The notes beneath the pieces are model-generated. The model did no database searches, was not told the origin of the DNA, and saw only the letters and a program-made list of their open reading frames with translations. Both the position numbers and the translations under genes were made by a program. Positions 1 through 44,482 of a stretch of 44,482 bases of DNA are shown here, in pieces. The DNA is from Nitrosomonas sp. (lineage in GTDB: Bacteria > Pseudomonadota > Gammaproteobacteria > Burkholderiales > Nitrosomonadaceae), in the NCBI GenBank assembly GCA_024281695.1, contig JAMXAE010000005.1, positions 1 to 44,482 of the forward strand. The letters run 5' to 3'. Each line of letters begins with the position of its first letter. Within the stretch, counting starts at the first letter, position 1.

Positions 1-46
1 CCCGGGAGATTAAGCGTAATGTGCTCGAAGTACATTACAATCCCGG
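1..46 (+). promoter_or_regulatory. 3' end of a probable guanidine-I (ykkC) riboswitch with expression platform
   Basis: The window opens with CCCGGGAGA, which matches the strongly conserved 3' end of guanidine-I riboswitches as I remember it (AAAAGCCCGGGAGA). The rest of the aptamer lies outside the window. Bases 2-7 (CCGGGA) are perfectly complementary to bases 41-46 (TCCCGG), and between them bases 16-24 pair with 30-38 (nine pairs, one wobble, loop TCGAA). This gives a structure that would compete with the aptamer for its 3' strand, as expected of an ON switch: guanidine binding would free bases 41-46. The T-run after it is weak (CTTTTG), so termination or translation control are both possible. 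The genes downstream fit guanidine metabolism. Confidence 0.6.
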
Positions 47-72
47 TAAACCCTTTTGTATGGAGACTGGTT

Positions 73-1509
73 ATGTCAGGTTCAACAAAACAAATCACAT
101 CTTTGCAGGATGCCCATGTAACCGGCGATGCGCTCAATCGCAGCATGAGTGTATGGCACAGTTTTACGCTGGGTTTTGCGGTTGTCTCGCCGGTCGCCGG
201 ATTGTATGCCATTATCGGCGTACAAACTGTCGTCGCCGGTGGCGGCTGGTTTGCAGCATTGGCGGTCTGCTTGCTCATGCAGTTGCTGGTGGCGACTGTT
301 TACGCGGAGTTGTCTTCACAATTTCCGATTGCTGGCGGTGCCTATAAATGGGCGCGGCAGCTCGGTGGCGCCATCGCCGGGCAATATGCAGGCGTCATTT
401 ATATCTGTTCCACCATTGCCATGGTCACCACGACCGCTTATACGGGCGGTTTCTGGCTGGCCACCTTTTGCGGATCATCGGGTGATGGCGGCGTTATGAT
501 GGTACTTTGGGGTGCCATATTTCTGCTGCTTTGCACACTCCTCAATCTGGCCCCGGTCAGTATTTTCAATTTGGTGATCAAACTGGGTGTTTACGCGGAA
601 GTCGTCGGATCATTCGGCGTAGCGCTGTTGTTATTTCTTTTCTTCCGTCAGCACCCTGTCATGGAATTGTTTCAGCACATGGGTAGCGGAACAGCGCCCA
701 GTGAAATGGCTGCTTTCCTCGCGGCACTGGCCATTGCCGGCTGGGCTTTTATCGGTTTTGATGCCTGTTCCACCACTGCGGAAGAAACCCAGCAACCGAA
801 GCGCATGGTTCCCCGTGCCATTTTCATGTCGCTGCTGGTGGTCGGCACAGTGGTTTTATTTAATTCAGCCGCGCTGATTCTGGCTTTTGAGCATGACACA
901 TTGCGACACTCCAGCCATACTTCCGATCCGGTCACACCACTCATTGCCAGTAGCATCGGCGATTGGTTTGAACAACCCTTTCTGGCGATTGTAATGACGG
1001 CTTTTTTAGCCTGCGGCGCATCGATGGTCAAATACACCTCGCGCATTGTTTTTTCCATGGCACGGGAAGGCAATATGCCAGCGGTGTTGAGTCAGGTAAC
1101 TGCGAGTAAAACACCGCGTAATGCGGTTCTCTTTCCCGTTCTGCTGGCAGGTTGCGGATTGATCTTCGGGCTCAATGACGATGCCGTGGCTACCATCATC
1201 GCTTTCGGTACCGGCGGTTTATACGCCATGTTCACGTTCACGACTGGATTTGCCTTGTTTGCCCGGCTCACCGGGCGGTGGAATCCTCAACTTGGCGAAT
1301 TAAAGCTGGGCACATGGGGATTGGTCATCAACATTTTGGCATTCATTTGGTCATTGTTTGAGGTCATCAATATCGCCTGGCCCCGCCCGTATGCCATTTC
1401 AGCCGATGCGCCGTGGTGGCAATTATGGGCAACGCCACTGGTACTCGGCAGTATTCTGACCATCACCACACTATATATCCTTTGCAAGAGATGGATTAGC
1501 ACTAAGTAA
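73..1509 (+). CDS. APC-superfamily permease of the urea/guanidine carboxylase operon
   Basis: This is a polytopic inner-membrane transporter of about 478 residues with around 12 hydrophobic segments. It has the amino-acid/polyamine/organocation (APC) pattern, with an early SVWHSFTLGFAVVSPVAGLY segment and the conserved GGAYKWA motif after the second helix. I chose the ATG at 73 because GGAG lies seven bases upstream. The ATG at 19 has no ribosome site and sits inside the leader hairpin. It is the first gene of the carboxylase operon and is probably the importer of the nitrogen substrate (guanidine, urea or a related cation). Many guanidine operons carry an ABC importer instead. Substrate is inferred from context only. 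Confidence 0.85.
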   Translation: MSGSTKQITSLQDAHVTGDALNRSMSVWHSFTLGFAVVSPVAGLYAIIGVQTVVAGGGWFAALAVCLLMQLLVATVYAELSSQFPIAGGAYKWARQLGGAIAGQYAGVIYICSTIAMVTTTAYTGGFWLATFCGSSGDGGVMMVLWGAIFLLLCTLLNLAPVSIFNLVIKLGVYAEVVGSFGVALLLFLFFRQHPVMELFQHMGSGTAPSEMAAFLAALAIAGWAFIGFDACSTTAEETQQPKRMVPRAIFMSLLVVGTVVLFNSAALILAFEHDTLRHSSHTSDPVTPLIASSIGDWFEQPFLAIVMTAFLACGASMVKYTSRIVFSMAREGNMPAVLSQVTASKTPRNAVLFPVLLAGCGLIFGLNDDAVATIIAFGTGGLYAMFTFTTGFALFARLTGRWNPQLGELKLGTWGLVINILAFIWSLFEVINIAWPRPYAISADAPWWQLWATPLVLGSILTITTLYILCKRWISTK

Positions 1510-1533
1510 AATTGCATTAACAAGGAGCTCATC

Positions 1534-2262
1534 ATGAATCAACAAGAAATCATCTGGAAACAATCCATACCCGGTGGATGCCACTGGTCCGGCATCCTGC
1601 GCCGCGGCACCATGTTACGTCTAACCGATGTACAGGGCGGTGCAAATGCGGCTGTTTTGTTCTTTAATCAGGAAGAAAAACTCGAGCGCTACAATATGGC
1701 CGACACATTGAAATCGCAGCACACATTCCGCTTGACTAAAGGACATGCTTGCCATTCCGATATGGGGCGGATTTTTTGTTGTATCACGGCGGATACCGCC
1801 GGTTGGAACGATACCGTATGCGGCTTGAGTGACGCTCAATTAATACAGCAAAAATATGGCATTGCACGCTATCAGGAACATCGCAATCAAATGTTCCGCA
1901 GTGGCCTGGATGGCATGCTGATCGAACTGGGTAAATGGGGATTAGGCATGCGTGACATTGTTTCCAATATCAATTTTTTCAGCAAAGTCACTGCCGATGC
2001 GAACGGTGAATTGACATTTCATGCCGGCAATAGCCAGGCAGGCGATCATGTTGATCTGAGCTTTGAGATGGATACCTTGGTCATCCTCTCGGCTGCACCG
2101 CATCCACTCGATACAAAGCCTACTTACCAACCCGGCGCTGTGGACTTGGCGGCATTTGTGACACCCGCCGCAGCGGCCTCAGCATGTCAACAGATTGCCG
2201 AGAATGTCAGAGGATTACACAATACCTATCGGTTCTATCACCCCTGTGGAGGTGCGCAATGA
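1534..2262 (+). CDS. DUF1989 protein, UAAP1 type; probable carboxyguanidine deiminase subunit
   Basis: A 242-residue protein of the DUF1989 family, of the kind long annotated as urea amidolyase/carboxylase-associated protein 1. It shows the family blocks GGCHWSGILRRG near the N terminus, LERYNMADTLKSQHT, and GHACHSDMGR followed by a TADTAGWNDT block; Cys and His in these may bind metal. Proteins of this pair have been shown to form a heteromeric carboxyguanidine deiminase (CgdAB) that converts carboxyguanidine to allophanate and releases ammonia. AAGGAG precedes the ATG by eight bases. Its TGA overlaps the ATG of the next gene (ATGA), as expected for two subunits made together. Which subunit name applies is not decided here. 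Confidence 0.85.
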   Translation: MNQQEIIWKQSIPGGCHWSGILRRGTMLRLTDVQGGANAAVLFFNQEEKLERYNMADTLKSQHTFRLTKGHACHSDMGRIFCCITADTAGWNDTVCGLSDAQLIQQKYGIARYQEHRNQMFRSGLDGMLIELGKWGLGMRDIVSNINFFSKVTADANGELTFHAGNSQAGDHVDLSFEMDTLVILSAAPHPLDTKPTYQPGAVDLAAFVTPAAAASACQQIAENVRGLHNTYRFYHPCGGAQ

Positions 2263-2924
2263 ACACGCCAGCATTGGTAGCCAGCAAACTCAACCCTGAT
2301 CTCGCCGTAGTCGATGAAATTTGTGCGGCCGGAGAACCCTGGGTTGGAATCGTCAAGCAAGGGCAAATTTTCCGTATCGTTGACTTGGAAGGCAATCAAG
2401 CCGTCGACACACTATTTTTCAATCTCGGTCACGCCTTAGAACGTTATAGCGCCACCGATACCATTCGCGCTCAGAATAAGTTGTATCTGACCACCGGTAG
2501 CAAGCTTTGCTCCAATTTTGGCAATACCATGCTCGTAATTGTCGCAGACACTTGTGGACGCCATGACACATTGGGCGGTGCCTGTGCGGCGGAAAGTAAC
2601 ACGGTACGCTATGCGCTGGAAAAATATCCAATGCACAGTTGTCGAGACAATTTTCTGCATGCACTGGCCCATGAAACAGTTTGCGAACAGCTGAATATGA
2701 GCAAGCGCGATCTACCAAGCAATATCAATTTTTTCATGAATGTCCCGGTCACCGAAGCAGGTGGATTAGAATTTGTCGATGGCGTCTCGGCACCGGGGAA
2801 ATACGTCGAAATGCAGGCTGAAATGGATGTATTGGTATTAATCTCGAATTGTCCGCAACTCAACAATCCGTGCAATGCCTATAATCCGACACCGATCCGA
2901 TTATTGATCTGGGATTCCCAATAA
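2259..2924 (+). CDS. DUF1989 protein, UAAP2 type; probable second carboxyguanidine deiminase subunit
   Basis: A 221-residue paralogue of the preceding gene with the same fold blocks (DLEGNQAVDTLFFN, LERYSATDTIRAQN, ADTCGRHDTLGG, LPSNINFFMNV). The start at 2259 has GGAGG at 2248-2252 and overlaps the previous stop by four bases, so translation is coupled; a longer in-frame start at 2184 lies inside the previous gene and is unlikely. Tandem DUF1989 genes immediately before a biotin-dependent carboxylase are the signature of the carboxyguanidine deiminase (CgdAB) pair. The predicted reaction is carboxyguanidine plus water to allophanate plus ammonia, in the cytoplasm. Confidence 0.85.
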   Translation: MNTPALVASKLNPDLAVVDEICAAGEPWVGIVKQGQIFRIVDLEGNQAVDTLFFNLGHALERYSATDTIRAQNKLYLTTGSKLCSNFGNTMLVIVADTCGRHDTLGGACAAESNTVRYALEKYPMHSCRDNFLHALAHETVCEQLNMSKRDLPSNINFFMNVPVTEAGGLEFVDGVSAPGKYVEMQAEMDVLVLISNCPQLNNPCNAYNPTPIRLLIWDSQ

Positions 2925-2968
2925 CCGATAAATCCAATTGATGATTCATCAAGAAAAAGGATAACGCT

Positions 2969-5900
2969 ATGTTCGATAAAGTCTTAATTGCCAATCGCGG
3001 CGCTATTGCTTGCCGGATTATCCGCACCCTGCGCCGCATGCATGTCAGAAGTGTCGCCGTTTATACCGAAGCCGACGCGTTATCGCGCCATGTCACCGAA
3101 GCCGATGAAGCTTACTGCATTGGTAGCGGACTCGCTGCGGAAAGTTATTTGCGTACCGATAAAATCTTGGAAATCGCTCAGCAAAGCGGCGCGCAAGCGA
3201 TTCATCCCGGCTATGGCTTTCTCAGCGAGAAAGCCGATTTTGCCGAGCAATGCGCCGCGCATGGCATTTGTTTTATCGGCCCTACTCCGAGCCAAATGCG
3301 CGCGTTTGGTTTAAAGCACACGGCACGCACCTTGGCATTGGAAAACCGGGTACCGCTCCTGCCAGGAACCGGTTTGCTGGAAAACCTTGAAGCGGCTTGT
3401 CATCAGGCTAAACACATCGGCTATCCGGTCATGCTGAAAAGTACCGCCGGCGGCGGCGGCATCGGCATGCGCTTGTGCTGGAACCAAGATGAATTGGTCG
3501 GCGCCTACGAATCGGTCAAAACATTGGCACAAAACAATTTCAAAGATGCCGGTCTATTTCTGGAAAAATTTGTCGACCGGGCGCGCCATATCGAAGTACA
3601 AATTTTCGGTGACGGCAAAGGCCAGGTCGTCGCACTGGGTGAGCGTGACTGTTCCATGCAGCGACGCAACCAAAAAGTCATCGAGGAAACACCCGCTCCC
3701 AACCTTCCGCCGCATTTGCGCCAGGCGCTGCTGGATACGGCGGTACGCCTTGGCAAAGCCATCAGCTATCAGTCTGCCGGCACGGTTGAATATATTTTTG
3801 ATGCCGCCAATGGTCAATTTTATTTTCTCGAAGTCAACACACGCCTGCAGGTTGAACATGGTATAACTGAGGAAGTCACCGGTATTGATCTGGTGGAATG
3901 GATGGTCCGGCAAGCAGCGGGGGATCTTCCTTCACTCGACTCTTTCACGATCAAACCTACTGGTGCTTCGATTCAGGTACGGGTGTATGCCGAAAATCCT
4001 GCCAAAGATTTCCAGCCTTCCAGCGGCATATTGACTTCAGCGGACTTTTCTACAGCGGCACGTGTGGAAACTTGGGTGGAGCGCGGCATTGAAGTATCCG
4101 CATTTTATGATCCGATGCTGGCAAAAATCATTGTACATGCACCTGATCGCGACACAGCAATCACCAAGCTGCTGGGCGCACTGGATGATACGTCATTGCA
4201 GGGAATCGAAACCAACCTGGCGTATCTCAAGCAAATTCTGTACAGCACCGTGTTTCGCAGCGGAGAATTGTATACGCAATTCCTCAATGGATTTCATTAT
4301 CAGCCGCACAGTATCGATGTTCTAAATGCAGGCGTACAAACCTCGATACAGGATTATCCCGGGCGGATCGGTTACTGGAACGTCGGCGTTCCGCCTTCCG
4401 GACCGATGGATAGTTTGGCTTTTCGTCTTGCTAACCGGCTGGTCAACAATCCTGAAGATAGCGCCGGACTGGAAATCACGCTGGCAGGCCCGACGTTGCG
4501 TTTTAATTGCGACAGCATCATCGCCATCTGTAGTGCGCCTATCGATGTGTCGCTGGATGGTGAACCGCTGCCACTATGGCAATCCCATTCCATCAAAGCC
4601 GGTGCGCTCGTGCAATTTGGCAAAATCCAGCAATCCGGCAGCCGGGTTTATCTGGCCGTATACGGTGGTTTTCAAGTACCTGATTATCTGGGTAGCAAAT
4701 CCACCTTTACGTTAGGCCAATTTGGCGGACATGCCGGACGCGTGCTGCGTGCCGGTGATGTCTTGCATGTGCAACCGCTGCCGTCTTCTCAACCGGCGCC
4801 ACAACACTTGCCTCAACCATGGGTGCCGCTTTATACAAATCGCTGGGAAATCGCCGTATTGTACGGCCCTCACGGCGCACCGGATTTCTTTACCGAAGCG
4901 GACATTAAACAGTTTTTTGCCGCCGAGTGGAAGGTACATCATAATTCCAGCCGCACCGGCGTGCGGCTGATCGGTCCCAAGCCGCAATGGGCGCGTAGCG
5001 ATGGTGGCGAAGCCGGCCTGCATCCTTCCAATATCCACGACAATGCCTACGCCATCGGCGCAGTCGATTTTACCGGCGATATGCCGATTATCCTGGGCCC
5101 TGATGGCCCCAGCCTGGGAGGTTTCGTTTGCCCGGTCACCATCGTCCAGGCGGAATTGTGGAAAACCGGGCAACTCAAACCCGGCGACAGCATCCGCTTT
5201 TATCCGGTATCAATGGAACAAGCGCTCGTATTGGAACAACAGCAAAACCAACTGATTCAGCATCTTCATGCGAGTGCAAGTGTACCGATAGTTTCTCGAT
5301 CCGAAAAACCGGTCAGCCCCATTCTGCACTACATTCCGAAGACCACAGCACAAGTGCAAGTCACTTATCGTCAATCCGGCGATAAATACCTGTTGATCGA
5401 ATATGGGTCACCGGTACTCGATCTGAATTTGCGCTTTCGTACGCATGCTTTGATGACCTGGCTTCAGCAACGCATCGAAACCAGGGAGCTGGCTGGAATT
5501 CTGGATCTGACACCTGGTATTCGTTCGCTGCAGATTCATTTTGACTCAAGCCAACTGGCACGCGAAAAATTACTGGCGCTTCTGATCACGGGCGAAAACC
5601 AATTGCCTGCGATTGATAACATGGAAGTACCGTCTCGTATCATCCACTTGCCTTTATCCTGGGATGATGCGGCCACGCGACTCGCCATCGAAAAATACAC
5701 GCAATCGGTACGCAGCGACGCGCCCTGGTGCCCAAGCAATATTGAATTTATCCGTCGCATTAACGGGCTGGAAAGCATAGAAGATGTTCAACATATTGTA
5801 TTTGCAGCCAGTTATCTGGTCATGGGACTAGGCGATGTCTATTTGGGTGCGCCCGTAGCCACGCCGCTGGATCCGCGTCACCGTCTTGTCACGACCAAAT

Positions 5901-6592
5901 ACAATCCGGCACGCACTTGGACGCCTGAAAATGCCGTCGGCATTGGTGGGGCGTATTTATGCGTGTATGGTATGGAAGGCCCTGGCGGTTATCAATTTGT
6001 CGGACGTACAATCCCCATGTGGAACCGCTACCGTCAAACCGCTGACTTCAAGGAAGGTAAACCTTGGTTATTGCGTTTCTTTGATCAAATCCGTTTTTAT
6101 CCTGTCAGTGAAAGCGAATTGCTCAAGCTGCGTAAGGATTTCATCAGTGGACACTTCAAACTGCGCACGGAGGAGACAACTCTCAATCTGAAACAGTACA
6201 ATGCCTTCCTGCAACAACATGCCGCCAGCATCAGCACATTCAAAACCCGGCAGCAGACTGCATTTGAAGCCGAACGACAACGTTGGGAAGCCAATGGTCA
6301 ATCGCAGTATGTCAGTGAAGATACGCTCGATGAAGCGGATCCACAGAGTGAGTTGGATTTGCCGGCAGGTGCGCAAGCGATCAGCTCGCAAGTAACCGGC
6401 ACTGTGTGGAAGCTGTTGGTCAAAGAAGGTGAGCAAGTGGAAGCAGGCAAGCCGGTAGTCATGATCGAGTCGATGAAAATGGAATTCCCGGTGGATTCGC
6501 CCGTTACCGGCACAGTGCAGCAGTTATGCTGCAAACAAGGCGGATATGTTTCTGCCGGACAAGTGCTTTTCATCATTCAGGAAAACCAATGA
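2969..6592 (+). CDS. Biotin-dependent guanidine/urea carboxylase
   Basis: A 1207-residue single-chain carboxylase, the normal length for urea carboxylase. Domains in order: biotin carboxylase (about 1-450) with the glycine-rich ATP loop near residues 160-167 and [10 protein letters not shown] at about 288-297; a KipA-like (AHS2) part from about 455 ([19 protein letters not shown]); a KipI-like (AHS1) part from about 800; and a C-terminal biotinyl carrier domain with ESMKMEF, in which Lys1170 is the biotin attachment site. It carboxylates urea to allophanate or guanidine to carboxyguanidine at the cost of ATP. The riboswitch remnant and the two DUF1989 genes favour guanidine. It starts 44 bases after the deiminase and has AAAAAGG upstream. 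No frameshift is visible. Confidence 0.93.
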
Positions 6593-8406
6593 CAACGCAG
6601 AAGCTTCTCCCGCTGGGTGATATACCCTCTGTGCTGCAACGCTACGCCAGCGGTGAGCTATCACCCACTCAAATGGTTGAAGCCATTCATGCCGACATTC
6701 AGAATAATCCCGATCATATTTGGATTTCCGCACTATCACTGGAATCATTGCGAGCCTACGCCGCAAAGTAGAAGCGCAAGACATGACGTCATTGCCGCTG
6801 TATGGCGTGCCTTTCGCCATCAAAGATAGTATCGATCTGGCACAAGTACCCACTACGACAGCCTACCCGGCTTTTGCCTATACGCCATCGCATGGCGCCA
6901 CGGTCGTGCAAAAACTGATCGATGCCGGTGCAATCCCCATCGGCAAAACCAATCTCGACCAGTTCGCCACCGGACTAAATGGCACGCAATCACCTTATGG
7001 TGCGTGCCGCAATGCATTAATCCCGAATATATTTCCGGCGGCTCCAGCTCAGGCTCGGCGGTCGCAGTCACCAAGGGACAGGTATGCTTCAGTCTCGGCA
7101 CCGATACCGCAGGTTCCGGCAGAGTTCCCGCTGCTTTTAATAACCTGGTCGGCTATAAACCCACCAAAGGCTGGTTTTCTGCACAAGGCATGGTACCCGC
7201 CTGCCATTCCCTCGATACGATATCCGTCTTCACCCATACTGCCGCCGATACAGTGCGCATCCTGCCAATCTGCGCCGCTTATGACGCGGCGGATAGCTAT
7301 TCCCGTGAAAGAGAAACGCATGGCTTCGATTTTGGCATAGCACCCCATTTCCGCTTTGCTATTCCGCGCAAACAGCAGCTACAGTTTTTCGGTAATCGCG
7401 AAAGCGAGCGATTATTCAACGAAGTAATAGCTCAGATGCAGAAACTGGGCGGGGAAGCCATTGAAATAGATTTTCAGCCATTCCTCGAAGCCGCCCGCCT
7501 TCTTTATGAAGGTCCTTGGATAGCCGAACGTTATGCGGCCATCCAGTCTTTCTTCGAGCTGCACAGCGATCAGATCATCGCACCGGTACACGAAATCATC
7601 GCGACCGCGAAACAGCGCTCAGCTGCAGATACTTTCAATGGAATCTATCAATTACGCAGAATCAAACAGCAAGCAGACCGGATTTGGACACATGTTGATT
7701 GTTTTCTGACGCCAACTGCCGCCACGATCTATCCCATTCATGCCGTGCAGCAGGATCCCATACGCCTCAATACCAACTTGGGCTATTACACCAATTTCAT
7801 GAATCTGCTTGACTATGCCGCAGTCGCTGTTCCTGCCGGTTTTCAAAGTGATGGACTGCCTTTTGGCATCACGCTGGCAGCAGCGGCCCACCAGGATGAG
7901 CCGCTGCTACATCTTGCGCATCGCCTGCAACAAGTCTATTCACTGCCACTGGGTGCGACCGGCATTGCGTTGCCCCGAAATATCCCCCTCCCTACCACAT
8001 CCCGATCCGGTCAGGTACGGATAGCCGTTTGCGGCGCACATTTGTCCGGTTTGCCGTTGAATGAACAATTAACCAGGCGCCAGGGCCGATTAATCATCAG
8101 CACGACCACTTCACCCGATTACAGGCTCTACGTATTACCGGGAGAACCGCCGCAACGCCCCGGCTTAATTCGAGTTAACAAAAATGAGCAATTGCCATCG
8201 GAGTGGAAATTTGGGAGTTACCGGTACGCGAATTGGGCGGTTTTGTCGCCAATATTCCAGCACCGTTAAGCATCGGCACCATTACTCTGGCAAACGATAA
8301 AACAGTGCAGGGTTTTCTCTGCGAGCGTTACGCTATCGACAATGCAGAAGATATCAGTCATTTGGGTGGATGGCGCAACTACCTGCGGCAGCTGGGTAAT
8401 TCATAA
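6589..8406 (+). pseudogene. atzF: Allophanate hydrolase interrupted by three single-base deletions
   Basis: Together the pieces make a full-length (about 606 residues) allophanate hydrolase: amidase-signature domain with the catalytic Lys in [18 protein letters not shown] and GTDTAGSGR, then the C-terminal domain ending in LGGWRNYL. The reading frame changes three times. Near 6765 AYAAK should run on into VEAQD (AAA, probably AAAA before). Near 7017 the family's [12 protein letters not shown] needs one more T. Near 8203 SEVEIWELP needs one more G. All three are one-base losses at short homopolymers. The ATG at 6589 overlaps the carboxylase stop. An intact enzyme would split allophanate into two ammonia and two CO2. 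As read, no active enzyme can be made; real decay and sequencing error are both possible. Confidence 0.9.
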
Positions 8407-8551
8407 CCGATAACGGCCGGAATGATCTTTCTGCAGACAACATAAATCGGCGCTCAATCTCGCGGTTGGTAAATACCGCATCAAATTACTCATACGAACA
8501 ATAGCGTAGTATGATGAATATGCGTAATTCCTCAATAAAAGGAGACAATTC

Positions 8552-9442
8552 ATGATGACTATAAAACCTAAAGCATCATTCAAGAAATTGTTGCGCATCC
8601 AGCAAAATACAAATCAGCATTGGGTTGGTGATGGTTTTCCGGTACGCACACTTTTTTCATATTCAGCCCTGGGACCCATAATCAGTCCCTTTTTGCTATT
8701 CGATTATGCAGGACCGATGGAATTTCCACCGACCGAACAACGCCGCGGCGTGGGCGAGCATCCCCATCGCGGTTTTGAAACCGTCACCATTGTGTATAGC
8801 GGTGAAGTGGAGCACCGTGATAGTTCCGGTAGTGGCGGAAAAATTGGCCCAGGCGATGTGCAATGGATGACGGCAGCTTCCGGTCTAGTTCACGAAGAAT
8901 TCCATAGCCGCGATTTTGCACAACGTGGCGGTGTACTTGAGATAGTGCAACTCTGGGTAAATCTACCCACCAAAGATAAAATGTCACCCCCGCGTTATCA
9001 AAGTATCCTGAATAGTCAGATTCCTGTCGTCCAACTCCCGAACGGTCAAGGAAGTATGCGCGTCATTGCCGGTGAATTCGAGGGAACTGCTGGACCGGCG
9101 CATACCTTTTCGCCGATCAACGTATGGGACTTGCGTTTAAACAACGAACAGCCCATCGACCTAGTTGTGCCAGATGGCTACAACACACTACTGGCAGTGC
9201 TCAAGGGGGCGGTACGCGTCAGTCAATCTGAAACCATTGGTGCAGCAGAAGTTGGTTTGTTTGACAGGGTAGGTAATTATATTCATATCGATAGCGCACC
9301 CAATACAACAGCGTTACTGCTTTGCGGTGAACCAATCGATGAACCCATCGCAGGCAGCGGCCCGTTTGTTATGAACACTGCAGAGGAAATTCGTCAGGCC
9401 ATGGTAGATTACCAGAGTGGCAAGATGGGGAAAATTTCATGA
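8552..9442 (+). CDS. Pirin family protein
   Basis: A 296-residue bicupin of the pirin family. The N-terminal cupin has the metal-site residues in HPHRGFETV, GEVEHRDS and the GDVQWMTAASGLVHEE block; the second half carries the pirin C-terminal cupin. Bacterial pirins bind iron or other metals, and some act as quercetinases or redox sensors; the substrate here is unknown. The ATG at 8552 (or the adjacent one at 8555) follows AAAAGGAG. The 145 bases before it hold no gene and no clear terminator. It starts a same-strand run of four accessory genes, suggesting a shared job in processing a small organic compound. Confidence 0.88.
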   Translation: MMTIKPKASFKKLLRIQQNTNQHWVGDGFPVRTLFSYSALGPIISPFLLFDYAGPMEFPPTEQRRGVGEHPHRGFETVTIVYSGEVEHRDSSGSGGKIGPGDVQWMTAASGLVHEEFHSRDFAQRGGVLEIVQLWVNLPTKDKMSPPRYQSILNSQIPVVQLPNGQGSMRVIAGEFEGTAGPAHTFSPINVWDLRLNNEQPIDLVVPDGYNTLLAVLKGAVRVSQSETIGAAEVGLFDRVGNYIHIDSAPNTTALLLCGEPIDEPIAGSGPFVMNTAEEIRQAMVDYQSGKMGKIS

Positions 9443-9513
9443 GCACTGTGACAGGTTGCTTAGGCAATAGAGTCTGTTAAGTCAATCACCATGTAATTCG
9501 GGAGAAATAAAAA

Positions 9514-9864
9514 ATGACTTTGGAAGAGAAACTCAACGACTTAAATCAAATGATTCTCAAAGGTGAAATACTGGAATCGATGGATAAATATTATCATCCC
9601 GATTGTATCGTGATCGAGAAAAATGATGTGGTGGCACAAGGTTTAAAACAAGCCAAAGACCGGGAATCCGAATTATTCAAAGGTGTTGAAGCCTGGCTTA
9701 AATCGGAAATCATATCGACCGCCGTGGGTGGCAATGTGACGATGACCGAGTGGCATTACGAGTATCAGCACAAAGACTTCGGGCATAAAAAATTCGATCA
9801 GGTGGCGGTACAACACTGGCAAGATGGCAAGATCATCAGCGATCGGTTTTATGCACTGTATTGA
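9514..9864 (+). CDS. SnoaL-like / NTF2-fold protein
   Basis: A small soluble protein of 116 residues with the pattern of SnoaL-like polyketide-cyclase relatives (cone-shaped alpha+beta barrel): an N-terminal helical stretch with MDKYYHPDCIVIEKND, followed by strands ending in QHWQDGKIISDRFYALY, a typical C-terminal block of the fold. No catalytic residue set is recognisable. GGAGAAAT precedes the ATG. It lies 71 bases after pirin and 39 before the isochorismatase gene on the same strand, so it is probably co-transcribed with them. Function unknown; a small-molecule binding or isomerase role would be in keeping with the fold. Confidence 0.75.
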   Translation: MTLEEKLNDLNQMILKGEILESMDKYYHPDCIVIEKNDVVAQGLKQAKDRESELFKGVEAWLKSEIISTAVGGNVTMTEWHYEYQHKDFGHKKFDQVAVQHWQDGKIISDRFYALY

Positions 9865-9903
9865 ACGCCCATTTTATAGTCAACAACCTAAAGGAACCAA
9901 GCT

Positions 9904-10533
9904 ATGAACAAGACTTTCAAATACAACCGCCTCTCCAGGGATGATGCTGTTTTACTTCTGGTAGACCACCAGGCAGGGTTGATCTCGCTGGTACAGGACT
10001 TCTCGCCGAATGAATTCAAAAATAACGTGTTGGCCCTGACAGCGTGCGGCAAGTATTTTCAGCTACCCACCATTCTGACAACCAGTTTCGAGGATGGCCC
10101 GAACGGACCGTTGGTTCCTGAAATCAAAGCAATGTTTCCCGACGCGCCTTACATTGCACGTCCCGGCAACATTAATGCCTGGGACAATAAAGATTTCGTA
10201 AAGGCAATCAAAAAGACCGGCCGCAAGCAGCTCATCATCGCCGGTGTAGTCACCGAAGTCTGCGTCGCCTTTCCAGCACTGTCCGCAATCGAGGCAGGCT
10301 ATGAAGTGTTTGTCGTCACCGATGCCTCCGGCACATTCAATGAAGTGACCCGTGATGCAGCTTGGATGCGAATGCAAGCAGCCGGTGTGCAGATGATGAG
10401 CTGGTTTGGCGTGGCCTGTGAATTGCACCGTGACTGGCGCAACGATGTAGAAGGTCTGGGTGCTTTGTTCTCCACATATCTTCCGAACTACCGGAATCTG
10501 ATGACGAGTTATTTCGCCATCACCAAAAAATAA
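9904..10533 (+). CDS. Isochorismatase-family hydrolase, YcaC-like
   Basis: A 209-residue cysteine hydrolase of the isochorismatase superfamily. The catalytic Asp lies in LLLVDHQAGL and the nucleophilic Cys in GVVTEVCVAFPAL, preceded by the cis-peptide region typical of the family; FNEVTRDAAWMRMQAAGV is characteristic of the YcaC subgroup. Members cleave amides or carbamates, or have unknown substrates. AAGGAACC lies upstream of the ATG. The gene sits between a SnoaL-like gene and a YtcJ-like amidohydrolase, so two hydrolases acting on C-N bonds may work in succession on one nitrogenous compound. That is an inference from context. Confidence 0.87.
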   Translation: MNKTFKYNRLSRDDAVLLLVDHQAGLISLVQDFSPNEFKNNVLALTACGKYFQLPTILTTSFEDGPNGPLVPEIKAMFPDAPYIARPGNINAWDNKDFVKAIKKTGRKQLIIAGVVTEVCVAFPALSAIEAGYEVFVVTDASGTFNEVTRDAAWMRMQAAGVQMMSWFGVACELHRDWRNDVEGLGALFSTYLPNYRNLMTSYFAITKK

Positions 10534-10686
10534 GGCGACATGGAATGCAAGTGACGGATAGTGGTCGCGTTCTACTGAGTATTTTTCTGTACAACATGCT
10601 GAATAGGCACTCCTATCCAACATGAGTGGCTTGTGTTCTTATATTTCCGAAAATGGGTACACTGAACATGCCTAAAGGAGAAAACG

Positions 10687-12543
10687 ATGAGCAGCCCTAG
10701 AATCCAGATGATCCTCCGTAACGGTCAATTCACCACGATGGATCGCCAGAATCCACATGCCGCGACTGTTGCAATCTCCGATGGCCATTTCATCGCCGTG
10801 GGGAACGATGACTCAGTAATGCACCTCGCCGACAGCAGTACGCAAGTAATCGATCTCAATCGCCGCCGTGTCATCCCTGGTCTGATAGACTCACACCTGC
10901 ATTTTATCCGCGGCGAACTCAATTACAACATGGAATTGCGCTGGGATAACATTCCCTCGCTGGCTGATGCCATGCATCGCCTGAAGGAGCAAGTGGCGCG
11001 TACGCCCGCGCCTCAATGGGTACGCATCGTCGGTGGATTCACAGAAATGCAGTTCGTTGAAAAACGCTTGCCGACACTCGAAATTAATGCAGTGGCACCA
11101 GATACACCGGTCTTCATTCTGCATCTTTATGATCGCGCACTGCTCAACCGTGCAGCACTGCGCGCCTGCGGTTACGATCGCGACACACCCAATCCGCCAG
11201 GCGGCCTGATTGCCAAGGATATCCGCGGGGAACCGACAGGCTTACTGCTGGCAGAACCCAATGCATTAATTCTGTATTCAGCGCTCGCCAGAGGCCCGAA
11301 ATTGCCGTATGACTATCAAATCAATTCCACGCGTCACTTCATGCGGGAAATGAATCGCCTGGGAGTGACCAGCGTCATCGATGCCGGCGGCGGCTACCAG
11401 AATTATCCCCATGACTACAAAATCATCGAAGACCTACACAAAGCGGACGAGTTAACTTTACGGATTGCCTACAACCTATTCACTCAAAAGGCAGGAGAAG
11501 AAATTGCTGATTTTTCCAAATGGACCAAAATATTAAAACCTGGTGATGGCGATGGCTATTACCGCCACAATGGTGCAGGCGAAATGCTGGTCTTTTCCGC
11601 CGCTGATTTCGAGGATTTTCGTATGCCACACCCGGATATGGCATCAGGCATGGAGAATGATCTGGAAGCAGTCGTACGCATTCTCGCCAGCAACCGCTGG
11701 CCATTTCGTCTGCATGCCACCTATAATGAAACCATTTCACACGCACTAAATGTATTCGAGAAAGTAAACCGGGATATTTCTTTCGATGGCATGCATTGGT
11801 TTTTTGATCATGCGGAAACTGTAACCGATATCAACCTCGAACGCATTGCCAAATTGGGTGGCGGCATTGCCATACAACATCGCATGGCTTATCAGGGTGA
11901 ATATTTCGTGCAGCGCTACGGCCACAAAGCTGCAGAGCGAACGCCGCCATATCGACGCATTCTGGAAATGGGTGTAAACGTGGGTGCAGGTACCGATGCC
12001 ACCCGAGTTGCTAGTTACGATCCCTGGAATGCGCTCTATTGGTTGATTACGGGCAGAACACTGGGAGGCCTCTCGCTATACCCCAAGACAAACTTGATCA
12101 GTAGAGAAACCGCGCTACGTCTTTATACGCAGGCAAACACCTGGTTCTCGAATGAAGAAGGTGTCAAGGGTCAGATTAAAACGGGGCAATATGCCGATCT
12201 GGCCGTTCTTTCGGCTGATTATTTTAGAATTCCGGAAGATGAAATTCGAAATCTTGTTTCAGTGCTTACAATAGTCGGGGGGCGCATTGTATATGGTAAC
12301 GACGAGTTCAACGCACTTTCTCCATCTTTACCACCAGCCATGCCGGATTGGTCACCTGCGAATTACTTCAGCGGCTATTTCAAAAAAACTGCGGCACATT
12401 CGTTCGCTCAAGCAACCTGTGGATGCGGAATCAGTTGTTCCGTGCATGGCCATGTCCATGGACGTGCATATCAAGCTGCTGTAGACGCGGATGACCAACA
12501 CGGTTTCTGGGGAGTACTCGGCTGTTCTTGTTGGACGGCATGA
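10687..12543 (+). CDS. YtcJ-like metal-dependent amidohydrolase with Cys/His-rich C-terminal tail
   Basis: A 618-residue amidohydrolase-3 family protein. The metal-binding HxH is in VIPGLIDSHLHF near residues 65-72; later family blocks include WFFDHAET and VGAGTDATRVASYDPW, with the Asp that completes the metal site. Family members hydrolyse formamides, imides or exoenzyme-type amide bonds; the substrate is not evident. The last 50 residues are unusual for a plain amidohydrolase: CGCGISC, HGHVHGRAY and GCSCW cluster Cys and His and may bind a second metal. AAAGGAG precedes the ATG. A 153-base gap separates it from the hydrolase upstream. Confidence 0.88.
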   Translation: MSSPRIQMILRNGQFTTMDRQNPHAATVAISDGHFIAVGNDDSVMHLADSSTQVIDLNRRRVIPGLIDSHLHFIRGELNYNMELRWDNIPSLADAMHRLKEQVARTPAPQWVRIVGGFTEMQFVEKRLPTLEINAVAPDTPVFILHLYDRALLNRAALRACGYDRDTPNPPGGLIAKDIRGEPTGLLLAEPNALILYSALARGPKLPYDYQINSTRHFMREMNRLGVTSVIDAGGGYQNYPHDYKIIEDLHKADELTLRIAYNLFTQKAGEEIADFSKWTKILKPGDGDGYYRHNGAGEMLVFSAADFEDFRMPHPDMASGMENDLEAVVRILASNRWPFRLHATYNETISHALNVFEKVNRDISFDGMHWFFDHAETVTDINLERIAKLGGGIAIQHRMAYQGEYFVQRYGHKAAERTPPYRRILEMGVNVGAGTDATRVASYDPWNALYWLITGRTLGGLSLYPKTNLISRETALRLYTQANTWFSNEEGVKGQIKTGQYADLAVLSADYFRIPEDEIRNLVSVLTIVGGRIVYGNDEFNALSPSLPPAMPDWSPANYFSGYFKKTAAHSFAQATCGCGISCSVHGHVHGRAYQAAVDADDQHGFWGVLGCSCWTA

Positions 12544-12706
12544 TGTCTGTGGAACTTCTCTTACCCGGCAAACCCAGTCTGGCACTCTGCTGGCGAGAGA
12601 GTTTACCGACAAAAATGCTGCAAACGCCTCACCCCCTTGTGGATGGATGCCTTAATTAGCGATGTTTTATGTCTATTGGTCCTGGATTAACGAAACCATC
12701 TTTGAT

Positions 12707-12928
12707 TGAATAATTGTTACTACACACGGACGTTATATTGAACGCTTCCAAGTTTATTTTTGGCTAGGTCATTTACGCCAGCACGCCCGTGTCACCTACG
12801 AAGACAAACTCGCTCAAGAAGCTATCCGCTATTTTCATGTCGGTAGCACCACACTCAAAGTTTCTCATTTTGCGATCGGAATATCGGCATCTTCCGCCGT
12901 TGATAGCTCGATGATGACTGGTCCTTGA
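12707..12928 (+). pseudogene. C-terminal remnant of an MFS_3 (EntS-like) exporter
   Basis: From 12728 one frame reads GRYIERFQVYFWLGHLRQHARVTYEDK.. and then RYFHVGSTTLKVSHF before a stop at 12926-12928. The spacing HLRQHxRVTxxDxxxxxxxxxFHxG...KVSH is the C-terminal extension found on MFS_3 family transporters (EntS-like efflux proteins). An in-frame stop lies at 12707 and no transporter sequence with membrane segments precedes it, so only about 70 residues are left. It follows the amidohydrolase on the same strand and was probably the last gene of that block, perhaps exporting its product. The intervening bases 12544-12706 show no recognisable protein in any frame. Confidence 0.65.
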
Positions 12929-12932
12929 AACC

Positions 12933-12960
12933 ATATTCCCCATCGGTCAGGGGAAAATAT
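12933..12960. terminator. Weak hairpin between the accessory block and dnaB
   Basis: Bases 12936-12941 (TTCCCC) pair with 12950-12955 (GGGGAA) around an eight-base loop, and the A/T flanks can extend the stem with a small bulge. It lies between two convergent transcription units, the exporter remnant on the plus strand and dnaB on the minus strand, where a two-way terminator is expected. There is no good T-run on either side, so its strength is doubtful. Confidence 0.3.
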
Positions 12961-12990
12961 GAATTAAATCCGATAACTGAAAAACATCCG

Positions 12991-14379
12991 TTAATAATAT
13001 TCTGACCTAGCATAACTTTCAAAACGCGTGTATTCGCCCAGGAAAGTCAAATCAACCTTGCCTATCGGTCCATTCCTTTGTTTACCAATGATAATTTCTG
13101 CAATTCCTTTATCTTGAGAATCCGGGTTATAAACTTCGTCCCTATAGATAAAGAGAATGACGTCAGCATCTTGTTCGATCGCACCCGATTCCCGCAAATC
13201 CGACATGACCGGACGCTTATTAGGGCGCTGTTCAAGACTCCGGTTAAGCTGGGACAATGCAATCACAGGCACTTTAAGTTCCTTTGCTAATCCTTTTAAG
13301 GCGCGCGATATTTCCGAAATTTCAGTGGCACGATTCTCTCCTTGACTGCTAGAAGACATTAACTGCAAATAATCCACAACAATCAAGCCCAATTCACCTT
13401 GCTGACGATACAGCCGTCTAGCCCGTGCTCTCAGTTCCAGCGCATTTAGGGCTGCACTTTCATCGATAAAAATAGGCGCCTCATTGAGCTTGCCTAATGC
13501 ATGGGTCAGTCTAGGCCAGTCCTGGTCGTCAAGACGACCGGTACGAACCTTATGCTGATCCAGCTTGCCGACAGATCCCAGCATTCGCATTGCCAGCTGC
13601 GCGCCACCCATTTCCATACTGAATACGGCAACGGACTTATTCAATTCCAAGGCAACATGTTCTGCAATATTGAGTGAGAAAGCGGTTTTACCCATAGAGG
13701 GTCGACCCGCCACAATGATTAAATCCCCAGGCTGGAATCCGGATGTTTTCTGATCGAGATCGTGAAAACCCGAAGCAATACCGGTCACATTACTTGGATT
13801 ATCTTGGCTATAGAGTAATTCTATTCTTTCAACTACTTGTTTCAAAAGTGGTTGAATATCGATAAACCCTTCTTTACCTCGAGCGCCTTCCTCCGCAATT
13901 TCAAAAACTTTTGCTTCTGCTTCATCTAGTAAATTGGCCGCCGAGCGCCCAGCCGGATTATAGGCGGAATCCGTTATCTGCACGCCAATTTGTGCCAAAT
14001 TACGCATAATTGAGCGTTCACGAACAATTTCCGCGTAGCGTTTTATATTAGCTGCAGACGGAGTATTTTGTACGATAGCTCCTATGTAGGCCAGCCCACC
14101 AATATTTTGCAACTCTGCTGATATTTCCAAAGACTCAGCAACCGTAACTACATCAGCCGGTTTGTTATGCTCTATCAGTTTACAAATATGATGATATATC
14201 AGACGATGATCCTGCCGATAGAAATCGCTATCTGTAATAATATCAGCGACTTTCTCCCAAGCATTGTTATCCAACATCAATCCGCCTAAGACAGATTGCT
14301 CACTTTCAATCGAATGTGGCGGAGTTTTGTAGGAATCTACCAGCTGATCTTGATTGATGCTAATAGGTGATTGCGCCAT
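12991..14379 (-). CDS. dnaB: Replicative DNA helicase DnaB
   Basis: A 462-residue DnaB of normal length. The N-terminal domain begins PPHSIESEQSVLGGLMLDN (about 20-38); the RecA-like domain has Walker A GRPSMGKT at 225-232, a Walker B-type block LGLIVVDYLQLM, and the DLRESGAIEQDADVI and IIGKQRNGP motifs near the end. The hexamer unwinds DNA at the fork and recruits primase. It is the last gene of the rpsF-priB-rpsR-rplI-dnaB block but is separated from rplI by 117 bases that hold a strong hairpin terminator, so it is likely to have reduced read-through or its own promoter. Confidence 0.98.
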   Translation of the reverse strand: MAQSPISINQDQLVDSYKTPPHSIESEQSVLGGLMLDNNAWEKVADIITDSDFYRQDHRLIYHHICKLIEHNKPADVVTVAESLEISAELQNIGGLAYIGAIVQNTPSAANIKRYAEIVRERSIMRNLAQIGVQITDSAYNPAGRSAANLLDEAEAKVFEIAEEGARGKEGFIDIQPLLKQVVERIELLYSQDNPSNVTGIASGFHDLDQKTSGFQPGDLIIVAGRPSMGKTAFSLNIAEHVALELNKSVAVFSMEMGGAQLAMRMLGSVGKLDQHKVRTGRLDDQDWPRLTHALGKLNEAPIFIDESAALNALELRARARRLYRQQGELGLIVVDYLQLMSSSSQGENRATEISEISRALKGLAKELKVPVIALSQLNRSLEQRPNKRPVMSDLRESGAIEQDADVILFIYRDEVYNPDSQDKGIAEIIIGKQRNGPIGKVDLTFLGEYTRFESYARSEYY

Positions 14380-14443
14380 AGATACCTATTCAGAGATACA
14401 AATAATTAATGTTTGATTTTATCACTTGCTGAGTGCCAAATAA

Positions 14444-14469
14444 AAAAGGACTACTAATATAGTCCTTTT
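14444..14469 (-). terminator. Rho-independent terminator after rplI
   Basis: AAAAGGACTA at 14444-14453 pairs perfectly with TAGTCCTTTT at 14460-14469 (ten pairs, six-base loop). On the minus strand the stem runs into TTTTTTA (the A-run at 14442-14447), the form of a terminator for the ribosomal-protein genes transcribed from the right. The symmetric A/T ends would also allow termination on the plus strand. It lies 27 bases after the rplI stop and ahead of dnaB. Confidence 0.75.
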
Positions 14470-14496
14470 ATAATATCTCCGCCTGAAAATGTATTA

Positions 14497-14952
14497 TCAG
14501 ATCATAGCTTCACCTAATACAGAGACAGTAATATGTGCTGAGACATCACCGTGCAGTGCAATGGTTAATGGATAATCTCCAACTTGTTTTAATTGACCAT
14601 GCGGCATGCGGATCATTGATCTTTCAATTGAAAATCCTTGCCCAACAAGCGCTTCAGCAATATTCGCATTAGTAACCGATCCGAACAATTTTCCATCACT
14701 CCCGGTTTTCTGTGTAATCTGTACTAACAATCCATCCAGTTTATCAGCAATCGCTTGAGCGGCCGCTAAAGATGCCGCTTGCATTTTTTCAAGCTCAGCA
14801 CGTTTAGATTGAAATTCTGCGATAGTCTGCTCAGTTGCACGTTTTGCTTTTCCTTGTGGGATTAGATAATTACGTGCAAAACCACTTTTAACATTAACAA
14901 TGTCGCCCAATTGCCCTAGGTTAGTAATTTTTTCCATCAAAATGATTTGCAT
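14497..14952 (-). CDS. rplI: 50S ribosomal protein L9
   Basis: A 151-residue L9 of normal length: the N-terminal rRNA-binding domain begins [21 protein letters not shown] and carries the [13 protein letters not shown] signature, followed by the long connecting helix (about 45-75) and the C-terminal domain. It binds 23S rRNA at the base of the L1 stalk. GAGGAG stands eight bases before the ATG. It lies 11 bases downstream of rpsR in the same operon and is followed by a hairpin terminator. Confidence 0.98.
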
Positions 14953-14963
14953 ATGATTACTCC

Positions 14964-15245
14964 TCAGTGCCGATCAGTGTAAGGTAATAATGCTAGAAAA
15001 CGAGCACGTTCTATAGCTGTACCAAGCTGACGTTGATAGAAAGCAGTCGTACCGGTAATGCGTGCAGGGATTATCTTCCCATTCTCGCTAATAAAGTCCT
15101 TTAAGATTTCAATATCTTTATAGTCAACTTTCTTTATACCTTCTGCAGTAAATCGGCAGAACTTTTTACGCTTAAATAAGGGGCGATTAGCTTTCTTTTC
15201 TCTTTCTTTATCTTTACTGTCTTTACGTCTCGTAAAACGTGCCAT
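14964..15245 (-). CDS. rpsR: 30S ribosomal protein S18
   Basis: A 93-residue S18: a basic N-terminal stretch ([15 protein letters not shown]) and then the conserved core with [34 protein letters not shown] and [13 protein letters not shown]. It partners with S6 on the 30S platform, and rpsF is indeed in the same operon. The N-terminal charged extension is slightly longer than in E. coli. AGGAAA lies upstream of the ATG. Confidence 0.98.
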
Positions 15246-15264
15246 GTTATTTCCTATTTACTGA

Positions 15265-15561
15265 TTAAATAAGTGCGATATGATTTACATGCAGCATCAG
15301 CTGTTGATTCAAATGACTCTTTCTATTGATAAATCCCGTTAGTTTAACCGCACTATCGATTCTAAACTCGGCAACAGTCAAAGCCAATTGTCCCATTGCT
15401 ACTGCAAGAACTTCACATATTATTTGTCGAACTACGCCCGCTTCCATTTGTCGAGATACATGATGAATTGTAAACTCAATGATAGCAATACCCGCAGGGG
15501 TGTAGCGCAAAACGCCTAACTTGATAATTCTTCCACAAACAATTGTTTGATTACAATCCAA
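15265..15561 (-). CDS. priB: Primosomal replication protein PriB (TTG start)
   Basis: A 98-residue single OB-fold protein (NQTIVCGRIIKLGVLRYTPAGI, later IICEVLAVAMGQLA and LTGFINRKS). PriB binds single-stranded DNA and PriA in replication restart. Its place between rpsF and rpsR is conserved in this class. The start must be a TTG at 15559-15561: the codon directly before it is an in-frame TAA, and no ATG or GTG lies in the first conserved residues. There is no convincing ribosome site, so translation is probably coupled to rpsF, whose stop lies 12 bases upstream. Confidence 0.9.
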   Translation of the reverse strand: MDCNQTIVCGRIIKLGVLRYTPAGIAIIEFTIHHVSRQMEAGVVRQIICEVLAVAMGQLALTVAEFRIDSAVKLTGFINRKSHLNQQLMLHVNHIALI

Positions 15562-15573
15562 TTATTATAGAAT

Positions 15574-15987
15574 CTATACAGAAACATTGGATTCTTCTGA
15601 CACCTCTTCAGATTCTGATTCATCAGCGATCGTATCTGAAATATGCAAGTTTGCAGAATTAGCTCTTTCTTCTTGGCGCATCATAGATGACGTCTCTGTT
15701 ATAGGGCCATCCGTTCTAATGGTTAAATGCCGAAGAATAGCGTCACTGAATTTAAAAGCATGATCTAAGTCATTTAAGGTTTCTTGATCACACTCAATAT
15801 TCATTAACACGTAATGCGCTTTATGTACTTTCTGAATTAGATAAGCAAGCTGGCGACGTCCCCAATCTTCTACTCGATGAATCTTGCCATTTTTTGTGGT
15901 CACTATACCACGGTAACGCTCAATCATCGCGGGCACTTGTTCACTCTGATCAGGGTGAACAATCAATACTATTTCGTAATGTCGCAT
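15574..15987 (-). CDS. rpsF: 30S ribosomal protein S6
   Basis: A 137-residue S6: [25 protein letters not shown] at the start, [16 protein letters not shown] in the middle and a C-terminal acidic tail rich in Ser and Glu ([11 protein letters not shown]), typical of S6 proteins that are glutamylated or simply acidic. I chose the ATG at 15987 because family similarity begins there and AAGGA lies upstream; a start at 16020 would add 11 unrelated residues. First gene of the rpsF-priB-rpsR-rplI operon. Confidence 0.97.
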
Positions 15988-16098
15988 AATACATTCCTTA
16001 TGGATAAAATCTCCCATCAATTACCGACAGATAGTGAGACAAGGTTTTAGAACCCTTTATTTTACTGAATTAATGATGCAATATCAAATAATGTTCAA

Positions 16099-16104
16099 AT
16101 TATA
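16099..16104 (-). promoter_or_regulatory. Candidate -10 box for the rpsF operon
   Basis: The minus strand reads TATAAT here, about 110 bases upstream of rpsF, inside the 271-base A/T-rich gap between the divergent rpsF and trpG genes. I see no good -35 at the usual distance, so this is only a candidate. Confidence 0.3.
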
Positions 16105-16258
16105 GTAATAGCGATTGAAGCAACACTCATGTCTTTCGAACTGGTAAAATTTGCATATATATGTCATTCAATTATTCGTCGTCTAATATAAATAGTTTTC
16201 TTCATCAAAATATTGGAATGAGTAATAATAAAAATTAACAAACCAAGAGCTACCGCAT

Positions 16259-16825
16259 ATGTTGCTAATGATTGATAACTACGACTCTTTTACATATAAC
16301 CTAGTGCAATATTTTTCCGAGTTGGGTGAGAAAGTCGTCGTGTTCCGAAATGATGAAATATCTTTGGAAAAGATTTCGCAGCTCAACCCTCAACGAATAG
16401 TAATTTCTCCAGGTCCGTGCACTCCCAATGAAGCGGGCGTATCGCTTTCAGCAATTAATCAATTCAGCCAGAGTATTCCTGTTTTAGGTGTCTGCTTGGG
16501 ACATCAGAGTATTGGGCAAGCATTCGGCGGTCGAATTGTACACGCAAAACAATTGATGCACGGCAAAACATCGCCTATCTTTCATCGTAACGAAGGGGTT
16601 TTCAAAAACCTACCTAACCCTTTTATTGCAACGCGCTATCACTCTCTTGTCGTTGAGCGCTCAACACTACCCGACTGTCTCGAAGTTACCGCATGGACAG
16701 AAGATGATGAAATTATGGGGATACGCCATAAAACACTCGCCATTGAAGGCATTCAATTTCATCCAGAATCCATCTTAAGTGAGCATGGGCATCAAATGCT
16801 CGAAAATTTTCTAAACGCAAAATAG
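16259..16825 (+). CDS. trpG: Anthranilate synthase glutamine amidotransferase component
   Basis: A 188-residue class I glutamine amidotransferase. The nucleophile Cys79 lies in [17 protein letters not shown], and the His168/Glu170 pair in [28 protein letters not shown] is the usual N terminus. It supplies ammonia to TrpE for anthranilate synthesis, and homologues often serve PabB as well. It leads a trpG-trpD-trpC operon; trpE is not in the window. No leader peptide with Trp codons was found in the upstream gap. Confidence 0.96.
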
Positions 16826-16853
16826 GCGAATTCGGTTTCACGAAGGTAATCTA

Positions 16854-17879
16854 ATGACTCCACAAGAAGCTCTGCATCACATTATCATTCATCAAGAAAT
16901 ACAACACGATGAAATGGTCTCCCTGATGAGAAAAATCATGCAAGGAGAAGTTTCTCCGGTCCTAATCGCTGCGATTATTATTGGTCTGCGCGTAAAAAAA
17001 GAGACTATTGAAGAAATAACAGCAGCAGCACAGGTCATGCGTGAATTTGCAACTAAAGTTGATGTTTCCGATAATACACACTTGGTAGATACCTGTGGAA
17101 CAGGGGGAGATTCTGCGCACACTTTTAATATTTCTACGGCATCAGCATTTGTTGCCGCAGCAGCTGGAGCACGTGTGGCCAAGCACGGCGGACGTTCAGT
17201 CTCAAGTAAATCAGGAAGCGCAGATGTACTTGAGGCATTAGGTGTTAACTTAAATCAAAAACCACAACAAGTTGCTCACAGCATCAGTGAAATTGGTGTG
17301 GGTTTTATGTTTGCTCCCAACTATCATGCGGCCATGAAGCATGCCGCGCCAGTTCGACGTGAACTCGGCGTCAAAACCCTATTTAATATCCTAGGGCCCT
17401 TGACTAATCCAGCAGATGCCAAGCGACAAGTTCTGGGTGTTTTTAATGATGACCTGGTTAAAACTTTGGTATTTGTTTTACAACGACTAGGCAGTCAGCA
17501 TGTATTGATTGTCAATGGAGAAGATGGGTTAGATGAAATTACGATCACAGGCGCAACCAATGTAGGCGAATTGAGGAATGGTCAGATAGAAACTTATACC
17601 ATCAGACCGGAAGATTTCAATCTTAAAACATCTCCAATTGAGGCAATTCAAGTCAACAATAGTGAGCACGCAAAAACTATGCTAATGTCAGTACTGGAGA
17701 ATGTTGCTGGCCCCCCGCGCGACATTGTTTTACTCAATGCAGGGGCCGCCATCTATGTAGCTGGCATTGCTGATTCTCTCGAGCATGGTATAAAGAAAGC
17801 ACACCAAACCATTGAAAGTGGCGCCGCATTAAAAAAACTACATGAATTAGTAGCGTTTTCTCACAAAAATTCCCACTAA
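16854..17879 (+). CDS. trpD: Anthranilate phosphoribosyltransferase
   Basis: A 341-residue TrpD of normal length. The PRPP-binding motif is in [18 protein letters not shown] and the [21 protein letters not shown] block follows; [22 protein letters not shown] and [14 protein letters not shown]-type sequence (here [13 protein letters not shown]) are also present. It transfers phosphoribose to anthranilate in the second step of the tryptophan pathway. Start ATG follows GAAGGT; 28 bases separate it from trpG and seven from trpC, so the three are one operon. Confidence 0.97.
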
Positions 17880-17886
17880 CGAAACA

Positions 17887-18747
17887 ATGTCCGATATTCT
17901 TAAAAAGATTCTTGCGGTTAAGAAACAAGAAATTGCTACCGCCCAAGCATTAAAACCCTATTCATTGCTACTTCAAGAAGCAAAATCAACCCCTCCTCCA
18001 CGAGATTTTGTTGCAGCTATTCGTAACAAAATAAATATGGGAAAATCTGCGGTTATCGCAGAAATCAAACAAGCTAGCCCCAGTAAAGGAATATTACGCG
18101 GACAGTCATCTGACTCAAAAGTACCCTCATTCAAATTTTTGCCCGCGGAGATCGCTAAAACATATGCATTACATGGAGCAGCTTGCCTATCGGTGCTGAC
18201 TGATAAACAATTTTTTATGGGTAGTCCTGATTATTTGCAGGAAGCGCGTGCTGCATGTTCACTTCCTGTGTTACGAAAAGATTTTATTTTGGAAGATTAT
18301 CAAATCGCTGAGGCACGCGTCATGCAGGCCGATTGTATTTTATTGATCGTTAGTGCTTTTTTATTAGAAACTGATCATTATTCTGGCATACCAGACAGCG
18401 AACCCTTAATACGCATGCAAAAGCTTGAAGAACTTGCTCGTTTACTGGGAATGGCGGTTCTGGTTGAAGTGCATGATGCGACCGAGCTAAAAATGGCACT
18501 GCAACTGACCACACCGCTGATAGGAATCAATAATCGTAACTTACAGACTTTTGAAACATCTTTAAATACAACACTGGAGTTGTTAGACCAAATTCCATCC
18601 GAAAGAATCGTAGTCACAGAAAGTGGTATTCATAACTCTGCAGATATTGCAATGATGCGCAATCATCAGTTGAATGCATTTCTTGTAGGAGAAGCTTTTA
18701 TGCGAGCAGAAGACCCAGGAATTGAATTAGAACGATTATTTTCCTAA
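17887..18747 (+). CDS. trpC: Indole-3-glycerol phosphate synthase, with two insertions
   Basis: A 286-residue TIM-barrel enzyme that closes the indole ring. Catalytic residues are seen in [13 protein letters not shown] (Glu59, Lys61), [12 protein letters not shown] (Lys131) and [11 protein letters not shown] (Glu194). It is longer than the usual 260-270 residues owing to about eight extra residues after SKGILRG (around 72-86) and a longer stretch (about 158-178, [20 protein letters not shown]) where most homologues have a short loop after the LLIVSA strand. Both fall at loop positions, so activity is probably kept. It begins seven bases after trpD without a clear ribosome site. Confidence 0.95.
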
Positions 18748-18901
18748 CCTATCGCTTTTTATTGTCATCAGTCAGTACCCTCAATATTAAACAAACACCT
18801 CCATCCAGGCAATGAAGTATAAGTAGCCTATTGTTTCCTAAAGATTTATAAGGAAATGTCGTAGAAAATGCATATACGACATCTCAAATCAGGAGTTGAA
18901 A

Positions 18902-19735
18902 ATGCTACAGGAGTCACAAAGAAAATTATCTGAGTGGGTAAATTTTCTTACAACAGCAGAAATTCCTGTTTTAAAACAAACAGCTCGTAATCTTGCAGCT
19001 CTAGAGCAAGATGAGCAGCATCTAAGTGCCCGCAGCATCGCACATATTGTGAAATATGATCCATTAATGACTGTAAAGCTGCTACGCCATTTGCAGCAAC
19101 ATAAACATAGCTATCAAGAACACGACGTAGTAGAAGTTGAACAAATCATCATGATGCTTGGGCTTGAAACCACATTAAAAAAAGTACCTGCGAAACCATT
19201 GGTTGAAGAAATATTGGGGCGTGACAATATGAGTGCACTGGTGTGCTTATTAAAAACCGCACATCGGGCAAATATCGCTTCCTCATATGCTTTTGACTGG
19301 GCAGTCCGCTTACATGATCTACATTTTGAAGTCATTCGTGTTGCTGCTTTATTACACGATATTGCCGAAATGCTCATGTGGTGTTTCGCACCTCATGAGA
19401 TGCTAAAGATCAACAATTTAAAGAAATTAGATAAAACAATACGTAGCGCTAACGCACAAGAAAGTATTTTTGGTTTTTCATTGAATCAACTACAACTGGA
19501 ACTTGCTATTAAATGGAGACTACCTAAGTTGTTAATTACTCTTATGGATGATAATTGCTCAAACTTACAGCGTGTGCGCAATGTTACTCTTGCTGTAAAT
19601 CTGGCTAGACACTCTGCTAATGGATGGGACGATGCCGCTTTGCCAGATGATTATGAGGAAATAGCCAGGCTTTTACATATGCAGACATCGGAAATTATGA
19701 CCATTGTTGGTGCTAATAAGCAACATGGGAGTTAA
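18902..19735 (+). CDS. HDOD-domain protein
   Basis: A 277-residue protein with an HDOD (HD-related output) domain: PVLKQTARNLAAL near the start, IVKYDPLMTVKLLRHLQ, and the HD-like AALLHDIAEMLMW near residue 155. HDOD proteins act in signalling or stress responses and lack the full HD phosphohydrolase site. I chose the ATG at 18902, six bases after AGGAG, over the TTG at 18896. It stands alone after trpC, with a 154-base gap. The particular role is unknown. Confidence 0.85.
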   Translation: MLQESQRKLSEWVNFLTTAEIPVLKQTARNLAALEQDEQHLSARSIAHIVKYDPLMTVKLLRHLQQHKHSYQEHDVVEVEQIIMMLGLETTLKKVPAKPLVEEILGRDNMSALVCLLKTAHRANIASSYAFDWAVRLHDLHFEVIRVAALLHDIAEMLMWCFAPHEMLKINNLKKLDKTIRSANAQESIFGFSLNQLQLELAIKWRLPKLLITLMDDNCSNLQRVRNVTLAVNLARHSANGWDDAALPDDYEEIARLLHMQTSEIMTIVGANKQHGS

Positions 19736-19768
19736 ATAAATATCCGACAATATCCCAGATATTTATTT
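19734..19768. terminator. A/T-rich hairpin between convergent genes
   Basis: AAATAAATATC (19734-19744) pairs perfectly with GATATTTATTT (19758-19768), eleven pairs with a 13-base loop. It overlaps the stop codon of the HDOD gene and lies just before the end of ynfA on the other strand. The T-rich 3' arms fit a two-way terminator, but the stem has few G-C pairs. Confidence 0.45.
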
Positions 19769-19801
19769 CCAAACCTACCAATACAATTAACTGAGATTTC
19801 T

Positions 19802-20143
19802 TCATATCCACCTGCTTAGGTCTCTTCCATACATAATAACAATCACACCGATTAAACAGATCATTACCCCAATCCAATCGGTGGTAGTTGGTCGAACAGC
19901 ATCAACCGCCCACAGCCACATTAAAGCCGCGCCAATATAAACACCACCATAAGCAGCATAAACACGACCTGCAGCTTGAGGATGAAGTGTCAGCAACCAT
20001 ACAAATATCCCTAGGCTGAATACCGCTGGAAGAAGTAACCAGAAAGACTTTCCCTCTCTCAGCCAAAGATACGGTAAATAACAGCCTATGATCTCAGCTA
20101 TCGCTGTCAAAACAAATAAACTTAATGTTTTTATAATTTCCAT
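19802..20143 (-). CDS. YnfA/UPF0060 family small membrane protein
   Basis: A 113-residue protein with four hydrophobic helices. The conserved [35 protein letters not shown] and [16 protein letters not shown] blocks identify the UPF0060 (YnfA) family, related in fold to small multidrug-resistance transporters. Some members confer efflux of cationic compounds. It is a single gene divergent from the Rof-like gene, with 241 bases of A/T-rich sequence between them holding no other gene. Confidence 0.93.
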
Positions 20144-20384
20144 CGCTCAACTCTGAATGGACAATAAGGTATCCTCGCTGCAAACAACGAAATGTTAAAT
20201 CCGCTCTTCATATTGGATTCTAACCAGCTAGGTACCAAGAGACGAGAAATTAAACCCGAAGAGATTAAAAAAATATAACTTACTTACCAACCACAATAAA
20301 TTAATTCACTTGCCTAATACTATCTTGTTATCTTACTTCTGTTATCGTATATATTATGCAACACTCTGAAAGGAACTACCCACT

Positions 20385-20639
20385 ATGACACAAAATACCA
20401 TTTCGTGTGAACTCCATGACTTTGTCGAGGTAGCCTGTATGTATGGCTATAGACTCAGGCTTATTTTAATAAATGGCCAAGTCATTGAAGGTAAAGCAAT
20501 CGATATCGTTAGTTCTCTTGAGAAACGTGAATACTTGGTTATCGAAGGAGATTCAAAACAGCAAATTGAATTAACTCAACTGGTCAAAATGCAGGTTCTC
20601 ACACCCAATGCTAAATTCAATGAGGTTGTTTTCCAATAA
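20385..20639 (+). CDS. Rof-like Rho-binding antiterminator
   Basis: An 84-residue protein of the Rof/YaeO family: ISCELHDFVEVACMYGYRLRL at the start, GQVIEGKAIDI and EKREYLVIEGD in the middle, QIELTQLVKMQVLTPNAKF at the end. Rof binds the primary RNA site of Rho and reduces Rho-dependent termination. AAGGAAC lies ahead of the ATG. It is monocistronic by position: 83 bases with no obvious promoter separate it from mutY. Confidence 0.85.
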   Translation: MTQNTISCELHDFVEVACMYGYRLRLILINGQVIEGKAIDIVSSLEKREYLVIEGDSKQQIELTQLVKMQVLTPNAKFNEVVFQ

Positions 20640-20722
20640 GAACTTGCGAAAAACATTTACATCGTGCAGACATATTTCAGTTTCACTGACTTAGACCTTC
20701 TTCCTTTTAGCCATTTATTCTC

Positions 20723-21793
20723 ATGCCATCTATCGCATCTCAGTTAATTCATTGGCATAAAGATTATGGTCGTCATCATCTCCCGTGGCAAGGTAACCGA
20801 GACCCTTATGCCATTTGGTTATCTGAAATCATGTTACAACAGACCCAAGTGAATACGGTCATTCCCTATTATGTGCGATTCATGCAGGCATTCCCTACTA
20901 TCAGCAGTATGGCACAAGCCCCTCTCGATTCCGTGCTGGCGCTCTGGAGCGGTCTTGGCTATTATTCTCGCGCCCGCAACTTACATCAAGCAGCTCGCTT
21001 GATCATGCAAGACTATCAGGGTCAATTCCCAGAAAGTCGGATGCTCATCGAACAATTACCTGGAATTGGTCGCTCCACAGCGGCTGCCATAGCAGTCTTT
21101 GCTTACAGTAAACGTGAAGCGATTCTGGATGGTAATGTAAAGAGAATCTTTACGCGTCATTTTGGAATTGAAGGGTATCCGGGAGAAAGCAAAATACAAA
21201 ATCTATTGTGGGAAAAAGCCGAAGAATTGCTACCCACCGATTATGGTAAAGGCCAGATTGAAACCTACACACAAGCTTTGATGGATCTAGGTGCTACCGT
21301 TTGCAAACGCCACATGCCGCTGTGTGGGATATGCCCACTGCAACGACACTGCGTTGCATTTCAAAAGAATCGTGTGAACCAATTGCCAACTGCAAAACAG
21401 CGTAAACCTTTACCACAAAAAGAGACTGTTTTTTTGCTACTCATGTATCAGCAAGAATTACTATTAGGAAAAAGACCTCCCTCAGGAATCTGGGGGGAAC
21501 TCTGGTGTCCACCAGAAACCGAAATAGGAACCGATATTGCCAGTTACTGCCAGCGCTATCTCGGCATTAAGATTCAATCGCCTATTCAGTTACCCATCCT
21601 GAATCATCAATTCACCCATTACAAGTTGCGCATTCATCCACAGTTGATACCTGTGATATCAAGCACTCTCACCGAGAAAAATAAATTTATTTGGATCAAA
21701 CCCTATGATGCCCTTAAGAAGGCCATTCCAACACCGGTCAGGAAACTGCTAAAACAGAATTTCTTGCTCGATGACCACGCGTTCACGATCTGA
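20723..21793 (+). CDS. mutY: A/G-specific adenine DNA glycosylase
   Basis: A 356-residue MutY. Catalytic Glu35 is in WLSEIMLQQTQV, the helix-hairpin-helix LPGIGRSTA is at about 112-120 and Asp136 in ILDGNVKRIF; the 4Fe-4S cluster ligands are Cys194, Cys201, Cys204 and Cys210 (C-x6-C-x2-C-x5-C). The C-terminal NUDIX-like part recognises 8-oxoguanine. It removes adenine mispaired with 8-oxoG. No good ribosome site is seen at the ATG. The next gene overlaps or follows closely. Confidence 0.97.
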   Translation: MPSIASQLIHWHKDYGRHHLPWQGNRDPYAIWLSEIMLQQTQVNTVIPYYVRFMQAFPTISSMAQAPLDSVLALWSGLGYYSRARNLHQAARLIMQDYQGQFPESRMLIEQLPGIGRSTAAAIAVFAYSKREAILDGNVKRIFTRHFGIEGYPGESKIQNLLWEKAEELLPTDYGKGQIETYTQALMDLGATVCKRHMPLCGICPLQRHCVAFQKNRVNQLPTAKQRKPLPQKETVFLLLMYQQELLLGKRPPSGIWGELWCPPETEIGTDIASYCQRYLGIKIQSPIQLPILNHQFTHYKLRIHPQLIPVISSTLTEKNKFIWIKPYDALKKAIPTPVRKLLKQNFLLDDHAFTI

Positions 21794-22424
21794 ATTAACA
21801 CTTAAAACTATGGATAATTTATTGGCATGGCGGAAAAATCAACGCAAACAGTTAATCGCTACACGCGAAGCCATATCAGATACGATTCATCAGCAATGGA
21901 GCCAAGCAATTTCTGATTCTCTCATGCAAGGCTTTCCCCAACTCCAGAAAATGACTATCGGAATTTATTGGCCGTTCCGCGGCGAGTATGATCCGAGATC
22001 CATCGCTCAGCATTTTAGACAGCAAGGAGCAACACTGGCGTTACCGGAAGTCATCAACAAAGATGAACCACTTTGCTTCCGTCTGTGGTCTCCAAATACA
22101 CCCATGAGAAATGGCGCATACGGCATTCCTGTTCCTGTAGAAACCGAAATTATCCGGATAGATGCCATGATCATCCCAATGGTTGGATTCGATCAACATG
22201 GCTATCGCTTAGGTTATGGCAGTGGCTATTTTGACCGTACTCTGGCTACTTATGAAACGCGACCATTAACCATTGGGGTCGCTTTTGAAATACAGCGATT
22301 AGACAATATTTACCCTCAGCCGCATGATATTGCAATGCACTATATCGTGACAGAAAAAGGTATTTCTCAAACGGTAAACAACGAACTCAACTTCATTCCC
22401 ACACCTCGGTGTATTGATATGTAA
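21771..22424 (+). CDS. 5-formyltetrahydrofolate cyclo-ligase
   Basis: A protein of up to 217 residues. IGIYWPFRGEYDPRSIAQHF, the substrate-binding region, and the phosphate-loop-like MVGFDQHGYRLGYGSGYFDRTL block identify the 5-FTHF cyclo-ligase (YgfA) family, which recycles 5-formyl-THF to methenyl-THF using ATP. The longest start (21771) overlaps mutY by 23 bases; an ATG at 21810 gives 204 residues and matches where family similarity begins. Neither has a clear ribosome site, so the start is unsettled. It converges on ubiX with only 15 bases between stops. Confidence 0.93.
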   Translation: MTTRSRSELTLKTMDNLLAWRKNQRKQLIATREAISDTIHQQWSQAISDSLMQGFPQLQKMTIGIYWPFRGEYDPRSIAQHFRQQGATLALPEVINKDEPLCFRLWSPNTPMRNGAYGIPVPVETEIIRIDAMIIPMVGFDQHGYRLGYGSGYFDRTLATYETRPLTIGVAFEIQRLDNIYPQPHDIAMHYIVTEKGISQTVNNELNFIPTPRCIDM

Positions 22425-22439
22425 GTACTCAAATACAGG

Positions 22440-23054
22440 TTAGTTTTCTGATCCCCAACGAGCAATCAGCGTATGTGGGATGCCCAGATGATCCAGAATA
22501 CGCGCAACTACGAAATCAACTATGTCTTGAACCGTCTGCGGATGATGATAAAATCCAGGATTAGCCGGCAAAATAATGGCGCCGCTACGCACGAGCTTAA
22601 GCATATTCTCCAAATGAATCGTTGAGAAAGGCATTTCACGTGGCACCAGGATCAATTGCCGACTTTCTTTCAGCATGACATCTGCCGCTCGTTCTATCAG
22701 TTTCTGATTCAGCCCCGCTGCAATCGCCGCCAGGGTTCCCATGGTGCACGGACAAACCACCATCGAGTCAGCCGGATTAGAACCAGAAGCCACTGGTGCA
22801 AACCACTCCTCACGTCCAAATACGCGTAACTGGCCATCAGGAATGTTATATAAGCGATTAAAGAATGCTTCAGTGTCTTTAGCACGGGAAGGTAGTGCCA
22901 AATTCATTTCCTGTTGCGCGACAATTTGCGCTACTTGTGAATACAACAGATAGACCTGCTTACCTTCTATCAACAATCTCTCCAACAACCGGATGCCATA
23001 AGGCATACCGGAGGCACCAGTTAGTGCGAGCGTGATTATCTGTGGATTCTTCAT
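22440..23054 (-). CDS. ubiX: Flavin prenyltransferase UbiX
   Basis: A 204-residue flavoprotein of the UbiX/Pad1 family: ITLALTGASGMPYGIRLLERLL at the start (FMN binding), VVCPCTMGTLAAIAAGLNQKLIERAADVMLKE, and LVPREMPFSTIHLENMLKL. It makes prenylated FMN, the cofactor of UbiD in ubiquinone synthesis. It lies 70 bases downstream of hprK on the same strand and may be read from that operon. Confidence 0.97.
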   Translation of the reverse strand: MKNPQIITLALTGASGMPYGIRLLERLLIEGKQVYLLYSQVAQIVAQQEMNLALPSRAKDTEAFFNRLYNIPDGQLRVFGREEWFAPVASGSNPADSMVVCPCTMGTLAAIAAGLNQKLIERAADVMLKESRQLILVPREMPFSTIHLENMLKLVRSGAIILPANPGFYHHPQTVQDIVDFVVARILDHLGIPHTLIARWGSEN

Positions 23055-23123
23055 TTAATCACAGGGTAAATTTGCAAAGTCGCTAGCAAAGAGGGTAGCG
23101 CAAAGGAAAAGCCAATACTCACT

Positions 23124-24083
23124 CTAACGCTCGTGATGATTGGCTGAATCATCACCCATAGCTTGTTCATGCCGCTCAATAAAATCCTTTGTGCTATCAA
23201 TACCACGTAATTGCAAAACATAATTGCGAACGGCCGCTTCGACCAGAACCGCCAGATTCCGGCCCGCTGCCACCGGAATAATCACCTTGCGAATATCAAC
23301 ATTCATAATGTTCTCATTGAGATTACTCAGAGGCAAGCGCTCCAACAAACTGGGATCGGTTCCACCACTGTTTTGCAAATGAACGATCAGTTTCATATTT
23401 TTATGGCGACGCACCGCTGTTTCACCGAAAATAGTCCGAATATTCAGCATACCTAAACCCCGAACCTCAAGGTAATCTCTGAGCATCGGGGGACAACGGC
23501 CTTCCAGGGTTTCCGGAGCAATACGGCGTAGTTCCACCACGTCATCAGCCACTAAGCCATGACCCCGGCTAATTAGCTCCAAAGCCAATTCACTTTTACC
23601 CACGCCACTTTCACCCGTGATCAAGACCCCCATACCCAGCACATCCAGTAATACACCATGTAAACTACAAGAAGGAGCCAAAACGCTTCCCAGATAAGTA
23701 CGTATTAACCAGATAATCTCTAGGCTAGGATAGGGTGAACGCAATAACGGAATATTGGAACTACAAGCCATGTTATAGATCGGCACGGGAGCTTCCGCAT
23801 TATCTGCCACAATCAGGCAAGCCAAGTTACTTTGCGTGAGCTGACTAATTTTTTTCTCAAGCGAAGTGGCTTCTAGCTTATTTAAATAATGAATTTCATC
23901 ACTACTTAATACCTGAATCCAGTCTGGATGAATGAAATTCAAATGCCCAATCAAGCCCTGACCAGATTGCGCAATCGCCTCATCGCTGAGCTCAATGCCA
24001 CCGCCGCCCTGCCCTGCCATCCAGGTTAATTCGAGCTTTTCTTTTTTATCTTCAAATAGCTGAGCAATGCTAATTCGTGACAT
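23124..24083 (-). CDS. hprK: HPr kinase/phosphorylase
   Basis: A 319-residue HprK. The C-terminal kinase domain has Walker A GESGVGKS at 157-164, GLVADDVVE just after it and the family's VRGLGMLNIRTIFGE block. It phosphorylates a regulatory Ser of HPr, and in betaproteobacteria probably has signalling rather than sugar-uptake duty. I chose the ATG at 24083 (MSRISIAQLFEDKK) rather than one 102 bases upstream inside ptsN; it overlaps the ptsN stop by 14 bases, so translation is coupled. No HPr or EI gene is in the window. Confidence 0.95.
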   Translation of the reverse strand: MSRISIAQLFEDKKEKLELTWMAGQGGGGIELSDEAIAQSGQGLIGHLNFIHPDWIQVLSSDEIHYLNKLEATSLEKKISQLTQSNLACLIVADNAEAPVPIYNMACSSNIPLLRSPYPSLEIIWLIRTYLGSVLAPSCSLHGVLLDVLGMGVLITGESGVGKSELALELISRGHGLVADDVVELRRIAPETLEGRCPPMLRDYLEVRGLGMLNIRTIFGETAVRRHKNMKLIVHLQNSGGTDPSLLERLPLSNLNENIMNVDIRKVIIPVAAGRNLAVLVEAAVRNYVLQLRGIDSTKDFIERHEQAMGDDSANHHER

Positions 24084-24537
24084 TCGGTTTCCAATCAACA
24101 ATAAGCTTATGAATTTCTGCAGCGTCTCTGCTCTGCAGAAGACTCTCACGAAACTGTTTGTCGCTAAACATTTGCGCCAGTTCACTTAGTATCTGCAAGT
24201 GTTTATCAGTTGCTTTCTCCGGCACCAATAAAATACAGGCGATATTGACGGGCTGTCCATCCGGTGCATCAAAGGGAATCGCATCTTTCATGGTAACCAA
24301 AGCGGCCACTGCTTCACGCAGTCCCTTGATACGTCCATGAGGTATAGCCACCCCCTGTCCCAAGCCTGTTGAACCCAATTTCTCGCGCGCAAACAAACTA
24401 TCAAAAACCTGGCTACGCGCGATCTGGCTCGTGTTCTCAAATAACAATCCGGCCTGTTCAAACACACGTTTCTTGCTGGCAACATCCAGATCAACGATCA
24501 CATTGGACAGCGGTAATAATTGTGAAATTAAATTCAT
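24070..24537 (-). CDS. ptsN: PTS IIA-like nitrogen-regulatory protein
   Basis: A 155-residue EIIA-Ntr. The phosphoacceptor His67 is in LGQGVAIPHGRI, with the family block REKLGSTGLG just before it. It is the end point of the nitrogen PTS phosphorelay, with effects on potassium transport and on nitrogen and stress regulation. It stands between hpf/rpoN and hprK, the usual place in betaproteobacteria. 97 bases separate it from hpf. Confidence 0.96.
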   Translation of the reverse strand: MNLISQLLPLSNVIVDLDVASKKRVFEQAGLLFENTSQIARSQVFDSLFAREKLGSTGLGQGVAIPHGRIKGLREAVAALVTMKDAIPFDAPDGQPVNIACILLVPEKATDKHLQILSELAQMFSDKQFRESLLQSRDAAEIHKLIVDWKPNVTN

Positions 24538-24634
24538 GAAAAAATAAGATGTTCAGTCAAATGTTAGCGAAGCATTCCAAGCAACATCATTTGGATGTAT
24601 AAGACTTGGAAATAGAAACATACCTAATTATCTG

Positions 24635-24961
24635 CTATTCCTCAAAGTCTTGATCTTTTAAAGCACCGTGATTGCGACGCTCAAGATTTTTTTCTTTATG
24701 TTTCAGAATCTGCCGATCCAGCTTATCAACCAGACTATCAATCGATGCATACATGTCTTCACTGTCGGTTTCAACAAAAATATCTTTGCCCCGCACATGA
24801 ACATTTGCTTCTGCCTTTTGTTTAAGCTTCTCTACCGATAGGATAACGCTGACATCAATAACATGATCAAAATGACGCGTAATTTTACTGATTTTTGAAA
24901 TAACATATTCACGCATCGCATCAGTAATTTCTACATGATTACCGGTAAGTTTAAGGTTCAT
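24635..24961 (-). CDS. hpf: Ribosome hibernation promoting factor, short form
   Basis: A 108-residue HPF/YfiA family protein: MNLKLTGNHVEITDAMREYVISKI at the start, HVRGKDIFVETDSEDMYASIDSLVDKLDRQILKHKEK in the second half, where the conserved basic helix binds 16S rRNA at the tRNA sites. It inactivates ribosomes in stationary phase. Only the short form is present; the C-terminal dimerisation domain of long HPF is absent. It is 17 bases downstream of rpoN. Confidence 0.95.
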   Translation of the reverse strand: MNLKLTGNHVEITDAMREYVISKISKITRHFDHVIDVSVILSVEKLKQKAEANVHVRGKDIFVETDSEDMYASIDSLVDKLDRQILKHKEKNLERRNHGALKDQDFEE

Positions 24962-24978
24962 ATCCTTCCTTTTTCTAA

Positions 24979-26427
24979 TTAAAATGATTTACGAAGATTT
25001 GCTGCAGGAATCTGTAATGATTCCCGATACTTCGCAATGGTTCGACGAGCAACAACAATACCCTGCTGTTCAAGAATATTCGCAATCTTATTATCACTGA
25101 GTGGTTTCTTCGGATCCTCTTCTTGTATCAGCTGCTTGATCAATGCACGAATAGCTGTGGCTGAACAAGCTCCTCCTGAATCCGTAGATACGTGACTGCC
25201 AAAAAAATATTTAAGCTCAAAAATTCCACGTGGGGTATGCATAAACTTTTGTGTCGTTACTCGCGATACTGTCGATTCATGCAAACTCAAAGTTTCTGCT
25301 ATCTCTCTCAGTACCAATGGACGCATAGCAATCTCTCCATGCTCAAAAAACTGCTGCTGACGTGCAACAATCGCACTAGTTACACTTAGAATAGTGCTCG
25401 AACGCTGCTGAATATTTTTAATCAACCACTTAGCCTCATTCAACTGACTTGTTAACTCACGAGCGGAATTGTATTGTGCCTGCTTCAATATGTTAGCATA
25501 GAGATGATTAATACTGAGGTGTGGAAGTGCATCCCTATTAAGATTCGCAACCCAGGTTCCATTATTTTTGGTAACGATAATATCTGGCACAACATAACAT
25601 TCGCTTTGAGAACTAAATTCAGCACCGGGTTTAGGATTTAGATTAGTAATTAATTTTTGAATAGCACGTAAGCTTTGGTCATCGCATACCAGTAATTTCT
25701 TAATCTGACCAAAATCATGCGATGCCAATAGTTTCAAGTATTCCTTAACCACTTTGATTGCCTGATCGCGATAGGCAACCGTGACAGGTAATACCTGTAG
25801 TTGCAATACCAAACATTCTTGCAAATTGCGCGCTCCCACACCCGGTGGATCGAGATGCTGCAAGTATCCAAGTGCGTTCTGCAAATCAATGCGATGGATG
25901 TTCAATTCAGGCGGCAACATTTCCGCTAATTCATCCAAATCTTGTAGTAGATAACCATCCTCATCCAGACTATCAATTAATAAACCAATAATGCATCGCT
26001 CACGCTCAGAGATTTGACTCAAGCAAGTCTGTAAATTCAAATGCTCTCGCAAACTGATAGGTTTAGCAGAAACTAGTGGCGCGTCATGATCGTCATCATC
26101 ATAAACATTATAAGAAAAAAGACTTTCCTGTGGCCATTCAGAATCATGCTCATAACTTTCTTCAATGTTTGATTTAGCTTCAACTGCCGATTCGGAAGGC
26201 ATATTGTTTAAATCTGGCAGATCAGAAGATTCTGAACTCTTGAATGAATAATCTGATTCAGGTGTATCCCAATCTTCATGTAATTCCAACAATGGATTCT
26301 CCTGCAACATTCTCTCAACCTCTTGGTTCAGCTCAAGTGTTGACAACTGTAACAACCGAATCGATTGTTGCAGTTGGGGCGTAAGCCTAAGTTGCAGTGA
26401 TTGCTTTAGTTGAAGCGTTGGTTTCAT
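24979..26427 (-). CDS. rpoN: RNA polymerase sigma-54 factor
   Basis: A 482-residue sigma-54. Region I is Gln- and Leu-rich (LKQSLQLRLTPQLQQSIRLL), region II is acidic (about 50-120), and the core-binding region follows; the helix-turn-helix is near 370-400 and the RpoN box ARRTIAKYRE is at about 460-469. It directs transcription from -24/-12 promoters with an enhancer-binding activator, typically nitrogen and carbon-limitation genes. It follows lptB by 48 bases. Confidence 0.97.
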   Translation of the reverse strand: MKPTLQLKQSLQLRLTPQLQQSIRLLQLSTLELNQEVERMLQENPLLELHEDWDTPESDYSFKSSESSDLPDLNNMPSESAVEAKSNIEESYEHDSEWPQESLFSYNVYDDDDHDAPLVSAKPISLREHLNLQTCLSQISERERCIIGLLIDSLDEDGYLLQDLDELAEMLPPELNIHRIDLQNALGYLQHLDPPGVGARNLQECLVLQLQVLPVTVAYRDQAIKVVKEYLKLLASHDFGQIKKLLVCDDQSLRAIQKLITNLNPKPGAEFSSQSECYVVPDIIVTKNNGTWVANLNRDALPHLSINHLYANILKQAQYNSARELTSQLNEAKWLIKNIQQRSSTILSVTSAIVARQQQFFEHGEIAMRPLVLREIAETLSLHESTVSRVTTQKFMHTPRGIFELKYFFGSHVSTDSGGACSATAIRALIKQLIQEEDPKKPLSDNKIANILEQQGIVVARRTIAKYRESLQIPAANLRKSF

Positions 26428-26475
26428 ATTTATGGAAAAACGACAATGGCTAAACAGTTTAGATCAAATCATTCA

Positions 26476-27198
26476 TTACAATCGGAAGTGCTCTCCCAAA
26501 TAAACTTCCCTGACCTGTTCATTATCAATAATCTCTTCAGGTTTACCTTGAGCCAGCACATGACCTTCACTAATAATATACGCCCGATCACAGATTCCTA
26601 ATGTTTCTCGAACATTATGATCAGTAATCAATACACCAATTTTTCGCTCTCTAAGAAAAGAAATTACTTTCTGTATATCCACAACAGCAATCGGATCTAC
26701 TCCAGCAAAAGGCTCATCTAGTAGAATAAAACGCGGTTGCGATGCCAGTGCACGAGCTATCTCAACACGCCTGCGCTCACCTCCCGACAAGCTGATTGCA
26801 GGATTATTACGCAAATGACTAATATGCAAATCGTGTAACAGACCATCTAAATGCCGCTGTTTTATCTCATCATCCAGGTTCTGCAACTCTAATACGGCAA
26901 GAATATTTTCTTCGACGTTTAAACGTCGAAAGATCGATACCTCTTGAGGCAAATAGCTCAATCCTAGCTTTGCTCGGTGATGAATCGGTAGTTGACTTAA
27001 ATTACGACCATCCAAATATATTCCGCCACCATCCAGAGGCAGCAAACCAACCATCATATAGAAGCAGGTTGTTTTTCCCGCGCCATTGGGACCCAATAAA
27101 CCAACCACTTCGCCACTGCCGAGCGAAAAGGAAACATCCTGTACTACGGTGCGCGATTTATAGCGTTTTCTTAAATTCTCAGCCTTTAACTCGCTCAT
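26476..27198 (-). CDS. lptB: LPS export ABC transporter ATPase LptB
   Basis: A 240-residue ABC ATPase: Walker A GPNGAGKT at 36-43, Q-loop LPQEVSIF, signature LSGGE at 137-141, Walker B FILLDEP ending in Glu162, and switch His in [10 protein letters not shown]. It drives extraction of lipopolysaccharide from the inner membrane with LptF/LptG (not in the window). The lptC-lptA-lptB-rpoN order is standard. Confidence 0.97.
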
Positions 27199-27238
27199 TC
27201 TTCCGATCTTACATTCATTTTAAATTGGAGTATTGTTA

Positions 27239-27769
27239 TTACTCATCTTTGTTCTTAGGCTGAATAGTGATACGAACTCGTTTATCAGGACCTGTTTCGA
27301 CCCCACGCTCCTTACTACCAATCACTTTAAAGAATTCACTAGTCATATCGTAGGAAATATAGTCCCCTTGCACTTCATCTGAACCGCGCTTTAATCTTGC
27401 CTGTCGGAATAATTCAATTTTGTCAGTCTTACTATCGTACTCAACCCGTTGACTCCATCCCTCTACATATTCATCCAAACCATCACGTTTCTGGCGAAAA
27501 CTAACAAGATCTCCAGTAGCCGTTGCATATCGGAATCCTTTCAGATCCTCTTTCATAATCACTTTATCAGCACTTATTTTCATGGTCCCTTGAGTTAGAA
27601 CTACATTCCCAGTAAATATACTGATTCGATTACCTTCTTTACGATTAACATCTTCAACTGTAGCGCGATCAGCTTCCAGATAAATAGGCTTGTTCCGATC
27701 AGCTCGCTCAGCCATCACAGGCGGAGCGAAGAATAAGTTGGACAAGCACACAATAAGGATTAATTTCAT
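27239..27769 (-). CDS. lptA: LPS transport periplasmic protein LptA
   Basis: A 176-residue periplasmic protein with a signal peptide (MKLILIVCLSNLFFAPPVMA, cleavage after about residue 20) and an OstA-type beta-jellyroll: EADRATVEDVNRKEGNRISIFTGNVVLTQGTMKISADKV. It forms the bridge that carries LPS from LptC to the outer membrane. It lies 11 bases after lptC and 40 bases before lptB on the same strand. Confidence 0.95.
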   Translation of the reverse strand: MKLILIVCLSNLFFAPPVMAERADRNKPIYLEADRATVEDVNRKEGNRISIFTGNVVLTQGTMKISADKVIMKEDLKGFRYATATGDLVSFRQKRDGLDEYVEGWSQRVEYDSKTDKIELFRQARLKRGSDEVQGDYISYDMTSEFFKVIGSKERGVETGPDKRVRITIQPKNKDE

Positions 27770-27780
27770 TATTTCTTCGA

Positions 27781-28347
27781 TTATTTATTGTTGACTGCTC
27801 TTACTTTTGTTAAGAGCTGTATCATTCCGGTTTGGTTATTTAGCTCCAAACCAATCGCATTGATCTTAGTATTCAATCTCGAAATAGTAACCGCTTGATC
27901 TGTCTTAACTAAGTTCTCATCCGGGACAAGATGTAAGAAATCAGTCATCAAAGTAACCTTACCTTTCTCATCGTCAGTCCCTCTGACCGCAGTGACATTT
28001 CCCGTCAAATAAATATCCTTATCTTTCCCTTTCACCTCAGCTCGATCTGCCTGCAAGCGAATCAGCGGTTTCTCTGGGTCGGTATTAATAAAACTTACTT
28101 GTTCCATTTGAGTGACATCTTCATTGAGATAATGCAATAACTTATTAGCAGAAAACTTTCTTTGAATTGTTTGCTCATGATCCATGCGAATACCAGAAAG
28201 ATTTTCTACAATATAATCTGGATCGCGGTACAAATCACCGTCTTTTATCTGCTCAGGTGGTCGAGTTATTCGATCCAACCAGAACGTCAACAACACCAGA
28301 AGTATGAAAAGAATCAAAGGAAAGCTGATATATAGGCGATTGATCAT
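27781..28347 (-). CDS. lptC: LPS export protein LptC
   Basis: A 188-residue protein with one N-terminal membrane helix (PLILFILLVLLTFWL) and a periplasmic jellyroll with the family's ADRAEVKGKDKDIYLTGNV and VTLMTDFLHLVPDENLVKTDQAVTI blocks. It passes LPS from LptBFG to LptA. It is the first gene of the cluster here; kdsC and kdsD, often upstream, are absent. The 229-base gap to the divergent nadA must contain both promoters. Confidence 0.92.
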   Translation of the reverse strand: MINRLYISFPLILFILLVLLTFWLDRITRPPEQIKDGDLYRDPDYIVENLSGIRMDHEQTIQRKFSANKLLHYLNEDVTQMEQVSFINTDPEKPLIRLQADRAEVKGKDKDIYLTGNVTAVRGTDDEKGKVTLMTDFLHLVPDENLVKTDQAVTISRLNTKINAIGLELNNQTGMIQLLTKVRAVNNK

Positions 28348-28576
28348 TTAAAAATAGTGATTATTTTTAATTCTAAAGTATCTAGTATCAATCTAATCCC
28401 ATTGATTAAAATATGCAGTCTATGAATTATACCAGAACTCAAATCCCCATTTAGTGAATAGATTCTTGTATTATCGTACTATCTTTTTCTAAGTCTTTAA
28501 AATTTCAAACTTGAATCCATATCTTAATATGATAATGTATACCCGTTGATAACTAATTGAGAAGAAAAGAATAGCA

Positions 28577-29674
28577 ATGCATGCAAAAACCATTGAGTTT
28601 GAACAATATGATCAGTTACAGGACGAGACTTGCGCTCAACGCATTATCGCTGCCAAGCATATTCTGGGAAAGCACGCCATTATCCTGGCTCACCATTATC
28701 AGCGCGCAGACGTATACCGGCATGCTGGTCTGACAGGGGATTCTCTCAAACTTTCCCATCTTGCCGCTCAAACTGATGCCGATTATCTGGTTTTCTGTGG
28801 CGTGCATTTTATGGCTGAAGTCGCGGATATTCTCTCCAGTCCGAACCAAATTGCCATTCTACCCGATATGGCAGCCGGCTGTTCAATGGCGGATATGGCC
28901 AATCTGTCGAATGTCGAACGAGCTTGGCGCGAACTCTCGGAACTATTTAATCCCGATGAGATGATCACCCCAGTAACCTACATTAACTCTGCTGCCGATT
29001 TAAAAGCTTTCTGTGGCGAGCATGAAGGAATTGTTTGCACTTCCAGTAATGCCAAAAAAATCCTTCAATGGTCATTTAAACGACGAGAAAAAGTTTTGTT
29101 TTTCCCCGATCAGCATCTTGGTCGCTGGAGCGGCCATCAACTTGGCATTCCACTTGATGAGATGGTGGTATGGAATTTTGACGAACCGATGGGCGGATTA
29201 ACTCCCGAGCAAATAAAAAAAGCCAAAATTCTATTATGGAAAGGACATTGCTCCGTTCATCAAATGTTTCAGCCGCAACATATTATTCGTTTTCGTAATC
29301 AGTATCCGGATGGCATCGTGATCTCTCATCCCGAATGCAGCTATGAAGTTTGCAAAGCATCTGACTACGTGGGTTCCACGGAATACATCATCCAAACAAT
29401 TGCTGAAGCCAAAAGCGGCACGCGCTGGCTAGTTGGCACAGAATTAAATCTAGTCAGCCGTATCACTGAAGAATTCAAATCACAAGGGAAAATTGTTCAG
29501 TTCATGTCACCTATGGTGTGCATGTGTTCAACCATGGCCCGGATCGACCCGCAACATTTGGCTTGGACCTTAGAAAATCTAGTCAATGGTAATGTGGTCA
29601 ATCAGATTCAAGTTCCTCAAGGAGAAGCTGTGCTTGCAAAGTTAGCATTGGATCGAATGCTGCAGATCTCATAA
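28577..29674 (+). CDS. nadA: Quinolinate synthase A
   Basis: A 365-residue NadA. It condenses iminoaspartate with dihydroxyacetone phosphate to quinolinate in NAD synthesis, using a 4Fe-4S cluster; likely ligands are Cys in AGCSMADM (102), GHCSVHQMF (225) and VCMCSTM (315 or 317). LAHHYQRADVY and ISHPECSYEV are further family blocks. It is divergent from lptC. A short hairpin follows the stop. Confidence 0.96.
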   Translation: MHAKTIEFEQYDQLQDETCAQRIIAAKHILGKHAIILAHHYQRADVYRHAGLTGDSLKLSHLAAQTDADYLVFCGVHFMAEVADILSSPNQIAILPDMAAGCSMADMANLSNVERAWRELSELFNPDEMITPVTYINSAADLKAFCGEHEGIVCTSSNAKKILQWSFKRREKVLFFPDQHLGRWSGHQLGIPLDEMVVWNFDEPMGGLTPEQIKKAKILLWKGHCSVHQMFQPQHIIRFRNQYPDGIVISHPECSYEVCKASDYVGSTEYIIQTIAEAKSGTRWLVGTELNLVSRITEEFKSQGKIVQFMSPMVCMCSTMARIDPQHLAWTLENLVNGNVVNQIQVPQGEAVLAKLALDRMLQIS

Positions 29675-29693
29675 TTTCTGCGCGATGCAGAAA
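29675..29693 (+). terminator. Possible terminator hairpin after nadA
   Basis: TTTCTGC (29675-29681) pairs with GCAGAAA (29687-29693) round a GCGAT loop directly after the nadA stop. The T-run is short (GTGTTT), and the next gene starts 21 bases later, so it may only weaken read-through. Confidence 0.35.
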
Positions 29694-29714
29694 GGTGTTT
29701 AACTGGTCGGAGAT

Positions 29715-30887
29715 ATGAAAAATTTTCATTATGTCGAGCATAACCACATCACCTTACTGCATAATGGACACGCTTATTTCCCCAAACTAGAAGCCGCGAT
29801 AGAAACGGCACAATTTGAAATTTATATTGAAACCTATATTTTTGAGTATGATGCGATTGGCATCAGAATTGCAGAAGCACTTAAACGAGCCGCACGACGC
29901 GGCGTATCCGTGCATCTGTTGCTGGATGGTTTCGGCTCTCAGAATCTCTCGCACGCAACAATACAAGATATGCTCGGAACCGGCATGCAAGTACTCATAT
30001 TCAGGCCGGAATTCATTTTTTCCATGCCGCACCGCTATCGCTTGCGTCGCATGCACCGAAAACTAGTGACCATTGATGCACAAATAGCCTTTGTTGGCGG
30101 AATTAATATTATTGATGACCAGCATAATCCAGAAAATCTGACACCCCGCTTTGACTTCGCCGTCCTAATCAAAGGCCCCTTGCTTATTCAAATACACGCT
30201 GCGGTGAGACATCTATGGATGTTAGTTGCCTGGGTGCACTTAAAGAAACGTTGGATTAATCCTATCGTCATCAAACCAACCATTATGCCGTGTGGAGATC
30301 AAAAGGCCGTATTTCTGATACGCGATAACTTACGTCATCGCCATGATATTGAGCACGCTTACCTGGAAGCAATTAATCAAGCGCACACCGAAATTATTAT
30401 CGCCAATGCATATTTCCTGCCGGGAAGAAAATTTAGCAATGCGCTAAAGAATGCTGCGCAGAGAGGAGTTCATGTCGAACTTTTATTGCAAGGTAAAATC
30501 GAATACCGTTTACAACACCACGCGACTCAAGCAATGTATGAAAATTTGTTGAATGTCGGCATAAAAATTTATGAGTACAATCGAAGCTATCTACATGCCA
30601 AAGTAGCCGTTATCGATCAACATTGGGCAACCGTGGGCTCTTCCAATATCGATCCTTTTAGTCTGCTATTAGCACGCGAAGCCAATATCTTCGTGGAGGA
30701 TCAACATTTTGCTGACGAATTGAGATCTAGCTTAAAAACCGCCATTACTGAAGAATCCACCCCTGTCATGCAAATAAATAAAGGTTTTTTCTCATGGCAC
30801 CACCATGCTATCAACTGGCTCAGTTTCCACATCGTCCGCATGATGCAAGGAGTACTTGGCTATGATTGGCACGACAGCAAACCATAG
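29715..30887 (+). CDS. Cardiolipin synthase, ClsB-like phospholipase D family
   Basis: A 390-residue protein with two HKD motifs: His114-Lys116-Asp121 (HRKLVTID) and His294-Lys296-Asp301 (HAKVAVID), each followed by the VGGIN / VGSSNID block of the family. There are no strong N-terminal membrane helices, as in ClsB. It makes cardiolipin or related phospholipids at the membrane. GGAG lies only two bases before the ATG, which may weaken initiation. The next gene may overlap its end. Confidence 0.9.
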   Translation: MKNFHYVEHNHITLLHNGHAYFPKLEAAIETAQFEIYIETYIFEYDAIGIRIAEALKRAARRGVSVHLLLDGFGSQNLSHATIQDMLGTGMQVLIFRPEFIFSMPHRYRLRRMHRKLVTIDAQIAFVGGINIIDDQHNPENLTPRFDFAVLIKGPLLIQIHAAVRHLWMLVAWVHLKKRWINPIVIKPTIMPCGDQKAVFLIRDNLRHRHDIEHAYLEAINQAHTEIIIANAYFLPGRKFSNALKNAAQRGVHVELLLQGKIEYRLQHHATQAMYENLLNVGIKIYEYNRSYLHAKVAVIDQHWATVGSSNIDPFSLLLAREANIFVEDQHFADELRSSLKTAITEESTPVMQINKGFFSWHHHAINWLSFHIVRMMQGVLGYDWHDSKP

Positions 30888-30957
30888 CAGCATTGCAAAA
30901 TTCAAATCATTACCCGATCATTTCCTCTGTCCAAGAACGCAACTAATAACCCCATCA

Positions 30958-32001
30958 ATGCAACCGACTCAGCACACATCGTCCCCACTAAATCTGTCTT
31001 CAAAACAGAATGAACAGATCGCCATGGCTGTGAGAATACTGCACAAAGGCGGCACTGTAGCCTTTCCTACAGAGACTGTATATGGTCTTGGCGCCGACGT
31101 CACCAACTTAGTCGGCATCAGCAAGATATACAATATAAAACAGCGGCCTATTGATCATCCACTCATCGTGCATATCGGCAACATTTCACATTTACAATAC
31201 TGGACACAAAACATCCCAGAATCCGCCTGGAAGCTGGCCCGTCACTTCTGGCCAGGCCCACTCACATTGATTCTACCGCGCAGCCGTCACATCCCCGATA
31301 GCGTGACCGGTGGTCAAGATACCGTTGGTTTGCGCATACCTGCCCATCCTGTTGCCCAAGCCTTACTGAATGCGCTAGGACCGGAAAAAGCGCTGGCTGC
31401 ACCATCGGCCAATCGTTTTGGACGTATCAGCCCAACCACTGCGGCGCATGTCTACGAAGAACTGGGGACTGAGATTGATATGATTCTGGACGGTGGCGCT
31501 TGTGAAGTAGGACTCGAAAGCACCATCATCAGTTTTTGTGATCAATCCCCGAAAATACTGCGGCCAGGTGGCATTACTTTGTCAGCACTAGAATCTATAT
31601 TGAATGCCCCTGTTATTTTGGCTCACAATCAGAACCATACAGTACGGACACCGGGATCACTGCCTGCGCATTACGCACCGACAACACCCCTTAAATTATG
31701 TTCTGCGAATCAAATCGGACAGAGCGCACTCGCATTCGCTGCGCAAGGCTTGAAAATATTGGTTATTACATGGTCAGATATCGGCAGAACAGAAATTCCA
31801 CATGACTCCATACGACATTTCTCCATGCCCGGCGATCCGATTTTATACGGTCAGCAACTATATGCGAAGCTGCGCCAGTTTGATCACGAGGCATTTGATT
31901 ATATGCTGATAGAAGCCCCGCCAGATCATCCAGCTTGGATGGCAATTACAGATCGCTTGCAACGCGCCAGCTATCATCCAACTTATAACAATAGAAATTA
32001 A
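30958..32001 (+). CDS. L-threonylcarbamoyladenylate synthase (Sua5/YrdC with C-terminal Sua5 domain)
   Basis: An N-terminal YrdC domain (GGTVAFPTETVYGLGADV, KQRPIDHPLIVHI, ARHFWPGPLTLIL, LAAPSANRFGRISPTTAAHV) is followed by a Sua5 C-terminal domain after the linker with RTPGSLPAHYAPTTPL. It makes threonylcarbamoyl-AMP for the universal t6A37 tRNA modification. I chose the ATG at 30958 (347 residues); an upstream ATG at 30856 would overlap the cardiolipin synthase by 32 bases, and one at 31024 begins at the core domain. No start has a clear ribosome site. Confidence 0.92.
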   Translation: MQPTQHTSSPLNLSSKQNEQIAMAVRILHKGGTVAFPTETVYGLGADVTNLVGISKIYNIKQRPIDHPLIVHIGNISHLQYWTQNIPESAWKLARHFWPGPLTLILPRSRHIPDSVTGGQDTVGLRIPAHPVAQALLNALGPEKALAAPSANRFGRISPTTAAHVYEELGTEIDMILDGGACEVGLESTIISFCDQSPKILRPGGITLSALESILNAPVILAHNQNHTVRTPGSLPAHYAPTTPLKLCSANQIGQSALAFAAQGLKILVITWSDIGRTEIPHDSIRHFSMPGDPILYGQQLYAKLRQFDHEAFDYMLIEAPPDHPAWMAITDRLQRASYHPTYNNRN

Positions 32002-32011
32002 TACATTTATA

Positions 32012-32782
32012 ATGAACACAAATAACAAACTACAAGCCATACTTTTTGATGTTGATGGTACTCTCGCCGATACCGAACAAGATGGACATCGCCTTGCATT
32101 CAATACCGCATTTAAACAATTTCACCTCGATTGGGATTGGGATATCGATCTCTATGGCGAGCTCCTGCAGATTACCGGTGGTAAAGAGCGTATCCGTTAT
32201 TACATGGAAAAATATGTTCCAACTGCTCTCGAAAAGAATGATCTGAATGACTGGATCATTAGCTTACACAAAACCAAAACAAAATATTTTGAGTCTCTAA
32301 TGGAGCAAGGCAGCATTCCATTACGCCCTGGTGTTGCGCGACTAATTCATGAATTGAGGCAGGAGAAAATAAAACTCGCTATTGCTACGACCACAACCAT
32401 GGAGAATGTCACTGCTCTGCTTAAATCAACACTAGGAGAAGAATCGATTAGCTGGTTCGACGTTATCGGCGCAGGTGATATTGTTCCCAAGAAAAAACCA
32501 GCCCCCGATATCTATCACTGGGTACTCGAACAGCTCAAGCTAAGCGCTCAGCAATGCCTCGCAATAGAAGATTCAGAAAATGGACTAAGATCTGCATTGG
32601 CTGCAAATCTCCCGACACTCATTACCACGAGTAGTTATACTCGTTTACAAAATTTTAGTGGCGCTATCGCCGTTTTATCGGATTTAGGTGAGCCTTTCCA
32701 ACCATTTACAAAAATCAAAGGTGAAACCTTTAAGAAAGAATGGGTTGACTATGCAATGCTCAACAACCTGATTCACTGCTAA
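32012..32782 (+). CDS. HAD-superfamily phosphatase, CbbY-like
   Basis: A 256-residue haloacid dehalogenase-type hydrolase. Motif I is LFDVDGTLADTE (nucleophile Asp13, Asp15), motif II is IATTTTMEN, and motif III/IV is KKKPAPDIY with AIEDSENGLRSA. The cap region with ITGGKERIRYYMEKY is like that of CbbY/CbbZ phosphatases, which hydrolyse sugar phosphates such as xylulose-1,5-bisphosphate and are often linked to the Calvin cycle in autotrophs. No cbb genes are nearby. It starts 10 bases after the Sua5 stop, so they are probably co-transcribed. Confidence 0.87.
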   Translation: MNTNNKLQAILFDVDGTLADTEQDGHRLAFNTAFKQFHLDWDWDIDLYGELLQITGGKERIRYYMEKYVPTALEKNDLNDWIISLHKTKTKYFESLMEQGSIPLRPGVARLIHELRQEKIKLAIATTTTMENVTALLKSTLGEESISWFDVIGAGDIVPKKKPAPDIYHWVLEQLKLSAQQCLAIEDSENGLRSALAANLPTLITTSSYTRLQNFSGAIAVLSDLGEPFQPFTKIKGETFKKEWVDYAMLNNLIHC

Positions 32783-32843
32783 ATCTCAACGCAAAGCTGT
32801 GCGAAATCAATCTATTCAATTCTAAACGAAATCTGATAGCTGG

Positions 32844-33926
32844 TTATGACTGCCTAGGCTTAGGCAAATACTCCAATGGGTCAACCGGCTTACCATTCTT
32901 GCGTATCTCAAAGTGTAACTGAGTAATATCAGTATCCGTATTGCCCATCTCTGCAATTTTCTGGCCTTTTACCACTGCTTCCCCTTCTTTAACAAGAATC
33001 TTACTATTATGGGCATACGCGCTCAGGAATGTATTGTTATGCTTAATAATAATCAGATTCCCATAACCACGCAAGCCATGGCCGCTATACACTACCTCAC
33101 CCGCAGCAGAGGCTAAAATTGCTTGTCCAGCTTGTCCCGCTATCTTTACGCCTTTGGAATTTTTTGAAAAAGACGAAAGCACTTTCCCTGTAGTAGGCCA
33201 TATCCACTCAGTATCTGATTGATTAATCATCTTTTCAGATTTTTGTGATTCTGATTGAGAAGCCGATTCAATTCTGGTATTTCTCTCTACCATTGGCGAA
33301 GAGGTTGGTGTCTGTACTATAGGTAATATATTTGCAGGATCTTTTAATCGTGCCACATTTTGCTCTGAGAAAGGCAATTTAAGCGCTTTGGGGCTTGTTT
33401 TTAGATCTGTTTTTACTTTTCCTCCAGCACCACTTGCGCTTTCCTGAGAAACTGCAACAGGAGGCTCCAGATTGGGTTCAATGGTTGTCTCTATTGGTTG
33501 CCCAGGTAATGCAAACAAAGCAGGTTGTGAATCTTTTGTCGGTGCAGACAGATTAATTCTCTGACCTGGCTTAATAGTTTTTGGATCAACGATATCGTTC
33601 CATTCTGCTATTTTTTTGAAATCGATGCCATGATTAAGTGCAATACTGTATAGAGTATCTCCTTTCTGCACAGTATAAAATTGATTATTTAAATCAGTTG
33701 CCTGAGTTGATTTACTTGTTGAACCAGGTAAATCAGTTTTTACACGATCAACCACAGGCACTGGAGATTGCGTTGTACTACATCCAATCAATAGAAAGCA
33801 GACTATAAATAACCATAAATAGCAATTTAAAGATAATAATTTTGAATGTCTGTTCAAAGAAAAAACTACCTTAATGATATTTTCACCTATATTGATATCT
33901 ACTCGTTTTGTTGGATTATTTATCAT
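32844..33926 (-). CDS. nlpD: NlpD-like lipoprotein with LysM and degenerate M23 domain
   Basis: A 360-residue envelope protein. A hydrophobic segment ends in the lipobox LIGC (Cys49), preceded by an unusually long N-terminal stretch; a shorter start may be real. A LysM domain follows (YTVQKGDTLYSIALNHGID, about residue 85), then a low-complexity linker and a C-terminal M23 domain. In the M23 part the active HxxxD is lost (GVKIAGQAG) and the final motif is QLHFEI, not HLHFEI, so it cannot bind zinc normally and probably activates amidases, as NlpD does. It follows surE and pcm; rpoS, often next, is missing. Confidence 0.9.
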   Translation of the reverse strand: MINNPTKRVDINIGENIIKVVFSLNRHSKLLSLNCYLWLFIVCFLLIGCSTTQSPVPVVDRVKTDLPGSTSKSTQATDLNNQFYTVQKGDTLYSIALNHGIDFKKIAEWNDIVDPKTIKPGQRINLSAPTKDSQPALFALPGQPIETTIEPNLEPPVAVSQESASGAGGKVKTDLKTSPKALKLPFSEQNVARLKDPANILPIVQTPTSSPMVERNTRIESASQSESQKSEKMINQSDTEWIWPTTGKVLSSFSKNSKGVKIAGQAGQAILASAAGEVVYSGHGLRGYGNLIIIKHNNTFLSAYAHNSKILVKEGEAVVKGQKIAEMGNTDTDITQLHFEIRKNGKPVDPLEYLPKPRQS

Positions 33927-33945
33927 TTTAATATTCCCTGTATCG

Positions 33946-34611
33946 TCATTTCTTTACGACACCAGATAATAAAGGTACAAAATTCACCTCTTCCAGCATA
34001 GTTTCAGTATAGCCTTGGGAATTACGTTCAATAATACACAAATTCTGCTTTTGGCTCCCTTTCGGGAAAACCATCCTTCCCCCCACAACCATTTGCTCCA
34101 ATAATGCAGTAGGAACATGCGTTGTTACTGCTGTCATGATGATAGCATCAAATGGTGCAACCTCTGCTAATCCACGTAAACCATCGGCATGCCTCAAATA
34201 AATATTTCTAATTTGTAATTCTTGCAATCGAATTCGAGTTCGAGTCAATAATGACCCAATACGCTCTATCGAATAAACTTTCTGTGCAATTTGTGCCAAC
34301 ACAGCTGTTTGATACCCACATCCAGTTCCAATCTCAAGTACTTTACCCAAATCAGAATTAGCACGTAGTAACTCGCTCATACGCGCAACAATCCAGGGAC
34401 TGGATATGGTTTGACCATAATTTATAGGCAAAGAAACATCTTCATAAGCCCGACTTGCCAGAGCTTCCTCAATAAAAATATGACGAGGAATAGTTCCCAT
34501 TGCTGATAAAATTACTTCGTCAGCAATGCCCTGTGTGCGCAAACGCTCAATCATTCGCATGCGCGTACGCTGCGAAGTCATACCAATTCCAGAATGACGA
34601 ACGCTCACCAA
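33946..34611 (-). CDS. pcm: Protein-L-isoaspartate O-methyltransferase
   Basis: A 221-residue SAM-dependent methyltransferase that repairs isoaspartyl residues. Its motif I is VLEIGTGCGYQTAVLAQI, with ISSPWIVARMSELL just before; DAIIMTAVTTHVP and GGRMVFPKG follow. The longest start is a TTG at 34611; a GTG at 34608 and an ATG at 34581 (MTSQRTRMRMIERL) are alternatives, and family similarity begins near the last. It lies 43 bases downstream of surE, as in most proteobacteria. Confidence 0.94.
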   Translation of the reverse strand: MVSVRHSGIGMTSQRTRMRMIERLRTQGIADEVILSAMGTIPRHIFIEEALASRAYEDVSLPINYGQTISSPWIVARMSELLRANSDLGKVLEIGTGCGYQTAVLAQIAQKVYSIERIGSLLTRTRIRLQELQIRNIYLRHADGLRGLAEVAPFDAIIMTAVTTHVPTALLEQMVVGGRMVFPKGSQKQNLCIIERNSQGYTETMLEEVNFVPLLSGVVKK

Positions 34612-34654
34612 TTAGTATCCATAAAATATCAAATTACTTAAACATAACAAGCAC

Positions 34655-35398
34655 CTAATTATCAAGCCATCTTGTTATAAGATCTAATTGATCATATCGA
34701 GTTAAGTCAATCTGTAATGGAGTCACTGAAACACGATTATGCTGAATGGCATAAAAATCCGTACCTTCGCCCGCATCCTGCGCAGCACCTGCTGCACCAA
34801 CCCAATATACACTCTCTCCACGCGGATTCTGCGATTTGATGACTGGCTCTGCTTTATGACGCCGCCCTAATCGAGTTACTTCGATCCCTTCAAGTTGCTG
34901 ATACTCGATATTCGGTACATTAATATTCAACAAAACGGCACGTTGAATATCATTTTCTCTAAAACGCATCACCATATCAGCTGCAACACGCGCAGCTGTT
35001 AAATAGTTTCCACTCGACGCATCAACCAAAGAAACAGCTAACGATGGAATTCCCAGTAAGAATCCTTCTGTAGCAGCAGCAACAGTACCAGAATAAATAG
35101 TGTCATCGCCCATATTAGCACCATTATTCACACCAGAAATGACCATGTCCGGCATCACATCAAGCATACCAGTAACTGCCAGATGAACACAGTCTGTCGG
35201 CGTTCCATTCACATAATAAAAACCATTATGGGATTTATGCAAACTTAATGGACGGTCCAGTGTTAATGAATTACTGGACCCACTGCGATCTCTTTCCGGC
35301 GCAACTACAATGATTTCTGCAAGCTCAGAAAGTAATTCAGCAAGACATGCAAGACCAGGTGCAAAATATCCATCATCATTACTAAGTAAAATGCGCAT
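34655..35398 (-). CDS. surE: 5'/3'-nucleotidase SurE
   Basis: A 247-residue SurE. The metal-binding [15 protein letters not shown] (Asp8, Asp9) and the family block [21 protein letters not shown] are present, along with [22 protein letters not shown]. It dephosphorylates nucleoside monophosphates and is linked with survival in stationary phase. It is the first gene of surE-pcm-nlpD and lies 94 bases from the 3' end of tRNA-Pro, which is on the same strand. Confidence 0.97.
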
Positions 35399-35492
35399 TT
35401 TATAAGCTTATCATAATCATTGGATAGCCAGACAAGCGCTCTTGCATAAATTCAAGATCTATCATTTAAATGTGAGCACACTACATATCAAA

Positions 35493-35569
<77 letters not shown>

Positions 35570-35632
35570 AACAGGAAATTATAGCAAACAAAACACCCTA
35601 ACTTTAGAAACTATTACTGAAAAGTATATTCT

Positions 35633-36013
35633 TTAGGACAGAAGTAGCGACATAACACTCTTAATTTCACGTCGAATGTCACTTAAATCTACTATCGAAG
35701 GAGGTAGATTAATATTAATTGGTTTTATAGGCATTAATTTATCTTCACTATGATCTAGCCGGCTGCGCGCCCCATTAATCGTAAATCCTTGATCATAGAG
35801 CAGTTCTCGAATTCGCCGTATCAACAACACTTCTTGATGTTGATAATAGCGACGATTACCACGACGCTTAACAGGTTTTAATTGTGTAAACTCTTGTTCC
35901 CAATAGCGTAATACATGTGGCTTAACACCACATAGGGTACCTACTTCACCAATTGTAAAATAACGCTTAGCTGGAATTGGAAGAGATATATTACTTGGCT
36001 TTTTGTTTTCCAT
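35633..36013 (-). CDS. MerR-family transcriptional regulator
   Basis: A 126-residue protein with a MerR winged-helix at the N terminus: [43 protein letters not shown], then the start of a coiled coil. I chose the ATG at 36013; the longer start at 36028 is TTG. It overlaps the end of ihfA by 23 bases. The short C terminus has no ligand or cysteine motif. This companion of ihfA is conserved in beta- and gammaproteobacteria but has no agreed target. Confidence 0.9.
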
Positions 36014-36299
36014 GATAATTCTTTTCAACCAAGGTTTTTAATTTCTGGCTGGCATGGAACGTAACCACACGACGGGCGGTAATAGGAATTTCTTCTCCTG
36101 TTTTAGGGTTTCGGCCGGGACGTTGTGGTTTCTCCCTTAATTGGAAATTACCAAACCCGGAAAGCTTAACACCTTCATTATTTTGTAGTGCGGTACGTAC
36201 TTCCTCATAAAAAGACTCAACCATATCTTTCGCTTCACGCTTGTTAAGTCCTACATTCTCAAATAATAAATCTGCTAATTCAGCTTTTGTTAATGCCAT
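35991..36299 (-). CDS. ihfA: Integration host factor subunit alpha
   Basis: A 102-residue HU-family protein: [28 protein letters not shown], the beta-arm with [33 protein letters not shown], and a final helix. The [10 protein letters not shown] arm tip with its Pro intercalates and bends DNA; it pairs with IhfB (not here). GGAG stands six bases before the ATG. It is 155 bases after pheT, a gap in which I see no other gene, and may have its own promoter. Confidence 0.97.
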
Positions 36300-36454
36300 A
36301 CTTCACTCCATTTAGTTATTAGCTTTTATAACTTTAACTCATCATCAGTTATTAGATGATTCATTAAACAGTAGTGCTTTTAATAAAAACCGATTAATAA
36401 CTCATTTCATACACTAAGCTTGCAAAAAATCCAATTAAAATGTTTCAACAATAG

Positions 36455-38818
36455 TTAGTTACGTAATATTGCACAAAACTTATTTTCCAGAATTTTTACT
36501 AAGCTTATCACTGCAAAATCAGCTTCTTCATCAGTCAATGTTTTCTCAGTATCTTGTAACAACACGCGGAATGCAAGACTTTTTTTGGTAGTTTCCATCC
36601 CCTTACCGCGATAAATATCAAATAACGAAATATCCAATACGATCGCTGGCTTTTCTGCATACATACCGACTAGAAGTGAATCTACGCTAACCTCATTATC
36701 AACAATGACCGCGATATCACGTCGTATTGGCGGAAATTTAGATATTTCCTTAGCAACAGATAAAGATTTAAGTATTAAACTCTCTAAACTTATCTCAAAT
36801 ATAATTGTATTTTTCTGCAAACCATATTTTTTCTGCCAACGAGGATGCAATTCTCCCAACCACCCTATAGATTTATCGTGGATATAAATTTGCGCAGATT
36901 TACCAGGATGCAAAGCTGGATGAGAAAATTTCTTAAAATGAATTTCCTGATTACTATATAAAACTTCTATATCTGCTTTGACATCATAAAAATCAACATC
37001 TCTTGCCGATATACCCCATTGTTCCAATACAACATCGCCATAACTCAATCCTGCAACCATATCAATTTGCTTACAATCACTTTCTTCATCTCTGATAAAA
37101 CAGCACCCCACTTCAAACAAGCGAACTCTAGCTTGCTTACGATTCAAATTAAATTGTAAATTGGATATCAATCCTCCAATCAGTGTACTGCGCATTACAC
37201 TCATTTGATTTGCAATAGGGTTCTTTAATGTAACGGGCTTACTATTTGCTACAAAATCAATTTCCCAATCGACATCCACAAAAGCATAATTAATCACCTC
37301 TTGATAATCGCGAGTTACAAGCAATTTCTTGATCTCTACGGGAGAATTTTTTTCCTCAGAAATCGGCAGCATCGCCATATTCGCGCGAGGAAAATCGGTA
37401 GGTATATGATCATATCCATAAATACGCGCCAATTCCTCTATGAAATCCTCTTCAATTTTTAAATCAAAGCGATAGGTGGGCGGGGTTACATTAAAAATAT
37501 CGCCCTTTACTGAAAATCCAAAACCCAAGCGCTTAAAATAATCACTGATTTGTTGATTATTGATATCAATTCCCAGCACTCGTTTTATGCGCCCAATACG
37601 CACATTGATAGAAGATCGTTGTGGTAGCAGATGTTTCACTTCTGTGATTGGACCCACTTTACCACCGCAAATGGTTTTTATTAGATAAGTTGCACGTTCT
37701 AATACATTCCTTGTGTTTGCAAAATCAACCCCTCGCTCAAAACGATAAGCAGAATCAGAACTAAACCCAAGTTGGAAAGATTTATTACTGATTGCAGTCG
37801 GGTTAAAGAAAGCGCTTTCCAGAAAGATATCCGTCGTTCCCTGAACCACACCGTTATCTAATCCGCCCATAATACCAGCCAACGCGAGAGGCTTCTGATC
37901 ATCTGCAATTAATAGCATATCAGAAGTTAATTCGATTCGACTCCCATTCAATAACTGCATATTTTCCTGAGGTAGCGCATAACGCACCTGAATAGCCCCA
38001 GCAATTTTGGCTAAATTGAAAGCATGCATCGGCTGACCAGTTTCCAGCAATACATAATTGGTAATATCAACTACCGGATTAATTGATCGTATACCACTAC
38101 GTTCCAATCGCTGCGAAATCCATAACGGTGTTATCACATCAAGATTTATACCGCGCATTATTCGGCCACAATAGAGCGGTGATGCTTCAACTGCCACTAC
38201 ACGTACTTCCAGAGTATCGTTAATTTCGTTAGGCACTGAGCTAATCTCAAAGGAATGCAAATCAGCTGCAGTGATCGCAGAAACTTCACGTGCAATACCA
38301 AGCACACCGAGGCAATCCGCGCGATTAGGTGTAAGGCTGAGTGTAAAAACTTTATCTTCAAGTCCGTAGTAGCTTCTAAAATCTAAACCTACTGGAGCAT
38401 TTTCCGGAAGTAATAACAAACCATCCGCTGCATCACCAATGCCTAATTCTTTCGCCGAGCACAGCATCCCAGACGACTCGATACCACGTAACTTTGCTTT
38501 CTTAATCACAAAACCTGGTAAATTTGCTCCAACCAAAGCACAAGGCACTTTTACACCAGTACTTACGTTAGACGCTCCACAAACTATCTGCAGTGGATCT
38601 TCCGCTTTTCCGATCATAACACTGCATACTTTTAATCGATCTGCTGTTGGATGCTTCTCAACAGTAAGCACCTCAGCTACGACCACTTTATCAAAGATAG
38701 ATGCAACCGGCTGAATGTTCTCGACTTCAATTCCTGCCATGGTTAAAGCATGAGCGAGTTCATCACTTGAACAAGGTGGATTAACAAAGGTGCGTAACCA
38801 GCTTTCAGAAAATTTCAT
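36455..38818 (-). CDS. pheT: Phenylalanyl-tRNA synthetase beta chain
   Basis: A 787-residue PheT of normal length. The N-terminal tRNA-binding (EMAP-like) domain comes first (VVVAEVLTVEKHPTADRLKVC), then B3/B4 editing (around 210-400), B5 and the synthetase-like core, and an anticodon-binding ferredoxin fold at the end (SKFPPIRRDIAVIVD). It forms an alpha2-beta2 enzyme with PheS. It starts 40 bases after pheS. Confidence 0.98.
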   Translation of the reverse strand: MKFSESWLRTFVNPPCSSDELAHALTMAGIEVENIQPVASIFDKVVVAEVLTVEKHPTADRLKVCSVMIGKAEDPLQIVCGASNVSTGVKVPCALVGANLPGFVIKKAKLRGIESSGMLCSAKELGIGDAADGLLLLPENAPVGLDFRSYYGLEDKVFTLSLTPNRADCLGVLGIAREVSAITAADLHSFEISSVPNEINDTLEVRVVAVEASPLYCGRIMRGINLDVITPLWISQRLERSGIRSINPVVDITNYVLLETGQPMHAFNLAKIAGAIQVRYALPQENMQLLNGSRIELTSDMLLIADDQKPLALAGIMGGLDNGVVQGTTDIFLESAFFNPTAISNKSFQLGFSSDSAYRFERGVDFANTRNVLERATYLIKTICGGKVGPITEVKHLLPQRSSINVRIGRIKRVLGIDINNQQISDYFKRLGFGFSVKGDIFNVTPPTYRFDLKIEEDFIEELARIYGYDHIPTDFPRANMAMLPISEEKNSPVEIKKLLVTRDYQEVINYAFVDVDWEIDFVANSKPVTLKNPIANQMSVMRSTLIGGLISNLQFNLNRKQARVRLFEVGCCFIRDEESDCKQIDMVAGLSYGDVVLEQWGISARDVDFYDVKADIEVLYSNQEIHFKKFSHPALHPGKSAQIYIHDKSIGWLGELHPRWQKKYGLQKNTIIFEISLESLILKSLSVAKEISKFPPIRRDIAVIVDNEVSVDSLLVGMYAEKPAIVLDISLFDIYRGKGMETTKKSLAFRVLLQDTEKTLTDEEADFAVISLVKILENKFCAILRN

Positions 38819-38858
38819 GAGAATCTATTATGAATTACAACAAATAAGTTGATCAGAA

Positions 38859-39884
<1,026 letters not shown>

Positions 39885-39926
39885 TCAATGCTTATATTGA
39901 TCATTAATATCATTATATTTCACAAG

Positions 39927-39958
39927 AAAAAGGGAGGCCCGGCATACCCAGACCTCCC
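39927..39958 (-). terminator. Terminator/attenuator hairpin between rplT and pheS
   Basis: On the minus strand the RNA from 39958 to 39932 folds into an 11-pair stem (GGGAGGTCTGG with CCGGGCCTCCC, two wobbles) with a GTATG loop and runs directly into TTTTT (39931-39927). This is a strong intrinsic terminator, 21 bases after rplT ends and 49 before pheS starts. In enterobacteria a terminator at this place is the phenylalanine attenuator; whether that applies here is treated under findings. Confidence 0.8.
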
Positions 39959-39979
39959 AGTATCTCTCATCACAGTTTG

Positions 39980-40339
39980 TTATGTAGACAGACTAGCCTT
40001 CGCTTGTTCTACAATTTTCTCAAAAGCTTTTTTATCAAACACAGCCAAATCAGCCAGCACTTTTCTATCTACTTCGATACATGCTTTTTTAAGACCATTC
40101 ATAAACACACTGTATGACAAACCACATTCACGAGCAGCCGCATTAATACGTGCGATCCATAACGCCCGAAATTGTCTTTTACGTTGACGACGGTCTCTGT
40201 ATGCATACTGACCAGCTTTCATCACAGCCTGTTTAGCTATGCGATAAACATTTTTACGACGTCCACGATAGCCTTTCGCTAAATCTAATATTTTTTTGTG
40301 CCGCGCATGAGCGGTTACACCACGTTTTACTCTTGGCAT
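39980..40339 (-). CDS. rplT: 50S ribosomal protein L20
   Basis: A 119-residue L20: [29 protein letters not shown] with the long basic N-terminal helix, then the globular part with [26 protein letters not shown]. It is essential for early 50S assembly and, in several bacteria, represses rpmI-rplT by binding their mRNA. It lies 12 bases downstream of rpmI. Confidence 0.98.
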
Positions 40340-40351
40340 GATCGCTCCCTT

Positions 40352-40549
40352 TTATGCGTATGGCATCATTGCACGAACTGAAGTTACATTAGTAGCATGC
40401 ACACTAACGACTCCTCGTAATTGACGTTTATTTTTGGTGGTTTTTTTTGTCAAAATATGGCGTTTAAAAGCTTGAGCGCGCTTGATACTTCCATTTGCAC
40501 GAAACTTAAAGCGTTTCGCAGCACCACTTTTAGTTTTCATCTTGGGCAT
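40352..40549 (-). CDS. rpmI: 50S ribosomal protein L35
   Basis: A 65-residue basic protein: [52 protein letters not shown] lies just ahead of the ATG. It is followed by rplT; the leader upstream forms a stable stem (40573-40614). Confidence 0.98.
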
Positions 40550-40572
40550 AAATACTCCTCATTTAACATGAA

Positions 40573-40614
40573 GCTAGGTGTTTCCATTATTTGGAAAGCT
40601 TCCAAAAACCTAGC
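40573..40614 (-). promoter_or_regulatory. Structured mRNA leader of rpmI, possible L20 site
   Basis: On the minus strand GCTAGGT (40614-40608) pairs with ACCTAGC (40579-40573), and inside it TTGGAA pairs with TTCCAA across a three-base loop (40591-40605). The stem ends 23 bases before the rpmI ATG, and there is no T-run after it, so it is not a plain terminator. A translational operator for L20 in this gap is known in E. coli; the structure here is a candidate counterpart. Confidence 0.4.
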
Positions 40615-40664
40615 GATCACTTATATTATTCACTACATTTACAACAATTCTTATTAGCTATAGA

Positions 40665-41237
40665 CTATGTTATTACTGTTGTATCTTCTGTCGCTGATTT
40701 AGATTTATCAGCTTTAACATCCTTTTTCTTAGAAGACAATACCATTACCATTTGTCTGCCTTCCATTTTAGGAAATTGCTCTACTACTGCAAATGACTCC
40801 AAATCGTCTTTAACACGCTCTAACAAACGCATACCAAACTCTTGATGCGCCATTTCGCGACCTCGAAAGCGCAATGTCACTTTAACTTTATCTCCTTCGT
40901 TAAGAAAATTAGTTAAATTCCTTAATTTTATATTATAGTCCCCTTCATCAGTATTAGGCCGAAATTTAATTTCTTTAATCTGAACTTGTTTTTGTTTGAG
41001 TTTCGCATCATGCTTTTTCTTACTTTCCTGATAACGGAACTTACCATAATCCATCAGACGACAAACCGGAGGCTGTGCTGTTGGTGCGATCTCAACCAGA
41101 TCAACTCCCGCTTCATCAGCTAAGGTATTTGCTTCAGCAAGTGTAACAATACCCACTTGCTCCCCATTCACACCAATCAAACGCACCTCTGGCACATCTA
41201 TCTCTTGATTTATGCGCGCTGCTTTTTCCTGAGCTAT
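40665..41237 (-). CDS. infC: Translation initiation factor IF-3 (ATA start)
   Basis: A 190-residue IF-3 when read from an ATA at 41235-41237. Family similarity runs upstream of the first canonical codon (GTG at 41195): the 14 residues before it read [14 protein letters not shown], the usual IF-3 N terminus. An in-frame stop lies eight codons above the ATA with no ATG, GTG or TTG between, and GGAG stands eight bases before the ATA. Rare start codons on infC are known from other bacteria (AUU in E. coli) and let IF-3 repress its own synthesis. The rest has [26 protein letters not shown] and the C-terminal domain. Confidence 0.93.
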
Positions 41238-41272
41238 GGCAAATTCTCCAAGTTTAGTTTATCAAAATAAAG

Positions 41273-43180
41273 TTATACTTTTGAAGACAGTTCTTCTTTA
41301 AAACGTTCTATCAAAGTTTGCAATGTCATTTGACCAAGATCTTCACCTACTCGATTACGAACAGCTATTTTATTTGTTCGCACTTCTTCATCTCCAACAA
41401 TAATCTGGTAAGGAAGTTTCTGCAAACTATGCTCGCGAATTTTATAGGTTATTTTCTCATTTCTCAAGTCTAAGCTAGCTCTAATACCGTGATGTTTTAA
41501 CTGAGTGACCACTTCTTGCGCGTAATCAACTTGTCCACGAGAAATATTCAATACGACAACTTGTTCAGGCGACAACCATAATGGGAATGCTCCCGCATAG
41601 TTCTCTATCAGAATACCAATAAATCTCTCTAAAGACCCCAAAATAGCTCGATGCAACATAACTGGTACTAGACGTGAATTATCTTCTGCTACATATTGTG
41701 CACCTAAACGTTCAGGCATAGAAAAATCAAGCTGTAATGTACCACATTGCCATACGCGTCCTATACAATCCTTTAGTGAGAATTCAATTTTTGGTCCATA
41801 AAATGCGCCTTCCCCAGGCTGCAATTCCCACCCAAGTTTAGCTTCATTTAAAGCTGCTTCAAGTGCCGCTTCAGATCTATTCCATTGCATTTCCGACCCA
41901 ACACGTTTCTGTGGGCGAGTTGACAGTTTTACCAAGAGATCTTTAAAACCAAAATCAGCATATACTATCTTCAGCAAATCAATAAATCTTACAACTTCAT
42001 CTTGTATCTGATCCTCTGTGCAAAAAATATGCGCATCATCTTGTGTAAACGCACGGACACGCATAATTCCGTGCAATGCACCGGATGCTTCGTTTCGATG
42101 ACATGAACCGAACTCAGAGAACCTTATTGGAAGCTCTCGATAACTCCGTAGGCCTTGATTAAATATCTGAACATGACCGGGACAATTCATTGGTTTTATT
42201 GCAAAATCACGTTCATCTGAGTTTGTGGTAAACATATTCTCACGAAAATTTTCCCAATGCCCTGAGCGTACCCATAGATTCTTATCCAAGATCTGCGGTG
42301 TTCGTATTTCCTGATAGCCATTTTGAGACAATATATTTCTAATATATTGCTCAATTTGTTGCCATAATATCCATCCCTTCGGATGCCAAAACACCATACC
42401 AGGCGCCTCATCTTGTGTGTGAAACAAGTTGAGCTGCTTTCCAAGTTTTCGATGATCTCTTTTTTCTGCTTCTTCTAGCCGATGCAAATAGTCTTTTTGA
42501 TCATCCTTATTTATCCAAGCTGTTCCATAAATACGCTGTAGCATCTCATTATTTGAGTCGCCTCGCCAATAAGCACCCGCTACCTTCATCAGTTTAAAGA
42601 CTCTTATCTTCGCGGTAGTTGGAACATGTGGTCCTCGACACAAATCTGTAAATTCACCTTGGGAATATAGTGACAAATCCTCATCGCCCGGTATAGATTC
42701 TATAATTTGCGCTTTATAATGCTCCCCTTGTTCCCTAAAAAAACTAATTGCTTCAGCACGTTCCAATATCCTTCGCTCTATCTTTAAATCTCTTTTACTG
42801 ATTTCAAGCATACGTTTCTCAAGTGCAAGCAAATCTTCAGGCGTAAATGAGCGCTTGTAAGCAAAATCATAATAAAACCCATCATCAATTACTGGCCCAA
42901 TAGTAACTTGCGCATCAGGGAATAGCTCTTTTACAGCATGTGCTAACAGATGCGCGCAAGAATGCCTAACAATCTCCAATCCTTCAACATCTTTCTCTGT
43001 GATGATGGCTAACTCACAATCCCCAAGAATCTGGCTGGATACATCAACTAATTTACCATTTATCTTGCCCGCAATTGCTGCACGAGCTAAGCCTGGTCCA
43101 ATTGCTGAAGCAACATCTATAACACTTGTGGGTTGGTTAAAATTACGTTCAGAACCATCGGGTAAACGCACAGCAATCAC
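41273..43180 (-). CDS. thrS: Threonyl-tRNA synthetase
   Basis: A 635-residue ThrS: an N-terminal TGS domain (about 1-60), the editing domain with [19 protein letters not shown] (His pair) and, later, a class II core with the zinc-binding Cys of [10 protein letters not shown], motif 2 [19 protein letters not shown] and a C-terminal anticodon-binding domain. The start is GTG at 43180 with AAGGAA upstream. It leads the thrS-infC-rpmI-rplT-pheST-ihfA-merR block, as in most proteobacteria. Confidence 0.98.
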
Positions 43181-43275
43181 AAATATTCCTTCCTAGTAAT
43201 ATATTTAAGAGAAATTCTGGTGATAATGAATTATTTCTTAACTTTTAAAAAGCTTTTAGACAAATAGATGTTTAT

Positions 43276-43394
43276 TTAAGGAAGCCCTGAATAAGTTAAT
43301 TATGCTCGCTGTTCGACAAGTTCGTCACGAACTTAATCAAAAAATTACTGATCGTCCTTAGCTTATCAAAGAAACTTAATCAGAACTTCCTTAA
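43276..43394. repeat. 119-bp MITE-like element with 22-bp imperfect inverted ends
   Basis: The left end 43276-43297 (TTAAGGAAGCCCTGAATAAG, then TT) and the reverse complement of the right end 43373-43394 agree at 19 of 22 positions. Inside lies a perfect palindrome AAGTTCGT-C-ACGAACTT at 43318-43334. There is no coding capacity. The size, ends and interior are those of a non-autonomous element moved by a transposase elsewhere. It lies between thrS and the membrane protein gene and includes that gene's stop codon. Confidence 0.6.
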
Positions 43395-44143
43395 TGAGTA
43401 ATTGTTTTATACCAACCATTCATTTTTTGCAAACCGATTAAAAACTTTGGCGCAAAACCAATAGCTACTGCATCGACCAAACAATACCATGCAGCCACAC
43501 CGCTAGGTGGATTTCCCTGTGTCCAGTTAAAAATAGGCTCGATCGATGCCCATTTCCATGTTCCAGCTGCTGTACCCACGATCTCCAACCAAGTGCAAAT
43601 AAAGAAAGCACCAAGATAAACCATTGGCGATCGTCCCTTGAAAACACAAATTACAAATATACAAAATAAAAATGCTCCCACCTGATCACCTTGTTCTGGT
43701 ATACCACTGATTCCCCACAGAGACCATATACTGCCAACAACAATAACAATGACAGCTATTTTCTTAGCATTCATCAGAAACAATCTTGAGCGAGCAAGCG
43801 CAACTGCTGTTAAATAAACCATCCCATGACCGGGAGGTACATAAAGCGGTACATTACCGAATCGATAGGTATATCCTTCCATATAGATGGATGCAAAATG
43901 CTCTCCTGCAGTTGCAAACGCTACTGCGATAAAAACCTGCATTCGCACTTCTTTATTTTCTCCAATTAATAATCCTATTAGAAAAATCCATGCTATGACA
44001 CCTAATACATTTTGAATCTCGGAACTTGCGCTACCATCAATCACTAAGCTAATCGCAACACAGCAGAATGTAAATCCAGCAATAAAATAATCTCGATCTC
44101 TATGTAGATAATCAACATTAGATTTCGGAAAATGATCCAGCAT
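43391..44143 (-). CDS. Uncharacterised polytopic membrane protein
   Basis: A 250-residue integral membrane protein with about seven or eight hydrophobic segments. I do not recognise a characterised family. Striking polar motifs between helices are AGEHFASIYMEGYTYRFGN, then VPLYVPPGHGMVYLTA, and near the end WLEIVGTAAGTWKWASIEP and NWTQGNPPSGVAAWYCLVDA; His, Glu, Tyr and Trp here could form a site within the membrane. The stop codon TAA lies in the end of the repeat at 43276-43394, so the C terminus may have been altered by its insertion. A terminator for an upstream unit lies 29 bases before the start, so it likely has its own weak promoter. Confidence 0.75.
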   Translation of the reverse strand: MLDHFPKSNVDYLHRDRDYFIAGFTFCCVAISLVIDGSASSEIQNVLGVIAWIFLIGLLIGENKEVRMQVFIAVAFATAGEHFASIYMEGYTYRFGNVPLYVPPGHGMVYLTAVALARSRLFLMNAKKIAVIVIVVGSIWSLWGISGIPEQGDQVGAFLFCIFVICVFKGRSPMVYLGAFFICTWLEIVGTAAGTWKWASIEPIFNWTQGNPPSGVAAWYCLVDAVAIGFAPKFLIGLQKMNGWYKTITH

Positions 44144-44167
44144 AATACGAATTTACCTCAATATAAT

Positions 44168-44190
44168 AAAAAACCCGCCATAGGCGGGTT
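44168..44190 (-). terminator. Rho-independent terminator
   Basis: AACCCGCC (44172-44179) pairs with GGCGGGTT (44183-44190) around ATA; on the minus strand the stem is followed by TTTTTTATTATA. This is a textbook terminator for a unit read from the right, beyond the window, and it isolates the membrane protein gene from it. Confidence 0.8.
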
Positions 44191-44482
44191 ATCCAGTCCG
44201 TACAAGAGTCACAAAATAACTTTTGTTTCCTAAAAACGGTGTACTTGATCTAACAAATCGCCAGTTCAATCAATTTTTTATTTATAAGAATTTATTTAAA
44301 GTATATCTTATAAGAATAAATTATTACTGACACGAAACATTATCTCTAAAAATTGATGAAAACAGCTTTTCTTACGGTAACTCAAACTACTTTCTGTGAC
44401 TACTCAAATTCTGGAGATACAACATCTCCAGAATTCATGCATATCTAAAACCACGCCATATTAGATTTAGATAATAATTTAC
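44191..44482. other. Gene-free A/T-rich end of the window
   Basis: I see no coding region in these 292 bases. They hold a perfect 12-pair inverted repeat at 44407-44418 and 44424-44435 (AATTCTGGAGAT / ATCTCCAGAATT) with an ACAAC loop and no T-run on either side, and a ten-base direct repeat TTATAAGAAT at 44282 and 44308. The rest is A/T-rich, as in a promoter region of a gene to the right. Confidence 0.5.

Follow-up and report, generated by a model that had tools for sequence, protein, structure and literature searches.

The window, i.e., the whole stretch of 44,482 nucleotides of Nitrosomonas sp. DNA analysed here, likely opens with a riboswitch-controlled operon of a Nitrosomonas species for the uptake and breakdown of guanidine, whose last enzyme, allophanate hydrolase (AH), is now a pseudogene and whose product allophanate would decay to urea. 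This operon type is already known in ammonia oxidisers, and the breakage of AH is the part that had been overlooked. A sequence-only reading of positions 73–8406 had proposed an operon for guanidine rather than urea, yielding three ammonia per molecule and carrying a novel kind of guanidine importer. Its five loci (permease, two DUF1989 genes, biotin carboxylase and AH) are all present on the + strand at the coordinates it gave, and the guanidine assignment stands; however, the AH locus is broken and not an open gene, a riboswitch remnant had escaped attention, and neither the three ammonia nor the novelty of the permease could be upheld.

Results

The first gene (73..1509, + strand) encodes a permease of the APC superfamily (PF13520, 117.8 bits), 93% identical to its counterpart in Nitrosomonas sp. 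Nm84 and scoring only 165.6 bits against TIGR03428 (‘permease, urea carboxylase system’), far below the cut-off of 740. This predicted importer probably takes up guanidine. It is followed by two adjacent DUF1989 paralogues (PF09347), one per subfamily and both above cut-off: a CgdA-like carboxyguanidine deiminase subunit (UAAP1; 1534..2262, + strand; TIGR03425, 333 bits against 206) and a CgdB-like subunit (UAAP2; 2259..2924, + strand; TIGR03424, 337.5 bits against 285), the start of the second overlapping the stop of the first. We take their products to be CgdA and CgdB, respectively. Downstream, four + strand genes (8552..12543; a pirin, a 116-aa protein, an isochorismatase-fold protein and an amidohydrolase, with Pfam support for three of the four) sit between the AH ruin and a minus-strand gene at 12991, and they were not taken as pathway members. 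Guanidine uptake by an APC permease, put forward as new by the sequence-only reading, had already been predicted for the majority of ammonia oxidisers in which such genes occur (PMC11410670).

Upstream of the permease, the contig start truncates a guanidine-I (ykkC) riboswitch aptamer so that its final 10 bases remain (1..10, + strand); at their 3′ ends, the aptamers of Nm84, JL21 and ACE_PRO54 show the same 10 bases. The Rfam family RF00442 was found upstream of the permease at nine of nine Nitrosomonas loci in a first scan, and the full aptamer at seven of nine further loci in a second scan (the exceptions being L014 and L022). On a larger scale, the riboswitch was detected in at least 73 of 85 Nitrosomonas genomes, a lower bound given the stricter filters used for this count. 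The search of the window's own genome returned no match for the guanidine riboswitch because the aptamer is cut by the contig edge.

The genome bin to which the window belongs is 89.7% complete with 6.7% contamination and carries, on another contig (C217), an intact urease operon with a urea transporter. Breakage of ureF and ureG was considered and rejected, since each gene reads through in a single frame once a start codon other than ATG is allowed. The description of the host as a probable ammonia oxidiser is backed by kinship, as the best 13 listed loci of the carboxylase search all come from Nitrosomonas. Note that no amo genes were found in the bin, in searches of which one had a control that also matched nowhere; this absence says little, because amoB was likewise missed in 28 of the 84 other genus genomes, several of them 99–100% complete (in all, amoB matched in 56 of 85 genomes, some by fragments only).

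The AH locus (6589..8406, + strand) lies in four pieces in frames 1, 3, 2 and 1 (6589-6771, ~6761-7018, ~7019-8191 with the frame open to 8269, and ~8192-8406), with the first in-frame stop at 6769-6771. Compared to three relatives, the frame changes correspond to deletions of 1 base after 6760, 1 base after 7018 and 4 bases after 8191. In contrast, Nm84 (L013), which is the nearest relative (genes in the same order, a carboxylase with 93% identity, and a sister position to the window in the carboxylase tree with an SH-aLRT of 98), has AH as one open frame of 606 aa. AH is thus a pseudogene in this assembly, and the three ammonia expected from the operon could be reached only if the intact urease encoded elsewhere completed the route.

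The activity could still come from another gene, either one located in the tenth of the genome that the bin lacks or one for an unrecognised amidase, in which case strains without AH would still release three ammonia enzymatically. No second AH was found in the bin, incomplete as it is. Across the genus, the carboxylase occurs in 78 of 85 genomes and a full-length AH is missing from 47 of these 78. Seven genomes of the genus without AH consist of at most 5 contigs and reach at least 99% completeness. As an example, in Nitrosomonas RBC050 (L011) the riboswitch, permease, cgdA, cgdB and carboxylase are arranged as in the window, but there a relative of the minus-strand gene at 12991 comes directly after the carboxylase, with neither AH nor the four genes of window 8552..12543 in between. 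A displaced AH does exist in Nm51 (L030), whose carboxylase locus lacks AH while a second operon of the genome contains it; however, 15 of 16 named genomes without an intact AH at the carboxylase locus (completeness not stated) have no full-length AH anywhere. In addition, 15 genomes without a full AH show a match to its C-terminal part, but the five examined lie at unrelated loci, and four of these five appear in the ORF list as separate genes of 124–129 aa without the amidase domain; on this evidence, we rejected such matches as remnants of the operon AH. Most of the other TIGR02713 matches have the length and scores of GatA-like proteins, and we read them as GatA. Altogether, a substitute for AH appears quite unlikely.

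It may also be asked whether errors of sequencing or assembly produced the frame breaks in a working AH, which would leave an ordinary complete operon. The bin is fragmented, the breaks are those of the assembly, and the pieces remain 80–86% identical to the AH of Nm84. Moreover, the dN/dS of the window AH (0.13 to Nm84, 0.12–0.15 to three outgroups) is only mildly raised over that of Nm84 to the same outgroups (0.08–0.11) and stays within the range of some intact AH pairs (0.11, 0.14 and 0.21 for three pairs), and relaxed selection is therefore weakly shown. Nevertheless, three breaks fall within 1.8 kb and none in the 35.5 kb of the 42 further window genes included in the comparison (43 with AH), each of which is in one frame; general frameshift noise in the contig was rejected on this ground. 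By a simple ratio, the chance that three random errors over 37.3 kb would all hit AH is ~1e-4, rising to 2e-3 when the gene is not fixed in advance. One of the deletions comprises 4 bases and is not a homopolymer slip, and AH is likewise ruined or missing at the same place in other relatives. We therefore regard errors as a distinctly improbable cause of the breaks.

AH was probably lost repeatedly within the genus. In the pairs tested, permease, cgdA, cgdB and carboxylase at loci without AH are open with dN/dS values of 0.03–0.13 (0.02–0.13 for the same genes in AH-bearing pairs) and are still under purifying selection, and among the 47 genomes lacking a full AH, DUF1989 is kept in 46 and the riboswitch in 41. 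This conservation makes it very unlikely that the whole guanidine pathway is decaying with AH as merely the first gene lost, even if in two MAGs (L015 and L027) riboswitch, permease and carboxylase are present but neither DUF1989 nor AH was found anywhere, and even if five ammonia-oxidising strains did not use guanidine as sole substrate (PMC11410670). Urease does not account for the loss in general: in genomes that carry the carboxylase and reach at least 95% completeness, it occurs in 19 of 27 with a full AH and in 18 of 33 without (Fisher p 0.29), and it was rejected as a cause since the two genes do not track each other. In this set, 15 of the 33 AH-less genomes have neither AH nor urease. 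Where strains were assigned to genomes by equal match coordinates, neither AH nor ureC was found in N. europaea, N. marina Nm22 and N. oligotropha Nm75 have ureC but not AH, and Nm84 and N. communis carry AH.

The carboxylase (2969..6592, + strand, 1207 aa) matches TIGR02712 over its full length (1960 bits, cut-off 1304) and contains the biotin carboxylase, carboxyltransferase and biotinyl domains of Pfam, with biotin presumably attached at Lys1170 in an SMKM motif. The active-site alignment that the sequence-only reading had proposed as a check, made here against the Kluyveromyces lactis urea amidolyase chains 3va7/5i8i, places Asp700 opposite Asn1330 and Asp956 opposite D1584, i.e., Asp at both signature positions. 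The same two Asp residues occur in all 87 rows compared, which were chosen by similarity to the window, leaving K. lactis as the sole Asn control. Guanidine carboxylases have Asp at the 1330 position and urea carboxylases Asn (review PMC12186494), a meaning likewise given by PMC11410670, and the guanidine type of the enzyme is supported by this residue. Asp700 thus supports guanidine over urea, in agreement with the aptamer fragment at the contig start and with the complete aptamers that precede the permease in relatives. It was also foreseen that automatic annotation would call the set ‘urea’ genes, and NCBIfam does so for four of the five parts. That the operon serves urea use through urea carboxylase and AH, as the NCBIfam names (urea carboxylase, UAAP1, UAAP2, urea carboxylase system permease) would have it, is hardly credible given the Asp instead of Asn, the guanidine-I riboswitch, the separate urease in the bin, the breakage of the AH that this route needs, and the lack of nitrite from urea in Nitrosomonas sp. 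Is79, which has ‘urea carboxylase’ and AH without urease (PMC3764937, citing the result as unpublished, its authors thinking of regulation).

Discussion

In the likely reading of the operon as a guanidine pathway without its last enzyme, the permease would take up guanidine, the carboxylase would convert it to carboxyguanidine at the expense of ATP, and the DUF1989 pair would release one ammonia and allophanate. Allophanate is unstable and yields urea and CO2 (PMC6219798); without AH it would decay chemically in this way, and the intact urease of this organism could then release two more ammonia. Since AH is broken here and missing in many relatives that keep the other genes, guanidine probably ends as urea and not directly as three ammonia. 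A still shorter form, with riboswitch, permease and carboxylase alone, is seen in the two related MAGs mentioned above.

Schneider et al. reportedly described, in 2020, operons for guanidine assimilation in Pseudomonas and Enterobacteria that include an ABC importer. Those operons share with the window the enzyme families and the route from guanidine through carboxyguanidine to allophanate, but AH is part of their route and the window has an APC permease instead (PMC11410670, PMC12186494). Closer to our case, Palatinszky et al. 2024 (PMC11410670) surveyed 145 betaproteobacterial ammonia oxidisers and reported guanidine genes for 135 of them, in most cases together with an APC permease. The window shares with this operon the permease, the deiminase pair and the two-Asp guanidine carboxylase as well as, in the form of a 10-base remnant, the guanidine-I riboswitch, and differs by its AH pseudogene. 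The main text of that paper names allophanate hydrolase four times, never with reference to its loss in these bacteria, and its single use of ‘pseudogene’ concerns comammox permease and guanidinase genes; the passages covered by our literature search gave no report of such loss.

As to energy from guanidine, which the sequence-only reading had expected, five ammonia-oxidising strains were tested in the same study, all with complete gene sets and one of them lacking urease; guanidine served as sole substrate for a comammox strain only, and three of the five strains converted part of it to nitrite, only with ammonium present (PMC11410670). The loss of AH may bear on this poor use of guanidine, but the five strains had complete sets.

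More broadly, it is conceivable, at slightly less than an even chance in our judgement, that Nitrosomonas has a short pathway to allophanate and urea, in which AH was given up in many independent events while selection kept importer, carboxylase and deiminase under the guanidine riboswitch. Strains with urease would then recover all nitrogen without AH, whereas those with neither AH nor urease would detoxify guanidine to urea and release it to their neighbours. The published survey treats ammonia oxidisers as equipped for three ammonia per guanidine (PMC11410670). If more than half of the Nitrosomonas species genomes with the carboxylase lack AH, yield and end product would instead vary by strain, with either one ammonia plus urea or three ammonia through urease, and guanidine would give rise to urea within nitrifying communities.

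Operon structure and the broken allophanate hydrolase

The operon spans 73-8406, on the forward strand throughout, and comprises an APC permease (73-1509), two DUF1989 genes joined by an ATGA overlap (cgdA, 1534-2262; cgdB, 2259-2924), a biotin carboxylase of 1207 aa (2969-6592) and an allophanate hydrolase (AH) locus, which shares an ATGA overlap with the carboxylase and ends at 8406. The source bin (3.0 Mb, 229 contigs) is 89.7% complete with 6.7% contamination, and the window was taken as its entire contig C191, the start coming from the contig numbering and the end, at the window end, being an assumption. All of the first 13 loci listed among species genomes by the carboxylase search belong to Nitrosomonas; across the full carboxylase the nearest relative is Nitrosomonas sp. 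Nm84 (93%), the sister of the window in the carboxylase tree (SH-aLRT 98). Since a search of this 89.7% complete bin found no amo genes, ammonia oxidation by the source organism would rest on kinship.

The sequence-only reading had placed an AH in this operon; the locus is present, but compared with the 606-aa AH of Nm84 it lies in four pieces and three frames. DNA alignment with Nm84, Nm132 and Nm33 located deletions of one base after 6760, one base after 7018 and four bases after 8191, and the first stop follows 60 codons. The 42 other contig genes compared each kept one frame (84 of the 104 open frames given from relatives were matched, covering 35.5 kb outside the AH, some genes partly). 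Re-initiation would not rescue the enzyme, because the lysine and the serines of the amidase catalytic set (Ser, Ser, Lys) now sit in separate pieces. Besides these pieces, the sole TIGR02713 (AH profile) match in the bin at a threshold of 1e-20 was a GatA-length protein on another contig. Compared with Nm84, the window AH has a dN/dS of 0.130, and with three outgroups 0.122-0.147; the Nm84 AH against these outgroups gives 0.084-0.109. Relaxed selection is only suggested, since intact AH pairs reach 0.114 (JL21-KLAP95), 0.138 (Nm34-Nm44) and 0.207 (L007-L008, which are very close to each other), and the locus probably broke recently.

Guanidine-type carboxylase and riboswitch

Alignment of the carboxylase active site with K. 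lactis urea amidolyase (3va7, 5i8i) placed window Asp700 at the position of Asn1330 and Asp956 at that of Asp1584, i.e., the guanidine-type pair. Both positions are used to call guanidine carboxylases in the available part of PMC11410670, and the review PMC12186494, as far as accessible, assigns Asp to guanidine carboxylases and Asn to urea carboxylases. Both Asp occur in 87/87 carboxylase rows compared, which were picked for similarity to the window. Window bases 1-10 are identical to the 3′-terminal bases of the guanidine-I aptamer located upstream of the Nm84 permease, and because the contig starts inside the aptamer, genome searches found no complete copy in the bin. A complete aptamer was found at 9/9 Nitrosomonas loci in a first scan and at seven of nine further loci (absent from L014 and L022), and a scan with stricter filters detected the riboswitch in 73/85 Nitrosomonas genomes. 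The residue at the Asn1330 position, the aptamer remnant and the aptamers of relatives thus support the proposed guanidine-type rather than urea-type carboxylase, as judged from sequence. The ‘urea’ names expected from automatic annotation of the whole set appear in NCBIfam on four of the five parts and not on the fifth.

AH absence across Nitrosomonas

Among 85 Nitrosomonas genomes, own bin included, the carboxylase (a few partial only) and DUF1989 were each found in 78, ureC in 50 and full-length AH in 32, with a 33rd cut by a contig end. Full AH is present in 31 of the carboxylase-bearing genomes and missing from 47, of which 46 carry DUF1989 and 41 the riboswitch. Poor assembly does not account for all of this absence, since seven of these 47 assemblies comprise five contigs or fewer, with a completeness of 99% or more. 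Likewise, among 34 Nitrosomonadaceae or Nitrospira-titled loci (L001-L031, L050, L051 and L054; several genomes shared with the 85), an open AH follows the carboxylase in 16 and none in 18. Genome-wide searches for 16 of these 18 (all but L018 and L051, whose contigs end near the carboxylase) found full-length AH missing in 15, and Nm51 has AH in a second operon. Two ruins besides that of the window were seen, in genome G004 (~residues 255-424 missing) and in L022, a MAG titled Nitrosospira (shreds only). In RBC050 (L011) a minus-strand gene comes directly after the carboxylase; in the window, the AH and four further genes stand between the two.

On the carboxylase tree (43 rows; 19 with AH, 21 without, 3 unlabelled), the AH label changes at least 7 times, and well-supported branches make 5 of these changes unavoidable. 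Shuffled labels need 13.7 on average, which shows that inheritance also accounts for part of the pattern. The count is 8 with L022 as AH-less and Nm51 omitted, and 7 with L012, L020 and L024 also omitted. Gain and loss cannot be told apart from the tree alone, but loss is favoured by the ruins and by outgroups that carry AH. The shortened operon appears maintained, because in eight AH-less locus pairs (one involving Nm51, one the Nitrospira-titled L014) permease, cgdA, cgdB and carboxylase give dN/dS values of 0.03-0.13 where computable, against 0.02-0.13 in seven AH-bearing pairs; no value was obtained for permease, cgdA and cgdB in L025-L026 and L025-L023, for cgdA and cgdB in L015-L027 and L014-L015, or for two saturated cases.

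Separately, 15/85 genus genomes have an AH C-terminal-part match and no full AH. The five of these matches that were examined lie in the unrelated loci L083, L084, L085, L091 and L092 (G067, G005, G054, G027 and G016), as a separate 124-129 aa gene in the first four; the ORF list did not resolve L092.

Variant operons in relatives

Two Nitrosomonadaceae MAGs (L015 2021-7329; L027 2954-8264) hold only the guanidine-I riboswitch, permease and carboxylase, and neither DUF1989 nor full-length AH was found in their assemblies. The N. europaea group (L025 1-9636; L087 2329-12292) has two divergent units, each with its own guanidine-I riboswitch: one with the full carboxylase, the other with permease-cgdA-cgdB and a carboxyltransferase-biotinyl protein devoid of the biotin carboxylase part. 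Both protein types carry the guanidine-type Asp, and a second, carboxyltransferase-only match occurs in 7/85 genus genomes. Relative to the window, L029 shows 94% identity in the permease and 77% in the carboxylase, and L002 89% in the carboxylase and 74% in the permease; these histories seem in conflict, which suggests gene replacement within the operon. The MAG titled Nitrospira (L014, palsa_1310) has a guanidine carboxylase operon whose carboxylase clusters with Nitrosomonadaceae MAGs, reflecting either transfer or binning error; a genome-wide search found no full-length AH.

Implications for guanidine use

The operon, with the APC importer put forward as new to test, is not new as written, because the available part of PMC11410670 already reports guanidine genes in 135/145 betaproteobacterial ammonia oxidisers, with the carboxylase route exclusive, and predicts the APC permease as importer in most. 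There, guanidine did not serve any of five AOB strains as sole substrate; three of them converted part of it to nitrite when ammonium was present.

Most likely, guanidine would be imported by the APC permease, carboxylated at the expense of ATP and then deiminated by CgdAB, which would release one ammonia and leave allophanate. According to the accessible part of PMC6219798, allophanate lacks stability and yields urea and CO2. The bin could convert this urea to two ammonia by urease, since its contig C217 holds open ureDABCEFG frames (L099 337-6865; ureF and ureG open only with non-ATG starts) and a urea transporter. AH-less strains devoid of urease would have urea as end product. Urease presence was rejected as an explanation of where AH was lost: when carboxylase-bearing genomes with a completeness of 95% or more are compared, it occurs in 19/27 with full AH and 18/33 without (Fisher p 0.29). 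What lies behind AH loss may, on the simplest interpretation, be guanidine detoxification that also yields one ammonia.
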